Below, piece after piece: positions 1 through 64,000 of a DNA stretch of 64,000 nt. Under the pieces are notes generated by a model, which had not been told where the DNA came from, did no database searches, and saw nothing but the letters and a program-made list of their open reading frames with translations. Source of the stretch: Planctomycetaceae bacterium. GTDB taxonomy: Bacteria; Planctomycetota; Phycisphaerae; Phycisphaerales; SM1A02. Each line of letters begins with the position of its first letter. Position 1 is the stretch's first letter. Position numbers and translations under genes: made by a program. Where the stretch lies: NCBI GenBank assembly GCA_947490615.1, contig CANLHK010000006.1, positions 62,001-126,000 of the forward strand, read 5' to 3'.

Positions 1-109
1 TCGGCAGCATGCTTGCGCCGAAAAACTTCCCGAACATCCGGTCGAAGTCGTCACGCGAGCGCGTGAGCTCATCGAACATGGGATTCCTGTTGAAGAGAGT
101 GAGACTCAT
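1..109 (-). CDS. Small heat-shock protein Hsp20, N-terminal fragment
   Basis: Reading leftwards from an ATG at 109, the first 36 residues begin MSLTLFNRNPMFDELTRSRD and continue with a DFDRMFGKFF segment. This is the typical amphipathic N-terminal arm of bacterial Hsp20/alpha-crystallin chaperones, which bind unfolding proteins as ATP-independent oligomers. The window edge cuts the gene before the alpha-crystallin domain, so the family call rests on the arm and on the neighbours, a BON protein and a universal stress protein on the same strand. No clear ribosome binding site precedes the ATG. Confidence 0.6.
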   Translation of the reverse strand, partial: MSLTLFNRNPMFDELTRSRDDFDRMFGKFFGASMLP

Positions 110-221
110 GGGTTTCTGCTTTCGTTGTTCTGGCATTCTCAATTGGTTCGGCCTCGCAGCGGAACACCCGTTGCGAGAAATGGTTTGGTTGGTGGTTGGC
201 GTTTTGGAAGTCGGGCGACTC

Positions 222-899
222 TCACGAGTACGGGTCCACGACAAGCTGGTCGTCGACGCGTCGGACTCCGGGAGCAAAGCCAACCACGCGATCGACCGCG
301 TTCTTCTCTGCCCACGAGCGAATCCGACCCGAAAGCGTGACCACGCCGTCCTTGACAGTCACGCCGATGCGCCTTGCCTCGCGCTCTGCCTGACGCTCAA
401 GCGCGTCTTCGATGTCGTTCTTGATTCTGGTGTGATCGACAGGCTTGGCTGCGACGGAAATCTGATTGATCACGCCGCGCACTCCTGCGAGCCCGCGAAT
501 CACGCGCTCAGCATCGGCGCGTTGAGACCAAGTTTGCACCATGCCTTCGACGGTGACGATGCCCAAGGAAACGGTCGAGGTGATCTTCTCGTCGGGCACA
601 AACGCGTCCCACTCCAAGCCATCGCGCACCGCACGCGCCAACTCCGTGTCGGAACGCGCGCCGATGCCTGGCACCTTGACCTGCAACTCATCGACGACAT
701 CGAGCACGCCATGGACGCGGTGCGCCGCCTCGCGCGCTGCGATCTTCTTGGCGTACACATTCACGGTGCCGACGAGCGTCACGATTCCATCTCGAACCTG
801 CAAGCCCACATCGTTCTCATCGATCCTCGAGTCCCACTTGAGTTCGTTGAGTACATCGGCCTTGATCTGCGAGTCGCTCTTGATCATCACGGTCGTCAT
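222..899 (-). CDS. BON-domain protein with three BON repeats
   Basis: This 225-residue protein is made of three consecutive BON domains of about 70 residues (roughly 8-75, 80-150, 155-222). Each has the pattern of an acidic or basic helix, then GIVTLVGTV / GIVTVEGMV / GVVTLSGRI, then a helix ending in GV..V.(D/N)Q(L/I). BON domains are thought to bind membranes or phospholipids and occur in osmotic-shock proteins such as OsmY. There is no signal peptide, so the protein is probably cytoplasmic. The ATG at 899 is preferred over an upstream in-frame ATG at 956 because GGAG lies 6 bases before it and the first BON domain starts straight after. It sits between the Hsp20 gene and a UspA gene on the same strand, which suggests a stress role. 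Confidence 0.8.
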   Translation of the reverse strand: MTTVMIKSDSQIKADVLNELKWDSRIDENDVGLQVRDGIVTLVGTVNVYAKKIAAREAAHRVHGVLDVVDELQVKVPGIGARSDTELARAVRDGLEWDAFVPDEKITSTVSLGIVTVEGMVQTWSQRADAERVIRGLAGVRGVINQISVAAKPVDHTRIKNDIEDALERQAEREARRIGVTVKDGVVTLSGRIRSWAEKNAVDRVVGFAPGVRRVDDQLVVDPYS

Positions 900-1045
900 G
901 GCGGTCTCCAATGCTTTCAGGGTTGCGGTCACGGGTGCGGTCACGGGTATCAACACATCGAATCACACGATGCACGCGACTGACTCGTCGCGTGTTGCCC
1001 TACCATTGCAGCGTTTTCATTCAGTTCCACGGGGAAACCTGCTCG

Positions 1046-1987
1046 TCATGCAATGAACGAAGGTTGCGAACCGTGAGCGACGGGCTCAAGCTTCTCCGCC
1101 AACTGCGCGGTGAAGACAGCACACTCGGCGCCATGCTGGACGCGCTCGGCGGCGCTGCCAAGGAAGAGCCGCTCGAAGCCCGAGACGCCTCGGCGCCCAA
1201 GCACGATGAGGTCAGCTCGCCACGATCGGCTCGCCGCGAGAATTGCACGCGATGCCCCGCCACGCACGATCGAAACCGTTGTGTCGATGCCGTCTGCGCG
1301 GAACTCGTTGGCGACGCGCTCGGCGTGCGCACTCGCCTCGTCCTCGAGATTTGCCCAATCCACGCGTTCGACGACGGGCACTTCAACTCCCTCCAAGAGA
1401 TCCGGAGGCAAGCACGCGTGCAGCACGCGGACTTCGAGGCGAATGCTCGAAGGCAGGAAGGTTCTACGGAAATCGCGAATCGCCTCCTCGGCGTCGGCGG
1501 AGAAGTCGGTGGCAATCAGGACACGCAGGTGTTCTCGAGGCGCATCGGTGGCATGCACGACCAACGCTGGTGTCGGCACCGCGCGCAGAATGCGATCGGC
1601 ACTCGATCCAAGAAGTGTGCGTTTCACCGACGAAAGCCCGCGACTTCCCAAGACCATCAGGTCGGCACCATGCTCATCGATCGCTTCACGGACGATCCGC
1701 CACGGCGCGCCGACGGCGCAGTGCGTCTGAATCGAGATGCCACTGGCGACCAACGCCGCGCAGGCTTCGAGGGCTCGCTCTTCCGCGCGCGCCACCAAGA
1801 CCTCTGCGGCATCGGTCAGTTCGGCTGCAGGCGATGGATCGACCGCATGGACGACGATCACGGTGGCTTTGCGCCCTGCCGCAATCGCGCCAATCCACTG
1901 GAGGGCGCGGATCGACCAACTCGAAAAATCCAGCGGTGCAACGATGCGGATCGCGTCAGTCCGATGATGGTGTTCGAAGTGTGGCAT
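1046..1987 (-). CDS. Universal stress protein, tandem UspA domains
   Basis: The 313-residue protein contains two UspA domains, about 12-147 and 153-295. Each ends in the ATP-binding signature G-2X-G-9X-G(S/T): GSRGLSSVKRTLLGSS in the first half and GRRGVSGFERLFLGSA in the second. Each domain also opens with a beta strand carrying an aspartate (VAPLDFS, IATDFS). Tandem Usp proteins are cytoplasmic ATP binders induced by starvation, heat or oxidants, and their molecular outputs vary. It lies upstream of the BON and Hsp20 genes on the same strand with gaps of about 110-150 bases, so the three may be co-expressed but each may also have its own promoter. No strong ribosome binding site precedes the ATG. 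Confidence 0.88.
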   Translation of the reverse strand: MPHFEHHHRTDAIRIVAPLDFSSWSIRALQWIGAIAAGRKATVIVVHAVDPSPAAELTDAAEVLVARAEERALEACAALVASGISIQTHCAVGAPWRIVREAIDEHGADLMVLGSRGLSSVKRTLLGSSADRILRAVPTPALVVHATDAPREHLRVLIATDFSADAEEAIRDFRRTFLPSSIRLEVRVLHACLPPDLLEGVEVPVVERVDWANLEDEASAHAERVANEFRADGIDTTVSIVRGGASRAILAASRSWRADLIVLGRRGVSGFERLFLGSAAERVQHGAECAVFTAQLAEKLEPVAHGSQPSFIA

Positions 1988-2285
1988 GTGTTCTCGCTTT
2001 CGCGATTTCGAAGGAGTGCTCGCGCCCCGCCGCGCGAGGCGCGTTCGCCAACTGCAGACATTGAGAAGTGTCTCGCGGCGTGCCGCAGCTGAAGCGCGGA
2101 ACTCTTCCTGATCTCGGCCGAGAAGGGCACATCTCTAGCCCAACGAGCTCTCCGCACCGCATCGATGGGGGAAGGATCCGTGCGACGCTGTCGCACCAAC
2201 GGGGAAGAATCGCATTCGTCTCGCGTGAGGGCAGAGGAGCGGCCTCTCCGACGCGAGCCGCAACGGACTCAGGAAGGAGATCACC

Positions 2286-2576
2286 ATGGACAGGAACAGC
2301 GCCACACTCAGCGACGAAACCATCGAGCTCTACCGCGAGATCGACAAGCTCAAGAGCGACCTCAAGCAAGTGAAGACCGACTTCTCGGCCGTCGGAAACG
2401 ATGCCATGCGCGCGGCCCGCGCTGGACTGAGTGAGTCCATGCGTCTCGCCACCGTGCAAGGCAAGGCAGCAGCCGAGAGCGCGGAGAAGCAGATCGTCGC
2501 GCACCCCTTCATCGCCGTGGCGGGAGCCTTTGCGCTTGGCATGTTCATCGGATACCGCGTCACGCGGAAGGCGTAA
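2286..2576 (+). CDS. DUF883 (ElaB/YqjD-type) membrane-anchored protein
   Basis: This 96-residue protein has the ElaB/YqjD layout: a long charged helix (about 5-65) and a single C-terminal membrane segment (about 70-90, HPFIAVAGAFALGMFIGYRV) ending in basic residues. Characterised relatives in E. coli are inner-membrane proteins that associate with ribosomes in stationary phase. The start is well supported, with AAGGAG 7 bases before the ATG. It is followed after 3 bases by a second small membrane protein gene, and the pair is probably one transcript. The 298 bases upstream, back to the divergent usp gene, hold no other gene I can support. Confidence 0.82.
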   Translation: MDRNSATLSDETIELYREIDKLKSDLKQVKTDFSAVGNDAMRAARAGLSESMRLATVQGKAAAESAEKQIVAHPFIAVAGAFALGMFIGYRVTRKA

Positions 2577-2579
2577 CGC

Positions 2580-2885
2580 ATGCAGTTTCTCGCCACATTG
2601 TTTGCCCCTCTCTCGATGCCGTTCTTTGAGCGCATGGAGGCCGAGGGTCGTCTGATGCGACAGAGCGTGCTCGTGACAGCGCGCTGCCTCGCATGGATCG
2701 CGGTGTCCGCGGCGGTCGCCGTGATGGGATGCGCGTTCCTGCTGTACGGGGTCTATCTCGAGGGCGTGGCGCGAGGTCAGCCAAGCATCGGTGCGTTCCT
2801 TGCTGGAGCACTGGCGCTGCTTGCTGCTGCACTGGTCGCGTGGGCACTTGGTCGCGCTCCTGCTCGCAATCACTCGCGCGACTGA
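2580..2885 (+). CDS. Small integral membrane protein, partner of DUF883 gene
   Basis: This 101-residue protein has two predicted membrane helices (about 35-58 and 66-89), a short N-terminal helix beginning MQFLATLFAPL, and a basic C-terminus. It starts 3 bases after the DUF883 stop and is presumably cotranslated. The arrangement resembles YqjD-YqjE or holin-like pairs, in which a DUF883 protein is followed by a two-helix membrane protein, but the sequence itself shows no diagnostic motif. Its function is unknown; a role in envelope stress is inferred only from context. Confidence 0.65.
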   Translation: MQFLATLFAPLSMPFFERMEAEGRLMRQSVLVTARCLAWIAVSAAVAVMGCAFLLYGVYLEGVARGQPSIGAFLAGALALLAAALVAWALGRAPARNHSRD

Positions 2886-2894
2886 ATCGCGCGA
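2874..2894. terminator. Hairpin between convergent genes, possible weak terminator
   Basis: Two copies of the palindromic octamer TCGCGCGA flank a 5-base loop, giving an 8-bp stem that overlaps the end of the membrane-protein gene and lies just before the convergent DUF1275 gene. There is no T-tract on either side, so intrinsic termination would be weak. Confidence 0.3.
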
Positions 2895-2896
2895 AC

Positions 2897-4057
2897 TCAG
2901 AGACGCGATGCGACCGGCTCGGCGTCAGCCAAGGACTGCCGAGTCGGCTCGCTCGCGAGGCGCAGTGCGCCCGCCACATCGGCGCTGGCGTTGCGCGCAT
3001 GGAGCAGATCACTGCGGGAGAGCGCGTTGATCGTCGCGACCTGACCCTCGTCGAGCCCCGCGATGATGATGCGGCGATCGGTGCGTTGCGCCGCAGCGAA
3101 CATCGACTGCAGTGCATTGGCAGCCAGCGGACCAAAGGTGAGCGTGCGCGTGAGATCGAGCAGCACCGTGCGCTTTTCTCGCGGCAGGCGCTCGAGCCAG
3201 TTGGCAAGGTTCGGAAGGTGCGCTTCCGTCGCGCCGCCTCGCGGAATCGCTTTGAATACAGCGAGGTCGGTGCGATGCGCAAGCTCACCAGCGATCTCGG
3301 CAAGGATGGCTTCTTCGAGTTCGCAGATCGGGGTGCGAAGATCCTCGATCATGATCCAACCGAGAATGGCGATCGGTGCCAGCATGCTCCACGCTGGCGC
3401 GTTGAGATAGAACAGCGCGCCACACGCGCTGCCGAAGATGAACGAGCCGAGAATCGAGAGAAGCAGGAAGAGCCGCTGAAAGGTGGGCCCCTGTGTCTCG
3501 GGTGTGGCGCGGCCAACGCCACGACCAAACAACCATCTCGTGATGGCAAGCTCCGCCGACTCGTGACCAAGGTCGGTCACGATGCCCGTCAAGTGTGTCG
3601 TGCGAACCACACCGCTGGAGATTCGCGTGATGGTGGCGTTCTGCACACCCATCGAGGCGGTCGCCACGATGGTCATCCACCACAGCGTCGCGCCGTGCTC
3701 GGGTGCCGATGGATCATGCCGACGCACACCGATAGCGAACGCGGTCAGCAAGATGAGCTCAATCGCCGCGGGCAGAACATAGATCGACGACCAGTTGCGC
3801 TGTCTTCCCACCTCAATGGCGAATCCCGAGACGAACGCACCGACGAAAAACGCGCACAAGAGCACGGCTGTGAGCAACGCGGGGTTCCACTCAGCGCGCG
3901 CGAGTTCACCACCAAGCGCGCTGGCGTTCCCCGTGAGGTGACTCACGACAAAGCCGCAGGTCACCAGCGCCACGAGGTTCACATAGCCTGCCACCCACGC
4001 CAGCGAAATCGCCAGACGCGCCTGCAGGATGAAGGTGTGGGCCCGATTCACGAGCAT
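2897..4057 (-). CDS. DUF1275/YoaK-family membrane protein with C-terminal STAS-like domain
   Basis: The 386-residue protein has two parts. Residues about 1-235 carry six hydrophobic helices and match the YoaK/DUF1275 family: an early helix with SHLTGN, then TRISSGVVRTTHLTGIVTDLG, the repeated TG motif typical of the family. Its transport or signalling role is unknown. Residues about 240-360 form a cytoplasmic tail resembling a STAS domain, with the core strand RTVLLDLTRTLTFGPLAANA and a following RRIIIAGL strand. DUF1275 proteins usually stop after the membrane part at about 220-240 residues, so this is a fusion. STAS tails on transporters usually have a regulatory role, so regulated transport is a reasonable inference. 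The gene converges on the DUF883 pair. Confidence 0.75.
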   Translation of the reverse strand: MLVNRAHTFILQARLAISLAWVAGYVNLVALVTCGFVVSHLTGNASALGGELARAEWNPALLTAVLLCAFFVGAFVSGFAIEVGRQRNWSSIYVLPAAIELILLTAFAIGVRRHDPSAPEHGATLWWMTIVATASMGVQNATITRISSGVVRTTHLTGIVTDLGHESAELAITRWLFGRGVGRATPETQGPTFQRLFLLLSILGSFIFGSACGALFYLNAPAWSMLAPIAILGWIMIEDLRTPICELEEAILAEIAGELAHRTDLAVFKAIPRGGATEAHLPNLANWLERLPREKRTVLLDLTRTLTFGPLAANALQSMFAAAQRTDRRIIIAGLDEGQVATINALSRSDLLHARNASADVAGALRLASEPTRQSLADAEPVASRL

Positions 4058-4190
4058 GGTTGCATCAGCCGCTTCATTGATCGGACCATACAGGGGGAGG
4101 CTTGATGTTTTCGGCGCCGAAGCGGTTTGGCCGCGTGAGGCACCTCCTCAACCCTTCGTCTGCGGGCGTGAGCGATGGTACAACCACAGC

Positions 4191-5063
4191 ATGTCGACGC
4201 CGCAAGCGCCCTCCGCGCGAGATCTCGCTGAGAAGAGTTACGTGCTCGGAACCCACGATGCAGAGCTTGAGCGGCTTGGATTCCAGCACTCGGTCTGGCG
4301 TGACGAAGTGCTGCAAGCTTGGCGAAACGCAGGCATTCGTGAGGGTGCGCGCGTGATCGATGTTGGCGCGGGGCCTGGCTTCGCGTCACTCGATCTCGCT
4401 GAACTGGTCGGTCCGCGCGGAGCAGTGCTCGCCGTCGAACGCAGTGCGCGCTTTCTCTCGTTTCTCGCGGAGGAAGCACAGCGTCGCGGGCTGCGCAATA
4501 TCTCGTTGGCTGAGCTTGACCTCATGCAATCCGAGATCCCGACCGCACCGACCAACGGGAACGGCATGACCGCGGGGTTTGATGCAGCGTGGTGTCGCTG
4601 AGTTGCCTGCTTTGTGCCTGACCCCCAGTTGCTGGCCAACCGATTCAGCGCCGCGCTTGCCTCTGGAGGTGTGGCGGTCTTTCACGAGTATGTGGAGTAC
4701 GGGTCCTTCCAGTTGCTCCCGCCGAGGTCGGAGATCGGCGAGTTCGTCCAGGCGGTCTTTGAGAGTTGGCGAGCACAAGCCGGCGAACCCGACATTGCGC
4801 GCGTCCTACCCATGTTGCTGGATCATGCGGGTTTTGCCGTGCAATCGGTCCGGCCCATCGCTCGCTGCGCGCGCCGACAGGACCGACTCTGGCATTGGCC
4901 AGCAGGGTTCGTGCGGATCAATGTGCCGCGACTCGTCGAGCTTGGCGTTCGGGACGCGGCTTGGGGCCGTCGAGTGATCTCCGCCATCAATGAAGCGGAA
5001 GCAGATGATCGCTCGATCTTCGTGACGCCGACGGTGCTCGAGATCATCGCTGTGAAGCGATAG
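4191..5063 (+). pseudogene. SAM-dependent methyltransferase interrupted by an in-frame TGA
   Basis: Two open stretches in the same frame, 4191-4601 and 4602-5063, together encode a class I SAM-dependent methyltransferase of about 290 residues. Residues 45-85 hold the Rossmann motif I (VIDVGAGPGFASLDLAE) and the acidic end of strand 2 (VLAVERS). The stop is TGA at 4599-4601, where the protein would read FDAAWCR-stop-VACFVPDP. Relatives have tryptophan at this place (CRWV..F.PDP), so a single TGG-to-TGA change explains the break. The downstream half is intact and well conserved in character. The ATG at 4191 has a TACAAC hexamer 6 bases upstream and no Shine-Dalgarno sequence. It could be a recent nonsense mutation or a sequencing error. 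The natural substrate is unknown. Confidence 0.75.
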
Positions 5064-5076
5064 GTCTTCCAATTGG

Positions 5077-5721
5077 ATGGGTACTTCGCGTATGGTGCGG
5101 ATTCGCACCCCTCACGGACTCCGACCCGTGCCAGCAACAGCCTCGAATCGACCGCTTTCCAATTCCGTTCCTTCCTCTGCCGCAGCTTCGGGCTCGGCGC
5201 CTCACCTTCATGAAGAGCCGATGGACGCTGCGTGCGTCGTACGCGACATGCAGCACGGCGCGGGATTGTTCGCCACGCGCGAACTCGCACGCGGCGCGCG
5301 CATCTTCATCATCGAAGGCACGCTGCAGACTTTCCCGACGCGCTATTCGATTCAACTCGATCATGGCGTCCACATCGAGGCGGACGGCATGACGACCGAC
5401 GCGCAGATGCGCGCGCGTCATCCGTGGCGCTTCCTCAATCATTCCTGCGATCCCAACGCGCGCATCCAAGGGCGCAGCGTGATCGCGCGGCGTCCGATTG
5501 CGGTTGGTGAGCAAATCAACTTCGACTACACGACAACCGAAGCCGACATGGCGGAACCGTTTACCTGCCAGTGTGGCTCGTCGCGCTGCCTCAAGGATGT
5601 CCGCGGCTTTGCGCACCTCTCCTCGGACGAGCAAATGGCTCGTGCCACGCGGCTCGCACCGCACCTGAAGCCCCTGCTCATGACCAAGTCGGATGAGACT
5701 TCGGCCGTGCGCAGCGCGTAG
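5077..5721 (+). CDS. SET-domain protein-lysine methyltransferase
   Basis: The 214-residue protein has a complete SET domain (about 50-195). It shows the opening HGAGLFATREL, the catalytic pseudoknot elements RFLNHSCDPNARI and INFDYTTTE, and a cysteine-bearing post-SET segment CQCGSSRCLKD. SET enzymes transfer methyl groups from SAM to lysine. The first 45 residues are low-complexity (SAAASGSAP) and the start is uncertain: ATGs at 5077, 5092 and 5221 are all in frame, and only the last is close to the domain. It is followed after 18 bases by the Pls/PosA-type synthetase gene and is probably cotranscribed with it, so the synthetase product or its carrier protein is a candidate substrate. Bacterial SET proteins are often assumed to have been acquired from eukaryotes, but base composition here is like the neighbours. 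Confidence 0.85.
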   Translation: MGTSRMVRIRTPHGLRPVPATASNRPLSNSVPSSAAASGSAPHLHEEPMDAACVVRDMQHGAGLFATRELARGARIFIIEGTLQTFPTRYSIQLDHGVHIEADGMTTDAQMRARHPWRFLNHSCDPNARIQGRSVIARRPIAVGEQINFDYTTTEADMAEPFTCQCGSSRCLKDVRGFAHLSSDEQMARATRLAPHLKPLLMTKSDETSAVRSA

Positions 5722-5739
5722 ACGCACGCGCGAGCGGTC

Positions 5740-8700
5740 ATGACCTCTTCCACGACCGCTCCTTCGATCCTTGATCTCTTCGCGCGGAGTTGCGCCGCGA
5801 GTCCTGACGCAGTCGCGTTGGACATCCCACCTTCTGCGCAACGCACGCGCGCGACGGTGACCTACCGCCAGCTGAATCGTCAGGCAGACGCCATCGCGCG
5901 CTTGCTCCTGCGGCACAAGCCGCGCTCCGACACGGTCGTCGCGCTCGCACTCCCACGAACCGATCAAAGGCTCTACGCGGCGATGCTCGGCTCCATGCGC
6001 GCTGGCTGCGCGTACTGCGCGATCGACCCGATCTTTCCCGCGCGGCAAGCGTTGCAGATCGTGCAAGATGCTGGCGCGATCGCGCTCATCGCGGAGCCTG
6101 CTCGTGCGACGGAGATTCTCGGTGCGGCGCCCGCGGTCATGGTCCTCACGCCGACGATGATCGACGCCGCGCAACGACTCGATGCGTGCACCGAGTCGTT
6201 CCCGCTCATCGTTCCTTCGCAACTGGCCTATGTCATCTACACCTCAGGCACGACTGGACAACCCAAGGGCGTTGAGATCGAGCACCAGTCGATTCTGAAT
6301 CTCGTCGCGGGTGACATCGAGGAGTTTGGACTTCGTGAAGGCGATCGTGTCGCGCAAGGATCGTCGGCGAGCTATGACTCAAGCCTCGAAGAAATCTGGC
6401 TCGCGTGGGCGGCGGGCGCTACGGTCGTCGTGCTCGATGATGAGACGGCGCGCCTTGGTCCTGATCTTCTCGGGTGGTTGCAGACCGAGCGCATCACCGT
6501 CCTCTGTCCGCCACCGACCTTGTTGCGCACGCTCGATTGCGACGACCCGCAGGACGCGCTGCCGCTCATTCGGCTCTTGTATGTGGGCGGCGAAGCGTTG
6601 CCGCGCGATCTCGCTGATCTCTGGTCGCGCGGACGAAGACTCGAGAACGGCTACGGTCCGACCGAGTGCACCGTGACCTGCCTGCGCGCAACGGTCAAGG
6701 AAGGTGAAGAGGTCACCATCGGTCGCGCCATCCCTGGAACGACGGCCTTTCTCATCGATCCCGATGATCCCCAACTGCGCGTACTCAGCGCAGAATTCGA
6801 CGGCGAACGACGCGGCGAGCTTGTCATCGGCGGCGCATCGTTGGCGCGCGGCTATCGCGGTCAGCCTGAGACGACGCGTGCGAAGTTTGTCGAGCACGCC
6901 ACGCTCGGGCGCGTCTATCGCACGGGAGACCTCGTCCATCGCGACGAGCACGGCGCGTTTCATTACCACGGTCGCATCGACGCGCAAGTGAAGTTGCGCG
7001 GCTACCGCGTTGAGCTCGGCGCCATCGAAGCGAGACTTGCTGCCCATGAAAGTGTGCTTGAGGCGGCGTGTGCGGTTGATGGCGAGGGCTCACGGCGGCG
7101 GATCGTGGCGCATGTCGTGTTGCGTCCAAACTGCACGCTGGACATCGAAGGACTTCGCGCCTTCGCATCCGAACAGCTGCCCCATTACATGGTCCCCGCT
7201 GCGTTCGCCGCTCTCGACTCGGTGCCGCGCACGCTCGGTGGAAAGGTCGACCGACTTCGACTACCCACAGTCGACGCGCCGCTTGCCGCGCATGGAATCC
7301 CACACGCGCCCGCCGCCTCTGAGATGGAACGACTTGTCGCGCAGGCACTCGCCGACGCGCTCGGTCGCAGTGAGGAGGCCGTGTCGGTGGAAGCCGATCT
7401 CTTTGATGAGCTCGGTCTTGACTCGCTCACGGTCGCGATTGCCATCTCGAGATTGCGCCGCACCCCACTCTCACGAAGCGCGACCGTTCGACTTGCCTAC
7501 CAGCATCGCACCGCGCGGACGATTGCAGCTGCGATTGAGCAGACTGTCGTGCCAAGCGTGAATGTCGCGGCGACCGCACCCACCGATTCTCAAGGCGACT
7601 CGCGACCTCTGCTCGCGACGCTGTTGCAGGCCTCGTTTCTCACGCTGCTTCTCGTCTCGATCTCGCAGTTGCTGTGGCTTCCCGAAGTCGTCACGAACTT
7701 CGCGCAGAGTGAAGCGCCGCTGCACGGCATGCCCATCGTCACGCTGCTGTGGGTTGCTTGCGCTGCGGCGATCGGAGTCGGGACCTATGCCCTCACGACC
7801 CTCGCCATGGCGCTGCTGGCCAAGTGGGTACTCATCGGCCGCTATCGCACGATGCGCGTGCGCGCGTGGAGTCTCTTCCATGTTCGGCACTGGATGGTGA
7901 CGCGCCTCGCGGCATTGGCGCCGTGGGATTTCATCGAGGCGCTTGGGCTTGGTCCTGCGGTCTTGAGTTTGTTCGGCGCGCGCATCGGTCGCCGCGTGCA
8001 CATTCATCGAGGTGTGAGACTCAACGGCGGTGGTTGGGATCTCCTCACCCTTGAAGACGACGCGACGGTTGGGCAAGACGCCTCGCTGCGCACCGTGCAA
8101 CTCGAAGCAGGCTCGCTGGTGTTTGGCACGATCACGGTGCGCCGCGGCGCGACCCTGGAAACGCGCGCGGGCATGTCGCCTGGCGCTGAACTTGGTCACG
8201 GCAGTGTCTTGCGGCCGCTCTCCAATCTGTCGCCTAGCACGATCGTCACCAACACCGTGCTCGACGGCATTCCTGCGCAGCCGATTGGAACAGCGCGTGC
8301 AGTCCCGCTTGTTGCTCAACCCGCGCGAAAGTCACTGCAAGTGCTTGAGGTCATGGCACTCGCGCTCCTACTCCTCGGCGCGTTGCTCGTTCCGTTGCTG
8401 GCGTCGTTCACAATCTTTGGATTGCACCTCGATGGATCGATGTACGGCGTGCTGTTCGCGGGCGATTCGCTGCTGCCAATGCCGATGGGGTTTGCGCGCA
8501 TAGGCGGTGCCGCCGTGTGCGCGAGCGTGCTCACGGTGTTGCTGCAAGCCATGCTGGTCCGCCTGCTCGGACGCGCACCGACGCACTCGTTCTCACTTGG
8601 TTCCTTCACTGCGGCGCGGCTCTCGATGCAATCCGCGCTGGTTGATTCGGCGGGCAAATGGCTTTCGGGCACGCTGCTCTGGCCGATGTGGCTCAACGCG

Positions 8701-9729
8701 GCGGGCGCGCGGATTGGTTCTGGATGCGAGATCTCGACCATCACCGATGTCATCCCCTCAACGGTCGCGCTTGGTGAGGAGACTTTCTTCGCCGACGGCG
8801 TCTACCTCGGCGGGCCACGCCTGCATGCGGGCACCGCGACCGTCGAGCGCGTCAAACTCGGAGCGCGCTGCTTCGTCGGCAATCACGCGGTCCTTCCTGC
8901 TGGAGTTCGACTTCCAGACAACACACTCATCGGCATCTCCACGCGTGGGGATGGACTCTCAGCAGAGTCTGGACTCTCTTGGTTTGGACATCCGCCGTTC
9001 CAACTTCCGCGACGCGAGATCGTCGAGATGGAGCGCGCCTACACCCACGAGCCGTCCTTGATCCGACGCCTCAATCGGTGGAGTTGGGAACTCGCGCGCT
9101 TTGCGCTTCCGCTTGGACCGTTGTTTGTCGGACTGGTGTGGTTCCGCACGATGGAAGTCGCGCAAGCGAACTCCTCGGTCCTGGTGTTTCGCCTCGTGGC
9201 ACTTCCGATTGGCGTCCTCGCGGCGCTCGTCACACTCGCGCTTTCGATCGTGCTCATGAAATGGTTGCTGCTCGGCCGCGTGAAGCCAGGCGTGCACGCG
9301 CTGTGGAGCTGCTGGTGCAGTCGCTGGGATTTCCTCTATGTCGCGTGGGGCATGTGGGCGAGCGTGCCGTTGACATTCCTCGAAGGCACGCTGCTTCTCG
9401 TGGTGTACCTGCGGTGGATGGGTTGCCGCATCGGCGCGCGCGCGCTTCTTGGCAGCGGCTTCTCGCATGTGGTGGACCCCGACATGCTGCACTTTGGTGA
9501 TGATGTCACAGTGGACGCGCTCTTTCAGGCGCACACCTTTGAAGATCGCGTGCTCAAGATCGGCCATGTCACGCTGCGCGATGGCTGCACCATCGGCACC
9601 AACACGGTGTTGCTCTACGGCGCCGACATTGGTGCACAGGCGACCGTACTCCCCCACTCGGTCGTCATGAAGCGCGAGGCGCTGCTGCCGATGTCGCGTT
9701 CTCAAGGCGCGCCGACGCAAAGCGTCTGA
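5740..9729 (+). CDS. Pls/PosA-type membrane non-ribosomal peptide synthetase
   Basis: The 1329-residue, single-module synthetase matches the epsilon-poly-lysine synthetase (Pls) architecture in both order and length. Residues about 1-510 are an adenylation domain with A3 [14 protein letters not shown] (near 165), A5 NGYGPTEC, A7 YRTGDLV and the A10 lysine in GGKVDR. Residues about 530-600 are a carrier domain with the phosphopantetheine serine in GLDSL (S562). From about 625 onwards there are three repeats of membrane helices followed by left-handed hexapeptide-type soluble blocks (about 745-845, 985-1085, 1225-1325). There is no condensation or thioesterase domain. In Pls the C-terminal blocks form isopeptide bonds between amino acids at the membrane. 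The substrate cannot be read from sequence with confidence. The ATG at 5740 has GAGCGG upstream. The 3' end overlaps the convergent copper ATPase gene by 65 bases. Confidence 0.88.
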
Positions 9730-11959
9730 GTCGCAGGCTGTTGAGCACGACACTCACGCTCGACAGCGCCATCGCCGCGCTCGCCACAACGGGCGGAAGC
9801 ATCCAACCTGTCCACGGCCAGAGTGCTCCCGCCGCGAGCGGAATGAGAAGAAGGTTGTAGCCAAACGCCCACGCGAGGTTCTGTCGGATGATGGTGAGCG
9901 TGCGGCGCGAGAGCATGAGCGCGTCGGCGATCGCCCGCAGGTCTTCGGTAAAAAGCAGAATGTCTGCGCTCGATTGCGCTACATCGGTGCCGCGCGACAT
10001 CGCTAGACCAGGCCGCGCCGCCGCGAGCGCGGGCGCGTCGTTGATTCCATCGCCGACAAACGCTGTGTTGCCGTACTCGCGCTGCAAGGACGCAAGCAGC
10101 GTGGCTTTGTCTGCGGGAGTGAGCGCACCGTGTGCCGAGGCGCGATCAATCTGAAGTGCGTCCGCGACAGCGCCGACCGCAGCCGCACCATCACCACTGG
10201 CAATTCGAATCTGAACACCTTGCGCGCGCAGCGCTGCGATCGTCGCGCGCGCTTCTGGTCGCAGGCGATCGCTCAGTTCGATCGATCCGAGCCACACGCC
10301 GTCGGCCGCAACAGTCACCGCCGTCATCGGCGCAGAACCCGCGCCGCCCTTCTCGGCAGCCGCGCGCGCTTCAGGCGGCAAGAACGCCAGCGTGCCAGCC
10401 ACCACAACGACACCATCGACGGTGCCGCGCACGCCACAACCTGGAACCGCCTCAAACTCCGCACACGCGCGCGGCGTCACACCGTGGGCGTTGGCAAACG
10501 CCACGATTCCTGCTGCAATCGGATGCTCACTTGGCGCTTCGACCGACGCCACAAGCGAGAGGAACTGGCTCTCGTGAACTCCAGGCGCGAGGAGCAATCG
10601 CGTGACCGACGGTGTACCCATCGTGAGTGTGCCCGTCTTGTCGAACACGACGCAGCGCGCTTGCGCGAGTAACTCAAACGCGGCGGCGCGGCGAAAGAGC
10701 ACACCCAGTTGCGCGCCGCGACCCGACGCCACGAGAACCGCCACGGGAGTCGCCAGCCCTAACGCGCAGGGACACGCGACGACAAGAACACCAAGGAGCG
10801 CCTGCATCGCTTGCGCGTGATGCTCAGGCGCCGTCGAGAGAAACCACCACGCGCTCCACGCAAGAGCCGCGATCAGCAACACGCCCGGCACGAACACCGC
10901 CGCCACGCGATCGGCAAGCCGTGCCACCGATGCTTTCGTCGCTTGCGCCTCATCCACCATCGCGACCACGCGCGCCAGCACGGTGTCCGCGGACGCGCAG
11001 GACGCTTCGATCTCGAGTGCGCCGACGGTGTTCAGCGATCCCGCCACCACGGCGTCACCGACCACGCGCAGTCGCGGCATCGGCTCACCCGTGAGCATCG
11101 ACTCATCGACTTCGCTGGTTCCTGCGCGCACGATCCCGTCGACGCCGATGCGTTCACCAGGTCGCACGCGCACGCGCATGCCGCGCTCGACGAGTTCGGC
11201 CTCGATCTCGCGCTCGATGCCAGCGCCGTCGAGGATTCGCACGGTTCCCGCGGAAAGCGCGGCCAACGCACGCAACGCTTCACCAGCCCGCGCCGTCGCT
11301 CGCGCTTCGAGCATGCGACCAAGCAGGACGAAGACGATGATGATCGCAGCGGCTTCAAAGGTGAGTGCGTGCGCCGCGCGATCTCCAAGGAGCATCGTCC
11401 ACGCGCTCGTACAGAACGCGACGCCCGTTCCGAGCGTCACCAGCGTGTTCATGTCGCTCGAACGCACGCGCAGCCGTGCGAGCGCCGCGCGATGAATCGG
11501 CCAGCCACACCAGAGAAACACGGGCGTCGCCAAGGCGAACTGCGCCCATCCCGTCCAAGCTCCATCCAACGCGGCGATGGTGCCGTGCGACATCGCGAGC
11601 GTGAGCAGCGGCACGGAGAGGAGTGCACCGAAGATGACGCGAAGTCGAAGCGCTCGTTCATTGCCGCGTTCCGCGGCGGCGCGGGCTGCAGGGTCGCGCG
11701 TGCGATCGAGGTGAAAGCCTGCACGCTCAAGACTGCGCGCCACGCCATTCAGATCCGCTGCAGAAGCGTCCAACTCCAAACGCAACTTCGCAGTCGCAAA
11801 CGACACGCTTGCGCTTCGCACTCCCTGCACACTTTGTGCAGCGCGCTCAACCTTGGCGGCGCACGCTGCGCAGTGCATCCCCTGAATCGAAACCACGCGC
11901 GTCACCGTGGTGCGCGCGGACGGCTCCTGCAATCGGTTCGGCGCAGACGGGTTCGACAT
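9665..11959 (-). CDS. copA: Heavy-metal (probably copper) translocating P-type ATPase
   Basis: The 764-residue P1B-type ATPase has, in order: a metal-binding HMA domain (about 20-85) with [12 protein letters not shown]; membrane helices; the actuator motif TGEP; the transmembrane metal site CPC (in [13 protein letters not shown]); the phosphorylation site DKTGTLT; the nucleotide-binding SEHP motif; and the hinge [14 protein letters not shown] with a CxxC-type HMA domain points to Cu(I) export to the periplasm. Such pumps supply copper enzymes or protect against excess metal. The first HMA cysteine motif is HCAAC, a normal variant. No copper regulator or chaperone gene is adjacent. The last 65 bases overlap the end of the convergent synthetase gene. 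Confidence 0.92.
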
Positions 11960-12162
11960 GCATCTCCAATCGCTGCTTCACGACCGAACACGACGAGGGT
12001 TTCGACCTCCGTCTCACCGTGCCTGCCATGCCAGCATTGGTCCATGAAAGGCGTTGTGAGGACAGCGCGAAAGCCTCGGCAGTCTCGCACAATCGCTCAG
12101 GAACTCGCAGGGCGCCTCTTCGCCCGCAACCCGTCCGAGAAGCCCCGCCTCCGATCGGCCGC

Positions 12163-12190
12163 TTGCAACTTCCCGCCTGTTTTGTAGACT
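12163..12190 (+). promoter_or_regulatory. Candidate rpmE promoter
   Basis: TTGCAA at 12163-12168 and TAGACT at 12185-12190 are separated by 16 bases, a plausible -35/-10 pair with a start near 12197 and a leader of about 60 bases. The same TAGACT hexamer precedes prfA, dnaE, ptsI and tRNA-Ser in this window. The rest of the 297-base gap between copA and rpmE holds no gene I can support. Confidence 0.5.
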
Positions 12191-12256
12191 TCCCAACCCC
12201 GTGCACCCTGTCGCCGCTTTTGGCACACAGTTCAGCGACGGCTCAAGGATCGATCC

Positions 12257-12481
12257 ATGAAGAGCGAAATCCACCCGAAGTACTACCCCGAGTGCCAGAT
12301 CATCTTCCGCGGCGAGGTCGTCATGACCGTCGGCGCGACGGTTCCTCAGATGAATGTCGAAATCTGGTCGGGCTCGCACCCGTTCTTCACGGGTCAGAAG
12401 ACCTTCGTCGACACGCTCGGCCGCGTTGAGCGCTTCCAGAAGAAGTTCGCCGGCAAGTACTTCGACAACAAGAAGAAGTAG
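12257..12481 (+). CDS. rpmE: 50S ribosomal protein L31
   Basis: The 74-residue protein begins MKSEIHPKYYPECQIIFRGE and contains VEIWSGSHPFFTGQ and the basic end RVERFQKKFAGKYF, all hallmarks of bacterial L31, which sits at the bridge between ribosomal subunits. The full CxxC zinc motif of zinc-binding L31 is absent; only one cysteine (in YPECQ) is present, so this is the zinc-independent type. AAGGATCG precedes the ATG. A strong terminator follows, and the release factor 1 gene lies next, matching the common rpmE-prfA order. Confidence 0.95.
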   Translation: MKSEIHPKYYPECQIIFRGEVVMTVGATVPQMNVEIWSGSHPFFTGQKTFVDTLGRVERFQKKFAGKYFDNKKK

Positions 12482-12532
12482 CCAGCGCCGCGCCCGCGGC
12501 CTCTATGGATTCATCCAACCACGGATTCATCC

Positions 12533-12571
12533 AGCCGCCCCTCAGTCTCCTGCGGGGCGGCTGTTCTTTTT
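12533..12571 (+). terminator. Intrinsic terminator after rpmE
   Basis: A 9-bp GC-rich stem (AGCCGCCCC with GGGGCGGCT) encloses a 12-base loop that can pair further, and is followed by GTTCTTTTT. The T-tract touches the TAGACT hexamer of the next promoter. Confidence 0.85.
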
Positions 12572-12576
12572 AGACT
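12571..12576 (+). promoter_or_regulatory. -10-like hexamer for prfA
   Basis: TAGACT followed by GCG, the same extended hexamer as at ptsI and dnaE. It predicts a start near 12583 and a leader of about 16 bases that still contains GGAG. No -35 element is evident, because that position falls inside the rpmE terminator. Confidence 0.45.
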
Positions 12577-12598
12577 GCGTGTGTGACTGGAGCACCCT

Positions 12599-13714
12599 CT
12601 GGCCAGTGACCCGACCAACGCCGATGCACTCCTGGAAGAACTCCTTCCAGAAAACCTGCGTCGCATTCTCGCGCATCAAGCCGCCGAGGATGCGGGCATC
12701 GTCGCACAGTTGGAAGACACCGCGATCGCAGCGGACCACCGCCAATCGATGACGCTTTCGCGCCGACGCGCGCTGCTCCTGCGAACGCTTGGGCCGATGA
12801 CACAGCTGCGTCAGTGCGCGCGGGAACTCGCTGGACTCGCCGATCTCTTGAAGTCGGGCGACCTCGAAATGATGACGATGGCCCGCGCCGAGCGACCGTT
12901 GCTCGAATCGACCGCGCGTCGACTCGCGCAACAGATCATCACCGCGCTCGTGACGGGTGAAGAAGCGCGCATCGCGAGTTTTGTGCTCGAAGTGCGCATG
13001 GGTGTCGGCGGCGACGAAGCAGCACTTTGGGCGGGCGAGGTCTTTGAGATGTATCGCGCCTACGCGCAATCACGCGGTTGGCGCTTTGACATCGTCGAAA
13101 CGAAGCCTGGCGAAGCGGGCGGACTCACACACGCCATCGCGACTGTTGAAGGTGACGGCGCTTTCGCAGCGCTGCAGTTTGAAGGCGGCACCCATCAGGT
13201 CAAGCGCGTGCCCGCAACGGAAGCGCAGGGTCGCATCCACACTTCCACAGCGACTGTCGCGATCATGCCTGAACCCGAAGAGGTGGACACGGCCGTCGAT
13301 CCTGCGGAAGTCAAGGAGATGGTCACGACTGCACAGGGTCCAGGTGGTCAGAATGTGAACAAGGTCGCCACCGCGGTCCACCTCATCCACCTTCCCACGG
13401 GTCTCGAAGTGCGCATGCAAGAGACGCGTTCGCAAGGTCAGAACCGCGAGAAAGCTTGGCGGCTGTTGCGCGCGCGGGTCTATGAGCAGCGCAAGCGCGA
13501 GGCCGATCTCAAGCGCAGCGCCGAACGGCGATCGATGATTGGTTCAGGCGACCGCGCGGAGAAGATCCGCACCTACCGCTTCAAGGAAGCGATCTGCGTC
13601 GACCATCGCGTCGAGCAGTCGTTCCCGCTTCAGAAGTTGCTCGCGGGCGATCTTGATGCACTGATCAGTGCGCTGGCCGAGAAAGATGTCGCCGAGCGAC
13701 TCGCAGGAATGTGA
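12599..13714 (+). CDS. prfA: Peptide chain release factor 1, probable CTG start
   Basis: This release factor of about 371 residues carries the RF1 tripeptide PAT (about 205-207 in KRVPATEAQGRIHTS), which reads UAA and UAG, and the catalytic GGQ (Q about 251). The protein acts in the ribosomal A site to release the peptide. There is no in-frame ATG or GTG after the TGA at 12584. The codons from 12599 read as a natural N-terminus (ASDPTNADALLEELLPENLR), and GGAG lies exactly 6 bases before the CTG at 12599, so I place the start there. A TTG at 12710 would also be usable but would remove about 20 residues that E. coli RF1 has. The gene follows rpmE and has its own promoter-like hexamer. Confidence 0.85.
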   Translation: MASDPTNADALLEELLPENLRRILAHQAAEDAGIVAQLEDTAIAADHRQSMTLSRRRALLLRTLGPMTQLRQCARELAGLADLLKSGDLEMMTMARAERPLLESTARRLAQQIITALVTGEEARIASFVLEVRMGVGGDEAALWAGEVFEMYRAYAQSRGWRFDIVETKPGEAGGLTHAIATVEGDGAFAALQFEGGTHQVKRVPATEAQGRIHTSTATVAIMPEPEEVDTAVDPAEVKEMVTTAQGPGGQNVNKVATAVHLIHLPTGLEVRMQETRSQGQNREKAWRLLRARVYEQRKREADLKRSAERRSMIGSGDRAEKIRTYRFKEAICVDHRVEQSFPLQKLLAGDLDALISALAEKDVAERLAGM

Positions 13715-13738
13715 CGCGAAACCCGCGCCGCGGCGCGT

Positions 13739-13778
13739 ACGCCTCAGTGACGCCTCAGTTACGCCTCAGTTACGCCTC
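13739..13778. repeat. 11-bp tandem repeat between prfA and dnaE
   Basis: The unit ACGCCTCAGTT is present in about 3.7 copies (the first ends in G, the last is partial). It covers most of the short space between the convergent prfA and dnaE genes and includes the dnaE stop codon at 13770-13772. Confidence 0.8.
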
Positions 13779-16700
13779 TATCGTCTCTTCACTCGAACGC
13801 CGCGCGCCCCACTGCTTGGGCTTGCGGCGCTCAGGCCGCCAACCACCTCGCACCTTCACGCTCGATGCTCCGACGATGCTGCGCAGCGCGTCAAGCAGCA
13901 TCCGATCAGGCACGACACGCCAGCGATGCGATTGCAGCGTGGTGCGTCGAAGATCACCATCAAGGTGCACGACCACATCGACTGACTTGCCTTGCGCCGT
14001 CGCGGCCGAGTTGGACGCTTGCTTGAGAAGTCCCGCCAACATCTCGATGGTGCCGACCGCAGACGACGCAGCTTCGCCGCTGCATTCGACGGCGACTTCG
14101 AGCATGGTGCCGAGATGCTTCTCCGCGTCTTGAAGCGGAATGACGCGTTCGACGAGAATGTTCGGCTCGCCGCGAGCGCGATCGACCGACCCGATCACCA
14201 CGATCGGCCGGTCGTTCACGATGAGGTCGCCGTACTTGGCGAAGGTCTCCGTGAAGAGCACAGCGTCCATCGTGGCCTGCTTGTCGGCAAGGCCGAGGAT
14301 CATCATCTTGGAGCCTGGATTCTTGCCCTTCTGCGTGACCACGACGCGGGTGCGCGCGACAAGACCTGCGACGACACACGGCGTGTCTTGCGGCGCGTCG
14401 GCCAGAGCTTTGACATCGCTGGTGCAGAACGCTGCGATCTGTTCGCGTGAGCCATCGAGCGGATGACCCGAGACATGGAAGCCAAGCGCCTCCTTCTCAA
14501 AGCGCAGCGCTTCCATCCGATCCCACGGCGCGACCTTTCGGAGAGTCGCGGCAGCAGAGGCGCCTGCTGATGCAGCGGCCTTCGGTGCTGCGGCCTCAAA
14601 CATGCCGAAGAAGTTCTCCTGCCCACCCGCACGATCGCGCGCCAGCGACTGCCCTGCGTTGATCGCACTCTCGATACTTGCCACGACCGACGCGCGTTGC
14701 TCTGCGCCATGGAGCGAATCAAAGCAGCCCGCCTTCACGAGTCCTTCGATTCCCGCGCGGTTCACCAGCTTGGCGTCGACGCGCTCGCAGAAGTCGAACA
14801 TGCTCTTGAACGGCCCACCCTTGCGGCGTTCTTCGATCACGGCGCGCATGGCGCCCGCGCCGATGCCTTTGATCGCCTTGAGCCCGAAGCGAATGTGTCC
14901 GCCCCAAGCGCTGGGAGTTTCGCTAGGTGAGTAGACGACCGCGAAGTCTTCTTCGGACTCGTTCACATCGGGAGGACGCACCTCGACACCGATGTGCGGC
15001 TTCTTCTTCGGCTCATGATCGGGATAGATCAGCCGACGGCAATCGTCGAGGTAGACGCTCCACTCCTCGATCTTGCGCGCCTGACTTTCGAAGCTCAAGA
15101 CTGCGGACATGTAGTGCGCGGGGAAGTAGGTCTTGAGGTACGCGGTTTGGTAGGCAATGAGCGCGTAGCCCGTCGAGTGGGACTTGTTGAAGCCGTATCC
15201 CGCGAACTTCAGGATGAGCTCAAAGAGTTCGTCGGCCTTTGGCTTAGCGAGCCCCTTCTCGGCAGCACCCTTCACAAACGCTTCGCGCACGCTGTTGATC
15301 TCGTCGACCTTCTTCTTGGAGATCGCCTTGATGAGCGAGTACGCCGCGCGCAGCGGCACGCCGCCAAGGTGATGCACCACCTGCATCACTTGCTCCTGAT
15401 AGACCATGACGCCGTAGGTTTCCGCGGTGAAGCGTTCGACGACTTCATGCACCTTGGGCACGACTTGCGCGCCATGCTTGCGGGCGTTGTAGTCGGGGAT
15501 GAGATCCATCGGGCCCGGGCGGAAGAGCGCGTTGGCAGCGATGAGGTCTTCGAGGCGATCGGGACGCATCCCGAGCAGCAACTTCTTCATACCGCCCGAT
15601 TCAAACTGGAACACGCCGTTGGTGTCGGCGCGGCAGAAGAGCCCGAGGACCTTCGGATCATCGAGAGGAATGCGATCGAGGTCGAGCGGATCCGTGCGCT
15701 GGTCGCTGTCGGCGCCATCGAGTCCGACGGCGCGGCGAATCTCCTGCGCAGGAAGCGTGTCGCGGATCATCTTCTTGGCGAGCTCAATCGTCGAGAGCGT
15801 GCGCAGCCCAAGGAAGTCCATCTTGAGAAGGCCGACCTTCTCGCAGGTTGGACCATCCCATTGTGTGACCGCTTCGTCACCACCGCCAACGGCGCGGCAG
15901 AGCGGAACGATGTCATCAAGCGGACGCGTTGCCACAATCACGCCAGCCGCGTGCACGCCTTGACTGCGCGCGTGATCTTCGAGTCCCTTGGCGTGATCGA
16001 TGACGCGCTTGATGCGCGCATCGGTGGTGATCAGTTTCGCCAGCGCGGGTTCTTTCGCCACCGCTTCATCGAGCGTGATCTTGAGTTCCGCAGGAATGAG
16101 GTTGGCAAGTTGCTGCCCGTCAGCAGGCGTGAGACCCATCACGCGCGCGACATCCTTCACGGCGGCCTTGGCCTTGAGGCGACCAAAGGTGATGATCTGC
16201 GCGACATGCCCGTACTTCTTGCGGACATAATCGATGACCGCGGCGCGACCGTCCTGGCAGATGTCGATGTCGATGTCGGGGTATTCCGAGCGATCGGGAT
16301 CGGCAAAGCGCTCGAAGAGCAGGCCGTACTTCTCAGGACAAGCGTTGGACAAGCCCAGCACATACCCGGCCATCGTCCCCACGCCTGAACCACGCGCTGT
16401 TGCAGGAATGCCGCGCTGCCGCGCCCAGTTCACGAAGTCCCACACGATGAGGAAGTACGCGCTGATCGACTTCGCGGCCAGGATCTGCAATTCTCGATCA
16501 AGGCGCGCGCGGATCGGGGCGGTGACTCCATCGTGTCCGTAGCGCCAGATCAGGCCCGCTTCGCAGAGGTCTCGCAGTGCGGTGTCGCAGTTGGTCTTGA
16601 GATCCTCGTTCGAGTCACTGTCCTTGGTCGCATCAAACGGAAGCGTCTCAAACAAGCGGCAGTAGCTCTTGAACCACTCGGTGAGATCGCCATCGCGCGT

Positions 16701-17696
16701 TGGGTCGTAAGTCGCAGCGACGCCAGGATGACGCACCTTGACGACGGGCGCGTGATTCTCTTTCGTGGGTAACACGACTTGGCAACGCGCCGCGATGCGT
16801 CCAGCGTTCTTGACTGCTTCGGGCTCCTCAGGAAAGAGCGCGATCATCTGCGCAGGCGACTTGACATAGACATCCTCGGGGTACTTCAACCGCGTCGGAT
16901 CGTCCTTGTTCTTCTGCATGGAGATGCAGCAAAGCGTGTCGTGCACATCGTGGTCTTCGGCGCGGAGGAAGTGCGCGTCGTTGTCGACGACCAACGGGAT
17001 GCTGAGTTCCGCAGCAAGCTTGCGAAGGAAGGGATTGATCTCTTCCTGCTCAGGGACATGCCGCTGCAGCTCGATGTAGAAGCGCGGTTCGCCCTTCTCG
17101 TTGGGCTTGAAGTTCGCCGCGTGCCATTTCGCCTCGGCGACGGCGCGCTCCCAGAACACGGGATCCTTGCCAGAACGCAAATAGTCTTCAAGGTGCGACG
17201 CGAGCGACGACCCGAGGTGCCCATTGATGGCGATGATGCCGTCGGCCCATTGCGCGAGGGTCGACTTGTCCATGCGCGGCTTGTAGTAGAAGCCCTGCAA
17301 AAACGCGTCGGACGAAAGCTTGAGCAAGTTGTGGTAGCCCGCGAGATTCTCCGCAAGCAACACGAGATGCCAGCCGCCGTCCTTCTCACCGGTGTGAGTC
17401 TTGTCGCGTCGATCACCGATCTTCCCCGCGCGATCGACCGCGACATACGCCTCGATGCCGAGGATCGGCTTGACGCCGAATTCCTTGGCCTTCAAATAGA
17501 ACTCCATCGCCCCGAACATGTTGCCGTGGTCGGTGATCGCGACGGCATCCATACCGAGCTCTTTGACGCGCTTGAGCAGCTTCTCAATGCGATTGCCACC
17601 ATCGAGCAGCGAGTACTCGCTGTGCAAGTGGAGGTGCGCGAACACGGGTTCGGTGGACGACCCGCCGCTCGTTGTGGGCGCTGTTCCTTCAGCCAT
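13770..17696 (-). CDS. dnaE: DNA polymerase III alpha subunit
   Basis: This 1308-residue replicative polymerase has the DnaE domain order: PHP domain (HLHLHSEYSLLDGG near 20-35, AITDHGNMFGAMEFY), C-family polymerase core with the catalytic aspartates in PDIDIDI (about 470-476), thumb/fingers (GSGVGTMAGYVLGLSN, GKSHSTGYALIAYQTAYLKTY-type segment), helix-hairpin-helix, and a C-terminal OB fold. The metal-binding histidines and aspartates of the PHP domain look intact, so proofreading or pyrophosphatase activity there is possible. The ATG at 17696 has GAGGACGAG just upstream and a TAGACT hexamer at 17721-17726. The gene converges on prfA; nothing suggests an operon. Confidence 0.96.
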   Translation of the reverse strand: MAEGTAPTTSGGSSTEPVFAHLHLHSEYSLLDGGNRIEKLLKRVKELGMDAVAITDHGNMFGAMEFYLKAKEFGVKPILGIEAYVAVDRAGKIGDRRDKTHTGEKDGGWHLVLLAENLAGYHNLLKLSSDAFLQGFYYKPRMDKSTLAQWADGIIAINGHLGSSLASHLEDYLRSGKDPVFWERAVAEAKWHAANFKPNEKGEPRFYIELQRHVPEQEEINPFLRKLAAELSIPLVVDNDAHFLRAEDHDVHDTLCCISMQKNKDDPTRLKYPEDVYVKSPAQMIALFPEEPEAVKNAGRIAARCQVVLPTKENHAPVVKVRHPGVAATYDPTRDGDLTEWFKSYCRLFETLPFDATKDSDSNEDLKTNCDTALRDLCEAGLIWRYGHDGVTAPIRARLDRELQILAAKSISAYFLIVWDFVNWARQRGIPATARGSGVGTMAGYVLGLSNACPEKYGLLFERFADPDRSEYPDIDIDICQDGRAAVIDYVRKKYGHVAQIITFGRLKAKAAVKDVARVMGLTPADGQQLANLIPAELKITLDEAVAKEPALAKLITTDARIKRVIDHAKGLEDHARSQGVHAAGVIVATRPLDDIVPLCRAVGGGDEAVTQWDGPTCEKVGLLKMDFLGLRTLSTIELAKKMIRDTLPAQEIRRAVGLDGADSDQRTDPLDLDRIPLDDPKVLGLFCRADTNGVFQFESGGMKKLLLGMRPDRLEDLIAANALFRPGPMDLIPDYNARKHGAQVVPKVHEVVERFTAETYGVMVYQEQVMQVVHHLGGVPLRAAYSLIKAISKKKVDEINSVREAFVKGAAEKGLAKPKADELFELILKFAGYGFNKSHSTGYALIAYQTAYLKTYFPAHYMSAVLSFESQARKIEEWSVYLDDCRRLIYPDHEPKKKPHIGVEVRPPDVNESEEDFAVVYSPSETPSAWGGHIRFGLKAIKGIGAGAMRAVIEERRKGGPFKSMFDFCERVDAKLVNRAGIEGLVKAGCFDSLHGAEQRASVVASIESAINAGQSLARDRAGGQENFFGMFEAAAPKAAASAGASAAATLRKVAPWDRMEALRFEKEALGFHVSGHPLDGSREQIAAFCTSDVKALADAPQDTPCVVAGLVARTRVVVTQKGKNPGSKMMILGLADKQATMDAVLFTETFAKYGDLIVNDRPIVVIGSVDRARGEPNILVERVIPLQDAEKHLGTMLEVAVECSGEAASSAVGTIEMLAGLLKQASNSAATAQGKSVDVVVHLDGDLRRTTLQSHRWRVVPDRMLLDALRSIVGASSVKVRGGWRPERRKPKQWGARRSSEETIEA

Positions 17697-17720
17697 CTTT
17701 CTCGTCCTCGTGGGTGGCGC

Positions 17721-17726
17721 AGTCTA
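17721..17726 (-). promoter_or_regulatory. -10-like hexamer for dnaE
   Basis: On the minus strand this reads TAGACT followed by GCG, predicting transcription from about 17714 and an 18-base leader that contains the dnaE ribosome binding site. No -35 box is obvious. Confidence 0.4.
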
Positions 17727-17926
17727 CTTGAACGGCGATCCCCGAAATCGCGTTTCCACCCGCGCAGAACGCGAGGGAACGGGCGAATCCGCAGTTGGGA
17801 CACTTGATGCTGAGGATCACCGCAGAGAGCATCTGCGTCGTTCCGAAACTCTCGATTGCGCGCGCGGGCAACTGCTGTATCGTCGCATGGTCAAGCAGTT
17901 CGCCTGACTGCCTCGGAGGATGGGCC

Positions 17927-18631
17927 ATGAGAATTGGAACTGGGAAGAACAGACTGCCGCACCGTGGGTGCCCTTGGATCCCCACCTGGATCCCCACCTG
18001 GATCCCCACCTGGATCCCCACCTTGATTCCCGCGCCCCTGATCGCAGGTGCAATCCTCGCCGCTGCCCTGCCGACGGCAGCTTTTGCGACGGTCGTGAAC
18101 TACATGGGAGAGGCCGAGTCCGAGTGGCACAGCGCTGCAGGCGCGATCACCACGCTCGGTGTTCCAGACATCCCGCTCGGCTACCCCGTACCTTGGGCAC
18201 TCTCGCACGGCCTCAATCTTTCGGGTGCGGGCCTTACGGGTGGATCCATTGAACCATTCTTGGCAAAGCCTTGGGGTGTTCCACTAGGAACAGTCGTCTT
18301 CTGGGGTGATCTTGGCGGTGAAACGAATTGGGCCTTCACCCAACCGATTGCGACGGCCTTCGCGTTCCGCTGGCTCTTCTTCGCTCCCGTGGAGGCCACG
18401 GTGTGGTACGGCAATACCTTTCTTGGATCTGTCAACTGGCCCGCGCCTGCGCCAAACGAGTACACCCCGAACTTCTACGGCCTCACTTCCACGGAGCCCT
18501 TCAACAGAGTCATCATGTTCGGGTATGAAGGTCCCACCTTCGGTCACTCGATCATGTTCTCGCAGATCCCGTCGCCTGGTGCTCTCGCTTTGCTCGTGTT
18601 CGCACCGATTGCGTCGCGGCGTCGGCGGTGA
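17927..18631 (+). CDS. Exported protein with PEP-CTERM-like C-terminal anchor
   Basis: The 234-residue protein starts at an ATG with GGAGG 7 bases upstream. Its N-terminus is a long signal sequence in which WIPT occurs four times before the hydrophobic core (APLIAGAILAAALPTAAFA). The mature part has repeated aromatic and glycine residues and no catalytic motif I recognise. It ends IPSPGALALLVFAPIASRRRR, a short proline motif, membrane helix and basic cluster like the PEP-CTERM signals common in Phycisphaerae, which direct sorting to the cell surface with exosortase-type processing. Its function is unknown. It converges on the small membrane protein gene at 18646. Confidence 0.75.
   Translation: MRIGTGKNRLPHRGCPWIPTWIPTWIPTWIPTLIPAPLIAGAILAAALPTAAFATVVNYMGEAESEWHSAAGAITTLGVPDIPLGYPVPWALSHGLNLSGAGLTGGSIEPFLAKPWGVPLGTVVFWGDLGGETNWAFTQPIATAFAFRWLFFAPVEATVWYGNTFLGSVNWPAPAPNEYTPNFYGLTSTEPFNRVIMFGYEGPTFGHSIMFSQIPSPGALALLVFAPIASRRRR
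17975..18022 (+). repeat. 12-bp tandem repeat coding WIPT
   Basis: Four perfect copies of TGGATCCCCACC plus a degenerate fifth lie inside the signal-peptide coding region of the exported protein gene. The repeat keeps the frame and encodes Trp-Ile-Pro-Thr each time. Confidence 0.95.
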
Positions 18632-18645
18632 TGCAAACGAGAAAC

Positions 18646-19020
18646 TCACCCTCCGCCATCGCGCGGCGGAATCACCCGAACATTCTCGCGACCGTCGTTC
18701 GCGTTGACGGTGCGCGTCGAGCGGCCGCCGCGCAGCACTCGGCGCACCAGCCACATCGCCAACGCGAACGCGACGAAGATCGCCGCGCATCCGAGGAACA
18801 CGGCGAGGAACACCGCGAGGAGCACCACTCCGAGCGCGAGAAGCAGAATCGCCACGGGCAGCGCAAGAAGGAAAGTCAGCGCGCCGACCACGGCGCGCTC
18901 GAACGGCCCCGCGCCCTGACGCACGCGCCATGGAGGCTTCAGGGAAACCCGTTGCGCTGCGGCGCGGCCGATGGAAAACACCCGCGCTCCACCTGGAAAT
19001 CCTGAGGGCGCGCCGCTCAT
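18646..19020 (-). CDS. Small membrane protein, last gene of a three-gene operon
   Basis: This 124-residue protein has a glycine-rich N-terminus (MSGAPSGFPGGARVF) and a long hydrophobic region (about 50-100) that can form two helices, with a basic stop-transfer (WLVRRVLRGG). Its start overlaps the stop of the aminotransferase gene as ATGA, so it is translationally coupled. No known domain is visible and its role is unknown. Confidence 0.65.
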   Translation of the reverse strand: MSGAPSGFPGGARVFSIGRAAAQRVSLKPPWRVRQGAGPFERAVVGALTFLLALPVAILLLALGVVLLAVFLAVFLGCAAIFVAFALAMWLVRRVLRGGRSTRTVNANDGRENVRVIPPRDGGG

Positions 19021-19925
19021 GCCAACCACCGTTCCCGCATCGCGCGCGCCAACGCTCCAGGAGCTCCATCGCCAATGGTGTGGGTCTCGACGCGCACGAC
19101 GGGCATGACGCCCCAACTCGAGTTTGTGAGGAAGATCTCATCGGCGTCAAGGACATCCTCGATGCGCAGCGGCGTGCGCTCAACGGTGATGCCAGTGCCT
19201 TCTGCCCAGAGGATGATCGCTGCGCGCGTGCAACCAGGGAGGACCGGCGAAGGAGCCGCAGGGCCTGACGCGCCATCGTGCACCGCGAGGTCTTCCTCGC
19301 CACGCGCCAACGGAACTCGAAGACGACCGTCCTTGGCGAGAAACACACTCGACACGCTTCCGCCCGCGAGATGGTTCTTCGTGGTGAACCAAAGCGACTC
19401 CGCACAACCCGCGGCACCCGCGCGCTGCAAGGCTGCGATGCGTGGCCAGTAGGCGAGCGTCTTGTGCGAAGCAAACTGATCGTGCTCGTTCACCCGATCG
19501 TGCGCGATGCTCACGCCGACACCCTGCGCAAAGAGCTCATCGGGATAGCGCGTCGGTGGCTGAACATGGATGGCGATTGTCGGTTGCGGCTGCGGCGGTT
19601 GAGGCGACGCTGCGTTGGCGCCCGCGAAGGGTTTTCCCATGTCGCCTGCCGTGAGCGTGATGCGAATGCGCGCGTCGCTGAGCGCGTTGGTGTCGAGGCA
19701 GAGTTGCACAGCCTCCGCAAGTGGCTCGATGCGCAGCGGATCAAACAAGCGCAACGCGCGCGCACTTGTTGCGAGCCGTTCAAGATGTGCCTCAAGACGC
19801 AGCACCGCACCGTCGCGCGCCAACATGGTTTCGAAGAGACCGATCCCGTGCTGGAAACCTGCATCAAAGAAGCCGACCTTCGCCTCAGCGACCTCGACGA
19901 AGCTGCCGTTGATCCACGCCTTCAC
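19017..19925 (-). CDS. Class IV aminotransferase-family protein
   Basis: The 302-residue PLP fold-type IV enzyme is of the branched-chain aminotransferase / 4-amino-4-deoxychorismate lyase family. The start GSFVEVAEAKVGFFDAGFQHGIGLFETM is the family's N-terminal domain; K155 in ASHKTLAYW is the expected PLP lysine; and EIFLTNSSWGVMPV is the C-terminal phosphate-binding loop. The glutamate usually found in the -EGS.SN.F- motif, which contacts the PLP ring nitrogen, is replaced by glycine (LAGGSVSSVFLA), so the reaction may differ. It sits in a tight operon between two small membrane proteins, joined at both ends by ATGA overlaps. I cannot decide between ilvE-like and pabC-like function. Confidence 0.78.
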   Translation of the reverse strand: MKAWINGSFVEVAEAKVGFFDAGFQHGIGLFETMLARDGAVLRLEAHLERLATSARALRLFDPLRIEPLAEAVQLCLDTNALSDARIRITLTAGDMGKPFAGANAASPQPPQPQPTIAIHVQPPTRYPDELFAQGVGVSIAHDRVNEHDQFASHKTLAYWPRIAALQRAGAAGCAESLWFTTKNHLAGGSVSSVFLAKDGRLRVPLARGEEDLAVHDGASGPAAPSPVLPGCTRAAIILWAEGTGITVERTPLRIEDVLDADEIFLTNSSWGVMPVVRVETHTIGDGAPGALARAMRERWLA

Positions 19926-20380
19926 GGTGTCGCCGCTCCGTTGCTCGGGGCGAGGGCGCCCTGCGTTGGCGAGACCCGCGACACACCGACCAATTCAGGA
20001 GGCCCTGCGAGGATGGAGATCGAAAGTCCCACGCCTTCGCCGTTGGGCGCGCGCACGACGACCGATTGAATGTGTGAGAGTCCCGCGGCGGGATCGGCCG
20101 GACCAGTGAGCTCAAAGGTGAGCCTGCCGCCCGACGCGTCGCGCACGCTCTTTGGCGCGACCGACACGAAGACCTGTTCGAGGACTGGATCAATCGCGCT
20201 CGGGAGTGGGCGACCTGCGCGGACTTCCTCCATCACTTCGCGCGCGAACGACTCGTACTCTTGGCGCGTCGCGGGCTTGGTCAGCGTGAGTTGGCCACGC
20301 GAGTAGAAGTAGACCATTGCGGCGACGCTGAGCGTGAGCAACGGGTACGCGAGTTTGCGTCGGTAGAGTGAGGAGCGCAC
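19922..20380 (-). CDS. Membrane-anchored protein, first gene of aminotransferase operon
   Basis: The 152-residue protein has one N-terminal membrane helix (KLAYPLLTLSVAAMVYFYSR) and a soluble domain with beta-strand character (GRLTFELTG, IQSVVVRAPNGEGVGLSI). No known domain is recognised. I place the start at the GTG at 20380 because a TACACT hexamer lies 10 bases upstream and because an ATG at 20428 would run into the divergent gene. Its stop overlaps the aminotransferase start by ATGA. Confidence 0.6.
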   Translation of the reverse strand: MRSSLYRRKLAYPLLTLSVAAMVYFYSRGQLTLTKPATRQEYESFAREVMEEVRAGRPLPSAIDPVLEQVFVSVAPKSVRDASGGRLTFELTGPADPAAGLSHIQSVVVRAPNGEGVGLSISILAGPPELVGVSRVSPTQGALAPSNGAATP

Positions 20381-20418
20381 GAAGGGGCGCAGTGTACGGT
20401 CGGGTATGCTTGAACACC

Positions 20419-21117
20419 ATGCACGCACACTGCTGCGCCTCCTGCGGAAAACCGCTCGGACCCGCCTCGCGCACCTATGCGCGAGCGCTGTCGATGTGGG
20501 TGGCGACCTGCCCGCGCTGCGGCTTTGCGGTGCGGTGGAATCCGCGCGGCGCGCGTGAGCCCTGGCGGACTTGGCAGCGCATCGATGTGTTGAATCGCCG
20601 ACTCGGCGTGGCTGCGCTTTCCGCGCTGCTCGCTGCCCTCTTCTGTTTCCTGCTCACGGGGTTCGTCGTCGACCAGGGAAGTCGCTTCGACAACTATGCA
20701 TCGCTGAACAACACTGGCCGCACCAATCTGCTGGCGAGCTACCTGGTGTTTTCCATTCTCGCGACACTCGCCATGGCCACTTGCATCGCGACGATTTCTT
20801 ACCGAAAGTTCGCGGTGTGCGTGGCGTGCGCCGCAGGCTGCATCCTGCTCTGCATGACGCCCGTGGCCACGGTCGGGCTCTTTGTGTTCGCCGACTCTCA
20901 CGCATCGTGGACACGCACATTCGGCGCGCTGATGGAGTACCGATTTCCTTCTGCGCGATGTCTCGCGGCTCTTGCGGTCGTTCCGATCGTCGCGCTCATC
21001 ATCGCAGCGCTTCTCACAGCGGCCCGCCACTGGATCGGCGTGTTCGTCAAGCGGCGCTTTCGATCGATGCACGCGTTTCATTCGCACACCGCCTCTCGAC
21101 CAGCGACCCTTGCATGA
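20419..21117 (+). CDS. Zinc-ribbon membrane protein A
   Basis: The 232-residue protein has an N-terminal zinc ribbon with two cysteine pairs (CCASCGKPLG and CPRCGF) followed by four to five membrane helices between about 55 and 225. TATGCT lies 8 bases before the ATG and no Shine-Dalgarno is present. The stop overlaps the start of a second gene with the same layout (ATGA). Proteins with a cytoplasmic zinc ribbon and several helices are common but uncharacterised in planctomycetes; no function can be assigned. Confidence 0.65.
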   Translation: MHAHCCASCGKPLGPASRTYARALSMWVATCPRCGFAVRWNPRGAREPWRTWQRIDVLNRRLGVAALSALLAALFCFLLTGFVVDQGSRFDNYASLNNTGRTNLLASYLVFSILATLAMATCIATISYRKFAVCVACAAGCILLCMTPVATVGLFVFADSHASWTRTFGALMEYRFPSARCLAALAVVPIVALIIAALLTAARHWIGVFVKRRFRSMHAFHSHTASRPATLA

Positions 21118-21992
21118 CCAGCGAAGCACCGACGCCCATTCCCTCACGCGAGACCCTCGCAGGCGACCGACTCTGCATGCGATGCCTGCATCCGCTGGTG
21201 GGCCGCGCGATTGAACGCGATCCGCAGACGGGGCTCCTCTTCGTTCGTTGCGGTGAGTGCGCCACCGCGAGTGCGCTCTTTGAGTATCCGACTGCAGCAC
21301 CCTGGATCAACCGACTGAAGGCGGTCGCTGCGTCGATCCTGACCGTGCTCACGCTGGCGGTCTTTGCGGCGATTGCTGGCGTGACTGGTGGCGCCTCGGC
21401 GATCATCGGCGAGTACCTCACGGACCAGACGGCGACGGCACTCATGCGTCTCCACGAGAGCACGCAGGTCGGGTCAGTCGACGAATCCATCGTCGGATTC
21501 AACCCTTGGTTTCCCGCCGATCAGGAATATCTTGCGTCGCCGCTGGGCGCGGCAGCGCTGAAGAGTGCGCCGTTCAGTTTCGAAGTGGTGCTCGCGTACA
21601 TCATGACCGTGGGCCTGGCGTCGGTGATCGTGACTCCGTTCGCGCTCGTCGTCGGCATCGCGTTCTCGCGTCACGCGCCGTCTCGGCGCGCGTTCCTGAG
21701 CGTGGTGCCTGTGCTGGTTGGAACGGTGCTGGCGTTCATGGTCTCGCTCTTGAACTCCGCCGCGGCAGCGAGCAAGATCGGCATGCAGACTTGGCTCGAT
21801 TTCGCCACGGTGCACTACACGGGGAAGTTCGTGGTCGCGGCGGCGCTTTGGATGCTGGTGTATGTGTCGATGGTCGCGATGGTGGCGCCTTCGTGCGCTG
21901 CCCTCTTGGCGCGCGTGGTACTTCCCGCGCGTGATCGCCGCCTCGTGGCGTGGCTGTGGGAGTGGCGCGGCAAGCCCGTTCCAAAGAACTGA
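21114..21992 (+). CDS. Zinc-ribbon membrane protein B, likely paralogue of A
   Basis: The 292-residue protein repeats the layout of its upstream neighbour: an N-terminal ribbon with CMRC and RCGEC pairs (about 21-50), then four hydrophobic helices (about 75-100, 160-190, 200-220, 240-265) and a basic C-terminus. The ATGA overlap with the preceding gene implies coupled expression. The shared architecture suggests an old tandem duplication and a possible heteromeric complex. Its function is unknown. Confidence 0.65.
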   Translation: MTSEAPTPIPSRETLAGDRLCMRCLHPLVGRAIERDPQTGLLFVRCGECATASALFEYPTAAPWINRLKAVAASILTVLTLAVFAAIAGVTGGASAIIGEYLTDQTATALMRLHESTQVGSVDESIVGFNPWFPADQEYLASPLGAAALKSAPFSFEVVLAYIMTVGLASVIVTPFALVVGIAFSRHAPSRRAFLSVVPVLVGTVLAFMVSLLNSAAAASKIGMQTWLDFATVHYTGKFVVAAALWMLVYVSMVAMVAPSCAALLARVVLPARDRRLVAWLWEWRGKPVPKN

Positions 21993-22070
21993 TCGCCGCT
22001 TCAGCGCGACACGGGCGTTCTGCGCGCACACGCGCGATCCTGATATTCTTCGCGCCCTTTCCCGCTCGCT

Positions 22071-24119
22071 ATGTCGCTCGTCACGCTTTCCAATCTCTGC
22101 TTCGGACACGGCACGCGCATCCTCTTGGATGGCGTGACTGGTTCGATTCATGAAGGTGAACGGATCGGACTGGTCGGTCGCAACGGTTGCGGAAAGAGCA
22201 CGCTCTTCAAACTCATCGCAGGCACGCTGAAACCTGATGATGGCGAAGTGCAGATCGCACGCAGCGTGCGCATCGGATACCTCGAACAGGACCCGAAACT
22301 CCCAGCCGACAAGACGCTTCGCGGCGCGGCGGCTGAGGCCTTCGCGACCATCGACCAACTCAAGCAAGAGCTCGAGGGTGTCTACGAGCGCATGGGCACC
22401 GCAGAGCCCGAGGAGCTCGAGAAGCTCATGGATCGCCAGCACTCGCTCGATGGTGCGATTGAAGCTGCGGGCGGTTACGAAGTCGATCACAAGATCGAGG
22501 CAGCACTACACGGGCTTGGCTTCACCGACGAGGATTTCGAACTTCCCGTCGCGACGCTTTCGGGCGGGCAGAAGGCGCGACTTGGACTCGCACGGCTGCT
22601 GCTCTCGAATCCCGACTTGCTCTTGCTTGACGAACCGACGAACCACCTTGACATCGAAGGCCGCCGTTGGCTCGAAGACTTTCTCGCCGACGAGTTCAGC
22701 GGGAGCGTGGTGCTGATCTCCCACGATCGCTGGTTGCTTGACCGCGTCGTCACGCGCATCATCGAAATCGATCGCGGCACGCTTCACGAGTATCCAGGGA
22801 ATTACGCAGCCTTCCGTTCGCAGCGCGTCGAACGCATGCTCGCCTTGGAGCGCGTCCACGGAAAGCAGCAGGATCGGATTCGCCAGGAGCAGGCGTTCAT
22901 CGATCGATACCGCGCTGGACAACGCGCCAAGCAAGCGCGCGGCCGGGAGACGCGACTCGAACGCTTCAAGGAAGGCTCACTCGTCGAGAAACACGCAGAA
23001 CTCGGCGTGATGAACCTCGATCTCCCTGAGCCTCCGTCGATGGGCGACTTCGCGTTTGTCGCCGAAGGCATTTCGAAGTCGTTCGATGATCGTGTCTGCT
23101 TTCGCAATCTCTCGCTCTCGGCGCGCCCAGGTGAGCGCATCGGCATCATTGGACCCAACGGCGCAGGCAAGACGACGCTGGTGCGCGCGCTCCTCGGTGA
23201 TCTTGAGACTGACGCAGGCTCAGGCGAAATCAAGCGATCCCCCCGCCTCTCGATTGGTTGGTTTCGCCAATCGCATGATCACATCGACCGGAAGCTCGTC
23301 GCGTGGGAGTTCCTGCAGAACACCATCCGATCGCTCGAGGGTTCGCCGCGCGCGAGTGAACAAGAAGCGCGCAATCTCGCGGGCGCCTTCCTCTTTACTG
23401 GTGAAGAGCAGGACAAGGCGGTCGGCGATCTCTCGGGTGGTGAGCGCGGACGGCTCGTTCTCGCGTCGCTGCTTGCCAGCGCCAAGAACATGCTCATTCT
23501 CGACGAGCCCACAAACCATCTCGACATTCCCAGCGCCGAGCGCCTCGAAGAAGCGCTGCAGAAGTTTGGCGGTGTCGACAAGAATCGCGTCGGCGGCAAA
23601 GGTGGACTCGGTGGCGTACTGCTGCTGATCTCGCACGATCGCGCGCTCCTTGATGATGTCTGCGACAAGTTGGTCATCCTCGACGGCGAGGGAAACACGC
23701 GAGTGTTCGAGGGTTCCTACCGCGAGTGGGAAGCCAAGCAGAAGGCCGAGCGCGCCGAAGCCGCCGCGCGAAACAAGAAGCCGCCAGCCAAAGCTGCGTC
23801 GAGCGCCAAACAGAGCAGCACCGCCCCTGTTACTCCCGTGCAGAAGCAGGCTCGCGTTCCTGCAGCACCGTCCACCGCGCATGCACGGACCACGGCTCCT
23901 TCCGTCAAGGTCAAGAACCGGTTCTCAAGTCTGCCACTCGAGAAACTCGAAGCGCGCATCGCAGACATCGGCCGCGAGTTCAGCAAGCTCGATGCGGAGT
24001 TCGGCGATCCCAAGATCGCTTCGGACAAGTCCAAGTCAGCGAAGCTCGTCGCGCGACGCGCGGAGCTTCAGAAGGAACAAGCTGAACTCGAGGAAGAGTG
24101 GCTTCGCAAGAGCGGATGA
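22071..24119 (+). CDS. ABC-F family ATPase
   Basis: This 682-residue soluble protein has two ABC nucleotide-binding domains and no membrane part. Walker A motifs are GRNGCGKST (about 36-44) and GPNGAGKTT (about 362-370). The signatures are LSGGQKARLGLARLL and LSGGERGRLVLASLL, each with a Walker B (LLLLDEPTNHLD, MLILDEPTNHLD). The interdomain linker is long and basic (about 250-320). The C-terminal 130 residues form a lysine/alanine-rich linker and a coiled coil, as in Uup. ABC-F proteins act on ribosomes, resolving stalls or protecting against antibiotics. TATTCT at 22044-22049 may be its -10 element. Confidence 0.9.
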   Translation: MSLVTLSNLCFGHGTRILLDGVTGSIHEGERIGLVGRNGCGKSTLFKLIAGTLKPDDGEVQIARSVRIGYLEQDPKLPADKTLRGAAAEAFATIDQLKQELEGVYERMGTAEPEELEKLMDRQHSLDGAIEAAGGYEVDHKIEAALHGLGFTDEDFELPVATLSGGQKARLGLARLLLSNPDLLLLDEPTNHLDIEGRRWLEDFLADEFSGSVVLISHDRWLLDRVVTRIIEIDRGTLHEYPGNYAAFRSQRVERMLALERVHGKQQDRIRQEQAFIDRYRAGQRAKQARGRETRLERFKEGSLVEKHAELGVMNLDLPEPPSMGDFAFVAEGISKSFDDRVCFRNLSLSARPGERIGIIGPNGAGKTTLVRALLGDLETDAGSGEIKRSPRLSIGWFRQSHDHIDRKLVAWEFLQNTIRSLEGSPRASEQEARNLAGAFLFTGEEQDKAVGDLSGGERGRLVLASLLASAKNMLILDEPTNHLDIPSAERLEEALQKFGGVDKNRVGGKGGLGGVLLLISHDRALLDDVCDKLVILDGEGNTRVFEGSYREWEAKQKAERAEAAARNKKPPAKAASSAKQSSTAPVTPVQKQARVPAAPSTAHARTTAPSVKVKNRFSSLPLEKLEARIADIGREFSKLDAEFGDPKIASDKSKSAKLVARRAELQKEQAELEEEWLRKSG

Positions 24120-24218
24120 GCTGGCTCAGGGCCGCTCGAAGCCGCAGTTGAGGAGCGCATCAATGCACAAGGCGTCAGACCAGATCCTCTTCTTCGCGCA
24201 GAGTGTGCAAGTGCGCGC

Positions 24219-25100
24219 TTAGATCTGGATCGTCAGCGTCTGCTCACCGACGCGCAGTTGCATCGGCCCACCATGCGAAGGCACTGGGCATTGCATCCTG
24301 AAGCCACGAGTCTCGACGACGGTCGAGCCGATCACCACGCGCGCGGCGTCGGACCCCGTCGCAAGACTCACGGGAGCTCCCGGAGCGCAACCGCCGAGCC
24401 CGAAGATGTACATGCTCTTGGAATCCGCAGCGAGATAGGCGTGGACATGATGGGCCTTGGCAGGTGCCGCGGCGATCTGCGCAGCCGTGAGGTCGCCGAT
24501 ATAGACATCAAGCGCGCGCGCCGTGGCGAAGTCAAAGTCGAGGCCGAGCGTTTCTTCCGCAAGCCTCTGCAGTTCCTGCTCGGTCATGCGCTGGTCGACA
24601 AAGGCCATCAAGCTGTGTGACACCCGACGCTGCTCGATGTGGAAGTACAGCGTGACAGCCAGCGCCGCAAAGAGGAACAGCGCGGCGGCCCGCCACAGGT
24701 GCTGCGTCGGGAGCCGCTCAAGCGCGGAGCGCTCAAGAATCTCGCGAACGATCTGATCGCGCGACTCGCGGTCCAACGCTTCGGGCGCGGTGGCGCGCTG
24801 CGCACGACTTGGGCCGATGACGGCGATTGGCGCGATCGCGCCCGCCTGCGTCTCGATCGCCGCAGCGACCCGCGCCAGCGTCCACAGTCGAAGCGACGCT
24901 GGAGGTTGGTCATCGCTCAGAAGCAAGCGATCGGCCGCGACACGATCTTGCAGCGCGCGGATCTCAGCCTGGACGCTTGGCGGCGCCGCGAGAAAGCCAC
25001 GCTCGAACCGCGCCGACTCGACCTCGTCGAGCAGGCCCAAGGCATCAACAAGCGCCAGTTCAAGCAGCTCGTCGCGGGGGATGGAATTCAAATCGTTCAT
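24219..25100 (-). CDS. Anti-sigma factor-like membrane protein
   Basis: The protein of about 293 residues has an N-terminal cytosolic domain beginning NSIPRDELLELALVDALGLLDE, very like the sigma-binding domain of RskA-type anti-sigma factors. One membrane helix follows (LWRAAALFLFAALAVTLYF, about 138-156), then an extracytoplasmic beta-rich domain of about 135 residues. An ECF sigma factor gene lies upstream on the same strand, though 706 bases away. RskA-type proteins hold the sigma at the membrane until proteolysis releases it; an RseP-type protease gene exists at 38818. An upstream GTG at 25154 is an alternative start; I prefer the ATG because the family usually starts a few residues before the ELLELA motif. 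Confidence 0.68.
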   Translation of the reverse strand: MNDLNSIPRDELLELALVDALGLLDEVESARFERGFLAAPPSVQAEIRALQDRVAADRLLLSDDQPPASLRLWTLARVAAAIETQAGAIAPIAVIGPSRAQRATAPEALDRESRDQIVREILERSALERLPTQHLWRAAALFLFAALAVTLYFHIEQRRVSHSLMAFVDQRMTEQELQRLAEETLGLDFDFATARALDVYIGDLTAAQIAAAPAKAHHVHAYLAADSKSMYIFGLGGCAPGAPVSLATGSDAARVVIGSTVVETRGFRMQCPVPSHGGPMQLRVGEQTLTIQI

Positions 25101-25806
25101 TCTGGCGCCGTCTCGATCTACTCTCCGCGCAAACTCGCGCAGCGTCACTGACACCTCTACCGACCTCGACCACTTGACTCCTCAACAACTGACTCTCCGA
25201 GCCCCAAGGCCTCTCGGTTGCATCGCGATTGCCTCCCCCACGAAACATGGGGTGAACGGCAATGCGCACTTCCATACGGGAAATCCCGTCATCCTTGCAC
25301 GAGGAAATCCAACACTTCTGTCTTGGAATTGTCTCTGTCGCTCTCGTTTCCGACGCAGCTCGCCTAGAAGCCGCCGACTCTCCCTGTTGCGCCGACGAGG
25401 GAATTGGTGCGTTGTACGCCAATCCTCGACGACCAACGCGCACATGGCGGAAATCCCGCCATCTCGTCAACCGCATGCATCGGGTTTTCTCATCGCTGCG
25501 CGCGAGCGGCGTCCTCATTGGCTGCCGACGGCGCTCCTCCGAGCTGCTTCGTGCGATCCTGGGCGCCCATGCGCTGGAAGACCGCCCTCGATCTGGCTCA
25601 CTCGACGCACCAGGACGGCGCGACGGTGACTGACTCGCAGGCTCCCTACGCAAGGCTGCAAACGGCGGATGCACAGGGCGTTCGGGATCTGCGATTGCTC
25701 TGAAGATCGTGATGCGGGGGTCCAGGGCCAGGGTGGAGCTGGGTTGGAAGCGGCTCAAGGGCGACTGCATCGCGAGCAAGCCCCCTGCCTGGGGACCCCT
25801 CCGCCG
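25101..25806. other. 706-base region without a supportable gene, three small hairpins
   Basis: The space between the sigma factor stop and the anti-sigma start holds only open frames without domain character. It contains three short inverted repeats: CCCCA/TGGGG at 25236-25252, ACGGG-AAAT-CCCGT at 25276-25289 and ATGGCGG-AAATC-CCGCCAT at 25444-25462. The last two share an AAAT loop start. They may be regulatory, or remnants of decayed sequence. Confidence 0.5.
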
Positions 25807-26397
25807 TCAACCCCTCGCCTCGCCGCCGCCTTCGAGTTCGCGAAGTTTGGTGAGGCCGCGGCTGAGAGCACTCTTGACGGTTCCGAGCGGCGCGTCGAGT
25901 TGGACGGCAATCTCCCGAAGCGTGAAACCTTGGAGGTACGACCGCTCGATCACGATCCGCTGAAGCTCTGGCAGGCGCTGCAGTCCGCGTCGAAGCCGCT
26001 CGCGGCTCTCGGACGCCTCTTCACCAGTCGTCGGACGCTCGTCGTGCGGCGCGATCGGACCGCCACCCTCGAGGCGTGAGTCATCGATACCGGTTCGCTC
26101 CGGCCGTGCCGACTGGCGGCGCAGGCGGTCGATCAGGTGCCGACGGGTAATGAGCATGACCCAGGTGACGAGCTTGGCCCGAGCGGGGTCGTAGCGGTCC
26201 GCGGTCTGCCAGAGTCGCACAAACACTTCCTGGACAGCATCTTCTGTCTCGGCGCGGGTCCGAAGCACTTGCCGCGACGCCTGGAAGACCAGCGCCCCGA
26301 AGCGGCTGTAGAGCTCCTCAATCGCAGTCTCGTCATCGACGGCGACGCGCTGCATGAGCTCCCAATCTGTGCGCTCTTGAGACTCCATCCAGTGCAT
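25807..26397 (-). CDS. ECF-type RNA polymerase sigma factor
   Basis: The 196-residue sigma-70-family factor has region 2 (about 25-95: AIEELYSRFGALVFQASRQV, DAVQEVFVRLWQTADRYDP, LITRRHLIDRLRRQ) and region 4 (about 135-185: LPELQRIVIERSYLQGFTLREIA, LGTVKSALSRGLTKLRE). Regions 1 and 3 are missing, as in ECF factors. The sequence is like the SigK group, which pairs with RskA-type anti-sigma factors. I use the ATG at 26397 (GAGGAA about 9 bases upstream); longer in-frame starts add unrelated residues. The start lies in a direct repeat (TGGAATGCAC twice). The divergent gene is a pseudopilin-like protein. Confidence 0.85.
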   Translation of the reverse strand: MHWMESQERTDWELMQRVAVDDETAIEELYSRFGALVFQASRQVLRTRAETEDAVQEVFVRLWQTADRYDPARAKLVTWVMLITRRHLIDRLRRQSARPERTGIDDSRLEGGGPIAPHDERPTTGEEASESRERLRRGLQRLPELQRIVIERSYLQGFTLREIAVQLDAPLGTVKSALSRGLTKLRELEGGGEARG

Positions 26398-26709
26398 TCC
26401 AGTGCATTCCTCGAAACGCTTGAGGCTCTCGGGCTGTGGCGAACTTGGCCATAGTCCCCGCCGTTTCGCGGCGATCTCCAACTCTCTCACTTCAGTCGGC
26501 TCAGCGCGCGGGGGCGCGAGAACTTCGTCACGGGAGTCCTGATGCAAAGCGGGCGAACTCCTGAGCACACGCTACCTCACTTGCAGCGCAATTCCAAGAC
26601 TTGTGCTTTCCTTACCGAAGAGAAGGAGTATCTTCGCAGCAACTTCACTCGACTCGACTGCCTCGTGCAGAGGGTCTGGCGTGCGGTGCGGAGCCCCCTC
26701 GAGGATTGC
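26398..26709. other. Divergent intergenic region
   Basis: 312 bases between the ECF sigma factor and the pseudopilin-like gene. It must hold both promoters, and one may be recognised by the ECF factor itself, but I see no convincing pair of boxes and no gene. Confidence 0.4.
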
Positions 26710-27540
26710 ATGGCGCGACCAAGCAACCAATCGCGGCAAGAAACCCGACCCGACTCGACGCGCAGCGCGCGTGCGATGCGAAGCGTTGGGTATCGGTCCT
26801 CCTGCAGTTCCCGCGTCAGCGTCGCTCTTCGCGGCGGCTTCACGCTCGTCGAGTTTCTCGTGGTCATCTCGATCGTCGTGCTGCTCACGGGCATATTGAT
26901 GCCGTCACTCGCTCGCGCCCGAGAGGCCGCCGACAGAATGCGATGTGCGAGCAATCTCCGCCAAGTTGGTGGCGCGCTCGTTGACTACCTCGGCGATTAC
27001 AACGACAAACTTCCGCGGCTTGCCGCGGCCGACGGCGAAGCGCGGAAGTACTCCGAGGGCATGACGCTGACCAAGGCCGATGGCCAGGAGGCCGACGGGC
27101 TCGGACGGCTCCTGCGGTGCGCCAACGGCGGAGGCTACCTCGCCGACGCACGCCTGCTCTATTGCCCGTGCCACCGGGGTGAGCATCCATTTGAACGCTA
27201 TGCATCACAAATCAGCGGCGCGACATTCGACAGTGAGGCGGGCACTCCCGCCTACGGCAACTACCAGTTCCGAAGCCATCTCGATCCGCGCAACGATTCG
27301 CCGATCCTGAACCCAATGCATGCAAACCGCGTGCTCGTAGTGGATGGCATGCGCACCCAACGCGACTTCAATCATGTCAAAGGTACGAACCGACTCTTCG
27401 GTGACGGCCATGTCGATTGGCGCGCCGATGTGGACGGCAAGATTCTCAACAGCCTGCCGATCGAGCAGCTCTTCGTGGAGCCCCCGAATGTCTACAAAGA
27501 GGTTTGGCGGAAGCTCGACGAAGGCGACATGATTCACTGA
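26710..27540 (+). CDS. Pseudopilin-like secreted protein (prepilin N-terminus, H-X9-DG type)
   Basis: The 276-residue protein has a basic leader of about 43 residues, then the prepilin cleavage and helix motif GFTLVEFLVVISIVVLLTGI and the typical LARAREAADRMRCASNLRQVG continuation. Near the C-terminus it carries FGDGHVDWRADVDG, the DG motif characteristic of the large family of planctomycete pseudopilin-like proteins. Such proteins are processed by prepilin peptidase and are thought to form type II secretion-like or surface structures. The ATG at 26710 has GAGG about 6 bases upstream. It is a single gene with no secretion machinery next to it. Confidence 0.85.
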   Translation: MARPSNQSRQETRPDSTRSARAMRSVGYRSSCSSRVSVALRGGFTLVEFLVVISIVVLLTGILMPSLARAREAADRMRCASNLRQVGGALVDYLGDYNDKLPRLAAADGEARKYSEGMTLTKADGQEADGLGRLLRCANGGGYLADARLLYCPCHRGEHPFERYASQISGATFDSEAGTPAYGNYQFRSHLDPRNDSPILNPMHANRVLVVDGMRTQRDFNHVKGTNRLFGDGHVDWRADVDGKILNSLPIEQLFVEPPNVYKEVWRKLDEGDMIH

Positions 27541-27598
27541 GCACCTCGACGCGCCTCATGCGTGCGTCGGCGCTCAGATCCACTCCATTGATTTCGTG

Positions 27599-28534
27599 TC
27601 ACTCGCCGTCACGGACAAGGTCAACGACCTGTGCGCGATGCCGACTCACGGGCGCCTCGATCATCTCGGCACGCACGGCTCTCCACGGTGCGCGCACCAA
27701 CATCTGATCAATCGCCCAGAAGGGCCAGCGTCGCGGATAGGTGCCGCCCCACCCTACACCCGCCGTGGCGAACGCTTCGTGGGTGCCAGGCGCGAGCAGC
27801 GCGAGCGAGGCACTTCCTCGCGTGATGTTGAAGTCGCCCGCGAGGATGTCGGGAAGATCGCCGCGTACTGGCGTGATCGCAGCCACGAACAACTCGAGAT
27901 TGGCGAACCGAGGCATCGTGGTGTCGCTCGGCAGATCGATGCCCTCGAGGCGCAGCCTTCCAAGCGGCGTGTCGAGCTCGAAGCGCGAGAGACTGCGACC
28001 GCGCGAAGCAAACACCGGGCGCGCCTCCACGATTCCCACACGCGAGATGATCGCGAAAGATCCTGGCTGCGCGATGGTGTAGCCAGCAGCCGCGAGACGC
28101 TCGGCACCTCCGTCCGCGAAGCAATGGCCAGGATCGGTGAGCACCACAGCATCCGCATCGAAGGTCAGTAGTGCGTCGACGACGCGCACGGCATCGTCAC
28201 GGTTGGGATGACACGCGTTCCAGTGCACCAATCGAAAGGCGCCAACGGGGCGTTCGCGCGCGAGCCCCCAATCCGTCCAACTGCACGCGACACCAAACAG
28301 GATCGATACGCCGATCCACGCGCCGAGTCGCGCTCTCTCCGCTTTCGGCCAATGGCGCAGCAACGCAAATCCGAGCAAGAGCAAGAACCCAAGCAGCGCG
28401 AATCCCGCGAGAAACACGCGGGGAATCCACCAGACCAGTTGCAGCACACCGAGGCGATCGGTGAGGACCTGAGAAATCATCAGGAGCAGCAGCGCGAGCG
28501 CGAAGGGAATCTCCCACCATCGCCTGAGCTTCAT
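27599..28534 (-). CDS. Membrane protein with endonuclease/exonuclease/phosphatase (EEP) domain
   Basis: The 311-residue protein begins with three hydrophobic helices (about 8-25, 30-60, 73-90), followed by an EEP fold (about 100-311). Motifs are VHWNACHPNRDD (first metal-site strand), VLTDPG, LAGDFNI and the terminal SRHRAQVVDL. The usual glutamate of the -W.(N/E)- metal site is not obvious. Such membrane-tethered EEP proteins act on phosphodiesters outside the membrane. Translation is coupled to the upstream phosphatase-family gene by an ATGA overlap. Confidence 0.78.
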   Translation of the reverse strand: MKLRRWWEIPFALALLLLMISQVLTDRLGVLQLVWWIPRVFLAGFALLGFLLLLGFALLRHWPKAERARLGAWIGVSILFGVACSWTDWGLARERPVGAFRLVHWNACHPNRDDAVRVVDALLTFDADAVVLTDPGHCFADGGAERLAAAGYTIAQPGSFAIISRVGIVEARPVFASRGRSLSRFELDTPLGRLRLEGIDLPSDTTMPRFANLELFVAAITPVRGDLPDILAGDFNITRGSASLALLAPGTHEAFATAGVGWGGTYPRRWPFWAIDQMLVRAPWRAVRAEMIEAPVSRHRAQVVDLVRDGE

Positions 28535-29547
28535 GGAGTGCTCCGCGCGATACCTCGACCCTCCGCATGAACGCCTTCTTCGAGATCGCGCTGGGCGAGC
28601 ACGCGCGCGATCGAGGGACCAAGGCCACGAGCAGCGCAGATCACAGCGTGACTGCCGCTGAGCCGACGACCGAGCGAGAGATCGATGTCGCCTCCATCGG
28701 TGTCGCCAACCCACGCTCCTGATTCGCGTGCGAGAAGGATCGCGCCTGCGTGATCCCAGATGTACTTGCCAGGACCGTTGCCGCGGCGGCTGTAGGCGAC
28801 ATCGGCGAGTCCCGCAATCACATGCGCATACTTCGCCTGACTGTCCGAATGCACCAGCGTGCACGGATGACCCGTCGCCAATCCAACGGACATGCGTGCG
28901 CGAATCTGCGACTCCGTCGCGCGCGCTGGAGCCACGAGTCGCACGGGCGCGTCTGCTGCGAGCGCTGCCTGCGAAACCTCTGCAACGGTGAACTCACCGC
29001 CCGCGAGCGGAAACCAGAAGGCGCCGGCGCCCTTCGCGGCCGAAAGCAGCATGCCGCCGAGCACGGTTGGATGTCCGTTACACGCAAAGACCACTTCGCC
29101 GCGACTCAAGAGCGCTAGGCACGGACACCAGTGATCGCCATCGACAAATCCCTGCGTCCCGTCGATTGGATCGAGCACCCATGCGGACTCCACCGCCGCC
29201 GTTGAGCCATCAAGCCCGCCCGAACTGAGTGCCCGCGTGATGTTCGCCTCGCTCGCGTCCATACCCCAGTCGCGCAAGAGCGCGCGGCAATGTGCTTGCG
29301 CTGCGGGCTTCCCCGCAAGCGACTGCAGGTCTTCTTCGGCAATGACTGGAATCGCGCCAAAGACCTCTTCAAGCCGCGTGAGAATCATCACCTGGAGCGC
29401 CACATCGACCGCCGTCACCACGGAGCCATCCGACTTCTGCACGATCGCGTCAGGGGAAAGGTCCCGTCGCGCCTCGACCGCGAAGTTCGTAGCGTCTTGC
29501 ACGATCTCGCAGGCGAGGTCGAAGTCGTCGTGGTCAATCGAAGGCAT
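28531..29547 (-). CDS. Inositol monophosphatase-family phosphatase, 3'(2'),5'-bisphosphate nucleotidase-like
   Basis: This protein of about 338 residues has the family's metal-binding motifs: IAEED, WVLDPIDGTQGFVDGD and the C-terminal IWDHAGAILLARESGA. The spacing and the long GDH segment after the DGT motif look more like HAL2/CysQ-type nucleotidases, which remove the 3' phosphate from PAP formed in sulfur assimilation, than like SuhB. The ATG at 29547 is preferred over the adjoining GTG because TACTCT lies exactly 6 bases upstream, as at other SD-less starts here. It forms an operon with the EEP protein gene. Confidence 0.8.
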   Translation of the reverse strand: MPSIDHDDFDLACEIVQDATNFAVEARRDLSPDAIVQKSDGSVVTAVDVALQVMILTRLEEVFGAIPVIAEEDLQSLAGKPAAQAHCRALLRDWGMDASEANITRALSSGGLDGSTAAVESAWVLDPIDGTQGFVDGDHWCPCLALLSRGEVVFACNGHPTVLGGMLLSAAKGAGAFWFPLAGGEFTVAEVSQAALAADAPVRLVAPARATESQIRARMSVGLATGHPCTLVHSDSQAKYAHVIAGLADVAYSRRGNGPGKYIWDHAGAILLARESGAWVGDTDGGDIDLSLGRRLSGSHAVICAARGLGPSIARVLAQRDLEEGVHAEGRGIARSTP

Positions 29548-29682
29548 CACCGCAGAGTAGCAACCGCGTCAGCAGGATCAGGGCGTGAGAGTTCGCCGCG
29601 AGGCTCGGTGCCAACTTGGCAGACGAGTCCTACCTCGCCGAGCGATCGCGCCCCGATTGGCGCACCGTCCGCCCGATTGGGC

Positions 29683-29698
29683 TGGCACAAAGGTTGCA
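29683..29698 (+). promoter_or_regulatory. Sigma-54-type (-24/-12) promoter upstream of dnaK
   Basis: TGGCAC at 29683-29688 and TTGCA at 29694-29698 keep the invariant GG and GC exactly 10 bases apart, as in sigma-54 promoters. The predicted start is near 29709, leaving a leader of about 84 bases before dnaK. No CIRCE element (TTAGCACTC/GAGTGCTAA) is seen in this region. Confidence 0.6.
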
Positions 29699-29792
29699 TT
29701 TCGCGGCGACCTCCGATTCGCCTCTCGATCAGACGATCGCCTGAGTCCATCGGAACCGACCGCGCAGCCCCCGATCCAGTAGGAATCCGACC

Positions 29793-31703
<1,911 letters not shown>

Positions 31704-31740
31704 ACCGCGCGACACGCGCCACATTCCAAGCAACCATCGA

Positions 31741-31767
31741 GCCGCCCGCGGAGTCACCGCGGGCGGC
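31741..31767 (+). terminator. Hairpin terminator after dnaK
   Basis: A perfect 11-bp stem (GCCGCCCGCGG with CCGCGGGCGGC) has a 5-base loop and lies 38 bases after the dnaK stop. Only TTC follows, so termination may need a factor. Confidence 0.6.
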
Positions 31768-31797
31768 TTCATGAACGGCTGAAGCGGCGCGATTCGC

Positions 31798-31803
31798 TAG
31801 ACT
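31798..31803 (+). promoter_or_regulatory. -10-like hexamer directly before ptsI
   Basis: TAGACT followed by GCG, 12 bases before the ATG. Transcription would begin about 6 bases before the start codon, and there is no Shine-Dalgarno sequence. Confidence 0.45.
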
Positions 31804-31815
31804 GCGCGCCCACTC

Positions 31816-33603
31816 ATGCCTCACACGGATTCTCAACCGAAGCCCATGCAGACCGTGAAGGGCAATCCGGTTTCACCAGGAATCGTGATCGCGCGCGCCT
31901 TCGTGCTTGGTGAGGCGGAGACCCATGTTCCGCATCGCAGCATCGAGGTGAGCGAGATCGAGGGCGAGCTCGCGCGACTCGAGACGGCGCTGCGCGAAGC
32001 CACGGCGGATCTCGTCACGCTGCGCGATCGCACGGAGCAACAACTCGGACGCGAAGCAGCCAAGATCTTCGGCTTCCATCTTGGACTCCTGCAGGATCCG
32101 TCGCTGCTCGGACCAATGCGCGAGCAGGTTCGCAACGACCAAGTGAACATCGAGCTCGCGGTCGCCGACAGTTTCAAGCGCGTCACCGACCAGTTCCTCG
32201 CCATCGGCAATGAAGTGTTTCGCCAGAAGGCCAACGATGTCCTCGATCTCGAGCGTCGCGTGCTTGGCAAGCTCATGGGAGAGAATGAATCTCGACTCTC
32301 GAAGCTCACGGGCAATGTGATCGTCATCGCCCACGAGCTCACGCCGTCGCAGACCGCGGGCATGGATCGCACGCGAGTCCTCGGCATCGCGACTGATCTC
32401 GGAGGTCGCACCAGCCACACCTCGATCGTGGCGCGCGCCATCGAGATTCCTTGCGTCGTCGGTTGCCAGCGACTCATGGAGCGCGCCGACGATGGCGACC
32501 TCGTCATCGTCGATGGCGACACGGGCGTCGTCGTCATTCGCCCTGATCCGCGGACCGTCGAGGAGTACCGCACCCAACAAGAGCGCTTCTCCGCCTACCG
32601 CAAGGTTCTGCGCGAAACCGCGCCGCTTGAAGCGGTCACCACCTGTGGCACGCGCATCCAATTGCTCGGCAACATCGAGTTCCCCCACGAGGTTGAGAGC
32701 GTGCTCGCCAACGGCGGCGATGGCGTCGGGCTCTACCGCACCGAGTTCCTCTATCTCACCAACGATCACGAGCCGAGCGAAGAAGAACAGTTCCGCGCCT
32801 ATCGCCGCACGCTCGAGTTGCTCGCAGGCCGCCCCTGCACCATCCGCACGCTTGATCTTGGCGCCGACAAGTACACCCAACAGCGTGCGCACGAACCCGA
32901 GCGCAATCCGTTTCTTGGCTTGCGTTCGATTCGTTACTGCCTGCAGAACCGCGAGCTCTTCAAGACCCAACTGCGCGCGATCCTGCGCGCGAGTGCGTGT
33001 GGTCCGATGAAGGTCATGTTCCCGCTCGTGAGCACGCTCATGGAGCTGCGCCAAGCCAAGATGATCCTCAACGATGTCTGCGAGGAGCTCGATGAAGAAG
33101 GCATTCCCTTCGACCGCACGCTGCAGACGGGCATCATGGTTGAGGTGCCGAGCGCGGCCTTGATGGCCCGCGCGTTTGCCGACGAGTGCGCGTTCTTCTC
33201 GATCGGAACCAACGACCTGATCCAGTACACCCTCGCGGTCGACCGCGGCAACGAACGGGTCGCCAACCTCTACAGCGGGGCCTCTCCCGCAGTCCTGTAT
33301 CTCGTCAAGCAGGTCATTCGTGCCGCCCGTCGTGCGGGAATTGATGTTTCTCTCTGCGGTGAGGTCGCGGGAGAGGCGATCTACACCATGTTGCTGATCG
33401 GACTGGGACTCCGTACACTCTCGCTTGTCCCGAGTCAGATCCCGCTCATCAAGCGGGTGATCCGATCAGTGGACATCGAACATTGCGAACAGCTGGCCCG
33501 CCGGGTTGGTTCGTTCGATTCCGAGCGGCAAGTGCTCAACACTCTCCGCGACGAACTTAGAAAGATTGACCCAGATTCGTTCGGCGGCTGGATAGCCGAA
33601 TAA
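31816..33603 (+). CDS. ptsI: Phosphoenolpyruvate-protein phosphotransferase (PTS enzyme I)
   Basis: The 595-residue enzyme I takes phosphate from PEP and passes it to HPr. It has an N-terminal HPr-binding helical domain (about 40-160), the phosphohistidine loop GGRTSHTSIVARA (near residue 200), and the PEP-binding barrel with GVGLYRTEFLY, IRTLDLGADKY, NPFLGLRSIRYC, the metal-binding segment FFSIGTNDLIQYT and the catalytic cysteine in LCGEVAGE. No HPr or EII genes are adjacent, so this may serve regulation rather than bulk sugar uptake. It has an SD-less start 12 bases after a TAGACT element. Confidence 0.93.
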   Translation: MPHTDSQPKPMQTVKGNPVSPGIVIARAFVLGEAETHVPHRSIEVSEIEGELARLETALREATADLVTLRDRTEQQLGREAAKIFGFHLGLLQDPSLLGPMREQVRNDQVNIELAVADSFKRVTDQFLAIGNEVFRQKANDVLDLERRVLGKLMGENESRLSKLTGNVIVIAHELTPSQTAGMDRTRVLGIATDLGGRTSHTSIVARAIEIPCVVGCQRLMERADDGDLVIVDGDTGVVVIRPDPRTVEEYRTQQERFSAYRKVLRETAPLEAVTTCGTRIQLLGNIEFPHEVESVLANGGDGVGLYRTEFLYLTNDHEPSEEEQFRAYRRTLELLAGRPCTIRTLDLGADKYTQQRAHEPERNPFLGLRSIRYCLQNRELFKTQLRAILRASACGPMKVMFPLVSTLMELRQAKMILNDVCEELDEEGIPFDRTLQTGIMVEVPSAALMARAFADECAFFSIGTNDLIQYTLAVDRGNERVANLYSGASPAVLYLVKQVIRAARRAGIDVSLCGEVAGEAIYTMLLIGLGLRTLSLVPSQIPLIKRVIRSVDIEHCEQLARRVGSFDSERQVLNTLRDELRKIDPDSFGGWIAE

Positions 33604-34129
33604 ACGAGCGCGCTGGGCCAGAACACACAGACTTGAGGCCGTCGGCGAGGGCGCATTGCGCCCCGCAACCAGGACGAAGGCCGCATCAGGGACCCGCGAG
33701 ATATCGCGATCCAGATGCCGCCCTCCTGCGACGGCTGGGCGACCTTGCCACAACGCGCTTCTGCGCGAGGCAGAGTCGAATGGAACATCGCGTGCGCCGC
33801 TGCGCACGAATCCGGTCGAACCGCGGCAGGCTCACGAGAACCAACTCAAGAGCCCACTCGAGCTCAAACTCGGGCCGCCAGAACGACCCTTCCAGCAGCG
33901 ACCACGCGACGCGAGAGTGCGGCACCCGCCGCCCAGCGCGCACGCGCTGCACGCGCCCCGATTGTTTCGGAGGCGCGCTCGCCCAGGTTTGCGGCGCCTT
34001 CCCCCCAAACGGGAGGAGAGCGCTCGACCACCCCAGCCGTCCATCCTGCGTTCACTTGTGAACCCATGCTCTTGCATGCGTTCGCCGACACCTCGCACAC
34101 TGGCTCTTTGCCAGAGAAGCGACGGAACG
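33604..34129 (+). other. 526-base leader region upstream of RNase E gene
   Basis: The region between ptsI and the RNase E start codon has no supportable gene. Just before the start lie two adjoining inverted repeats, GTTCAC-TT-GTGAAC (34050-34063) and CATGC-TCTT-GCATG (34065-34078). RNase E genes in other bacteria have long structured leaders used for autoregulation, so a long 5' untranslated region is plausible here. The reading frame is open back to 33656, but the encoded residues are low-quality and rich in arginine and proline. Confidence 0.45.
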
Positions 34130-37100
34130 ATGGACAGCAACGATCAGAACCTCCCTCCCCACCACAGCGACAACCTCCCAGGATCGAGGGGAGAACGAGA
34201 CGCGCACGAGCACACTCATGCGCCCCGCCACGAACGCGGCGAACACGAACAACATCACGCCGAGGGTCACGCGCACGACCACGAAAGTGGACTCGGCTTC
34301 GCAGACTCCGAGGAGCTCCTCGGTGACGGGCATCGGGACTCGAATGCCGACGCAGACTCGGACGCCGCAGAGCGACTCAGCGCCGAAGAGCGCGCGGCGC
34401 TCGGTGCGTCCGACGACGGTAGTGACTCCGAGTTCGATGACGCCGAGGGACGCGCCGATGCCGACGAGGCCGCGGCCGCCTACGCACGAGCGTCGATGCG
34501 TGACTTCGACAATCCCACCGAACCCGTGATCAGTGAGGCCGAGGCCGACGATCCGCTCGTCGCGCACCGCGGCGAGAAGCCACGGCAACTCGTCATCGTG
34601 AACGATGTCCCCGACGACGAGACGCGCATCGCGATTCTCGAGCAAGGTCGGCTCATGCAGTTCTTCTCGGAGCGCGCCGCGACCTCGACGAATGTCGGAT
34701 CGATCTACAAGGCACGCGTCGTGAATGTCGAGCCAGCGATCCAAGCTGCGTTCGTCGACTTCGGCGAAGGCGCCAACGGCTTCCTCCACATCAGCGATCT
34801 TCATCCCAAGTATTTCCCCGGCGACAAGGACAAGGTCGAAAAGGTCGGCCGCAAGATCCCTCGCCGCTCGCGCCCGATGATGCAAGAAGCCTTGCGTCGC
34901 GGTCAGGAAATCACCGTGCAGGTGCTCAAGGAAGGTCTCGGATCGAAGGGCCCGACCGTCACGAGCTACTTGTCGATTCCTGGTCGCCTCTTGGTGATGA
35001 TGCCCGACATGGACAATGTCGGCGTCAGCCGCAAGGTCGACGACGAAGAGGGTCGCCGCAAGATGCGGAAGATCCTCGACTCGCTCAATCTCCCTGAGGG
35101 TTTCGGCTTCATCCTGCGCACCGCTGGCTTTGACGCCACGCGCACCGAACTCGCCCGCGACGCGCAGTATCTGACGCGGCTTTGGCAGGTCATGGAGAAG
35201 CGCATGCACGCCGTCGGCGCGCCCTGCAGTCTCTACACCGAAGGCGACATTCTCCTTCGCACCATCCGCGATTCGATCGACGCGTCGGTCGATGGCATCG
35301 TGGTGGACAGCGAGAGCTCGTTCCATCGCGCCAAGGCGTTCCTTGAAGTGGTCTCGCCGCGCACCGCCGCGAAGGTCCACTTCTGGGATCGTCGCATGCC
35401 GATCTTCCACGCCTTTGATGTCGAACGCCAAGTCGACATGATCCACTCCCGCGAAGTGCCGCTGCCCTCGGGTGGCGCGCTGGTCATCGATCAAACCGAA
35501 GCGCTCGTGGCGATCGATGTGAACAGCGGTCGTTCGCGCAGTGCGCGCGACAGCGAGACCAACGCCTACCAGACCAACGAAGAAGCCGTCGACGAAATCG
35601 CCCGACAGATTCGCCTGCGCGATCTCGGCGGTGTGATCGTGAACGACCTCATCGATATGCGGATGATGAAGCATCGCCGCGACATCGAAGATCGCTTCCG
35701 CAAGGACCTTTCCAAGGATCGCGCCAAGACCACGGTCTCGCAGATCAGCGAGTTCGGCATCGTGGAGATGACCCGTCAGCGCATGCGACCGAGCCTGCGC
35801 AAGACGCACTACATGGACTGCCCGCATTGCGCAGGCCATGGCGAAATCCGCATGCCCAACACCGTCGCGTCCGACGCGATGCGGCGCATTCAGTTTGTGC
35901 TCGACATCGACCGCGTGGCGCGGCTCGAAGTGGTTTGCTCGTCGAAGGTCGCCGCCGTGCTCTTGTCGCGCAAGCGTCGCGCACTGGGCGAACTCGAAGA
36001 TCTCTTTGCCAAGAAGATCGACATCCGCATCAGCGATGCGATCGCCGTCGATCGCGTCGATCTCTACGCCTACGACGAGCGCAACGCGGATGTCGAACTC
36101 GACAAGCCGCAGAAGATTCAGCTCCCCTCGCTCTCCGCGCTTCCGACCGAAATCGATGAAGACGGGCGCGGATCGAAGGCCGCGCAGCAAGAGCGCGCCG
36201 ATGATGCGCAAGCGGGCGGCGGTCGCCGTCGCCGTCGTCGTCGTGGTGGCCGTAAGCCCAATGCTGCTGATGCCAGCTCGATGATTCTCTCGGGCGGATT
36301 CGATGATCTTCCTGACATCGATGAGGACGAGCCAAGCATCACCGATGCACTCGATGCGCAGGACGCAGAGCGCGAAGCGCAAGAAAGTGCCGACGAGCAA
36401 GAGCAGGATGGCGCTGGCAGCGGCGACAACGCCGCAGCAGGCGAGGGTGGAGGTCGCGGTGGTCGCCGTCGTCGCCGTCGTGGCGGCCGCGGTGGTCGTG
36501 GTCGCGATCGAGACCCGTCGACCGCGCAAGAGCAGGCTCCGCAGCAACAACAGCAGCGGCGTCCCTCGGCACCCAAGCGCGTCGCGCCTCCGCCGCGTCC
36601 GCCGAGTGATCCGATTCGCGTGCACGCGATCGCGAAGGAGATCGAGCTCACGAGTAAGGATGTTCTGGCCAAGTGCGCCGAACTCGAGATCGAAGTGAAG
36701 GGCCATCAATCGCTCCTCACGGGCGAGCAAGGCGATCTGATCCGCAAGGCCTACGGCAAACCGCCGTTTGATCAACCAGAACCTGAGTTGGAGCCAGAAT
36801 CGGATTCGGCTGACGGATCGGACTCCGAGAGCACCGACGAATCGCACGACCAGTCCGACTCTGCCGAAGGTGGCAGCGAGGGCGGCGCGCGTCGCAAGCG
36901 TCGACGCCGTCGGCGCGGCGGGCGTCGCGATGATGGAGCTCCGCGCGCAGAAGGATCGAGCGAAGGCTCCTCCGAACAGGGCAACGAACCTTCATCAGGC
37001 GATGATGGCGACGAGCCATCGCACGAAGACGCCTCGGATCCTGACGCTGACTCCAGCGAGGACACTGGCGAGAACGATGGCGGCGACGAAGCGTCGTCGA

Positions 37101-37633
37101 ATGACACGCAAGGTGGCGACGGACAAGGCGGCGCAGGCCGCAAGCGTCGACGCCGCCGTCGTGGTGGACGCGGACGCAATCGCGATGGCGATCGCCCTGC
37201 CGCCGAGAACGCGGAAGGCGCGAGCCCGCAGGAACACGCTGCGCCAGCGGCACCAGCACCACGCGCCGAACCAACGAACGCGGAACGACCAGCTTCGGAT
37301 CGTGGCCACGGCGGCGGACGCGAAGGCGCCCGACGCGAAGGTGGAGGACGAGACAGTGGCCGTGACGGCGGCGGACGCGAAGGCGGACGCGGCGGTCGCG
37401 GAGGTCGTGGCGGACGCGGAGGTCGTGGCGGTGGCGGTGGTCGCGGCGGCGACCGTGGCGCATCGAACTCGTCGGACGGAGCTTCACGCGCAGAAGCACC
37501 CAAAGCACCGAGGACCCCTGCGGCTCCCAGCGCTCCGAGCCCGGCACCAGCAGCCAGTGCGAAGCCGCGCTCGCTCTACGGAGGTCGTCGCAAGCTCGCA
37601 CCAGGTGAACGCAAGGGCGGCGGCGACGAGTAA
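34130..37633 (+). CDS. rne: Ribonuclease E/G family protein with IF2_N-type domain and RGG tail
   Basis: This protein of about 1167 residues starts with about 150 acidic, histidine-rich residues. Next come an S1 domain (about 187-280, AAFVDFGEGANGFLHISDLH), the RNase H-like and DNase I-like catalytic core with aspartates in AIDVNSGRS (about 463) and NDLIDM (about 508), and the zinc-link CPHC (about 564-567). It is the endonuclease that starts mRNA decay and processes rRNA and tRNA. The C-terminal half is disordered, with several RRRRRGG clusters, and contains a small domain at about 829-872 (RVHAIAKEIELTSKDVLAK) that resembles the N-terminal domain of initiation factor IF2. It ends in an RGG-rich stretch (about 1055-1115). 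The stop and the dxr start share one base (TAATG). Confidence 0.9.
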   Translation: MDSNDQNLPPHHSDNLPGSRGERDAHEHTHAPRHERGEHEQHHAEGHAHDHESGLGFADSEELLGDGHRDSNADADSDAAERLSAEERAALGASDDGSDSEFDDAEGRADADEAAAAYARASMRDFDNPTEPVISEAEADDPLVAHRGEKPRQLVIVNDVPDDETRIAILEQGRLMQFFSERAATSTNVGSIYKARVVNVEPAIQAAFVDFGEGANGFLHISDLHPKYFPGDKDKVEKVGRKIPRRSRPMMQEALRRGQEITVQVLKEGLGSKGPTVTSYLSIPGRLLVMMPDMDNVGVSRKVDDEEGRRKMRKILDSLNLPEGFGFILRTAGFDATRTELARDAQYLTRLWQVMEKRMHAVGAPCSLYTEGDILLRTIRDSIDASVDGIVVDSESSFHRAKAFLEVVSPRTAAKVHFWDRRMPIFHAFDVERQVDMIHSREVPLPSGGALVIDQTEALVAIDVNSGRSRSARDSETNAYQTNEEAVDEIARQIRLRDLGGVIVNDLIDMRMMKHRRDIEDRFRKDLSKDRAKTTVSQISEFGIVEMTRQRMRPSLRKTHYMDCPHCAGHGEIRMPNTVASDAMRRIQFVLDIDRVARLEVVCSSKVAAVLLSRKRRALGELEDLFAKKIDIRISDAIAVDRVDLYAYDERNADVELDKPQKIQLPSLSALPTEIDEDGRGSKAAQQERADDAQAGGGRRRRRRRGGRKPNAADASSMILSGGFDDLPDIDEDEPSITDALDAQDAEREAQESADEQEQDGAGSGDNAAAGEGGGRGGRRRRRRGGRGGRGRDRDPSTAQEQAPQQQQQRRPSAPKRVAPPPRPPSDPIRVHAIAKEIELTSKDVLAKCAELEIEVKGHQSLLTGEQGDLIRKAYGKPPFDQPEPELEPESDSADGSDSESTDESHDQSDSAEGGSEGGARRKRRRRRRGGRRDDGAPRAEGSSEGSSEQGNEPSSGDDGDEPSHEDASDPDADSSEDTGENDGGDEASSNDTQGGDGQGGAGRKRRRRRRGGRGRNRDGDRPAAENAEGASPQEHAAPAAPAPRAEPTNAERPASDRGHGGGREGARREGGGRDSGRDGGGREGGRGGRGGRGGRGGRGGGGGRGGDRGASNSSDGASRAEAPKAPRTPAAPSAPSPAPAASAKPRSLYGGRRKLAPGERKGGGDE

Positions 37634-38808
37634 TGTCGCCGAGCCTGCGACGCGTCTTTCTGCTCGGATCCACGGGCTCGATCGGCACAAGCGCTCTCGA
37701 GGTCGTCCGATTTCAGGCGTCGCGTAGCACTCAGCGCTTTGAGGTCGTCGGCCTTGCCGCAGCACGCAACGGGAGTTCACTCGCAGCGCAAGCGCGGGAG
37801 TTCAGTGCGCAAGCAATTGCCATCGCGCAACCCGCTGTCGGTGGGCCACTGGATGTGCCAAGTTCGACCCGCGTGTTCAGCGGTGCGCAAGCAGCCTGCG
37901 AGATGCTCCGCGCCTACGCGCGACGCGGCGATCTCGTGGTCGCGGCCATGGTCGGCGCCGCAGGAATCGAGCCTGTCCTCGGAGCGATTGAACTCGGATG
38001 CGACATCGCGCTCGCCAACAAGGAAGCGCTTGTTGCAGCGGGTGCCATCGTGATGCCTGCAGCAGCGAAGGCTGGCGTTCGAATCATTCCCGTCGACAGC
38101 GAGCACAACGCGCTCTTTCAATGCCTGAAGGGCTCGAACTCACTCGATGAGGTTCGGCGCGTCGTCCTCACCGCGTCGGGCGGTCCGTTTCGCGGGAAGT
38201 CGATAGCGGAGATGAGTCGCGTCACCGTGGCTGACGCTCTGGCCCATCCAACTTGGCGCATGGGCCCAAAGGTCACCGTCGACAGCGCTTCGCTCATGAA
38301 TAAGGCGCTCGAACTCATCGAAGCGCACTGGCTCTTTGGTCTCGGCGCCGATCGCATCGAGGCGATCATCCATCCCCAATCGATTGTCCACGGCTTTGTG
38401 GAGTACATCGATGGCTCGGTGCTGGCGCAGCTCTCGCCACCGGACATGCGCACACCGATCCAACAGGCGATGTGCGATCCCCTGCGTGTGGAAGGACCAA
38501 GTCGGAAGTTGGATTTCGCCACGCTGCGCGGACTCGAGTTCGAGCCGATCAATCACGAACAATTCCCCGCCGTGAGTTTGGCCCATCGCGTCATCGCCAC
38601 AGGGGGCAGCGCGGGAGCCGTGCTCAACGCGGCCAACGAAGTCGCCGTGCAGGCCTTCCTCGATGGCACCATCGCCTTCACCGAGATCGTCGCCATCGTT
38701 CGCGGCACACTCGACCGCGCCAGCATCAAGCCCATCGCCACACTGGCCGATGTCCACAGTGCCGACGCCGATGCGCGCCGCTGCGCACAGTCGCTCATCC
38801 GTGCGTAG
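37633..38808 (+). CDS. dxr: 1-deoxy-D-xylulose 5-phosphate reductoisomerase
   Basis: The 391-residue enzyme of the MEP isoprenoid pathway converts DXP to MEP with NADPH. It has the NADPH loop LLGSTGSIGTSALEV, LANKEALVAAG, the metal-binding PVDSEHNALFQCL, the catalytic loop HPTWRMGPKVTVDSASLMNK, and the C-terminal ANEVAVQAFLDG. Length and motifs are standard. Its ATG overlaps the RNase E stop by one base, so it is translationally coupled, and rseP follows after 9 bases, a gene order common in bacteria (dxr-rseP). Confidence 0.96.
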   Translation: MSPSLRRVFLLGSTGSIGTSALEVVRFQASRSTQRFEVVGLAAARNGSSLAAQAREFSAQAIAIAQPAVGGPLDVPSSTRVFSGAQAACEMLRAYARRGDLVVAAMVGAAGIEPVLGAIELGCDIALANKEALVAAGAIVMPAAAKAGVRIIPVDSEHNALFQCLKGSNSLDEVRRVVLTASGGPFRGKSIAEMSRVTVADALAHPTWRMGPKVTVDSASLMNKALELIEAHWLFGLGADRIEAIIHPQSIVHGFVEYIDGSVLAQLSPPDMRTPIQQAMCDPLRVEGPSRKLDFATLRGLEFEPINHEQFPAVSLAHRVIATGGSAGAVLNAANEVAVQAFLDGTIAFTEIVAIVRGTLDRASIKPIATLADVHSADADARRCAQSLIRA

Positions 38809-38817
38809 GATGCGAGC

Positions 38818-40896
38818 GTGAGCGCACTCTCTGGCTTCTTTCTCGTTCTCCTCGGCTTCGGCTTCCTCATTTTTATCCATGAGCTTGGCCACTTCCTTGC
38901 TGCGAAGTGGGCGGGCATCCGTGCCGATGGTTTCGCCATCGGGATGGGCCCCTGCGTCGTGAGCTACCGTCGCGGGATTGGATTCTGCGTTGGTTCCGCG
39001 GATGCACGCGTCGTCAAGCAACACGGCAAGCGCACCATCGAGATGTCCGACGCCGAACGGGAATCACACGGGCTCGGCGAGACGGAGTATTCCTTTCGCG
39101 CGCTTCCACTCGGCGGCTATGTGCGCATGCTTGGCCAGGAAGATGGCAATCCCGAGGCCACGAGTGACGACGCGCGGAGTTTCTCCAAGGCGCCACTCTT
39201 CAAGCGCGGCGTGGTGATTCTCGCGGGGATCACTGCCAATCTCGCGTTGGCGATTGTGCTGTTTCTCTGCGCGTTTCTCGCAGGAGTTCGCTTTCCCGCT
39301 CCGACGATTGGCTTCGTGCTTCCAGGCTCCCCTGCTGCTCAAGCCACGCCGATCGATGCGACACAGGCGATCGGTCTTCAGCCCGGCGACATCGTGCTCG
39401 CGATCGATGGTGAAGAAGCAAGGACTTTCGTCGATCTTCGCGTCGCTGCGGCGATGGCCAAGCCCGAGACGCCCATCACCTTTGTCGTGCAGCGTGGTGA
39501 GGCGACGCTCTCGTACATCACCACGCCGCGGCGCGATCCAGGAAGCGGTCTGCTTTCGATCGGCGTCGACCCTGCGCGCAGCGCAGCCCTCACAAGCGTG
39601 CGCGACTCGCGCGACGATGTCGCGCGAATGCTCGCGCGGCTTGGCAGCGAGTTCAAGACGCAAGGCATCGGCGCGGGCTCGCGCATCACCGCGGTGAACG
39701 GGGCGAAAGTCACGACCTACGCCGAGCTCGACCTCGCCGCGCGCGCGTCACGAGGTCAGTCCATGAGTGTCGAGTGGACAACTGACGCAGAGCCACCGAG
39801 CACTGTGACGCTGTCGATGAAGCCGCGTCCTGAGTTCGAATCGATGCGACTCCCTGATGGCCAAGGATTCGACGCTGCACTCCTCGGACTCGCGCCACTC
39901 GCGCGTGTCCTTGAGTTCGCCGACGGCAGCGCCAACACCGAGGTCCTGCGCGCTGGTGATGTTTTTCTTCGCGTGGGCGAGCTCGATGGTCCACGCGTGC
40001 TCCAACTCATGCAGCACTTCCGCGCGCATCCGAGCAGCACGATCAACGCGACGGTGCTGCGCGAGCAGAGTGAAGTTGCCGTGGCCATTCGCACCGATCG
40101 TGACGGCCGCGTGGGCATCTACCTTGAAAGCGCGTGGGATCTCCCGCGACTCGCCAACGCGATTGAGACGATGGCGGAAGGCGAAGGCACCCGCGACACG
40201 CCCGCCAAGGCGCTGGCATCGGTCGCGCTCGGTTCGGCGATCTCCTTCGATGGAACTCCCCTTGCGGACTTCCATGCGCTGCGCACACGCCTGCTGGATC
40301 GATTGGCCACCGCGACCACAGACGACGCGATCTCGATTCGCCTCGGGCTGCGCGATCCTTCGCCGCAAGCCAATCCCATCGAAGTAACCACAACCCTCAC
40401 GGCCGCAGACATCCGCTCGCTGCGCGCGCTGCGATACACCTTTCCGATTCCTGAGACCTTCTTCGATCCGCAGTTCACGATTCTCAGTGCGCACGGAAAT
40501 CCTCTCACCGCGATCAGCATGGGTTTCCGTCAGACCATCGTGATGGTGGAGCAAGTCTTCCTGACCATCGATCGCGTGGCGCGCGGCTCGGTGAGCGCAA
40601 GCCAACTGCAAGGGCCTGTGGGAATCCTCCACACGGGCACCAAGGTCGCCGACGAGGGGTTCATGTACATCGTGTTCTTCCTCGCGCTGATCAGCGTGAA
40701 CCTCGCGGTGGTGAACCTGCTGCCGATTCCGATCGCTGACGGCGGGCTGTTCGTCTTCTTGCTCTACGAGAAGTTTGCAGGGCGCGCGCCATCGATCGCG
40801 TTTCAGAATGCGGCGGCACTCGCGGGAATCGCCTTTGTGGCGGGGTTGTTCCTCTTGACCTTCTACAACGATCTCAGTCGTCTCTTTGGTGGATGA
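38818..40896 (+). CDS. rseP: Site-2 intramembrane metalloprotease RseP, enlarged
   Basis: The 692-residue M50 protease has the zinc motif HELGH (residues 21-25) in its first helix, the GxG loop PLGGYVRMLGQED, and the last zinc ligand in NLLPIPIADGGLF near the C-terminus. Between them lie three or four PDZ-like units (around 160-230, 270-340, 375-430 and possibly 460-520) instead of the usual one or two. RseP enzymes cut membrane anti-sigma factors and leftover signal peptides. The start is a GTG with TAGGAT 6 bases upstream and no Shine-Dalgarno. The anti-sigma-like protein at 24219 is a candidate substrate. Confidence 0.9.
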   Translation: MSALSGFFLVLLGFGFLIFIHELGHFLAAKWAGIRADGFAIGMGPCVVSYRRGIGFCVGSADARVVKQHGKRTIEMSDAERESHGLGETEYSFRALPLGGYVRMLGQEDGNPEATSDDARSFSKAPLFKRGVVILAGITANLALAIVLFLCAFLAGVRFPAPTIGFVLPGSPAAQATPIDATQAIGLQPGDIVLAIDGEEARTFVDLRVAAAMAKPETPITFVVQRGEATLSYITTPRRDPGSGLLSIGVDPARSAALTSVRDSRDDVARMLARLGSEFKTQGIGAGSRITAVNGAKVTTYAELDLAARASRGQSMSVEWTTDAEPPSTVTLSMKPRPEFESMRLPDGQGFDAALLGLAPLARVLEFADGSANTEVLRAGDVFLRVGELDGPRVLQLMQHFRAHPSSTINATVLREQSEVAVAIRTDRDGRVGIYLESAWDLPRLANAIETMAEGEGTRDTPAKALASVALGSAISFDGTPLADFHALRTRLLDRLATATTDDAISIRLGLRDPSPQANPIEVTTTLTAADIRSLRALRYTFPIPETFFDPQFTILSAHGNPLTAISMGFRQTIVMVEQVFLTIDRVARGSVSASQLQGPVGILHTGTKVADEGFMYIVFFLALISVNLAVVNLLPIPIADGGLFVFLLYEKFAGRAPSIAFQNAAALAGIAFVAGLFLLTFYNDLSRLFGG

Positions 40897-40900
40897 CGCG

Positions 40901-41605
40901 ATGTCGAACCCCGTCACCATCGTCACTGGTGCTGGAAGCGGCATCGGTGCTGCGTGCGCGCAGTTACTCGCGCGGCGTGGACACGCCGTGGTACTCGTCG
41001 GTCGACGCGCCGAGCGACTCGAGAGGGTGCGAGCGACGATGGTGGAACCCACGCGGCACCGCGTGATCGCGGCCGATGTGCGTCTTCGTGATCCATCGCA
41101 GAGCGTGGTGGACCGTACCGTCGATGAGTTTGGACGCCTCGATGCGCTCATCCTCGCAGCTGGTTGCGCGCCGCGCGCCATGATTGACGCCACCGACGAC
41201 GCGATGCTCGACGAGTGCTTTCGCACCAACACGCTTGGCCCCGCGCACATGGTCACGCGCGCGTGGCCGCAGTTCAAACGGCAGCAGAGCGGGCGCATCG
41301 TCTTCATCTCGACGCTCGGCGCAATGGATCCGTTTCCTGGCTTCTTCGCCTACGCAGCAAGCAAGTCCGCGGTCGACAGCTTTGCGCGTTCGGTGAAAGC
41401 TGAGGGCGAGTCGCTCGGTATCCACGCGTTTGCGATCAATCCTGGCTGCGTCGAAACCGCGATGCTGCGACAGAACTTTTCGACTTCGGTCGTGCCGCCG
41501 GAGCGGACCATCTCGCCCGAAGCGGTTGCAGAAGTTGTCGTCGCCTGTGCCTGTGGCGAGCGTGATCGCGAAAGCGGATCGAGCATCGCCGTGCCCAGTC
41601 CGTGA
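40901..41605 (+). CDS. Short-chain dehydrogenase/reductase
   Basis: The 234-residue SDR protein has the cofactor motif TGAGSGIGAA, the structural AAG (LILAAGCAPRA), the catalytic serine region VFISTLGAMD and the catalytic YAASK motif, followed by INPGCVETAML. It starts 4 bases after rseP with GGTGG upstream, so it is likely cotranscribed. The arginine pair VGRRAER after the second strand suggests NADP(H). The substrate is unknown. Confidence 0.88.
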   Translation: MSNPVTIVTGAGSGIGAACAQLLARRGHAVVLVGRRAERLERVRATMVEPTRHRVIAADVRLRDPSQSVVDRTVDEFGRLDALILAAGCAPRAMIDATDDAMLDECFRTNTLGPAHMVTRAWPQFKRQQSGRIVFISTLGAMDPFPGFFAYAASKSAVDSFARSVKAEGESLGIHAFAINPGCVETAMLRQNFSTSVVPPERTISPEAVAEVVVACACGERDRESGSSIAVPSP

Positions 41606-41629
41606 TCGGATCGCTGCGCGAACGCGGCG

Positions 41630-42130
41630 CTAGCGTCGTCGGCTCATCGCGCGATCCATGTCACGCTTGTCCTCGCGCTTGGCAATCGCTTCACGCTTGT
41701 CGTGCTGCTTCTTGCCAAGCCCAATCCCGATGAGAAGTTTGGCGCGCCCCTGCACCCAGTAGATCTTGAGCGGCACGAGCGATCCGCCCTTGGCCTTGGC
41801 TTCGGTCGCCAAGCGGACGATCTCCTTGCGATGCGCCAGAAGCCGCCGCTGCCGATTGGGTTGGTGTTGCCGCGCGACACCCGCAGGCGGGTACTCGGCA
41901 ATCGTCACATTGAGGAGCGTGAGTTCGGGCGGTTCGAGCGCCGAAAGCACCCAACCTTCAGCGAGACTCGCCTGTCCCTTGCGAAGGCTCTTGACCTCGG
42001 TTCCTACGAGTTTCAGGCCGCATTCCAGGGTTTCGGTGATGGTGTAGTCGAACCACGCCTTGCGATTCTCGATCACAGGCTCTCGCGCCGGCTGCCCGCC
42101 TTTGGAGGTTTTCTTGGTGCGGTCGCTCAT
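41630..42130 (-). CDS. smpB: SsrA-binding protein SmpB
   Basis: The 166-residue protein, partner of tmRNA in rescue of stalled ribosomes, shows the OB-fold motifs NRKAWFDYTITETLECGLKL, GTEVKSLRKGQASLAEGWV, the RRLLAHRKEI segment and the basic C-terminal tail KKQHDKREAIAKREDKRDMDR, which becomes helical in the mRNA channel. The start at 42130 fits the family; a longer open frame reaches 42259. No tmRNA gene is found in the window. It converges on the SDR gene. Confidence 0.95.
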   Translation of the reverse strand: MSDRTKKTSKGGQPAREPVIENRKAWFDYTITETLECGLKLVGTEVKSLRKGQASLAEGWVLSALEPPELTLLNVTIAEYPPAGVARQHQPNRQRRLLAHRKEIVRLATEAKAKGGSLVPLKIYWVQGRAKLLIGIGLGKKQHDKREAIAKREDKRDMDRAMSRRR

Positions 42131-42322
42131 GGCTCTCGGTCCCGACTCTCCTCCGCAGGGTCGCAGGAGTCCGACCGCAGTTTGGCTGTCCGACCCTCGG
42201 TCGATCGAATGTTGGCCTTTTTTTGGATCAATCCACCACCCCAAGCGAAAGGGAGGCAAGATAACGAAAGTGCCACGGATGGTGGCGCTGGGGCTGTCCC
42301 TCTCACACCGCTAGGAGTCTCG

Positions 42323-45163
42323 ATGCTTTTTCAATCCATGAGTCGTCGCAACACCGCGATGGCACTCTTGTGCGCCGCAGGCCTGAGCGCCTGCCTCACC
42401 TCCTCTCTCGCAGCGCAAGTGGCGTCGGCGGGTGGTGGACTTGGTGCGTCTCGGCAAGCGTTCCTCGACGCCAACCCGGGCACGGGCTTCTTTGAGCTCG
42501 AGGGTGAAATCACCCGCGTCTACGGCAATGCGTTCTCGACTGGCGCGAGCGCGGTCGAAAGCGCCGACGCGTTCCTCCGCGCCAACGCGGGGATGCTCAA
42601 GTCGAACTTCAACGATCTTCTTCCCATCGGCCCCAACGGCGACGGCACCCATGTGCTGCCAATGATGTTCAACCCTGGCGATGAGAGCTACCGCTTCTCG
42701 CTCGTCGGTTACACCCAGCATTTGAATGGCGTCCCCGTCTTCCGCGGCGATGTCCGCTGCCTTGTGCGCAATGAGCCCGGCTATCCGCTGGTGCTCGTCT
42801 CCAACGCCTTGAAGGATGTGCGCGAATTCGCTGCGACCTTCGCAGGCGGCGCGATCGCGCCATCGCAACTCGATCTGCGCAAGGCCACGCGCCTTCCGCT
42901 CAACCAGTTCGGCCCGGGAGCAGTCCTCTCCGATCAGGAGCAAGTCATCTGGGCTGGCTACGACAACGCTCCCGCCAAGGAAGTGCGTCTGGCTTACAAG
43001 TTCATCGTGACGGGCACCGGCGTCTTTGATCGCTCCGCGCACCAGCGCATGCTCTACATCGTCGACGCGCAGACCAACAAGATCCTCTTCCAAGAGGACC
43101 AGGTCATGAACGCCGATGTGAATGTCACCCTCAAGGGAATGGCCTCGCAAGGAACCGCCGCTGACGCGTGCGCTCCTGAAGCCGCGACCAATCTGCCCTA
43201 CGGTCGAGCCGTGGTTGGCGCCACGACCTACTACGCCGACGCAGCGGGTTCTGTGGTGGTTCCAAACGCTGGAACTGCCGCGATCTCGATCGTCTCGTCG
43301 GTTGGTGGTCGTTGGTTCAATGTCATTGACAACGCGGGCGGCGCGGTGAGCACGCTCACCCAGAGCAGCGCGGGTGGTGCGCTTGAGTTCCTGCACAACC
43401 CAACCAATGTGTTGGAAGACCAGCGCGCTGAGATCAACGCGTACATCCAGGCCAATGTCGTGCGCGACTACACCCTGTCGTACCTGCCGACCTTCCCGAC
43501 CATCGGTACCCAGACCAACTGGCCAGTCAATGTGCAAGTCGCGGGCACCTGCAACGCCTTCTACGACGGCGCGTCCATCAACTTCTACCCCGCTGGTGGC
43601 GGCTGCAATAACACCGCGTTCAGCGTCGTGGTGCACCACGAGTACGGACACCACCTCGTGAACCGCGCTGGCTCTGGCCAGGGCGCGTACGGCGAAGGCT
43701 ATGGCGATGTCATCGGCGTGCTGGTCACTGATGAGTCCCTGCTCGCCATTGGCTTCCAGACCTGCGCCACAGGTATTCGCAACGCGAACAACAGCGTGCA
43801 GTTTGTTTCGGGCGCGGGTTGCTCGAGCGCTGGTTCCGAGGTCCACGCTTGCGGCACGCTGCTTTCGGGTTGCGTGTGGAGCACCCGCACCAACCTCCTC
43901 GCCTCGAATCCGTCGGACTACCGCCAGATCATCTCTGACCTCGGCGTCAACTCAGTGCTCCTGCACACGGGTACGACGATCGCTGGTGACATCACCATCG
44001 ACTTCCTCACGCTCGATGACAACGACGCGAACATCGGAAACGGCACGCCGCACTACGCGCAGATCAACGGCGGCTTCTCCGCCCACGGCCTGCCCGGACC
44101 AGCGTTGCAGTTCATCAGCTTCGCCTTCCCTGATGGTCAGCCGTCGCTCTCGAATCCTTCAGGCGGAACGACCTTCCGCGTGAATGTGACTGGTCTCAAT
44201 GGCACGCCAGCTGCGGGCACGGGCACGCTCTTCTACCGCGTTGGAAGCACGGGCGCGTTCACGCAGACCTCGATGACCCAACCGGTCGCGAACCAGTATG
44301 TCGCGTCGCTTCCACCAGCCACTTGCGGCACGATCCTGCAGTACTACGTGGCAGCCAACGCCACGAACGGCTCCACCACAAGCAGCCCCGAAAACGCGCC
44401 GACTACCTTCTACAGCGCGATGGTGGCCAACGGGTTGGCGACGCCGTTTGTCGACACCGTTGAAACCGTCCTCGGTTGGACTATGACGACCGCAGGCGAC
44501 ACCGCAACGACTGGCATCTGGACGCGCGCCGATCCGATCGGAACGCTCGTTGGAACCGTCGAAGTGCAGCCAGAGAACGATGTCACGACTGCTGGCACCA
44601 ACTGCTTCTTCACTGGGCAGGGAGCCGCGGGCGCTGCGCTTGGTTCGGCCGATGTCGATGGTGGCTTCACCACGCTGACCTCGCCCGCCATGAACGCAGT
44701 CGGAGGCGAGGCCTACCTCTCCTACTACCGCTGGTACTCCAACACGGGCGGCGCTTCGCCAAACCTCGACACCTTCCGCGTGCTGCTGTCGAATGACAAC
44801 GGTGCGAACTGGACGGCCCTCGAGACCGTCGGCCCAACCGGAGCCGAGACGAGCGGCGGCTGGGTGTTCAAGGAGTTCCTCATCGAAGGCGTCCTGCCTC
44901 CAACCGCGCAGATGAAGGTTCGGTTCGTCGCAGACGATGCGCTGCCTGGCTCCGTGATCGAAGCGGCGGTCGACGAAGTGCGCGTTCGCCTTGTGGAATG
45001 CGTCGCGAGCAACCCCGCTGATCTCAACGGCGACGGCGCAGTCAACGCGGCCGACCTCGCGCTGCTCCTCAACAACTGGAACGGCATCGGCATCGGCGAC
45101 CTCAACGATGACGGCGGCGTCGACGCAGGCGATCTCGCGATCCTGCTCAACGCGTGGAGCTGA
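42323..45163 (+). CDS. Secreted zinc metalloprotease with dockerin-type C-terminus
   Basis: The 946-residue exported protein has a signal peptide ending near SSLAAQ (about 30-35), then a propeptide region (about 40-260) like the FTP/PepSY propeptides of thermolysin-type enzymes. The gluzincin motif HEYGHH (H439, E440, H443) is followed by a downstream glutamate in GEGYGDV (about 458). After it come beta-sandwich regions (about 600-890), and the end (about 897-946) has two calcium-loop repeats, DLNGDGAVNAADLALLL and DLNDDGGVDAGDLAILL, as in type I dockerins. In planctomycetes these tails probably serve surface attachment rather than cellulosomes. AGGAG precedes the ATG by 7 bases. A strong terminator follows. 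Confidence 0.85.
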   Translation: MLFQSMSRRNTAMALLCAAGLSACLTSSLAAQVASAGGGLGASRQAFLDANPGTGFFELEGEITRVYGNAFSTGASAVESADAFLRANAGMLKSNFNDLLPIGPNGDGTHVLPMMFNPGDESYRFSLVGYTQHLNGVPVFRGDVRCLVRNEPGYPLVLVSNALKDVREFAATFAGGAIAPSQLDLRKATRLPLNQFGPGAVLSDQEQVIWAGYDNAPAKEVRLAYKFIVTGTGVFDRSAHQRMLYIVDAQTNKILFQEDQVMNADVNVTLKGMASQGTAADACAPEAATNLPYGRAVVGATTYYADAAGSVVVPNAGTAAISIVSSVGGRWFNVIDNAGGAVSTLTQSSAGGALEFLHNPTNVLEDQRAEINAYIQANVVRDYTLSYLPTFPTIGTQTNWPVNVQVAGTCNAFYDGASINFYPAGGGCNNTAFSVVVHHEYGHHLVNRAGSGQGAYGEGYGDVIGVLVTDESLLAIGFQTCATGIRNANNSVQFVSGAGCSSAGSEVHACGTLLSGCVWSTRTNLLASNPSDYRQIISDLGVNSVLLHTGTTIAGDITIDFLTLDDNDANIGNGTPHYAQINGGFSAHGLPGPALQFISFAFPDGQPSLSNPSGGTTFRVNVTGLNGTPAAGTGTLFYRVGSTGAFTQTSMTQPVANQYVASLPPATCGTILQYYVAANATNGSTTSSPENAPTTFYSAMVANGLATPFVDTVETVLGWTMTTAGDTATTGIWTRADPIGTLVGTVEVQPENDVTTAGTNCFFTGQGAAGAALGSADVDGGFTTLTSPAMNAVGGEAYLSYYRWYSNTGGASPNLDTFRVLLSNDNGANWTALETVGPTGAETSGGWVFKEFLIEGVLPPTAQMKVRFVADDALPGSVIEAAVDEVRVRLVECVASNPADLNGDGAVNAADLALLLNNWNGIGIGDLNDDGGVDAGDLAILLNAWS

Positions 45164-45193
45164 GCCTCACACGCTACGACAACGATTGATTCG

Positions 45194-45231
45194 CCACGGA
45201 GGTCCCTCGCGGACCTCCGTGGTGCTTTTTG
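45194..45231 (+). terminator. Intrinsic terminator after metalloprotease gene
   Basis: A perfect 12-bp stem (CCACGGAGGTCC with GGACCTCCGTGG) and 5-base loop are followed by TGCTTTTTG. Confidence 0.9.
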
Positions 45232-45281
45232 TCGCGCACCTTGGCGCTGCCGCTCGCGCCATTGCAGGCTGACCAAGCCGC

Positions 45282-45310
45282 TTGCCCGCTCTGTTGGCAT
45301 CGGCTATTCT
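45282..45310 (+). promoter_or_regulatory. Candidate promoter of tRNA-Leu
   Basis: TTGCCC (45282-45287) and TATTCT (45305-45310) are spaced by 17 bases, predicting a start near 45317, about 28 bases before the tRNA. Confidence 0.55.
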
Positions 45311-45344
45311 CTCCGTCCCCGATGACGCGTCAGCGGGACCACCT

Positions 45345-45428
45345 GCCCAGGTGGCGGAATTGGCAGACGCGCCAGCTTGAGGTGCTGGTGGTTTCACGAC
45401 CTTGGAGGTTCGAGTCCTCTTCTGGGCA
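45345..45428 (+). tRNA. tRNA-Leu (anticodon GAG)
   Basis: This 84-base class II tRNA has a 7-bp acceptor stem (GCCCAGG with TCTGGGC, one G-U pair), discriminator A, an anticodon loop TTGAGGT on a CCAGC/GCTGG stem, a long variable arm and a T-arm GGAGG-TTCGAGT-CCTCT. The anticodon GAG reads CUC and CUU. CCA is not encoded. Confidence 0.95.
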
Positions 45429-45436
45429 TTCAACAG

Positions 45437-45469
45437 AAACGGCTGCGCGAAAGCGCGGCCGTTTTCTTT
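45437..45469 (+). terminator. Intrinsic terminator after tRNA-Leu
   Basis: An 11-12-bp stem with a GAAA tetraloop is followed by TTTTCTTT, 9 bases after the tRNA end. Confidence 0.88.
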
Positions 45470-45508
45470 CGCCCCGCACAGGTTCAACGGCGCACCTGCG
45501 CGCAGCGC

Positions 45509-46228
45509 TCAGACGCCGCGCTGTCCAGGATCCCAAATCAACTTGTGCAGCTGCGTCTGCTGACGCACGGGCAATCGATCCTCAAGAATCCACTCGGCCA
45601 ACGCGCGGGGCGAGAGTCCAGGGCATCCGAGGATCTCAAGCCCCTGCTTCTGCGGAAACGCTGGGCTGAGAAAGACAGCGTGACAGCGCTCGTTGAGTCG
45701 ATGCTTGCGGATCGTCTCACGCGCAAACTCGTAGTCGGCACGGTCAACGAGCACGAACTTCACCTCGTCGTGTGGGCGCAGATCTTCGAGGTTCGACCAG
45801 AGGTTTCGCGCGGACTCGCCCGAGCCAGGCGTCTTGATGTCGAGAATCCGAATCGCCTTCGGATGGCATGGCCGAATGTCGATCGCGCCCGAAGTCTCGA
45901 TGAGCACCGTCAAGCCGCGCTCGCAAAGCAGCGCGATCAGGTCAAACGCGCGCTTCTGCGCCAGCGGCTCGCCACCCGTGAGCTCCACCAAGGTCGCGCC
46001 CGAGCGCTCGATCTCGTCGAGGATGGCCGCGATGGTGCGCGGGGCACCCTCTCGAAACGCGTACTCGGTGTCGCAATAGTGGCAGCGAAGCGGACAACCC
46101 GTCAGACGCACAAAGAAGCACGGGCAACCCGCGAAACTCGACTCCCCTTGGATCGAGTAGAAGGTCTCGTTGATCCGCAGCGTCTGCGCGAGAAGACCAT
46201 TGTTTGGTTCGATCACTGGATCCGCCAT
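45509..46228 (-). CDS. queE: 7-carboxy-7-deazaguanine synthase QueE
   Basis: The 239-residue radical SAM enzyme rearranges 6-carboxy-tetrahydropterin to 7-carboxy-7-deazaguanine, a step to queuosine. It has the N-terminal signature ETFYSIQGESSFAGCPCFFVR, the iron-sulfur motif CPLRCHYC (CxxxCxxC), and the SAM motif LTGGEPL. No queC, queD or queF is adjacent. It is the third gene of a minus-strand group with the FmdB-like and DUF429 genes, starting 29 bases after the latter. Confidence 0.94.
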   Translation of the reverse strand: MADPVIEPNNGLLAQTLRINETFYSIQGESSFAGCPCFFVRLTGCPLRCHYCDTEYAFREGAPRTIAAILDEIERSGATLVELTGGEPLAQKRAFDLIALLCERGLTVLIETSGAIDIRPCHPKAIRILDIKTPGSGESARNLWSNLEDLRPHDEVKFVLVDRADYEFARETIRKHRLNERCHAVFLSPAFPQKQGLEILGCPGLSPRALAEWILEDRLPVRQQTQLHKLIWDPGQRGV

Positions 46229-46257
46229 GCGTCGCGTGCCTCAGAGTGCTCTGCGCG

Positions 46258-47121
46258 TCAGTAGATCCACGCCTCAATCGCTGCGGCCCCAACAAGGTCG
46301 GAAGGAATCGCCACACCCATCGGAGCCGTCGTCAGGATCAACGCGTCAAGGAGGTCGCCTTCGACATCGTGGATCGCCTCGACCGCGATGGGTGATGGAA
46401 TCTCAAGACCCGCCTGCCGCAGGAGCCGCACGAGTTCTTCGCGCAGCACGCGCGGAGGCTCACCGACGCCCTTGTATCCCTTGCTAGGCCAACCGAAATG
46501 GTGCAGCACACTCGCGGGGCAACCCTCGCACACACGGACACTCGGCGTCGTGCCATCGGTGGGCATGCTCACGGGATCGATGGCGATTCCCTGCGCGGAA
46601 AGCGGAAGGAGAATCTCCTTGATGACCGTGAAGGTCTGCTTGAAGATGCGGAGATTCATCGGTGCCAATGGAGCGCGCAAGACTCGATCGCAGTGGCGAC
46701 GAGGCTCGCGGCGCGAGAGTTCACGCATCGCGCCTCGCCACTCGCGCGCCGAATCAAAGCCAGCGACCCACTGCGCGACGGTGTGCCAAGTCAATGGACC
46801 TGTGTCCATACCCGCCGGGCGCTCGGTGGCAAAGCACTCCATGGGCAGGCCGCACGGTGCGTCGATGCGCCACATGTGGGATCGACCGTCCACACTGCTC
46901 TCAAGAATCGCGTTGCGCAGGCCGTTTCGATCGATGCGGCCGCGGACATAGACCGCGCTGCGCGCACTCAACTCGCGTTCCGCGATGCGGATCTTGGCCG
47001 CGCCACTGCTGTCGGCGCCGCTGAAGTCGACGCCGTGGACAATCGTCTGCCCTTTGGCAACGCCGTGGATCTGGTCGCGCGGTCCGCTTGCGACGGTGAT
47101 CGGTTGCTGCGGAGTGCGCAT
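46258..47121 (-). CDS. DUF429-family protein (predicted RNase H-fold nuclease)
   Basis: The 287-residue protein begins after a short tail with IVHGVDFSGADSSGAAKIRIAE, the first strand and acidic residue typical of DUF429, a predicted RNase H-like family. It contains further family-like segments (WRIDAPCGLPME, GCPASVLHHFGWPSKGYKG, AVEAIHDVEGDLLDALI with the late acidic residues). The biological substrate is unknown. The ATG at 47121 overlaps the FmdB-like stop (TGATG), which argues for this start over the one at 47133. Confidence 0.65.
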   Translation of the reverse strand: MRTPQQPITVASGPRDQIHGVAKGQTIVHGVDFSGADSSGAAKIRIAERELSARSAVYVRGRIDRNGLRNAILESSVDGRSHMWRIDAPCGLPMECFATERPAGMDTGPLTWHTVAQWVAGFDSAREWRGAMRELSRREPRRHCDRVLRAPLAPMNLRIFKQTFTVIKEILLPLSAQGIAIDPVSMPTDGTTPSVRVCEGCPASVLHHFGWPSKGYKGVGEPPRVLREELVRLLRQAGLEIPSPIAVEAIHDVEGDLLDALILTTAPMGVAIPSDLVGAAAIEAWIY

Positions 47122-47372
47122 CAATTGCTGCAACTTCCAGGCGCGCGACCGCAGCCGCAGCCCGACGAGTGGACATGCGTCGAGTGCCCTTGGCTTGGCG
47201 CGTCGCTCGCGCTGCCGTGCGCCGAGCCGCTCACGCCAAACACCGACATCTTGCGCTTAAAGGTCCGACCCTTGCCCTTGGGATCTTCCACAGGCAGGTC
47301 AGCGTCCTTCATGGGGCGCATCAGTTCGATGACCTCCCCGTCTTCCTTCGATTCGTACTCGTAGATCGGCAT
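47121..47372 (-). CDS. FmdB-like small protein lacking the N-terminal zinc cysteines
   Basis: This 83-residue protein starts MPIYEYESKEDGEVIELMRP. The MPIYEY opening is that of FmdB-family zinc ribbons, but the CxxC pair that should follow is replaced by charged residues. The end instead is rich in cysteine, histidine and glycine (HVHSSGCGCGRAPGSCSN), which might bind metal. The start is fixed by TATCCT exactly 6 bases before the ATG and by the family motif. It is the first gene of the DUF429-queE group. Function unknown. Confidence 0.7.
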   Translation of the reverse strand: MPIYEYESKEDGEVIELMRPMKDADLPVEDPKGKGRTFKRKMSVFGVSGSAHGSASDAPSQGHSTHVHSSGCGCGRAPGSCSN

Positions 47373-47440
47373 TCGCGCAGGATAGCGGTTTCGCGCGCGC
47401 GTCTTTGAGTACGACCGTGGCGTCTTCGTACACTGCGCCG

Positions 47441-48676
47441 ATGCGCAGTTCTCGGAAGCCTCGAAAGTCCGCGTCGAAAGACATCCATCCCTCGCTTGCG
47501 CCCTTTCGCCAAAAGGAGCGCGGCGAGCGGCTGCAGAAGGTCCTCGCCGATGCGGGAGTGGCGGCACGGCGCGAGTGCGAGAAGCTCATTCTCGAAGGCG
47601 CCGTGACGGTGAACGGAAAGACCATTGACACGCTCCCCGCGTGGTCCGACCCGAAGATCGACCAGATCGAGGTCTACGGAAAGCCGCTGCGTCCAGCGGA
47701 GCAACATGTCTACATCGTGCTGTTCAAGCCGCGCGGAACCGTCTGCACCAACAGCGATCCTGAGGGACGCCCACGCGCAATCGACCTCGTCAATCATCCG
47801 TCGCGCGCGCGACTCTACTGCGTTGGTCGGCTCGACCTTGATGCCAGCGGACTGTTGATTCTCACCAACGATGGTGAGTTCGCCAATCGCCTCACCCATC
47901 CGCGCTACGAAGTGCCCAAGGGCTACGACATCACGCTTGATGGAACGCTCGACACCGCCGCCATCGCAGCGATCGAACGCAAGGTCTTTGCCGCGACGCG
48001 CGGTGCGAAGCAGGAGTTGCGCAGTTCGATGCGTTTGATCTCGTCGGATGCCACCAAGAGCATCGTGCACATGGAACTCTGCGAGCACCGCAACCTGCAG
48101 CTCAAGGACCTCATGCTTGGTCTTGGCTATCCCGTGAAGAAGCTGCGACGGACTTCGTTTGGTCCGCTGAAACTCAAGGGACTCGCCGTGGGTGAGTGGC
48201 GCGAACTCAGCAGCCGCGAAGTCGAAATGCTCCGCCGCACTTCGCGGGGCGAACAGACCGTTGCAACGCGTCCCGCGCCAAAACCCGCCGCGCGAAAGCC
48301 CACCACACGCGCCCACAAGACCACGATGCCCGCGCCGCAAGCAGTCGTTGCCAAGCCCTTCAAGCCTGCGACCCGCGAAGAACGCATGGAACGCCGCGCC
48401 AACAAGCCCGCGGCGCCACGCAGTGCGGCGCCGACGAGTAGCGCACCGAGGCCAACGCCGCGTGGAACGGCGGCAGCTCCGCGTGGAACCGCTGGAGCTT
48501 CGCGTGGAACTGCGGCAGCCTCGCGTGGAACTGCGGCAGCCTCGCGTGGAACCGCGGCAGCTTCGCGTGGAACCGCTGGAGCTTCGCGTGGATCCGCATC
48601 CACTCCGCGTGGCGCCGCGCCTTCGCAACGGCGCGACGATTCGCGGCGACCCGCGCCGCGGGGAAAGCGACGCTGA
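47441..48676 (+). CDS. RsuA/RluB-family 23S/16S rRNA pseudouridine synthase
   Basis: This enzyme of about 411 residues has an N-terminal S4 RNA-binding domain (about 30-75, GERLQKVLADAGVAARRECEKLI) and a catalytic domain with GRLDLDASGLLILTNDG (catalytic Asp), NRLTHPRYEVPKGYDI and LRRTSFGPLKLKGLAVGEWREL. Both are typical of RluB/RsuA enzymes acting on rRNA. The last 160 residues are a low-complexity basic tail of repeated RGTAAAS units. The ATG at 47441 has TACACT exactly 6 bases upstream; a TTG at 47405 is an alternative. It is divergent from the FmdB-like gene. Confidence 0.88.
   Translation: MRSSRKPRKSASKDIHPSLAPFRQKERGERLQKVLADAGVAARRECEKLILEGAVTVNGKTIDTLPAWSDPKIDQIEVYGKPLRPAEQHVYIVLFKPRGTVCTNSDPEGRPRAIDLVNHPSRARLYCVGRLDLDASGLLILTNDGEFANRLTHPRYEVPKGYDITLDGTLDTAAIAAIERKVFAATRGAKQELRSSMRLISSDATKSIVHMELCEHRNLQLKDLMLGLGYPVKKLRRTSFGPLKLKGLAVGEWRELSSREVEMLRRTSRGEQTVATRPAPKPAARKPTTRAHKTTMPAPQAVVAKPFKPATREERMERRANKPAAPRSAAPTSSAPRPTPRGTAAAPRGTAGASRGTAAASRGTAAASRGTAAASRGTAGASRGSASTPRGAAPSQRRDDSRRPAPRGKRR
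48460..48612 (+). repeat. 21-bp tandem repeat in the pseudouridine synthase tail
   Basis: About seven copies of a 21-base unit, GCGTGGAAC-N-GCNGNAGC, encode RGTAAAS/RGTAGAS. The middle copies are nearly identical; the last two are degenerate. Confidence 0.85.
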
Positions 48677-48677
48677 C

Positions 48678-50993
48678 ATGACTCGTGCGCGTCAACCACG
48701 GTCCTCGCGCACGCAGTCGTTTCGGTGGTTGATGAGTCTCCGCTGCATGCTCATGTGTGGCCTCTTGCTCTTCGTGACGAACGCCGCGCGCGCTGCGCAA
48801 TCGCGCGGATACCTCGGCGTCGATGTCGTTTCGCGCGCCGAAGGGATCATGGTCTGGCGCGTGCTGCCTGGACCACTTGATGGCGGACTCGTGAGTTCGG
48901 AATCGCTGGCACGAGGCGATCTCATCGTCTCGATCGACGGCACGCCCGTGACCAAGGAATCTTGGGACGCGCTTCCGACGCGCGCTGTCGGAACGCCCGT
49001 CCGCGTGGCGTATCGCGCGGGAGAACCACGCGGTGTCAACGGTCAACCACGAACCGACGGCGAGCTGCGCGAAGTCACCATCACCATCGCCGACGGAGAT
49101 CTGTGGCGCGGCACCATGGGAAAGCCCGCGCTTCCCGCGCTCGTGCTTCCGCCGCTGAAGAACGAGGTCGACACCACCGCGCTCGCGGTTGCCAGCGAAC
49201 AGCTTGGTCCACTGGCGAAAGCGCGAAGCGCGAAACTTGTCGAGAGCCTCGGCTCCATCGTCGCGCGACACGGTGATCCTTCCACTCCCCCGCTGCTTCG
49301 CGCGGTTTTCGGACAACCGAGTCAGACCGAGGCGCTGGTCCGCGCAGCGATTCCCGAGGCGGTGTCCTTCCGCGCCACGCCTTTTCGCACGGCAGCGATG
49401 TTGGTGACTGCGCTTGCTGGCAATCCCACCGCCCCGCTTCCCGAGCCACAGGGCGTGTTCAAGATCGATCACGCCGACGCGGGCGTCTGGTACCTCGACT
49501 TTCTCCTCAATGGCGCGCGTGCGAAGTTTGACGAGTCGATCAACACCGCCGCTGCGACGATGCCTGGACTGCGCGCACTCGTCGTCGAGCGACTCGATGA
49601 CCTCATGGTCCGCGGTCCGCACGCCGCCGACGCGATGCGCGCGCTGCCGTCGTTGCCGTCGATGGGTCCGTTGAAGGCTGCGCAACTCCTCGCGCACTTT
49701 GAAGTCGTCGCGCAGCTTGACGCGAGTGTCGCGGCAAGTCCCACCGCGACCTTGCCCGAGCCACTCGTTGGTGCCGTCACGGGATCGATCGTCGCTGCAA
49801 GCGAGATCGCCGAACTCGGCTGGGTCGTCGTCGGCGGCACAGGCGACAACCACTACGACCTCTCCCGCGTGGCGGCGGTGCTCGATCTCGGCGGCAATGA
49901 TTCCTATGCCTGGAACCACGCACAGGCGCAACACCGACTCGTCGTTGACTTCGCTGGAAACGACGCGCACACCGGAGGAGCCATCGGTCCCGCTGGAAGC
50001 CTCGGCGCGATCTCGATCATCGATGACCACGCGGGCAACGATCGCTACGAGGGCAGCGCGCTCACCGCAGGCACCGCGCTCGGCCTCTCGGTGATCCTTG
50101 ATCGTGCGGGTGACGATCGGTACAGCGCGGGCGCATGGAGTCTTGGTGCTGCCGCAGGAGGCGCAGCGGTGGTGATTGACCTCGCGGGAACCGATCATCT
50201 CGAAGCCGAAGGTATGGCCATCGGTGTCGGTGGACCGTCGGGCGTCGGCGCGTTTGTCGATCTCACAGGCGACGATTTCGCGACGCTCGGCACGCGCGGC
50301 AGCGTCTACGGCGTCGCGGGTGAACACGCTGGCTTTGGAATGGGACTCGGCCTCGGCTTCCGACTTTCCGCTGCGGGCGGCGTCGGTGCTTACCTCGACT
50401 ACGAAGGTCGTGACCACCGTCACTCGGGAGAGTTCAGCCAAGGCTGCGGCTACTTCCTCGGGCTGGGCATCTCGTTCGATGGCTCGGGCGATGATCTCTC
50501 GGCTGCGGACCGCTACGGGATCGGATCGGCTGCACACCAGGCTGCGGGAGTTGCCATCGATCTTGCAGGGAATGACTGCTACATCGGCCGTACCGCGGCC
50601 CATGTTGGTGCGGCCTGGGATGAGTCGCTTGGCTACTTTGTCGACGCCGCGGGCGACGACAGCTACCGCGTCGACGGCCTTTCGCTCGGTGCCGCAGCGC
50701 AACAGGCCGTGGGTATTGCCATCGATCGCGCAGGCGCGGACCAGTATCGCGGTGGCGGCGCATTCCTCGGTGCTGCCTCAGGAAACGAATACCACTTCGA
50801 TGCGACGGGCCTTGGTTCGCTCGGGCTCTTCTTCGATCTCGCTGGCTTCGATCTCTACCCAGCAGCACGGAAGAACGACGCGTCGATCACGAGCCCCGAA
50901 GCGCCGAGCGCGCGACTGAGTGACTGCGACAGTCTCTTCTTTGATGCGGCGTCAGTCGCACCCTCGCCGAATTCTGACGCGAAACCGATCTGA
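48678..50993 (+). CDS. Exported PDZ protein with glycine/aspartate-rich tandem repeats
   Basis: The 771-residue protein has a signal peptide (about 1-39, ending NAARA-AQ), a PDZ domain (about 42-140: GYLGVDVV, GGLVSSESLARGDLIVSIDGTPV), a helical middle part (about 170-375), and then about nine to ten irregular repeats of 30-36 residues to the C-terminus. Each repeat has the pattern D.AG(N/D)D.Y.....(S/A)LGAA.GGA.V.(I/V)D, for example RAGDDRYSAGAWSLGAAAGG. The regular G, D and small hydrophobic residues suggest a beta-solenoid with acidic turns that could bind calcium. I know no characterised family with this set. The ATG lies one base after the pseudouridine synthase stop. Confidence 0.7.
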   Translation: MTRARQPRSSRTQSFRWLMSLRCMLMCGLLLFVTNAARAAQSRGYLGVDVVSRAEGIMVWRVLPGPLDGGLVSSESLARGDLIVSIDGTPVTKESWDALPTRAVGTPVRVAYRAGEPRGVNGQPRTDGELREVTITIADGDLWRGTMGKPALPALVLPPLKNEVDTTALAVASEQLGPLAKARSAKLVESLGSIVARHGDPSTPPLLRAVFGQPSQTEALVRAAIPEAVSFRATPFRTAAMLVTALAGNPTAPLPEPQGVFKIDHADAGVWYLDFLLNGARAKFDESINTAAATMPGLRALVVERLDDLMVRGPHAADAMRALPSLPSMGPLKAAQLLAHFEVVAQLDASVAASPTATLPEPLVGAVTGSIVAASEIAELGWVVVGGTGDNHYDLSRVAAVLDLGGNDSYAWNHAQAQHRLVVDFAGNDAHTGGAIGPAGSLGAISIIDDHAGNDRYEGSALTAGTALGLSVILDRAGDDRYSAGAWSLGAAAGGAAVVIDLAGTDHLEAEGMAIGVGGPSGVGAFVDLTGDDFATLGTRGSVYGVAGEHAGFGMGLGLGFRLSAAGGVGAYLDYEGRDHRHSGEFSQGCGYFLGLGISFDGSGDDLSAADRYGIGSAAHQAAGVAIDLAGNDCYIGRTAAHVGAAWDESLGYFVDAAGDDSYRVDGLSLGAAAQQAVGIAIDRAGADQYRGGGAFLGAASGNEYHFDATGLGSLGLFFDLAGFDLYPAARKNDASITSPEAPSARLSDCDSLFFDAASVAPSPNSDAKPI

Positions 50994-51101
50994 GTCGAAA
51001 GTCTCTCGCGCGAGACCATCGCTGCGATTCCTCGTTAGGATGCCTCGCGTCGGCCGCGAACTTCGCGCCACACAGTCACGGCAGGATGCCCCCAGCGAGC
51101 G

Positions 51102-52601
51102 ATGGACATGCTCGAACAGACGACTCCACCCGACCCCTCCACTCTCTTGGCTTCGAGCGACGAAGGACACGATCCGACGGCGCCACTCTCCGTCTCTGCG
51201 CCGCGTGCGTCGGCGCGCACTCCACAACTGCGCGCCAACGACCGCCTCTGCGAACTCGTCGGGCGCGCAGAAATGTTGCTGCTGCACCTTGAGTCCAAGC
51301 TCAACGACGAGCGCTCAGCCAGTGAACGCGCTGCGCGCACGACTGCGGATCTTGAGGAGCGCCTTCGCCTTGGCGTGCGCATGTTGCAGGCGCTCGATGT
51401 TCAGGTCGAGCGCGGCGAACACTCTGCACGAGAGGCGCAAGCGCACCTCATCAACACTGAGAAGGAGAGCCTCGAGCGCCAGCGCGCCGCTGAAGCCTCC
51501 CTCCAAGAATCCGCAGATCGCCTCGCGCGCGAGAAGCTCGAGTGGCTCGAACGAGAACTCGCTTGGCGATTCGATCGGCTGCGCGAGGTCGATGAGCGGA
51601 TTGAGCAGGCCGTCAACGGAAAGTTGGCGTGGCTCGACACTGAGCTTGGACATCGACTCGGCCGCCTGAATGAAGCCTGCACGCAGACTGAGCAAGTGCT
51701 CGCCCGCGCCGAGCGCATGTTCAGCGAGTTCAGCGGTGCTGCGGCACTTCTTGAGCGCGCAGAGCGCGTCGCGGCAAACCTCACGGAGTGCGCAACGCAA
51801 GGCGAAGCGCAGATCAACGCGTTGCAGACAGGCAACAGCGAAGCGCAGGCAACCAGCGCGCTGTTGCGTGAGACGGGCGCTGCGATCGCGCAGGACTTTG
51901 CCAGCGCGCGCGAGTTTGTTTCAGGCGAGGTCCGCCGCATGCGCGACGATCTCTTCTGGCTCACTGAGCGTGGCGAACGGATCTCGACCGAGCTCGTCGA
52001 GCGCGCGGATTCCGCAGCGGTCTGTTCGCACGCGCTGCGAACGCAGACCGAGGCTGCCACTCCCGTCCTCGCGCAATGCTCGCAGTGGGCACCGCTTCTT
52101 CTTGGTGAAGACCGCGCACCGATCCAACCTGTTGCTGAAGCCATCGCCAATCGCGTGCGCGATGCGCTGGCGCTCGACATGCGCGGATTTTCAGGCGCAC
52201 TTCGGCAATTTGCGGACCGCGCCGACCATGCGTTTCAGCAAGTGACGCTTGAGCACGATTTCGTCGAGCGCAGCCTTGCGGATCAGCTCGCGCTCGAGAG
52301 CGGACAACGCCTCGACGCTCCGAGTGCACGCGCCGCTGAACCGACGCGAACGATTCCAAACGCTGGCGAACTCGCGCGCCGCTTTGCAACCGAGCTCTCC
52401 CGGCTCGGGCAGGCATCGAAGGTCAGCGCCAACACTGCGAATTCTCAGCCGACCCAACCCGCCAACTCGCTGGTGGAAATCGAATTGGCGGTTTCTGCCG
52501 CAGCCTCTGCGGCGAGCACGGCGCGCGCGACTGCAACGCCGATCGACGAGGGATCGACCACCATTATCAGCGTGAATCGGCCGATCGAGCTCACGCTCTG
52601 A
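51102..52601 (+). CDS. Coiled-coil protein of unknown function
   Basis: The 499-residue, mostly helical protein has a proline-rich start, coiled-coil heptads over about 45-420 with many Ala, Glu, Arg and Leu residues, and a polar alanine/threonine-rich end. There is no signal peptide, membrane helix or enzymatic motif. TAGGAT at 51036-51041 could be its -10 element, leaving a leader of about 55 bases. A structural or scaffold role, perhaps with the STAS protein that follows at 122 bases, is only a guess. Confidence 0.6.
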   Translation: MDMLEQTTPPDPSTLLASSDEGHDPTAPLSVSAPRASARTPQLRANDRLCELVGRAEMLLLHLESKLNDERSASERAARTTADLEERLRLGVRMLQALDVQVERGEHSAREAQAHLINTEKESLERQRAAEASLQESADRLAREKLEWLERELAWRFDRLREVDERIEQAVNGKLAWLDTELGHRLGRLNEACTQTEQVLARAERMFSEFSGAAALLERAERVAANLTECATQGEAQINALQTGNSEAQATSALLRETGAAIAQDFASAREFVSGEVRRMRDDLFWLTERGERISTELVERADSAAVCSHALRTQTEAATPVLAQCSQWAPLLLGEDRAPIQPVAEAIANRVRDALALDMRGFSGALRQFADRADHAFQQVTLEHDFVERSLADQLALESGQRLDAPSARAAEPTRTIPNAGELARRFATELSRLGQASKVSANTANSQPTQPANSLVEIELAVSAAASAASTARATATPIDEGSTTIISVNRPIELTL

Positions 52602-52723
52602 TCTCTCTGCAGTCGTGATTGCACGCCCGCAAAGGCGGAGCGTTCGCCGCCATCCATGGAGGTTTTTTGCCGACAGGGGACTTGTCCCCAAAGTCGAGTC
52701 CGCAGAAGCCCGATGGAGTGCGC

Positions 52724-53122
52724 ATGACTCCGTACTCGCTCTCCTCTACCAACCGCGAGACCGCACTCTCGCAATTCGTTTCGATTGAGCGATACACCCG
52801 CGGGGTCTATGTCCGCGTCACCTGCCCATCGATCGGCCAACGCGAAGCGCCGATCATCACCGCTGAAGTCGGTGAGGCGCTCGCCACAGGCGATATGCCC
52901 AAGGGCGGCACTTTGGTGCTCGATCTTTCGGCGGTCGTCATGCTGACAAGCATGGGACTGGGCATGTGCATCGACCTTCGTCGTCGCGCCGAGACTGCCA
53001 AGCTCAAGCCGCATCTCTTTGGCATGAGCCGCCAACTCCTTGATGTGCTGCGCATGATGAAGATCGATCGCCAGTACACCGTGGTGCACGGCAAGGAAGA
53101 GCTCGGCGCGCTGCTCGGCTGA
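52724..53122 (+). CDS. STAS-domain protein (anti-sigma factor antagonist type)
   Basis: The 132-residue protein is a single STAS domain. The core is [20 protein letters not shown], with the serine (TSMG) at the place phosphorylated in SpoIIAA-type antagonists, followed by [21 protein letters not shown] and the last strand YTVVHGKEE. Such proteins switch partners depending on phosphorylation. No kinase or phosphatase gene is adjacent. GGAG lies 6 bases before the ATG at 52724. Confidence 0.82.
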
Positions 53123-53207
53123 GTGCGAATCGAGAGAATCCAGCGGAAGAAACGCCTCACTCGCGCGAACGACGCCCGCGCGGGTTGCCGCTACTATGCG
53201 CGCAACT

Positions 53208-53807
53208 ATGGGTATTGAGGCAGCACTTCCCACCGACAGCGTCGTCACCACGCAGCTCAATCGCGTCGTCAATTGGGCGCGCCGATCCAGCGTTTGGCCG
53301 CTGCCCTTTGCGACCGCCTGCTGCGGCATCGAACTCATGGCCACCGCCTGCTCGCGCTTTGACCTCGCCCGTTTTGGCGCAGAGGTCATGCGCTTCTCGC
53401 CGCGCCAGGCCGATCTTCTCATCGTTGCGGGCCGTGTGAGCGTGAAGACGCTTCCCGTCCTGCAGCGCATCTACATGCAAATGGCCGAGCCCAAGTGGGT
53501 CATCTCCATGGGCGCCTGCGCTTCCACCGGCGGCGTCTTTGACACCTACGCGGTCGTGCAAGGCGTTGACCAGTACATCCCTGTGGATGTCTATGTCCCA
53601 GGATGCCCGCCACGACCTGAGATGCTCATCGAAGGCGTCATGGCGATTCAGCGGATCATCGACCAGGACAACATTCCCCGCGATCCAACGGGTAAGCGGC
53701 TGCCGCTGAACATCGCGCTCACGCCGACCCACGAGATTCGCCCTCAGCCCGTGCCACTTGGACTGCACGGGCACGCGAATCGCATCGTCGTACCATCGCG
53801 GGCATGA
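53208..53807 (+). CDS. nuoB: NADH-quinone oxidoreductase subunit B
   Basis: The 199-residue complex I subunit carries the N2 iron-sulfur cluster. Ligand motifs are ACCGIE, GACAS and the late CPPRPE in [11 protein letters not shown], and the family segments [13 protein letters not shown] and [15 protein letters not shown] are present. It accepts electrons from the cluster chain and passes them to quinone. No other nuo gene is in the window, which is unusual because nuoB normally sits between nuoA and nuoC. The start is 53208 (TACTAT 10 bases upstream, no Shine-Dalgarno); an ATG at 53196 is also in frame. Confidence 0.92.
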
Positions 53808-54772
53808 CTTCTCTTCACACGCTTCTGGCACTCTGCGTACTGAGCGCAGTTGGCTGTTGTTTCGCGCAGTCGTCGACGACGAGTGCGCCCGCAAAGGCCG
53901 TTGATCCGTGGGCCTCCATCGCCTCAGGATCCACCGTGATCGCTGACGCGGCGGGAACGAACACCACCTACCACTACCGACTCATCGAACCGCGCGCCGA
54001 AGCGATCGCCGATCCCAATGCGCGTGTGCCGTTGGTGGTCTTCTTGCACGGCGCTGGCGAACGCGGAGAGGACAACCGCGCCCAACTCACCCACTTTGCT
54101 GGCGCCTGTGCGACCGAGGAGTTTCAGCGCAGAGTCCCCTGCTATGTGCTGGCGATGCAATGCCCCAATGGTGAGAGCTGGGCGACGATCAAGCAGGTTC
54201 AGAGCGATGGCAAGGCGCACTGGTCCTTGCCGTTTCAAGAGGAACCAACCCGCCCACTGCGCGCGGTCATGCAAGCGATGGATGAAGTCATCGCCAAGAC
54301 CAAGGCTGTCGATCCGTCACGCATCTACCTCACGGGACTCTCGATGGGCGGCTTCGGCTCGTTTGATCTCGCTGCGCGCAGACCCGAGCTCTTCGCGGCG
54401 GTCGTCCCCATCTGTGGTGGCGGCGATCCCGAAACCGCAGCGCGCTTTGCGAAACTCCCCATCTACATCGTGCACGGCAGTGACGACCCTGTGGTGCCCG
54501 TTGGACTTTCGCGAGCGATGAACGAAGCGATCGCAGCCGCCGCCAACACGGTTTGGCGCGAGGAACTGCGGCGCGAGTCCGAAGCGACACCGCAAGCACC
54601 GCGACCGATGCCCAAGCGTCCACCAAATCCGATGTACCGCGAGTACGACAAGGTCGGCCACGACTCGTGGACTTCTGCCTATCGCTTTGGCGAGGACGGT
54701 GTGCTTGATTGGATGTTCGCGCAGCGACGGCCAAGCGCGAGCGCTGCGACCAACGCGCCAACCGTCAAGTAA
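53804..54772 (+). CDS. Exported alpha/beta hydrolase (esterase or peptidase type)
   Basis: The 322-residue protein has a signal peptide (about 1-23, ending CCFAQS) and an alpha/beta-hydrolase fold. The oxyanion strand [13 protein letters not shown], the nucleophile elbow GLSMGG, the acid in [10 protein letters not shown] and the histidine in VGHDSW form a complete catalytic triad. The pattern fits the predicted peptidase / phospholipase-carboxylesterase group. The start overlaps the nuoB stop by ATGA, yet TACCAT lies 7 bases upstream, so it may have its own transcript. The 3' end overlaps the convergent aminotransferase by 8 bases. Confidence 0.82.
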
Positions 54773-55985
54773 GCGTCGCGACCCACGCGCGGATCCGTCC
54801 GATGCCCTTCACAATCGCCTCGTCGCTGCACGCAAACGAGAGACGGATGTTGCCACGGGCACAGACGCCGAAGTCTTCACCAGGAACGACCGCCACATGC
54901 GCCTCCTCGAGAAGTGCATCGGCGAACGACTGCGCGCTGTCGATCTTCGCGCCCTTGCTCGAGGTCTTGCCAAAGTACGCCGAGACCTCAGGGAAGGCAT
55001 AGAACGCAGCGTTTGGTGCGACGGTCCTGAATCCAGGAACCGCGTCAAGCTCGCGCTTGATGAGCACCGCGCGACTGGCAAACTTCACGCGCATCGCTTC
55101 GACGCCTGCGGCGCTGTTCTGGAGCGCTTCCACAATCGCTGGGTAGAAGAAGCTCGGAATCGAGTTGGTCATCTGCCCTTGCAACTTGATGAGTTCGCGC
55201 GCCATCGCGCGCGGCGCCGCGAGGTAACCCACGCGCCAACCCGTCATCGCGTAGCTCTTGCTCAGACCATTGATGGTGATGGTGCGCTCACGCAACGACG
55301 GCAGCGATCCTGGAGAGAAGTGGGAAAGTCCCGCGGAAACCTCGGGGTAGATCAACTTCTCGTAGATCTCGTCGCTGAGAATCGTGACCTTTTCGTGCGA
55401 TTCAAGCACCGCACACAGCGCGCGCACTTCGCCCTCGGGATAGGCCACACCGCAGGGATTCGACGGCGAGTTCCAGATGATGCCGACGGTCTTGGGCGTG
55501 ATCGCTGCTGCGAGTTGTGCTGGCGTGATGCGGAACCCGCTCTCGACGGACGCTGCAACTTCAATGCAACGCGCACCCGCAAGTTCGATGAGCGGCTTGT
55601 ACGAAACCCATGCGGGTGTCGGCAGGATGACTTCATCGCCCCGCCCTGGCTCGATCATCGCCTGCAGTGCCATGTAGATCGCATGCTTGGCGCCCGCGGT
55701 GACCGTCACTTGCTCGAAGCTGGTCTCGATGCCATTCTCGGTGGTGAACTTTCGCGCAATCGCTTCGCGCGCGCTCTTCTCACCCGCTGTCGGCGCGTAC
55801 TTGGTCATGCCTCGTTCAAGCGCCTCAATCGCGACGCGCTTGATGTTGGCGGGCGTATCGAAATCGGGCTCACCCATCGCAAAGGCGATGACATCGAATC
55901 CTCGCGCGCGCGCAGCTGCAGCCTTGGCACCAACAGCCAGCGTGGCGGACTCGGACATGGACGCGATGCGCGATGAGACGAACAT
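54765..55985 (-). CDS. Class I/II pyridoxal-phosphate aminotransferase (aspartate aminotransferase type)
   Basis: The 406-residue fold-type I enzyme has GEPDFDTP near the start, TKYAPTAGEKSAREAIA, WNSPSNPCG, the SDEIYEKLIY strand, the PLP lysine in NGLSKSYAMTGWRVGY, and the substrate arginine in GNIRLSFACS. This is the pattern of the prokaryotic Ib-type aspartate aminotransferases, some of which also act on prephenate or aromatic substrates. TAGGAT lies 7 bases before the ATG and there is no Shine-Dalgarno. It is divergent from prfB. Confidence 0.92.
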   Translation of the reverse strand: MFVSSRIASMSESATLAVGAKAAAARARGFDVIAFAMGEPDFDTPANIKRVAIEALERGMTKYAPTAGEKSAREAIARKFTTENGIETSFEQVTVTAGAKHAIYMALQAMIEPGRGDEVILPTPAWVSYKPLIELAGARCIEVAASVESGFRITPAQLAAAITPKTVGIIWNSPSNPCGVAYPEGEVRALCAVLESHEKVTILSDEIYEKLIYPEVSAGLSHFSPGSLPSLRERTITINGLSKSYAMTGWRVGYLAAPRAMARELIKLQGQMTNSIPSFFYPAIVEALQNSAAGVEAMRVKFASRAVLIKRELDAVPGFRTVAPNAAFYAFPEVSAYFGKTSSKGAKIDSAQSFADALLEEAHVAVVPGEDFGVCARGNIRLSFACSDEAIVKGIGRIRAWVATLT

Positions 55986-56059
55986 GCGCGGAATCCTACT
56001 GATTCAGCCGCGATCTGCAGGCCGCGCGTTTGCGGCATCGTCGTTACACTTTGCGCCCC

Positions 56060-57179
56060 ATGCACTACGACGCACACCAGCCGGTGATCGACGAGTTGGA
56101 GGCGCGGATCATTACGCTCCGCGACTCTCTTTAACTACGACCAGAAGATCCAGGAGCGCGCTGCGTTCAGCGATCGCATGAACGCCCCCGAGTTTTGGAA
56201 CAACCCGAAGGCCGCCCAAAAGGTCATCGAAGAGAGCAAGATCATTCGCGTGCAGATCGAGCCGCTCGAAGCAGCGATCGGTCAGCTCGACGATGCGAAG
56301 GTCGGCTACGAACTCGCGAAAGAAACCGATGACCGCGCGATGAAGGCGGAGATGCTCTCTGAAGTCGACGAGACGCTCTTCGGTTTGCAGGCGAGCATGG
56401 ACCGCATCGAGCAGCAGTCGCTGCTCTCGGGCAAGAACGATTATCGAAACTGCTTCGTTGCCATCCAGGCGGGCGCTGGTGGAACCGAAGCCGAAGATTG
56501 GGCATCGATACTCGAGCGCATGTACCTCTACTACTTCCAGGAGATGGGCTGGAAGGTCGAGGAAATCAGCCGCTCGCTCGGGCCTGAAGCTGGTGTGAGC
56601 GAAGTCTCCTATCGCGTCATCGGCCCGTTTTCGTACGGCAACATGAACTGCGAGCGCGGCACCCACCGCCTCGCGCGCGTCTCACCGTTCAACGCCGAAG
56701 GAAAGCGACAGACGAGTTTCGCGACCGTCGATGTCACGCCTGAGTTCGAACAGAACGACCTCGTCATCCCCGACAAGGACCTCGAAATCGTCGCGTTCGT
56801 GCGCGCGTCGGGTCCTGGCGGGCAGAATGTGAACAAGGTCGCCAGCGCCATTCGCGTGACCCACCTTCCCACAGGTCTGCAGGTCGTCGCCAGCACCTAC
56901 CGCGACCAACCGCAGAACCGCGCGCAGGCACTCGCCGTGTTGCAAGCCAAGCTCGAGCTCATCGAGGAAGAGCGCCGCGCCGCTGAACTCAGCGCCGCCA
57001 CAGGTGGCAAGGTCTCCCGCGACTGGGGCAACCAAATCCGCAGCTATGTCTTCTACGACAACCGCGTGAAGGACCATCGCACGGGACATGAAGTGGGCAA
57101 CCCGCAACATGTGCTCGATGGCCATGTGTCCGATTTCATCGACGCGGAGCTCAAGCGCAGGCGGGCGGAGCGCGGCTGA
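56060..57179 (+). CDS. prfB: Peptide chain release factor 2, expressed by +1 frameshifting
   Basis: A 24-codon first frame from the ATG at 56060 ends at TAA (56132-56134). The remaining 348 codons are in the +1 frame from AAC at 56133, giving a 372-residue protein. Across the junction the residues LRDSL/NYDQK align with E. coli LRGYL/DYDAK, so the site is the conserved one. RF2 identity comes from SPF (about 208-210), which reads UGA and UAA, and from GGQ (Q about 255). The stop overlaps the ABC ATPase start by TGATG. TACACT lies 9 bases before the ATG and there is no Shine-Dalgarno. Confidence 0.9.
56129..56135 (+). promoter_or_regulatory. Programmed +1 frameshift site in prfB (CTT TAA C)
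   Basis: The slippery CTT at 56129-56131 is followed by TAA C. The classic site is CTT TGA C. The Shine-Dalgarno-like AGGGGG that lies just upstream in E. coli is not present; the nearest purine-rich stretch, GGAGGCG, is about 30 bases away. Confidence 0.8.
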
Positions 57180-58291
57180 TGCCTTGGCGCCGCGAGATTC
57201 CCCGCGGGCTCACCGTCGATGGACTCTCCTATCGCCACGCAGGTAGTCCGCCGAGTGCGATGGCTCTCGACGGCGTCTCGTTCACGCTCGCTCCAGGGCG
57301 GCTTCTCGCAGTCGTGGGTCATTCAGGTGCAGGCAAGAGCACGCTGCTTTCGTTGATTGCGGGGTTCGAACGGGCGCAGCGCGGCACGATCTCATGCGGC
57401 GGCGCGCGCTGGGATGATCTGCCACCTGCAGAGCGCGGCATCGGACTCTCTTTCGATGACGCGGCGCTCCACGAACATCTCACCGTCGCCGAAAACCTCG
57501 ACGCCGCTGCCCGCGCCCGCAACGAACCGCGAGAACGCCGCGCAGTGCGAATCCAAAGCGTCGCTGACACGCTCGGCATTGCGTCGCTCTTGACGCGCAA
57601 GCCCGCAACACTTTCCGCAGGTGAGCGCCGCCGCGCCGCGATCGGCCGCGCCTTCATCGCGTCACCCTCGCTCGTTCTACTCGATGAGCCCTTTGCCAAC
57701 CTTGATCGTGGCAACCGCTTCACGGTGCGACGGATGGTGCATGAACTGCAACGAACGACTGGAGCGACGGCGATCCTCGTCACGCACGATCCAACTGACG
57801 CGCTGGCGATTGCCGACGATCTCTTGGTCTTGATCGGAGGCCGCGTGCGCGCGCATGGAGCGGCGAGTGAGATCGCTACAGCGCCACCTGATCTCGAAGT
57901 CGCGCAGCTCGTGGATGACCTCGGCATGCACGTTGTGGAACTTCAGGGAGGAATCCCTCCGTCCGATTGCCTCATCGAGCCACGCTGGCTCGAGCGTGCG
58001 CGCACCGATGCAGGTGAAGGCGATCTTCTCCTTGGAGTGCGGCCGTGGCACCTTCGACTCGGCGACCCGCGACAGCCTTCGATCGCGATCGACGCGCGTG
58101 TCGTGGCACTCGAACCAGCAGGCGTCTTCGTCGATGTCATTGCTCGGCGAGCCAATGGTCGAGCGCTCCGGGCGCGCGTCCCTCGCATCGAGGCGCAGGA
58201 TTTGCCGACTGGAGCCAACGCCCGCTTTCACATCCATGAGGAAGAGATCCACCTCTTCCACGGCGTGTGGCCAGGACGGCGCGTGCGCTGA
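57179..58291 (+). CDS. ABC transporter ATP-binding protein (sugar/CUT1-like with TOBE)
   Basis: The 370-residue ATPase has Walker A GHSGAGKST, a signature that reads LSAGERRRA instead of LSGGQ, Walker B LVLLDEPFANLD and the H-loop VTHDP. A C-terminal extension of about 130 residues has strands of the TOBE/MalK regulatory type (LLLGVRPWHLRLGD, IDARVVALEPAGVFVDV). MalK/UgpC-like subunits energise uptake of sugars or glycerol phosphate. No permease or binding protein is next to it; the following genes are two glycoside-processing enzymes. It is coupled to prfB by TGATG. Confidence 0.82.
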   Translation: MPWRREIPRGLTVDGLSYRHAGSPPSAMALDGVSFTLAPGRLLAVVGHSGAGKSTLLSLIAGFERAQRGTISCGGARWDDLPPAERGIGLSFDDAALHEHLTVAENLDAAARARNEPRERRAVRIQSVADTLGIASLLTRKPATLSAGERRRAAIGRAFIASPSLVLLDEPFANLDRGNRFTVRRMVHELQRTTGATAILVTHDPTDALAIADDLLVLIGGRVRAHGAASEIATAPPDLEVAQLVDDLGMHVVELQGGIPPSDCLIEPRWLERARTDAGEGDLLLGVRPWHLRLGDPRQPSIAIDARVVALEPAGVFVDVIARRANGRALRARVPRIEAQDLPTGANARFHIHEEEIHLFHGVWPGRRVR

Positions 58292-58372
58292 GGCGTCAGC
58301 CGATGCTTGGAGCGGGATTCAAGTATCGTCGCGATTCGGCAGCGAGTGACGGTGAAACGAGCGGCTGATCCA

Positions 58373-60445
58373 ATGACCGTGGCCATCACAGCACCCAGCA
58401 GTTCGATTCCAGCCCCGCGCGGTCCGGTCGTCCGAATCGCGCTCGAACGCGCCATCGCCAGCGACGCCAACGAAGGTGCGCGCCGCGAATGGTTGTGCAC
58501 GACTGGTTGGGGCGACTACGCGATGGGCACCGCGTGCGGGCTTGCCACGCGCCGCTACCACGGTCTTCTCATCGGTGCCTCGCGCGCGCCGATTGGTCGG
58601 CGCATGCTCGTTCCCTTCATCGATGAAGAACTGATCCTTCGCGACAACCATCGCGTCGCGCTGGCTAGTCGACGATGGGAAGACGGCAGCATCGATCCTG
58701 ATGGGCAAGGCCGCATCGCTGGATTCGCGCTGGAAGACGGCACTCCAACTTGGACACTCGAGTCTTCAGGGGTGCAACTTGAACGACGCGTCATCATGCT
58801 GCGCGACCAACGCGGAGTCGCCGTCGTCTGGTCGCTCGCGGCTTCTTCAGCACCATGCAAACTGGAGGCGCGTCTCTTTGTCGCGCACCGTGGTCATCAC
58901 CAGTGCGATCCCGATGCGCAGTGGCTTCCCACAGTCGCGACGAGCACTGATGGACACGCGACCATCGTGCTTCCCGCCAATCGCCTCGTCGATTCGCCCA
59001 CGACGCTGCATCTGGCAGCGCCCGCGGACAGCACGATGTCGCTAGCAGGAACTTGGTGGCGTCGTCATGCCTTGCGCTTGGAGCGCGAGCGCGGATACGA
59101 CGCGATCGATTCGGCCTGCCACGCGGTGACGGTTGCGCTCGACCTTGAACCTGGCGAGACCCGCGCCTTCGTTGTCGGACTCGATCCCTCGATTGGTCAG
59201 ACGGCATTCGATGGCGAGAAGCTCCTGACCAACGAACGCACGCGTCGCCACGCTTTGCTCACGCAGGCCGCGATGCTCGATGCGTCGAGCGAAGTCCAGT
59301 CGCTCGCGCTCGCCGCCGACGACTTCATCGTGCGACGGCAGCGACGCGACGGCAGCCAAGGGCGCTCCATCATTGCGGGATTCCCGTGGTTTGAGGATTG
59401 GGGACGGGATGCGATGCTCGCGCTCCCTGGACTCCTCCTCTCGACGCGGCGCTTCACCGACGCCAAGCTCGTCCTCGAGACCTTCCTCGAGCACTGCTGC
59501 GATGGGCTCATCCCCAATCGATTCCCCGACGAAGGTATGGAACCTGAGTACCACAGTGCCGACGCTGCCCTGCTCACCATCGTGGCAACCAAAGCAACGG
59601 CCGAAGCATCGAAGGACTGGCCATGGATGCGCCGCCAACTTCCAACGCTGCTCTCGATCGTCGATGCGTTCGCGACAGGAACGCGACATGGCATTCGCGT
59701 CGACACCGATGGACTCATCTGCGCAGGCGAGAACGGGCTGCAACTGACTTGGATGGACGCGAAGGTCGGTGACCTCGTGGTCACACCGCGCATGGGAAAG
59801 CCCATCGAATTGCAGGCACTCTGGATCGCTGCGCTCGATGCGCTCGCGCTCGTGGTGGCGGATGATCCGCGCTACGCAGCGCGGGAAGATGAACTGCGCG
59901 CGTGGTCTGGCCGCGCCACGCGAGCGCTGGCGCGCTACTGGAATTCAGCGACGAAATCGCTCAAGGATGTGGTCGACGGGCCAGCGGGCGACGACGAGAC
60001 GCTGCGCCCCAACCAGCTCTTTCTCCTGGCGCATTGCTCCGCGATTCCGCAGGCTTGGCGCGATGCCGCGCTGCAATCGATCACCCGTGAACTGCGCGTT
60101 TCCTTGGCAGTCCGCACGCTCGGGCCAAGGTCCGACGGCTACCGCGGTCGATACGAAGGCGACCAACGCGCCCGCGACTTCGCGTACCACAACGGGACCG
60201 CGTGGCCATTTCTCGCAGGACTGCTTCTCCGCGCCGAGTCGTTGCGCGAAGGCGGAATGCCGACGAATGCGCTGCGCGATCTGCACACTGCGCTTTCGGC
60301 GCATCTGCGCGACGGCGGACTTGGATCGGTCAGCGAGATCGTCGATGGCGATGCGCCGCACACGCCGCGCGGTTGTCCGATGCAGGCGTGGAGCGTGGGT
60401 TGCATCCTTGAGGCACTGACTTCGGCGCGGAGCATGGGCGCATGA
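58373..60445 (+). CDS. Glycogen debranching enzyme-type protein (amylo-alpha-1,6-glucosidase family)
   Basis: This protein of about 690 residues has an N-terminal GDE domain (about 30-250: LCTTGWGDYAMGTACGLATRRYHGLLI) and a C-terminal (alpha/alpha)6 barrel (about 300-690) with FPWFEDWGRDAMLALPGLLL, LIPNRFPDEG, LTWMDAKVGD and YHNGTAWPFLAG. These are the motifs of prokaryotic GDE proteins that remove alpha-1,6 branches from glycogen. The start is uncertain: TTG 58307, GTG 58346 and ATG 58373 are in frame. The stop overlaps the next gene by ATGA, so the two enzymes are made together. Confidence 0.85.
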   Translation: MTVAITAPSSSIPAPRGPVVRIALERAIASDANEGARREWLCTTGWGDYAMGTACGLATRRYHGLLIGASRAPIGRRMLVPFIDEELILRDNHRVALASRRWEDGSIDPDGQGRIAGFALEDGTPTWTLESSGVQLERRVIMLRDQRGVAVVWSLAASSAPCKLEARLFVAHRGHHQCDPDAQWLPTVATSTDGHATIVLPANRLVDSPTTLHLAAPADSTMSLAGTWWRRHALRLERERGYDAIDSACHAVTVALDLEPGETRAFVVGLDPSIGQTAFDGEKLLTNERTRRHALLTQAAMLDASSEVQSLALAADDFIVRRQRRDGSQGRSIIAGFPWFEDWGRDAMLALPGLLLSTRRFTDAKLVLETFLEHCCDGLIPNRFPDEGMEPEYHSADAALLTIVATKATAEASKDWPWMRRQLPTLLSIVDAFATGTRHGIRVDTDGLICAGENGLQLTWMDAKVGDLVVTPRMGKPIELQALWIAALDALALVVADDPRYAAREDELRAWSGRATRALARYWNSATKSLKDVVDGPAGDDETLRPNQLFLLAHCSAIPQAWRDAALQSITRELRVSLAVRTLGPRSDGYRGRYEGDQRARDFAYHNGTAWPFLAGLLLRAESLREGGMPTNALRDLHTALSAHLRDGGLGSVSEIVDGDAPHTPRGCPMQAWSVGCILEALTSARSMGA

Positions 60446-63135
60446 GCAAGGAGCAAGGGGCGCACCATTCGTCGGCGAGCGCGGAGCATGCGCGCCTTCA
60501 CGATCAACGAGCGGGCACTGGACATTGGCGCACTTGGGGGCCGTATGTCTCCTGTCGACAATGGGGCACGGTTCGCGAGGACTACTCGGTTGATGGCGCT
60601 GCGTGGGACTCGTTTCCGCACGATCACGCGCGCAGTCGCGCCTATCGGTGGGGCGAGGATGGCATCTTTGGTTGGTGCGACAAGGACCAACATCTCTGCC
60701 TCTCGGTCGCGTTGTGGAACGGACAGGACTCGATCCTCAAGGAGCGCCTCTTCGGGCTCACCAACTCCGAGGGCAACCACGGCGAGGACGCGAAAGAACT
60801 TTGGTGGCATGTCGACGCGCTGCCCTCGCATGCGTTCAATCGCATGATGTACGCCTATCCGCAGCGCGCGTTTCCCTATGCGGATCTCGTGCGCACCAAC
60901 GCGCGGCGCGCGAGGGAGGACGGCGAGTACGAGCTGCTTGATACAGGCATCTTTGACGATGATCGCTTCTTCGAAGTCTGGGTCACCTACGCGAAACGCG
61001 AGTATGAAGAGACGGCGCTGCGCATTGAGGTCGTGAACCGCGGACCTGAGACCGCCACCATCCATGTGATTCCGCAGCTCTTCTTTCGCAACGATTGGTC
61101 GTGGAGGAGCGATGTCGAACGCCCCACGATTGACGGCGTGCGCTCGCGCCACGCGTTGGTCGCGCGCTGCGCCGCACTGGGAACCATGGAACTGCGCGTC
61201 GGCGGCGGAACCGACCAGCCTGAGTATCTCTTCTGCGAGAACGAGACGAACTTCGATCGGCTCTTCCATGTGGCGCGACACATTCCCTCGACCGATGGCG
61301 CGCCGAAAGACGCGATCAACGACTGCATCGTCGATGGCCGCCGCGACGCGGTGAATCCGCACGCGCGTGGTTCGAAGGCAGCCGCGTGGCATCGCGTCAC
61401 GCTCGCGCCAGGAGCACGCGCCTCGATCGACGCCGTCTTGTGTCCCGAGGGCAGCGACTTTCAGCCCAAGGATGTGCCCGCGCTTCTCACGCTGCGCCAG
61501 AAAGAAGCCGACGAGTTCTACTCCGTCATCCACCGCGACCTCCCTTCAGTTGAGGCGCGGCGCGTGCAGCGACAGGCCTACGCAGGGCTCCTGCTTTCCA
61601 AGCAGTACTACGGATTCGATGTGCGTCGATGGATCGATGGCGATCCTCTGCAGCCAGCGCCACCAACGCCGCGGCAATCCGCGCGCAACAACGCGTGGCG
61701 GCACTTGTCCGCGTCGAGCGTGCTCTCGATGCCCGACACCTGGGAGTACCCGTGGTTTGCGGCGTGGGATCTCGCCTTCCATTGCGTCGCCGTCGCCAAC
61801 ATCGATGCCGACTTCGCCAAAGGTCAGCTCTCGAAGCTGCTCACCGATCACTACATGCATCCGTCGGGCGAACTTCCCGCCTACGAGTGGAACTTCAGCG
61901 ATGTGAATCCGCCGATTCACGCCTGGGCCTGTTGGCGCGTCTTTCAGTTGGACCGAAAGTGCAACGGCGTTGCCGACCACGACTTTCTCGCTGCGGCGTT
62001 CAGTCGCCTCTTGCTGAACTTCACCTGGTGGGTGAATCGCAAGGACGCGTTTGGCCGCAACATCTTCGAGGGCGGCTTCCTCGGGCTCGACAATGTTGGC
62101 GTGTTTGATCGTTCGCAGCCGCTGCCTGGCGGTGGTCGACTCCAACAAGCCGATGGCACAAGTTGGATGGCGATGTTCGCACTCACCATGATGCGCATGG
62201 CCATCGAACTCGCGCACGAGCGACCGTTCTATCAGGACATGGCCGCCAAGTTCTTCGAGCACTTCCTGCAAATCGCCGAAGCGATGACGCGCATGGGAGG
62301 CAAGGATCTCGGCCTCTGGAACGAGGAATCGGGCTTCTACTTCGACATGATGCACTTGCCCGATGGGCGCATCGAGCCGATCAAAGTGCTCTCGGTGGTT
62401 GGGCTCATCCCGCTCTTTGCGGTGGAAACGATCGAGCCCGAAGTGCTTCGGCAACTTCCCATCTTCCGCGATCGGCTGGAGTGGTTCCTGCGCGAGCGCC
62501 CCGAGATGTCGGCGTTGGTCTCGCGTTGGGATGAGCCTGGCCGCGGTGAACGGCGCCTGCTCTCGTTGCTGCGCGGGCATCGAATGAAGTGCCTCTTGAA
62601 GAAGGCGCTCGACGAGCGGCACTTCCTCTCGCCCTATGGGATTCGCAGCATCTCCCGCGAACTCGCGGAGAAGCCCTACACCATCACCATTGATGGCAAG
62701 CCTTACACGGTGCGCTACGAACCCGCGGAAAGTCAGTCAGGACTCTTTGGCGGCAATTCGAATTGGCGCGGTCCCATCTGGATGCCCATGAACTTCCTGC
62801 TTGTCGAGAGCCTGCAGAAGTTCCATCACTACTACGGCGACGACTTCAAAGTCGAGTGCCCCGTTGGCAGCGGGAAGTCGGGCACACTGGCTGACGCCGC
62901 AAGTGAAATCGTTCGCCGCAATGCTCAGCTCTTTCTTCCTGATGCCACAGGAACGCGCCCAAGCTTGGCCATGCATTCAAAGTACGCGCAGGACCCGACC
63001 TTCCGCGAGCTCATCAACTTCTACGAATACTTCGACGGCGATACGGGCCGCGGTTGCGGCGCTTCGCACCAGACCGGCTGGACCGCCTGCATCGCCAAGA
63101 TGCTCACGCCGCGGCGGCGAAAGCACGAAGCATGA
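60442..63135 (+). CDS. GH63-like glucosidase (MGH1-type)
   Basis: The 897-residue cytosolic protein has an N-terminal beta-sandwich region (about 25-310: GTVREDYSVDGAAWDSFPHD, RWGEDGIFGWCDK) and a large (alpha/alpha)6 barrel (about 370-890). The barrel has PDTWEYPWFAAWDLAFHCVA, EGGFLGLDNVGVFDRS and a late NSNWRGPIWMPMNFLL. It matches the bacterial proteins usually annotated as glucosidase of the GH63 / mannosylglycerate-hydrolase-like group. The exact substrate is open: a glucosyl-glycerate or mannosyl-glycerate type osmolyte or an alpha-glucan fragment are possibilities. It is coupled to the debranching enzyme gene by ATGA. Confidence 0.82.
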   Translation: MSKEQGAHHSSASAEHARLHDQRAGTGHWRTWGPYVSCRQWGTVREDYSVDGAAWDSFPHDHARSRAYRWGEDGIFGWCDKDQHLCLSVALWNGQDSILKERLFGLTNSEGNHGEDAKELWWHVDALPSHAFNRMMYAYPQRAFPYADLVRTNARRAREDGEYELLDTGIFDDDRFFEVWVTYAKREYEETALRIEVVNRGPETATIHVIPQLFFRNDWSWRSDVERPTIDGVRSRHALVARCAALGTMELRVGGGTDQPEYLFCENETNFDRLFHVARHIPSTDGAPKDAINDCIVDGRRDAVNPHARGSKAAAWHRVTLAPGARASIDAVLCPEGSDFQPKDVPALLTLRQKEADEFYSVIHRDLPSVEARRVQRQAYAGLLLSKQYYGFDVRRWIDGDPLQPAPPTPRQSARNNAWRHLSASSVLSMPDTWEYPWFAAWDLAFHCVAVANIDADFAKGQLSKLLTDHYMHPSGELPAYEWNFSDVNPPIHAWACWRVFQLDRKCNGVADHDFLAAAFSRLLLNFTWWVNRKDAFGRNIFEGGFLGLDNVGVFDRSQPLPGGGRLQQADGTSWMAMFALTMMRMAIELAHERPFYQDMAAKFFEHFLQIAEAMTRMGGKDLGLWNEESGFYFDMMHLPDGRIEPIKVLSVVGLIPLFAVETIEPEVLRQLPIFRDRLEWFLRERPEMSALVSRWDEPGRGERRLLSLLRGHRMKCLLKKALDERHFLSPYGIRSISRELAEKPYTITIDGKPYTVRYEPAESQSGLFGGNSNWRGPIWMPMNFLLVESLQKFHHYYGDDFKVECPVGSGKSGTLADAASEIVRRNAQLFLPDATGTRPSLAMHSKYAQDPTFRELINFYEYFDGDTGRGCGASHQTGWTACIAKMLTPRRRKHEA

Positions 63136-63186
63136 ATCGCACGAGTTCATGCGCAATCCCGCGGCGGAACCCCTCGCGCGTCTCTC

Positions 63187-63192
63187 GTTAGA
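63187..63192 (+). promoter_or_regulatory. -10-like hexamer for tRNA-Ser
   Basis: TAGACT 12 bases before the first base of the tRNA, predicting a start near 63199. No -35 element is apparent. Confidence 0.45.
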
Positions 63193-63204
63193 CTCCACCC
63201 CTCC

Positions 63205-63293
63205 GAGGTGGGGTGGCAGAGCGGTTGAATGTACCGGTCTTGAAAACCGGCAGACCCGTCAGGGTCTCGAGGGTTCGAATCCCTCCCCCACCG
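63205..63293 (+). tRNA. tRNA-Ser (anticodon UGA)
   Basis: This 89-base class II tRNA has acceptor stem GGTGGGG with CCCCACC, discriminator G, anticodon stem CCGGT/ACCGG with loop CTTGAAA (anticodon TGA), a long variable arm and T-arm GAGGG-TTCGAAT-CCCTC. It reads UCA and other UCN codons. CCA is not encoded. Confidence 0.95.
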
Positions 63294-63372
63294 TTGTCGC
63301 GCGGCGCGCCCTCGCAGTCAGGCCGTGGTCAGGCCGTGGCCAGGCAAGGAGGATCTCCACTATCCTCCCTCC

Positions 63373-64000
63373 ATGCGCGCGCCACGCCTTTCTCATCGTG
63401 CTTTCCTCGTTGCTCTCGGGCTTCTCACTGCGGCGTTGCCTGCGTGTCGACACGCGCCCTATGCCAAGGCCGAATCCGCTGCCGTTGATATGGCTTCTGC
63501 CAGCACGCTGCTCGGAGCACTGCGTACCAACGCGCGTGCATGCAACACCACCTTCGAGGCATTGCTCGAACCTACCGCCGAACTCAAAGCGCAACTCAAG
63601 CAGTTTGAGTCGGCGACGAAGCAGTACGGACGCACGATCACCAGCATGCAACGCTCGATCGGCGCAGTGACCAGTTCGACGACGGCGTATCTTGCGGCCT
63701 ATGCGCGGGTGCGCGAGGAGATTCGCAATACTGATCTGCGCGCGGCGATGCTCATGCGTCGCGAGTCGATCGAGAAGCAACTCGGCGACATGCAAGTGGG
63801 ACTCGCCGACCTCCTGACCAGTTGCGAGACGCTGACGCGCGAACTGAAAGACCTCGAGCTCTTCCTCTCGGCGAATCTCAATCCGCAAGGCGTGGCGCAG
63901 TCGGCGGTCGTCGGCGAAGCGATTCGTACAGCCATCGCGGGGATCGAGAACTCTGCAGATCGCGTCTCGCTCGAACTCAAGGATCTTGGCGCGAGCCTCG
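63373..64000 (+). CDS. Putative coiled-coil lipoprotein, 5' part
   Basis: The open frame runs from the ATG at 63373 to the window edge (209 residues seen). The first 25 residues form a lipoprotein-like signal with a lipobox ending LPAC (C25). The rest is predicted helical and coiled-coil-like, with many Ala, Leu, Glu and Thr residues and no known domain. A tandem GTCAGGCCGTG stretch lies between the tRNA and this gene. The C-terminal part is outside the window. Confidence 0.6.
   Translation, partial: MRAPRLSHRAFLVALGLLTAALPACRHAPYAKAESAAVDMASASTLLGALRTNARACNTTFEALLEPTAELKAQLKQFESATKQYGRTITSMQRSIGAVTSSTTAYLAAYARVREEIRNTDLRAAMLMRRESIEKQLGDMQVGLADLLTSCETLTRELKDLELFLSANLNPQGVAQSAVVGEAIRTAIAGIENSADRVSLELKDLGASL

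Follow-up and report, generated by a model that had tools for sequence, protein, structure and literature searches.

A SET-domain methyltransferase gene conserved beside a Pls-like synthetase gene in planctomycetes and other phyla

The gene pair and the architecture of the synthetase

A SET-domain methyltransferase gene lies directly ahead of a Pls-like synthetase gene on the + strand of the window, the 64,000-nucleotide stretch of planctomycete DNA that was analysed. The SET open frame with its ATG spans 5077-5721 (+). Its first 48 residues were unaligned with relatives, the alignment starting at approximately the ATG at 5221, and together with the Pfam PF00856 match this gives a probable gene extent of 5221..5721 (+). 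The protein scored 42.4 bits against PF00856 (cut-off 22.4) and was the single match to this profile in the whole genome at E 0.001. Besides the profile match, the SET-domain hallmarks NH[SAC]C.P, DY and post-SET CxC...C were present. Eighteen bases (5722..5739, +) separate the SET stop codon from the synthetase ATG, which suggests one transcript. The placement of the two genes in the sequence-only reading was therefore correct, with ORFs at 5077-5721 and 5740-9729 (+) and the first matching PF00856.

The synthetase (5740..9729, +; 1329 aa) has an adenylation-thiolation (A-T) portion followed by a terminal polymerase-type domain according to Pfam and TIGR02353. The Pfam domains AMP-binding, AMP-binding_C, PP-binding and Hexapep were identified, which delimit the adenylation domain (5779..7245, +; AMP-binding residues 14-372, AMP-binding_C residues 429-502) and the thiolation (PP-binding) domain (7333..7536, +; residues 532-599), while TIGR02353 matched residues 637-1325. 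An AF2 model of residues 619-1329 (pLDDT 88.8, pTM 0.89) predicted three repeats, each a pair of long helices and then a beta-helix pattern of short strands, with approximate extents of 7606..8298 (residues 623-853), 8329..9009 (residues 864-1090) and 9058..9726 (residues 1107-1329), all on the + strand, the third repeat including the conserved CWCSRWD and QAHTFEDR motifs. A terminal layout of three helix-pair/beta-helix repeats has been described for PosA (PMC10522769). A simple hydropathy scan detected five membrane segments where six are expected, and the matches listed in a Foldseek comparison of the terminal domain with the PDB were all local and to hexapeptide acyltransferases (query TM <=0.16).

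The full layout of an epsilon-poly-lysine synthetase had been proposed from the sequence, and the A-T portion and three terminal repeats agree with this and with the Pls/PosA group in general (epsilon-PL synthetase, PosA, PDAP/PDAB synthetases; TIGR02353). The family score and the pocket do not. At 334.8-337.5 bits the match to TIGR02353 was below the curated cut-off of 423.1, so the enzyme is Pls-like rather than a curated Pls/PosA. Synthetases of 23 related genomes scored 307-359 bits. In 14 genomes of actinobacteria and sphingomonads, members of the synthetase clade reached 358-397 bits and the 27 matches above the cut-off 529-805 bits. The top score of 36 clade members was E 3.3e-119, interpolated to about 400 bits. 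In a FastTree tree, which carried long-branch warnings, the clade was separate from, and sister to, canonical Pls/PosA, and it was present in six phyla-level groups.

Conservation of the pair and loci without SET

In 21 of the 23 related genomes whose synthetase is full-length, the SET gene was directly upstream of it, the full-length profile having 24 rows because one genome contributed two pieces. A search for SET genes beside Pls-like genes across genomes, suggested by the sequence-only reading, found the pair conserved well beyond the planctomycetes. It occurs in other phyla, including named strains of Kutzneria, Lentzea, Kibdelosporangium and Amycolatopsis, and is not a planctomycete speciality. 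Taxon names are those of the record titles, and some MAG labels look wrong.

In the Kutzneria family (200 genomes), the synthetase and the paired SET type were present in an identical set of 12 (Fisher 1.6e-19, with no correction for kinship), in all of which the two were adjacent on the same strand with 3.2-3.3 kb from SET to the terminal segment. The SET type scored 208-229 bits in these genomes and at most 103 bits in 13 more, and the synthetase scored 305-332 bits with a next best of 162. A synthetase was also present in ten of the 11 genomes with the SET type among 392 of the planctomycete phylum, adjacent in nine; genome G152 carries both genes on different contigs. One planctomycete genome (G430) had the SET type with no synthetase, and the open frames around this solitary gene gave no clue. 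In a plasmid collection the SET type was found in four of 72,556 records, the same four in which a match covered 80% or more of the synthetase. On these Streptomyces plasmids the genes are 10.5-13.6 kb apart, and the stretches between them, on the plasmids and in Streptomyces melanogenes, held mostly hypothetical proteins and no pathway. A SulP anion transporter gene follows the SET gene by 34 bases on two of the plasmids, and the plasmid homologues bear NCBI's automatic label 'SET domain-containing protein-lysine N-methyltransferase'.

Of the 40 largest neighbour clusters listed, SET alone was shared between phyla with the same position and strand, and SET distances tracked those of the synthetase (Mantel r 0.94, 31 loci). 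The 15-row SET alignment behind the neighbour, SET-less-genome, canonical-Pls and planctomycete-phylum searches had one out-of-frame row (L087), as had the 37-row alignment used for motif reading (one row); a corrected alignment was used for the BurB profile comparison, the Kutzneria-family search and the Mantel test. Among the titles and abstract starts listed by literature searches, there was no paper on SET paired with nonribosomal or poly-amino-acid synthesis.

No SET gene adjoined the synthetase in 36 of 80 relatives, so the core reaction does not depend on SET. The 80 were the best of 257; some are shared with the 23 related genomes, and they are thus no independent sample and give no estimate for the population. 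Thirty genomes labelled SET-less were searched, of which 17 gave no SET match, 12 gave weak matches only (45-84 bits) and one had the paired SET type elsewhere on the same contig. The SET matches of loci L114 and L127 were partial (45-46 bits). At 17 of the 36 SET-less loci, 20 neighbouring proteins were called with a home-made gene caller, and no substitute methyltransferase was among them; they belonged to diverse families, four of the 20 having none.

Canonical Pls loci served as controls. These were 20 of the 27 over-cut-off TIGR02353 matches, taken from actinobacterial genomes that carry the Pls-like clade, and none had a SET gene in the approximately 4 to 8 kb covered upstream. Their pockets comprised 11 DAESIGTVVK (Lys-like), four DFEY.GTVTK (Dap/Dab-like), one DFECLSVVTK and four that were unreadable. 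An epsilon-poly-lysine product was ruled out for the window because the pocket differs and the Lys-like synthetases have no SET gene.

The adenylation pocket and the relatives of the SET protein

The pocket was read via the GGEALP anchor, with the 235-517 numbering and the GrsA/EntF anchor. It consists of D213, S214, E217, C256, Y281, G283, G304, V312 and T313 (6376..6678, +) and K502 (7243-7245, +), giving the code DSECYGGVTK. The specificity prediction proposed by the sequence-only reading could thereby be made: with D235 and K517, which are of alpha-amino-acid type, and E239, which is cation-binding, this is predicted to be an alpha-amino-acid pocket with a cation-binding glutamate. That reading was to be abandoned if the pair were not conserved in related genomes or the pocket were incompatible with amino acids; a conserved pair and an alpha-amino-acid pocket were found. 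The three residues are common to Pls/PosA. Unlike Pls/PosA, the synthetase has S236, C278, Y299, G322 and a SET partner. Under the same anchor canonical Pls sequences have Ala or Phe at position 236, with which the statement on this position for Lys and PDAP enzymes in PMC10522769 agrees. At position 322 the clade has G in place of the Thr that lies close to the terminal amine in PosA, which would leave space for a bulkier cation.

The code is near-invariant across the clade. It was found in every one of the 32 SET-bearing loci whose pocket could be read and kept in 30 of the 36 SET-less loci among the best 80 of 257 relatives, so that variants were confined to SET-less loci (6/36 versus 0/32; Fisher 0.026, uncorrected). 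The same ten positions, as compared by printed code alone, are those of Bdello_A, an orphan Bdellovibrionales enzyme that had modest activity with L-arginine and none with known diamino substrates, and for which its authors look to a larger analogue suitable for polymerization (PMC10522769). The parts of that paper drawn on here mention no SET partner, whereas SET stands beside the synthetase in the window. Two Bdellovibrionota MAG sequences with DSECYGGVTK form the first branch of the clade, and the Bdellovibrionota loci and genomes (L137, L173) gave no SET match. The substrate of the synthetase may be arginine or a cationic amino acid of similar size.

BurB is a SET-domain methionine S-methyltransferase acting on the sulfur of free methionine (PMC12542666, PMC7496086), and was the top profile match of the SET family among solved SET proteins (71.6 versus 56.4 bits). 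BurB structures (PDB 9l4t, 9l4v) also gave the highest Z when the SET model was compared with solved structures (14.2 and 13.9, then 12.3), although in superposition the histone enzyme ASH1L had an rmsd of 2.0 over 117 residues versus 3.1-3.3 over 125 for BurB. BurB is approximately 30% identical to the SET protein, shares its [ST]xQ and YxxTE motifs and post-SET cysteines and likewise belongs to a thiotemplate pathway, in which its partner adenylation domain, unlike the synthetase, is without D235 and takes a non-amino acid (PMC7496086). Before the conserved SET cysteine BurB has Leu-His and the paired family Asn-His (Asp replaces Asn in two alignment rows); Leu may not be a requirement. The Asn-His pair and post-SET cysteines are likewise seen in histone-lysine methyltransferases. 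As BurB holds Met by main-chain atoms (PMC12542666), sequence could hardly reveal methionine methylation by the SET protein, and the BurB-like fold of the model is no proof of BurB activity.

Candidate roles of the SET enzyme

The SET and synthetase genes are linked by co-occurrence and adjacency. The explanation we favor, tentatively and at somewhat below even likelihood, is a two-enzyme thiotemplate module producing an oligo(amino acid) that is methylated and carries positive charge, in which SET tailors the small molecule of the pathway. The synthetase would activate arginine, or another cationic amino acid of about that size, and load it onto its own carrier domain, the membrane domain would join the units in the manner of Pls and PosA, and the SET enzyme, with SAM, would most likely act on the chain, when loaded or during its growth, or on the chain end. 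Methylation would then be a frequent modification that the product can do without. A point against this explanation is that the side chain of arginine lacks the amine that a Pls-type isopeptide bond needs.

A doubtful alternative is that SET makes the monomer as BurB does, forming S-methylmethionine from methionine or N-epsilon-methyl-lysines from lysine, which the adenylation domain then selects. BurB supplies a cation-selecting adenylation domain (PMC7496086), the DSECYGGVTK enzyme did not accept the known diamino substrates and its authors suggested a larger analogue (PMC10522769), pocket variants are confined to SET-less loci, and the SulP gene on two plasmids is a weak sulfur hint. The identical pocket, however, persists in most SET-less loci, and as the SET-less genomes searched had, with one exception, no SET match or weak ones only, most would need another monomer source. 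The neighbour proteins included no methyltransferase family. The side chains of S-methylmethionine and trimethyl-lysine, moreover, offer no nucleophile from which isopeptide bonds could form. It is unlikely that SET yields S-methylmethionine or N-epsilon-trimethyl-lysine for polymerisation by DSECYGGVTK synthetases, and that members without SET scavenge the monomer or make it in another way; if true, this would be a natural poly-sulfonium or poly-quaternary-ammonium peptide class in at least four phyla.

A protein methyltransferase acting on the synthetase or a protection target is improbable, although the Asn-His pair and the lower ASH1L rmsd leave room for a protein-lysine role, and the post-SET cysteines and the label of the plasmid homologues accord with it. 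Two synthetase histidines were more frequent with SET than without (H458, 82% versus 22%; H1306, 97% versus 61%), and histidine-methylating SET enzymes exist (SETD3). Methylation of the synthetase, as put forward by the sequence-only reading, gained no backing from lysine conservation: no lysine column was conserved with SET (33 rows) yet lost without it (36 rows), and all seven conserved lysines were fully kept in both sets. The nearest solved relative, BurB, also has a free amino acid as substrate. Neutral synteny without function is very improbable: further genes are syntenic within the genus of the window, but SET alone kept position and strand across phyla, it is absent at canonical Pls loci, and co-occurrence without adjacency was seen on the four plasmids and in G152.

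An enzyme with exactly DSECYGGVTK had an unclear substrate in 2023 (PMC10522769), and the SET partner is a genetic clue to its chemistry that narrows the candidate monomers to a short list. As named strains carry the pair, the two-enzyme module is open to testing. If true, it would add a further natural-product SET enzyme after BurB, in a polymer-type pathway, and new methylated polycations may be of interest as antimicrobials and materials. Conservation of the SET-synthetase pair across phyla points to an undescribed methylated cationic amino-acid product.

The SET and synthetase genes in the window

The SET-domain gene (5077-5721, + strand; PF00856 match of 42.4 bits, above the Pfam cut-off) and the synthetase gene (5740-9729, + strand), encoding adenylation, thiolation and TIGR02353-like terminal domains, were separated by 18 bases, as the sequence-only reading had described. 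The SET protein was the only PF00856 match in the window's genome and its alignment with relatives begins at about residue 49, so that ATG 5221 is the likelier start over 5077. The proposed Pls-type layout was retained in the adenylation-thiolation portion and in the terminal domain, whose predicted structure (711 residues, pLDDT 88.8, pTM 0.89) comprised three repeats, each a helix pair plus a beta-helix, which is the layout described for PosA in PMC10522769; the TIGR02353 score of 337.5 bits was below the curated cut-off of 423.1 bits. Carrier domains need a phosphopantetheinyl transferase, and the genome contained one match to that family (PF01648, 36.4 bits).

A class I methyltransferase frame (4179-5060, + strand) is located 5' of the SET gene and contains one in-frame TGA (4599-4601), a nonsense mutation or a sequencing error, where the intact relative in locus L105 encodes Trp. 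Within the window's genus, 11 loci had related frames at the matching place. Convergent with the synthetase is a copper-type P-ATPase gene (9665-11959, - strand), and a minus-strand frame of similar length directly 3' of the synthetase was common to 13 loci of the genus group.

The SET family profile matched BurB, a SET-domain methionine S-methyltransferase, best in the PDB (71.6 bits; next 56.4). BurB also ranked first by Z for the AF2 model of the SET protein (pLDDT 94.9), at 14.2 and 13.9 (125 residues, rmsd 3.1-3.3), followed by ASH1L (Z 12.3; rmsd 2.0 over 117 residues). The paired family differs from BurB in the residue preceding the conserved His, which is Asn or, in a few cases, Asp. 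In a search of 39 SET members at E 0.01, NCBIfam models gave no match. BurB methylates free methionine (PMC12542666), and the thiotemplate line that it supplies includes a cation-selecting adenylation domain (PMC12542666, PMC7496086).

Distribution of the pair

The expected conservation of the pair in related genomes was borne out. The 101 genomes compared were that of the window and 100 relatives; 23 had a full-length terminal-domain match (307-359 bits), and SET was directly upstream on the same strand in 21 of these, counting three loci split by contig ends (G007, G012, G026); the exceptions were G040 and G057. The synthetase of one genome (G008; L081:9068-10456, with L094:5300-6688 from the same genome) was immediately preceded by a tandem of two different SET genes, possibly reflecting two methylation steps.

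A named-genome scan with the terminal segment retained the best 80 of 257 relatives, several of them from the 23 genomes, and their record titles covered Planctomycetota, Actinomycetota, Verrucomicrobiota, Acidobacteriota, Sphingomonadales and Bdellovibrionota. Among these 80, with four labels corrected by hand, an upstream SET gene was present in 33, absent in 36 and unjudgeable in 11 because of a contig end or short frame. SET presence changed 9 times on the synthetase tree versus 26 with shuffled labels and is therefore clustered, yet was gained or lost several times; in the Sphingomonadales clade, SET was missing from all 20 rows that could be judged. When neighbouring frames within about 4 kb were clustered, SET alone among the 40 largest clusters listed recurred across phyla with a constant position and strand; the others were confined to one genus or group each or were mixed in position and strand. 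Two loci titled Limnohabitans sp. (L101) and Candidatus Kuenenia (L103) were placed among window-genus sequences by the tree, and these MAG titles are probably wrong.

Reciprocity was examined in 200 genomes of the Kutzneria sp. 744 family, where the SET profile (threshold 1e-8) split cleanly, matching 12 genomes at 208-229 bits and 13 at 103 bits or less, with no match in the remainder at that threshold. The synthetase profile matched 131 of the 200, with 12 at 305-332 bits and the next best at 162; the lower scores came from other Pls-type genes. The same 12 genomes stood at the top for both profiles (Fisher 1.6e-19, without kinship correction), and in each of them both matches were on the same contig and strand, 3.2-3.3 kb apart, a distance that corresponds to the first ~1,100 residues of the synthetase. 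Loci were also read for seven of these genomes (L113, L117, L119, L122, L123, L125, L144).

Across 392 genomes of the planctomycete phylum, the paired SET type (at least 140 bits; next best 92) occurred in 11, ten of which also had the synthetase, nine by profile search and G267 through a fragment of 159 residues where a contig ends. The genes were adjacent in nine of these ten and on different contigs in G152, while G430 was the single genome with SET and no synthetase. Five had the synthetase but lacked the SET type (G040, G161, G192, and G204 and G255, where it lies at or near a contig end), giving a table of 10, 1, 5 and 376 (Fisher 1.6e-15, without kinship correction). SET and synthetase distances were strongly correlated (Mantel r 0.94 over 31 loci; 0.95 within 13 actinobacteria), as co-inheritance would give.

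A Lentzea SET query against 72,556 plasmid records matched four, all from Streptomyces, and these same four, and no others, contained 80% or more of the synthetase. The two genes were separated by 10.5 kb in one and 13.6 kb in three, and the distance in the Streptomyces melanogenes genome was 13.7 kb. On two Streptomyces linear plasmids, SET was followed after 34 bases by a gene for a SulP anion transporter (L285:23400-25506, 10.5 kb from the synthetase; L286:26104-28213, 13.6 kb).

Canonical Pls genes served as controls in 14 actinobacterial and sphingomonad genomes carrying the window-type synthetase, 11 of which had genes scoring over the TIGR02353 cut-off, giving 27 matches. Of these, 20 loci were taken together with roughly 4 to 8 kb of upstream sequence, and in them the SET profile found nothing better than E 0.46.

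Adenylation pocket and the proposed role of SET

Pocket residues were located from a GGEALP anchor, and the window code was DSECYGGVTK (D213, S214, E217, C256, Y281, G283, G304, V312, T313, K502). The 16 of 20 canonical Pls loci with a readable pocket had different codes, namely DAESIGTVVK (11), DFEY.GTVTK (4) and DFECLSVVTK (1). Four actinobacterial loci (L242, L250, L251, L255) had canonical Pls terminal domains in frames of ~1000-1114 aa with no readable adenylation pocket, perhaps polymerase-type proteins relying on a separate adenylation enzyme. The window code is exactly that of a Bdellovibrionales enzyme for which PMC10522769 describes modest activity with L-arginine, none with known diamino substrates, and a larger analogue as proposed substrate. 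Two Bdellovibrionota sequences sharing the code formed the first branch of the window synthetase's clade. We infer that the window synthetase and the Bdellovibrionales enzyme take the same cationic substrate.

The association of SET with the synthetase, the type of pocket and the arrangement of domains were established by computation; in the proposed mechanism the synthetase would join cationic amino acids and SET would tailor the product. Pocket drift was confined to SET-less loci (6 of 36 versus none of the 32 readable SET-bearing loci, L115 being unreadable), which weakly favors supply of the monomer by SET. However, the other 30 SET-less members kept the pocket unchanged, which argues that the adenylation substrate is independent of SET, and a search of 30 SET-less genomes gave no SET match in 17, weak matches only in 12 and, in one, the paired type at another place on the contig. 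Both observations favor a role for SET in modifying the loaded unit or the chain rather than in supplying the monomer. Lysine methylation of the synthetase, also raised by the sequence-only reading, found no support, as seven conserved lysines were equally kept with and without SET. The histidine column H458 was conserved in 82% of synthetases with SET versus 22% without. Residue 1204 was Gly in 97% of SET-bearing versus 25% of SET-less synthetases (mostly Ala), the only column separating the two at the thresholds applied, and this split may be plain kinship.

The literature searched, mostly at title and abstract level with few subscription journals, yielded no report of a SET gene paired with a poly-amino-acid synthetase. 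The window synthetase group is a sister clade of the Pls/PosA-type synthetases, with SET as its dedicated partner.
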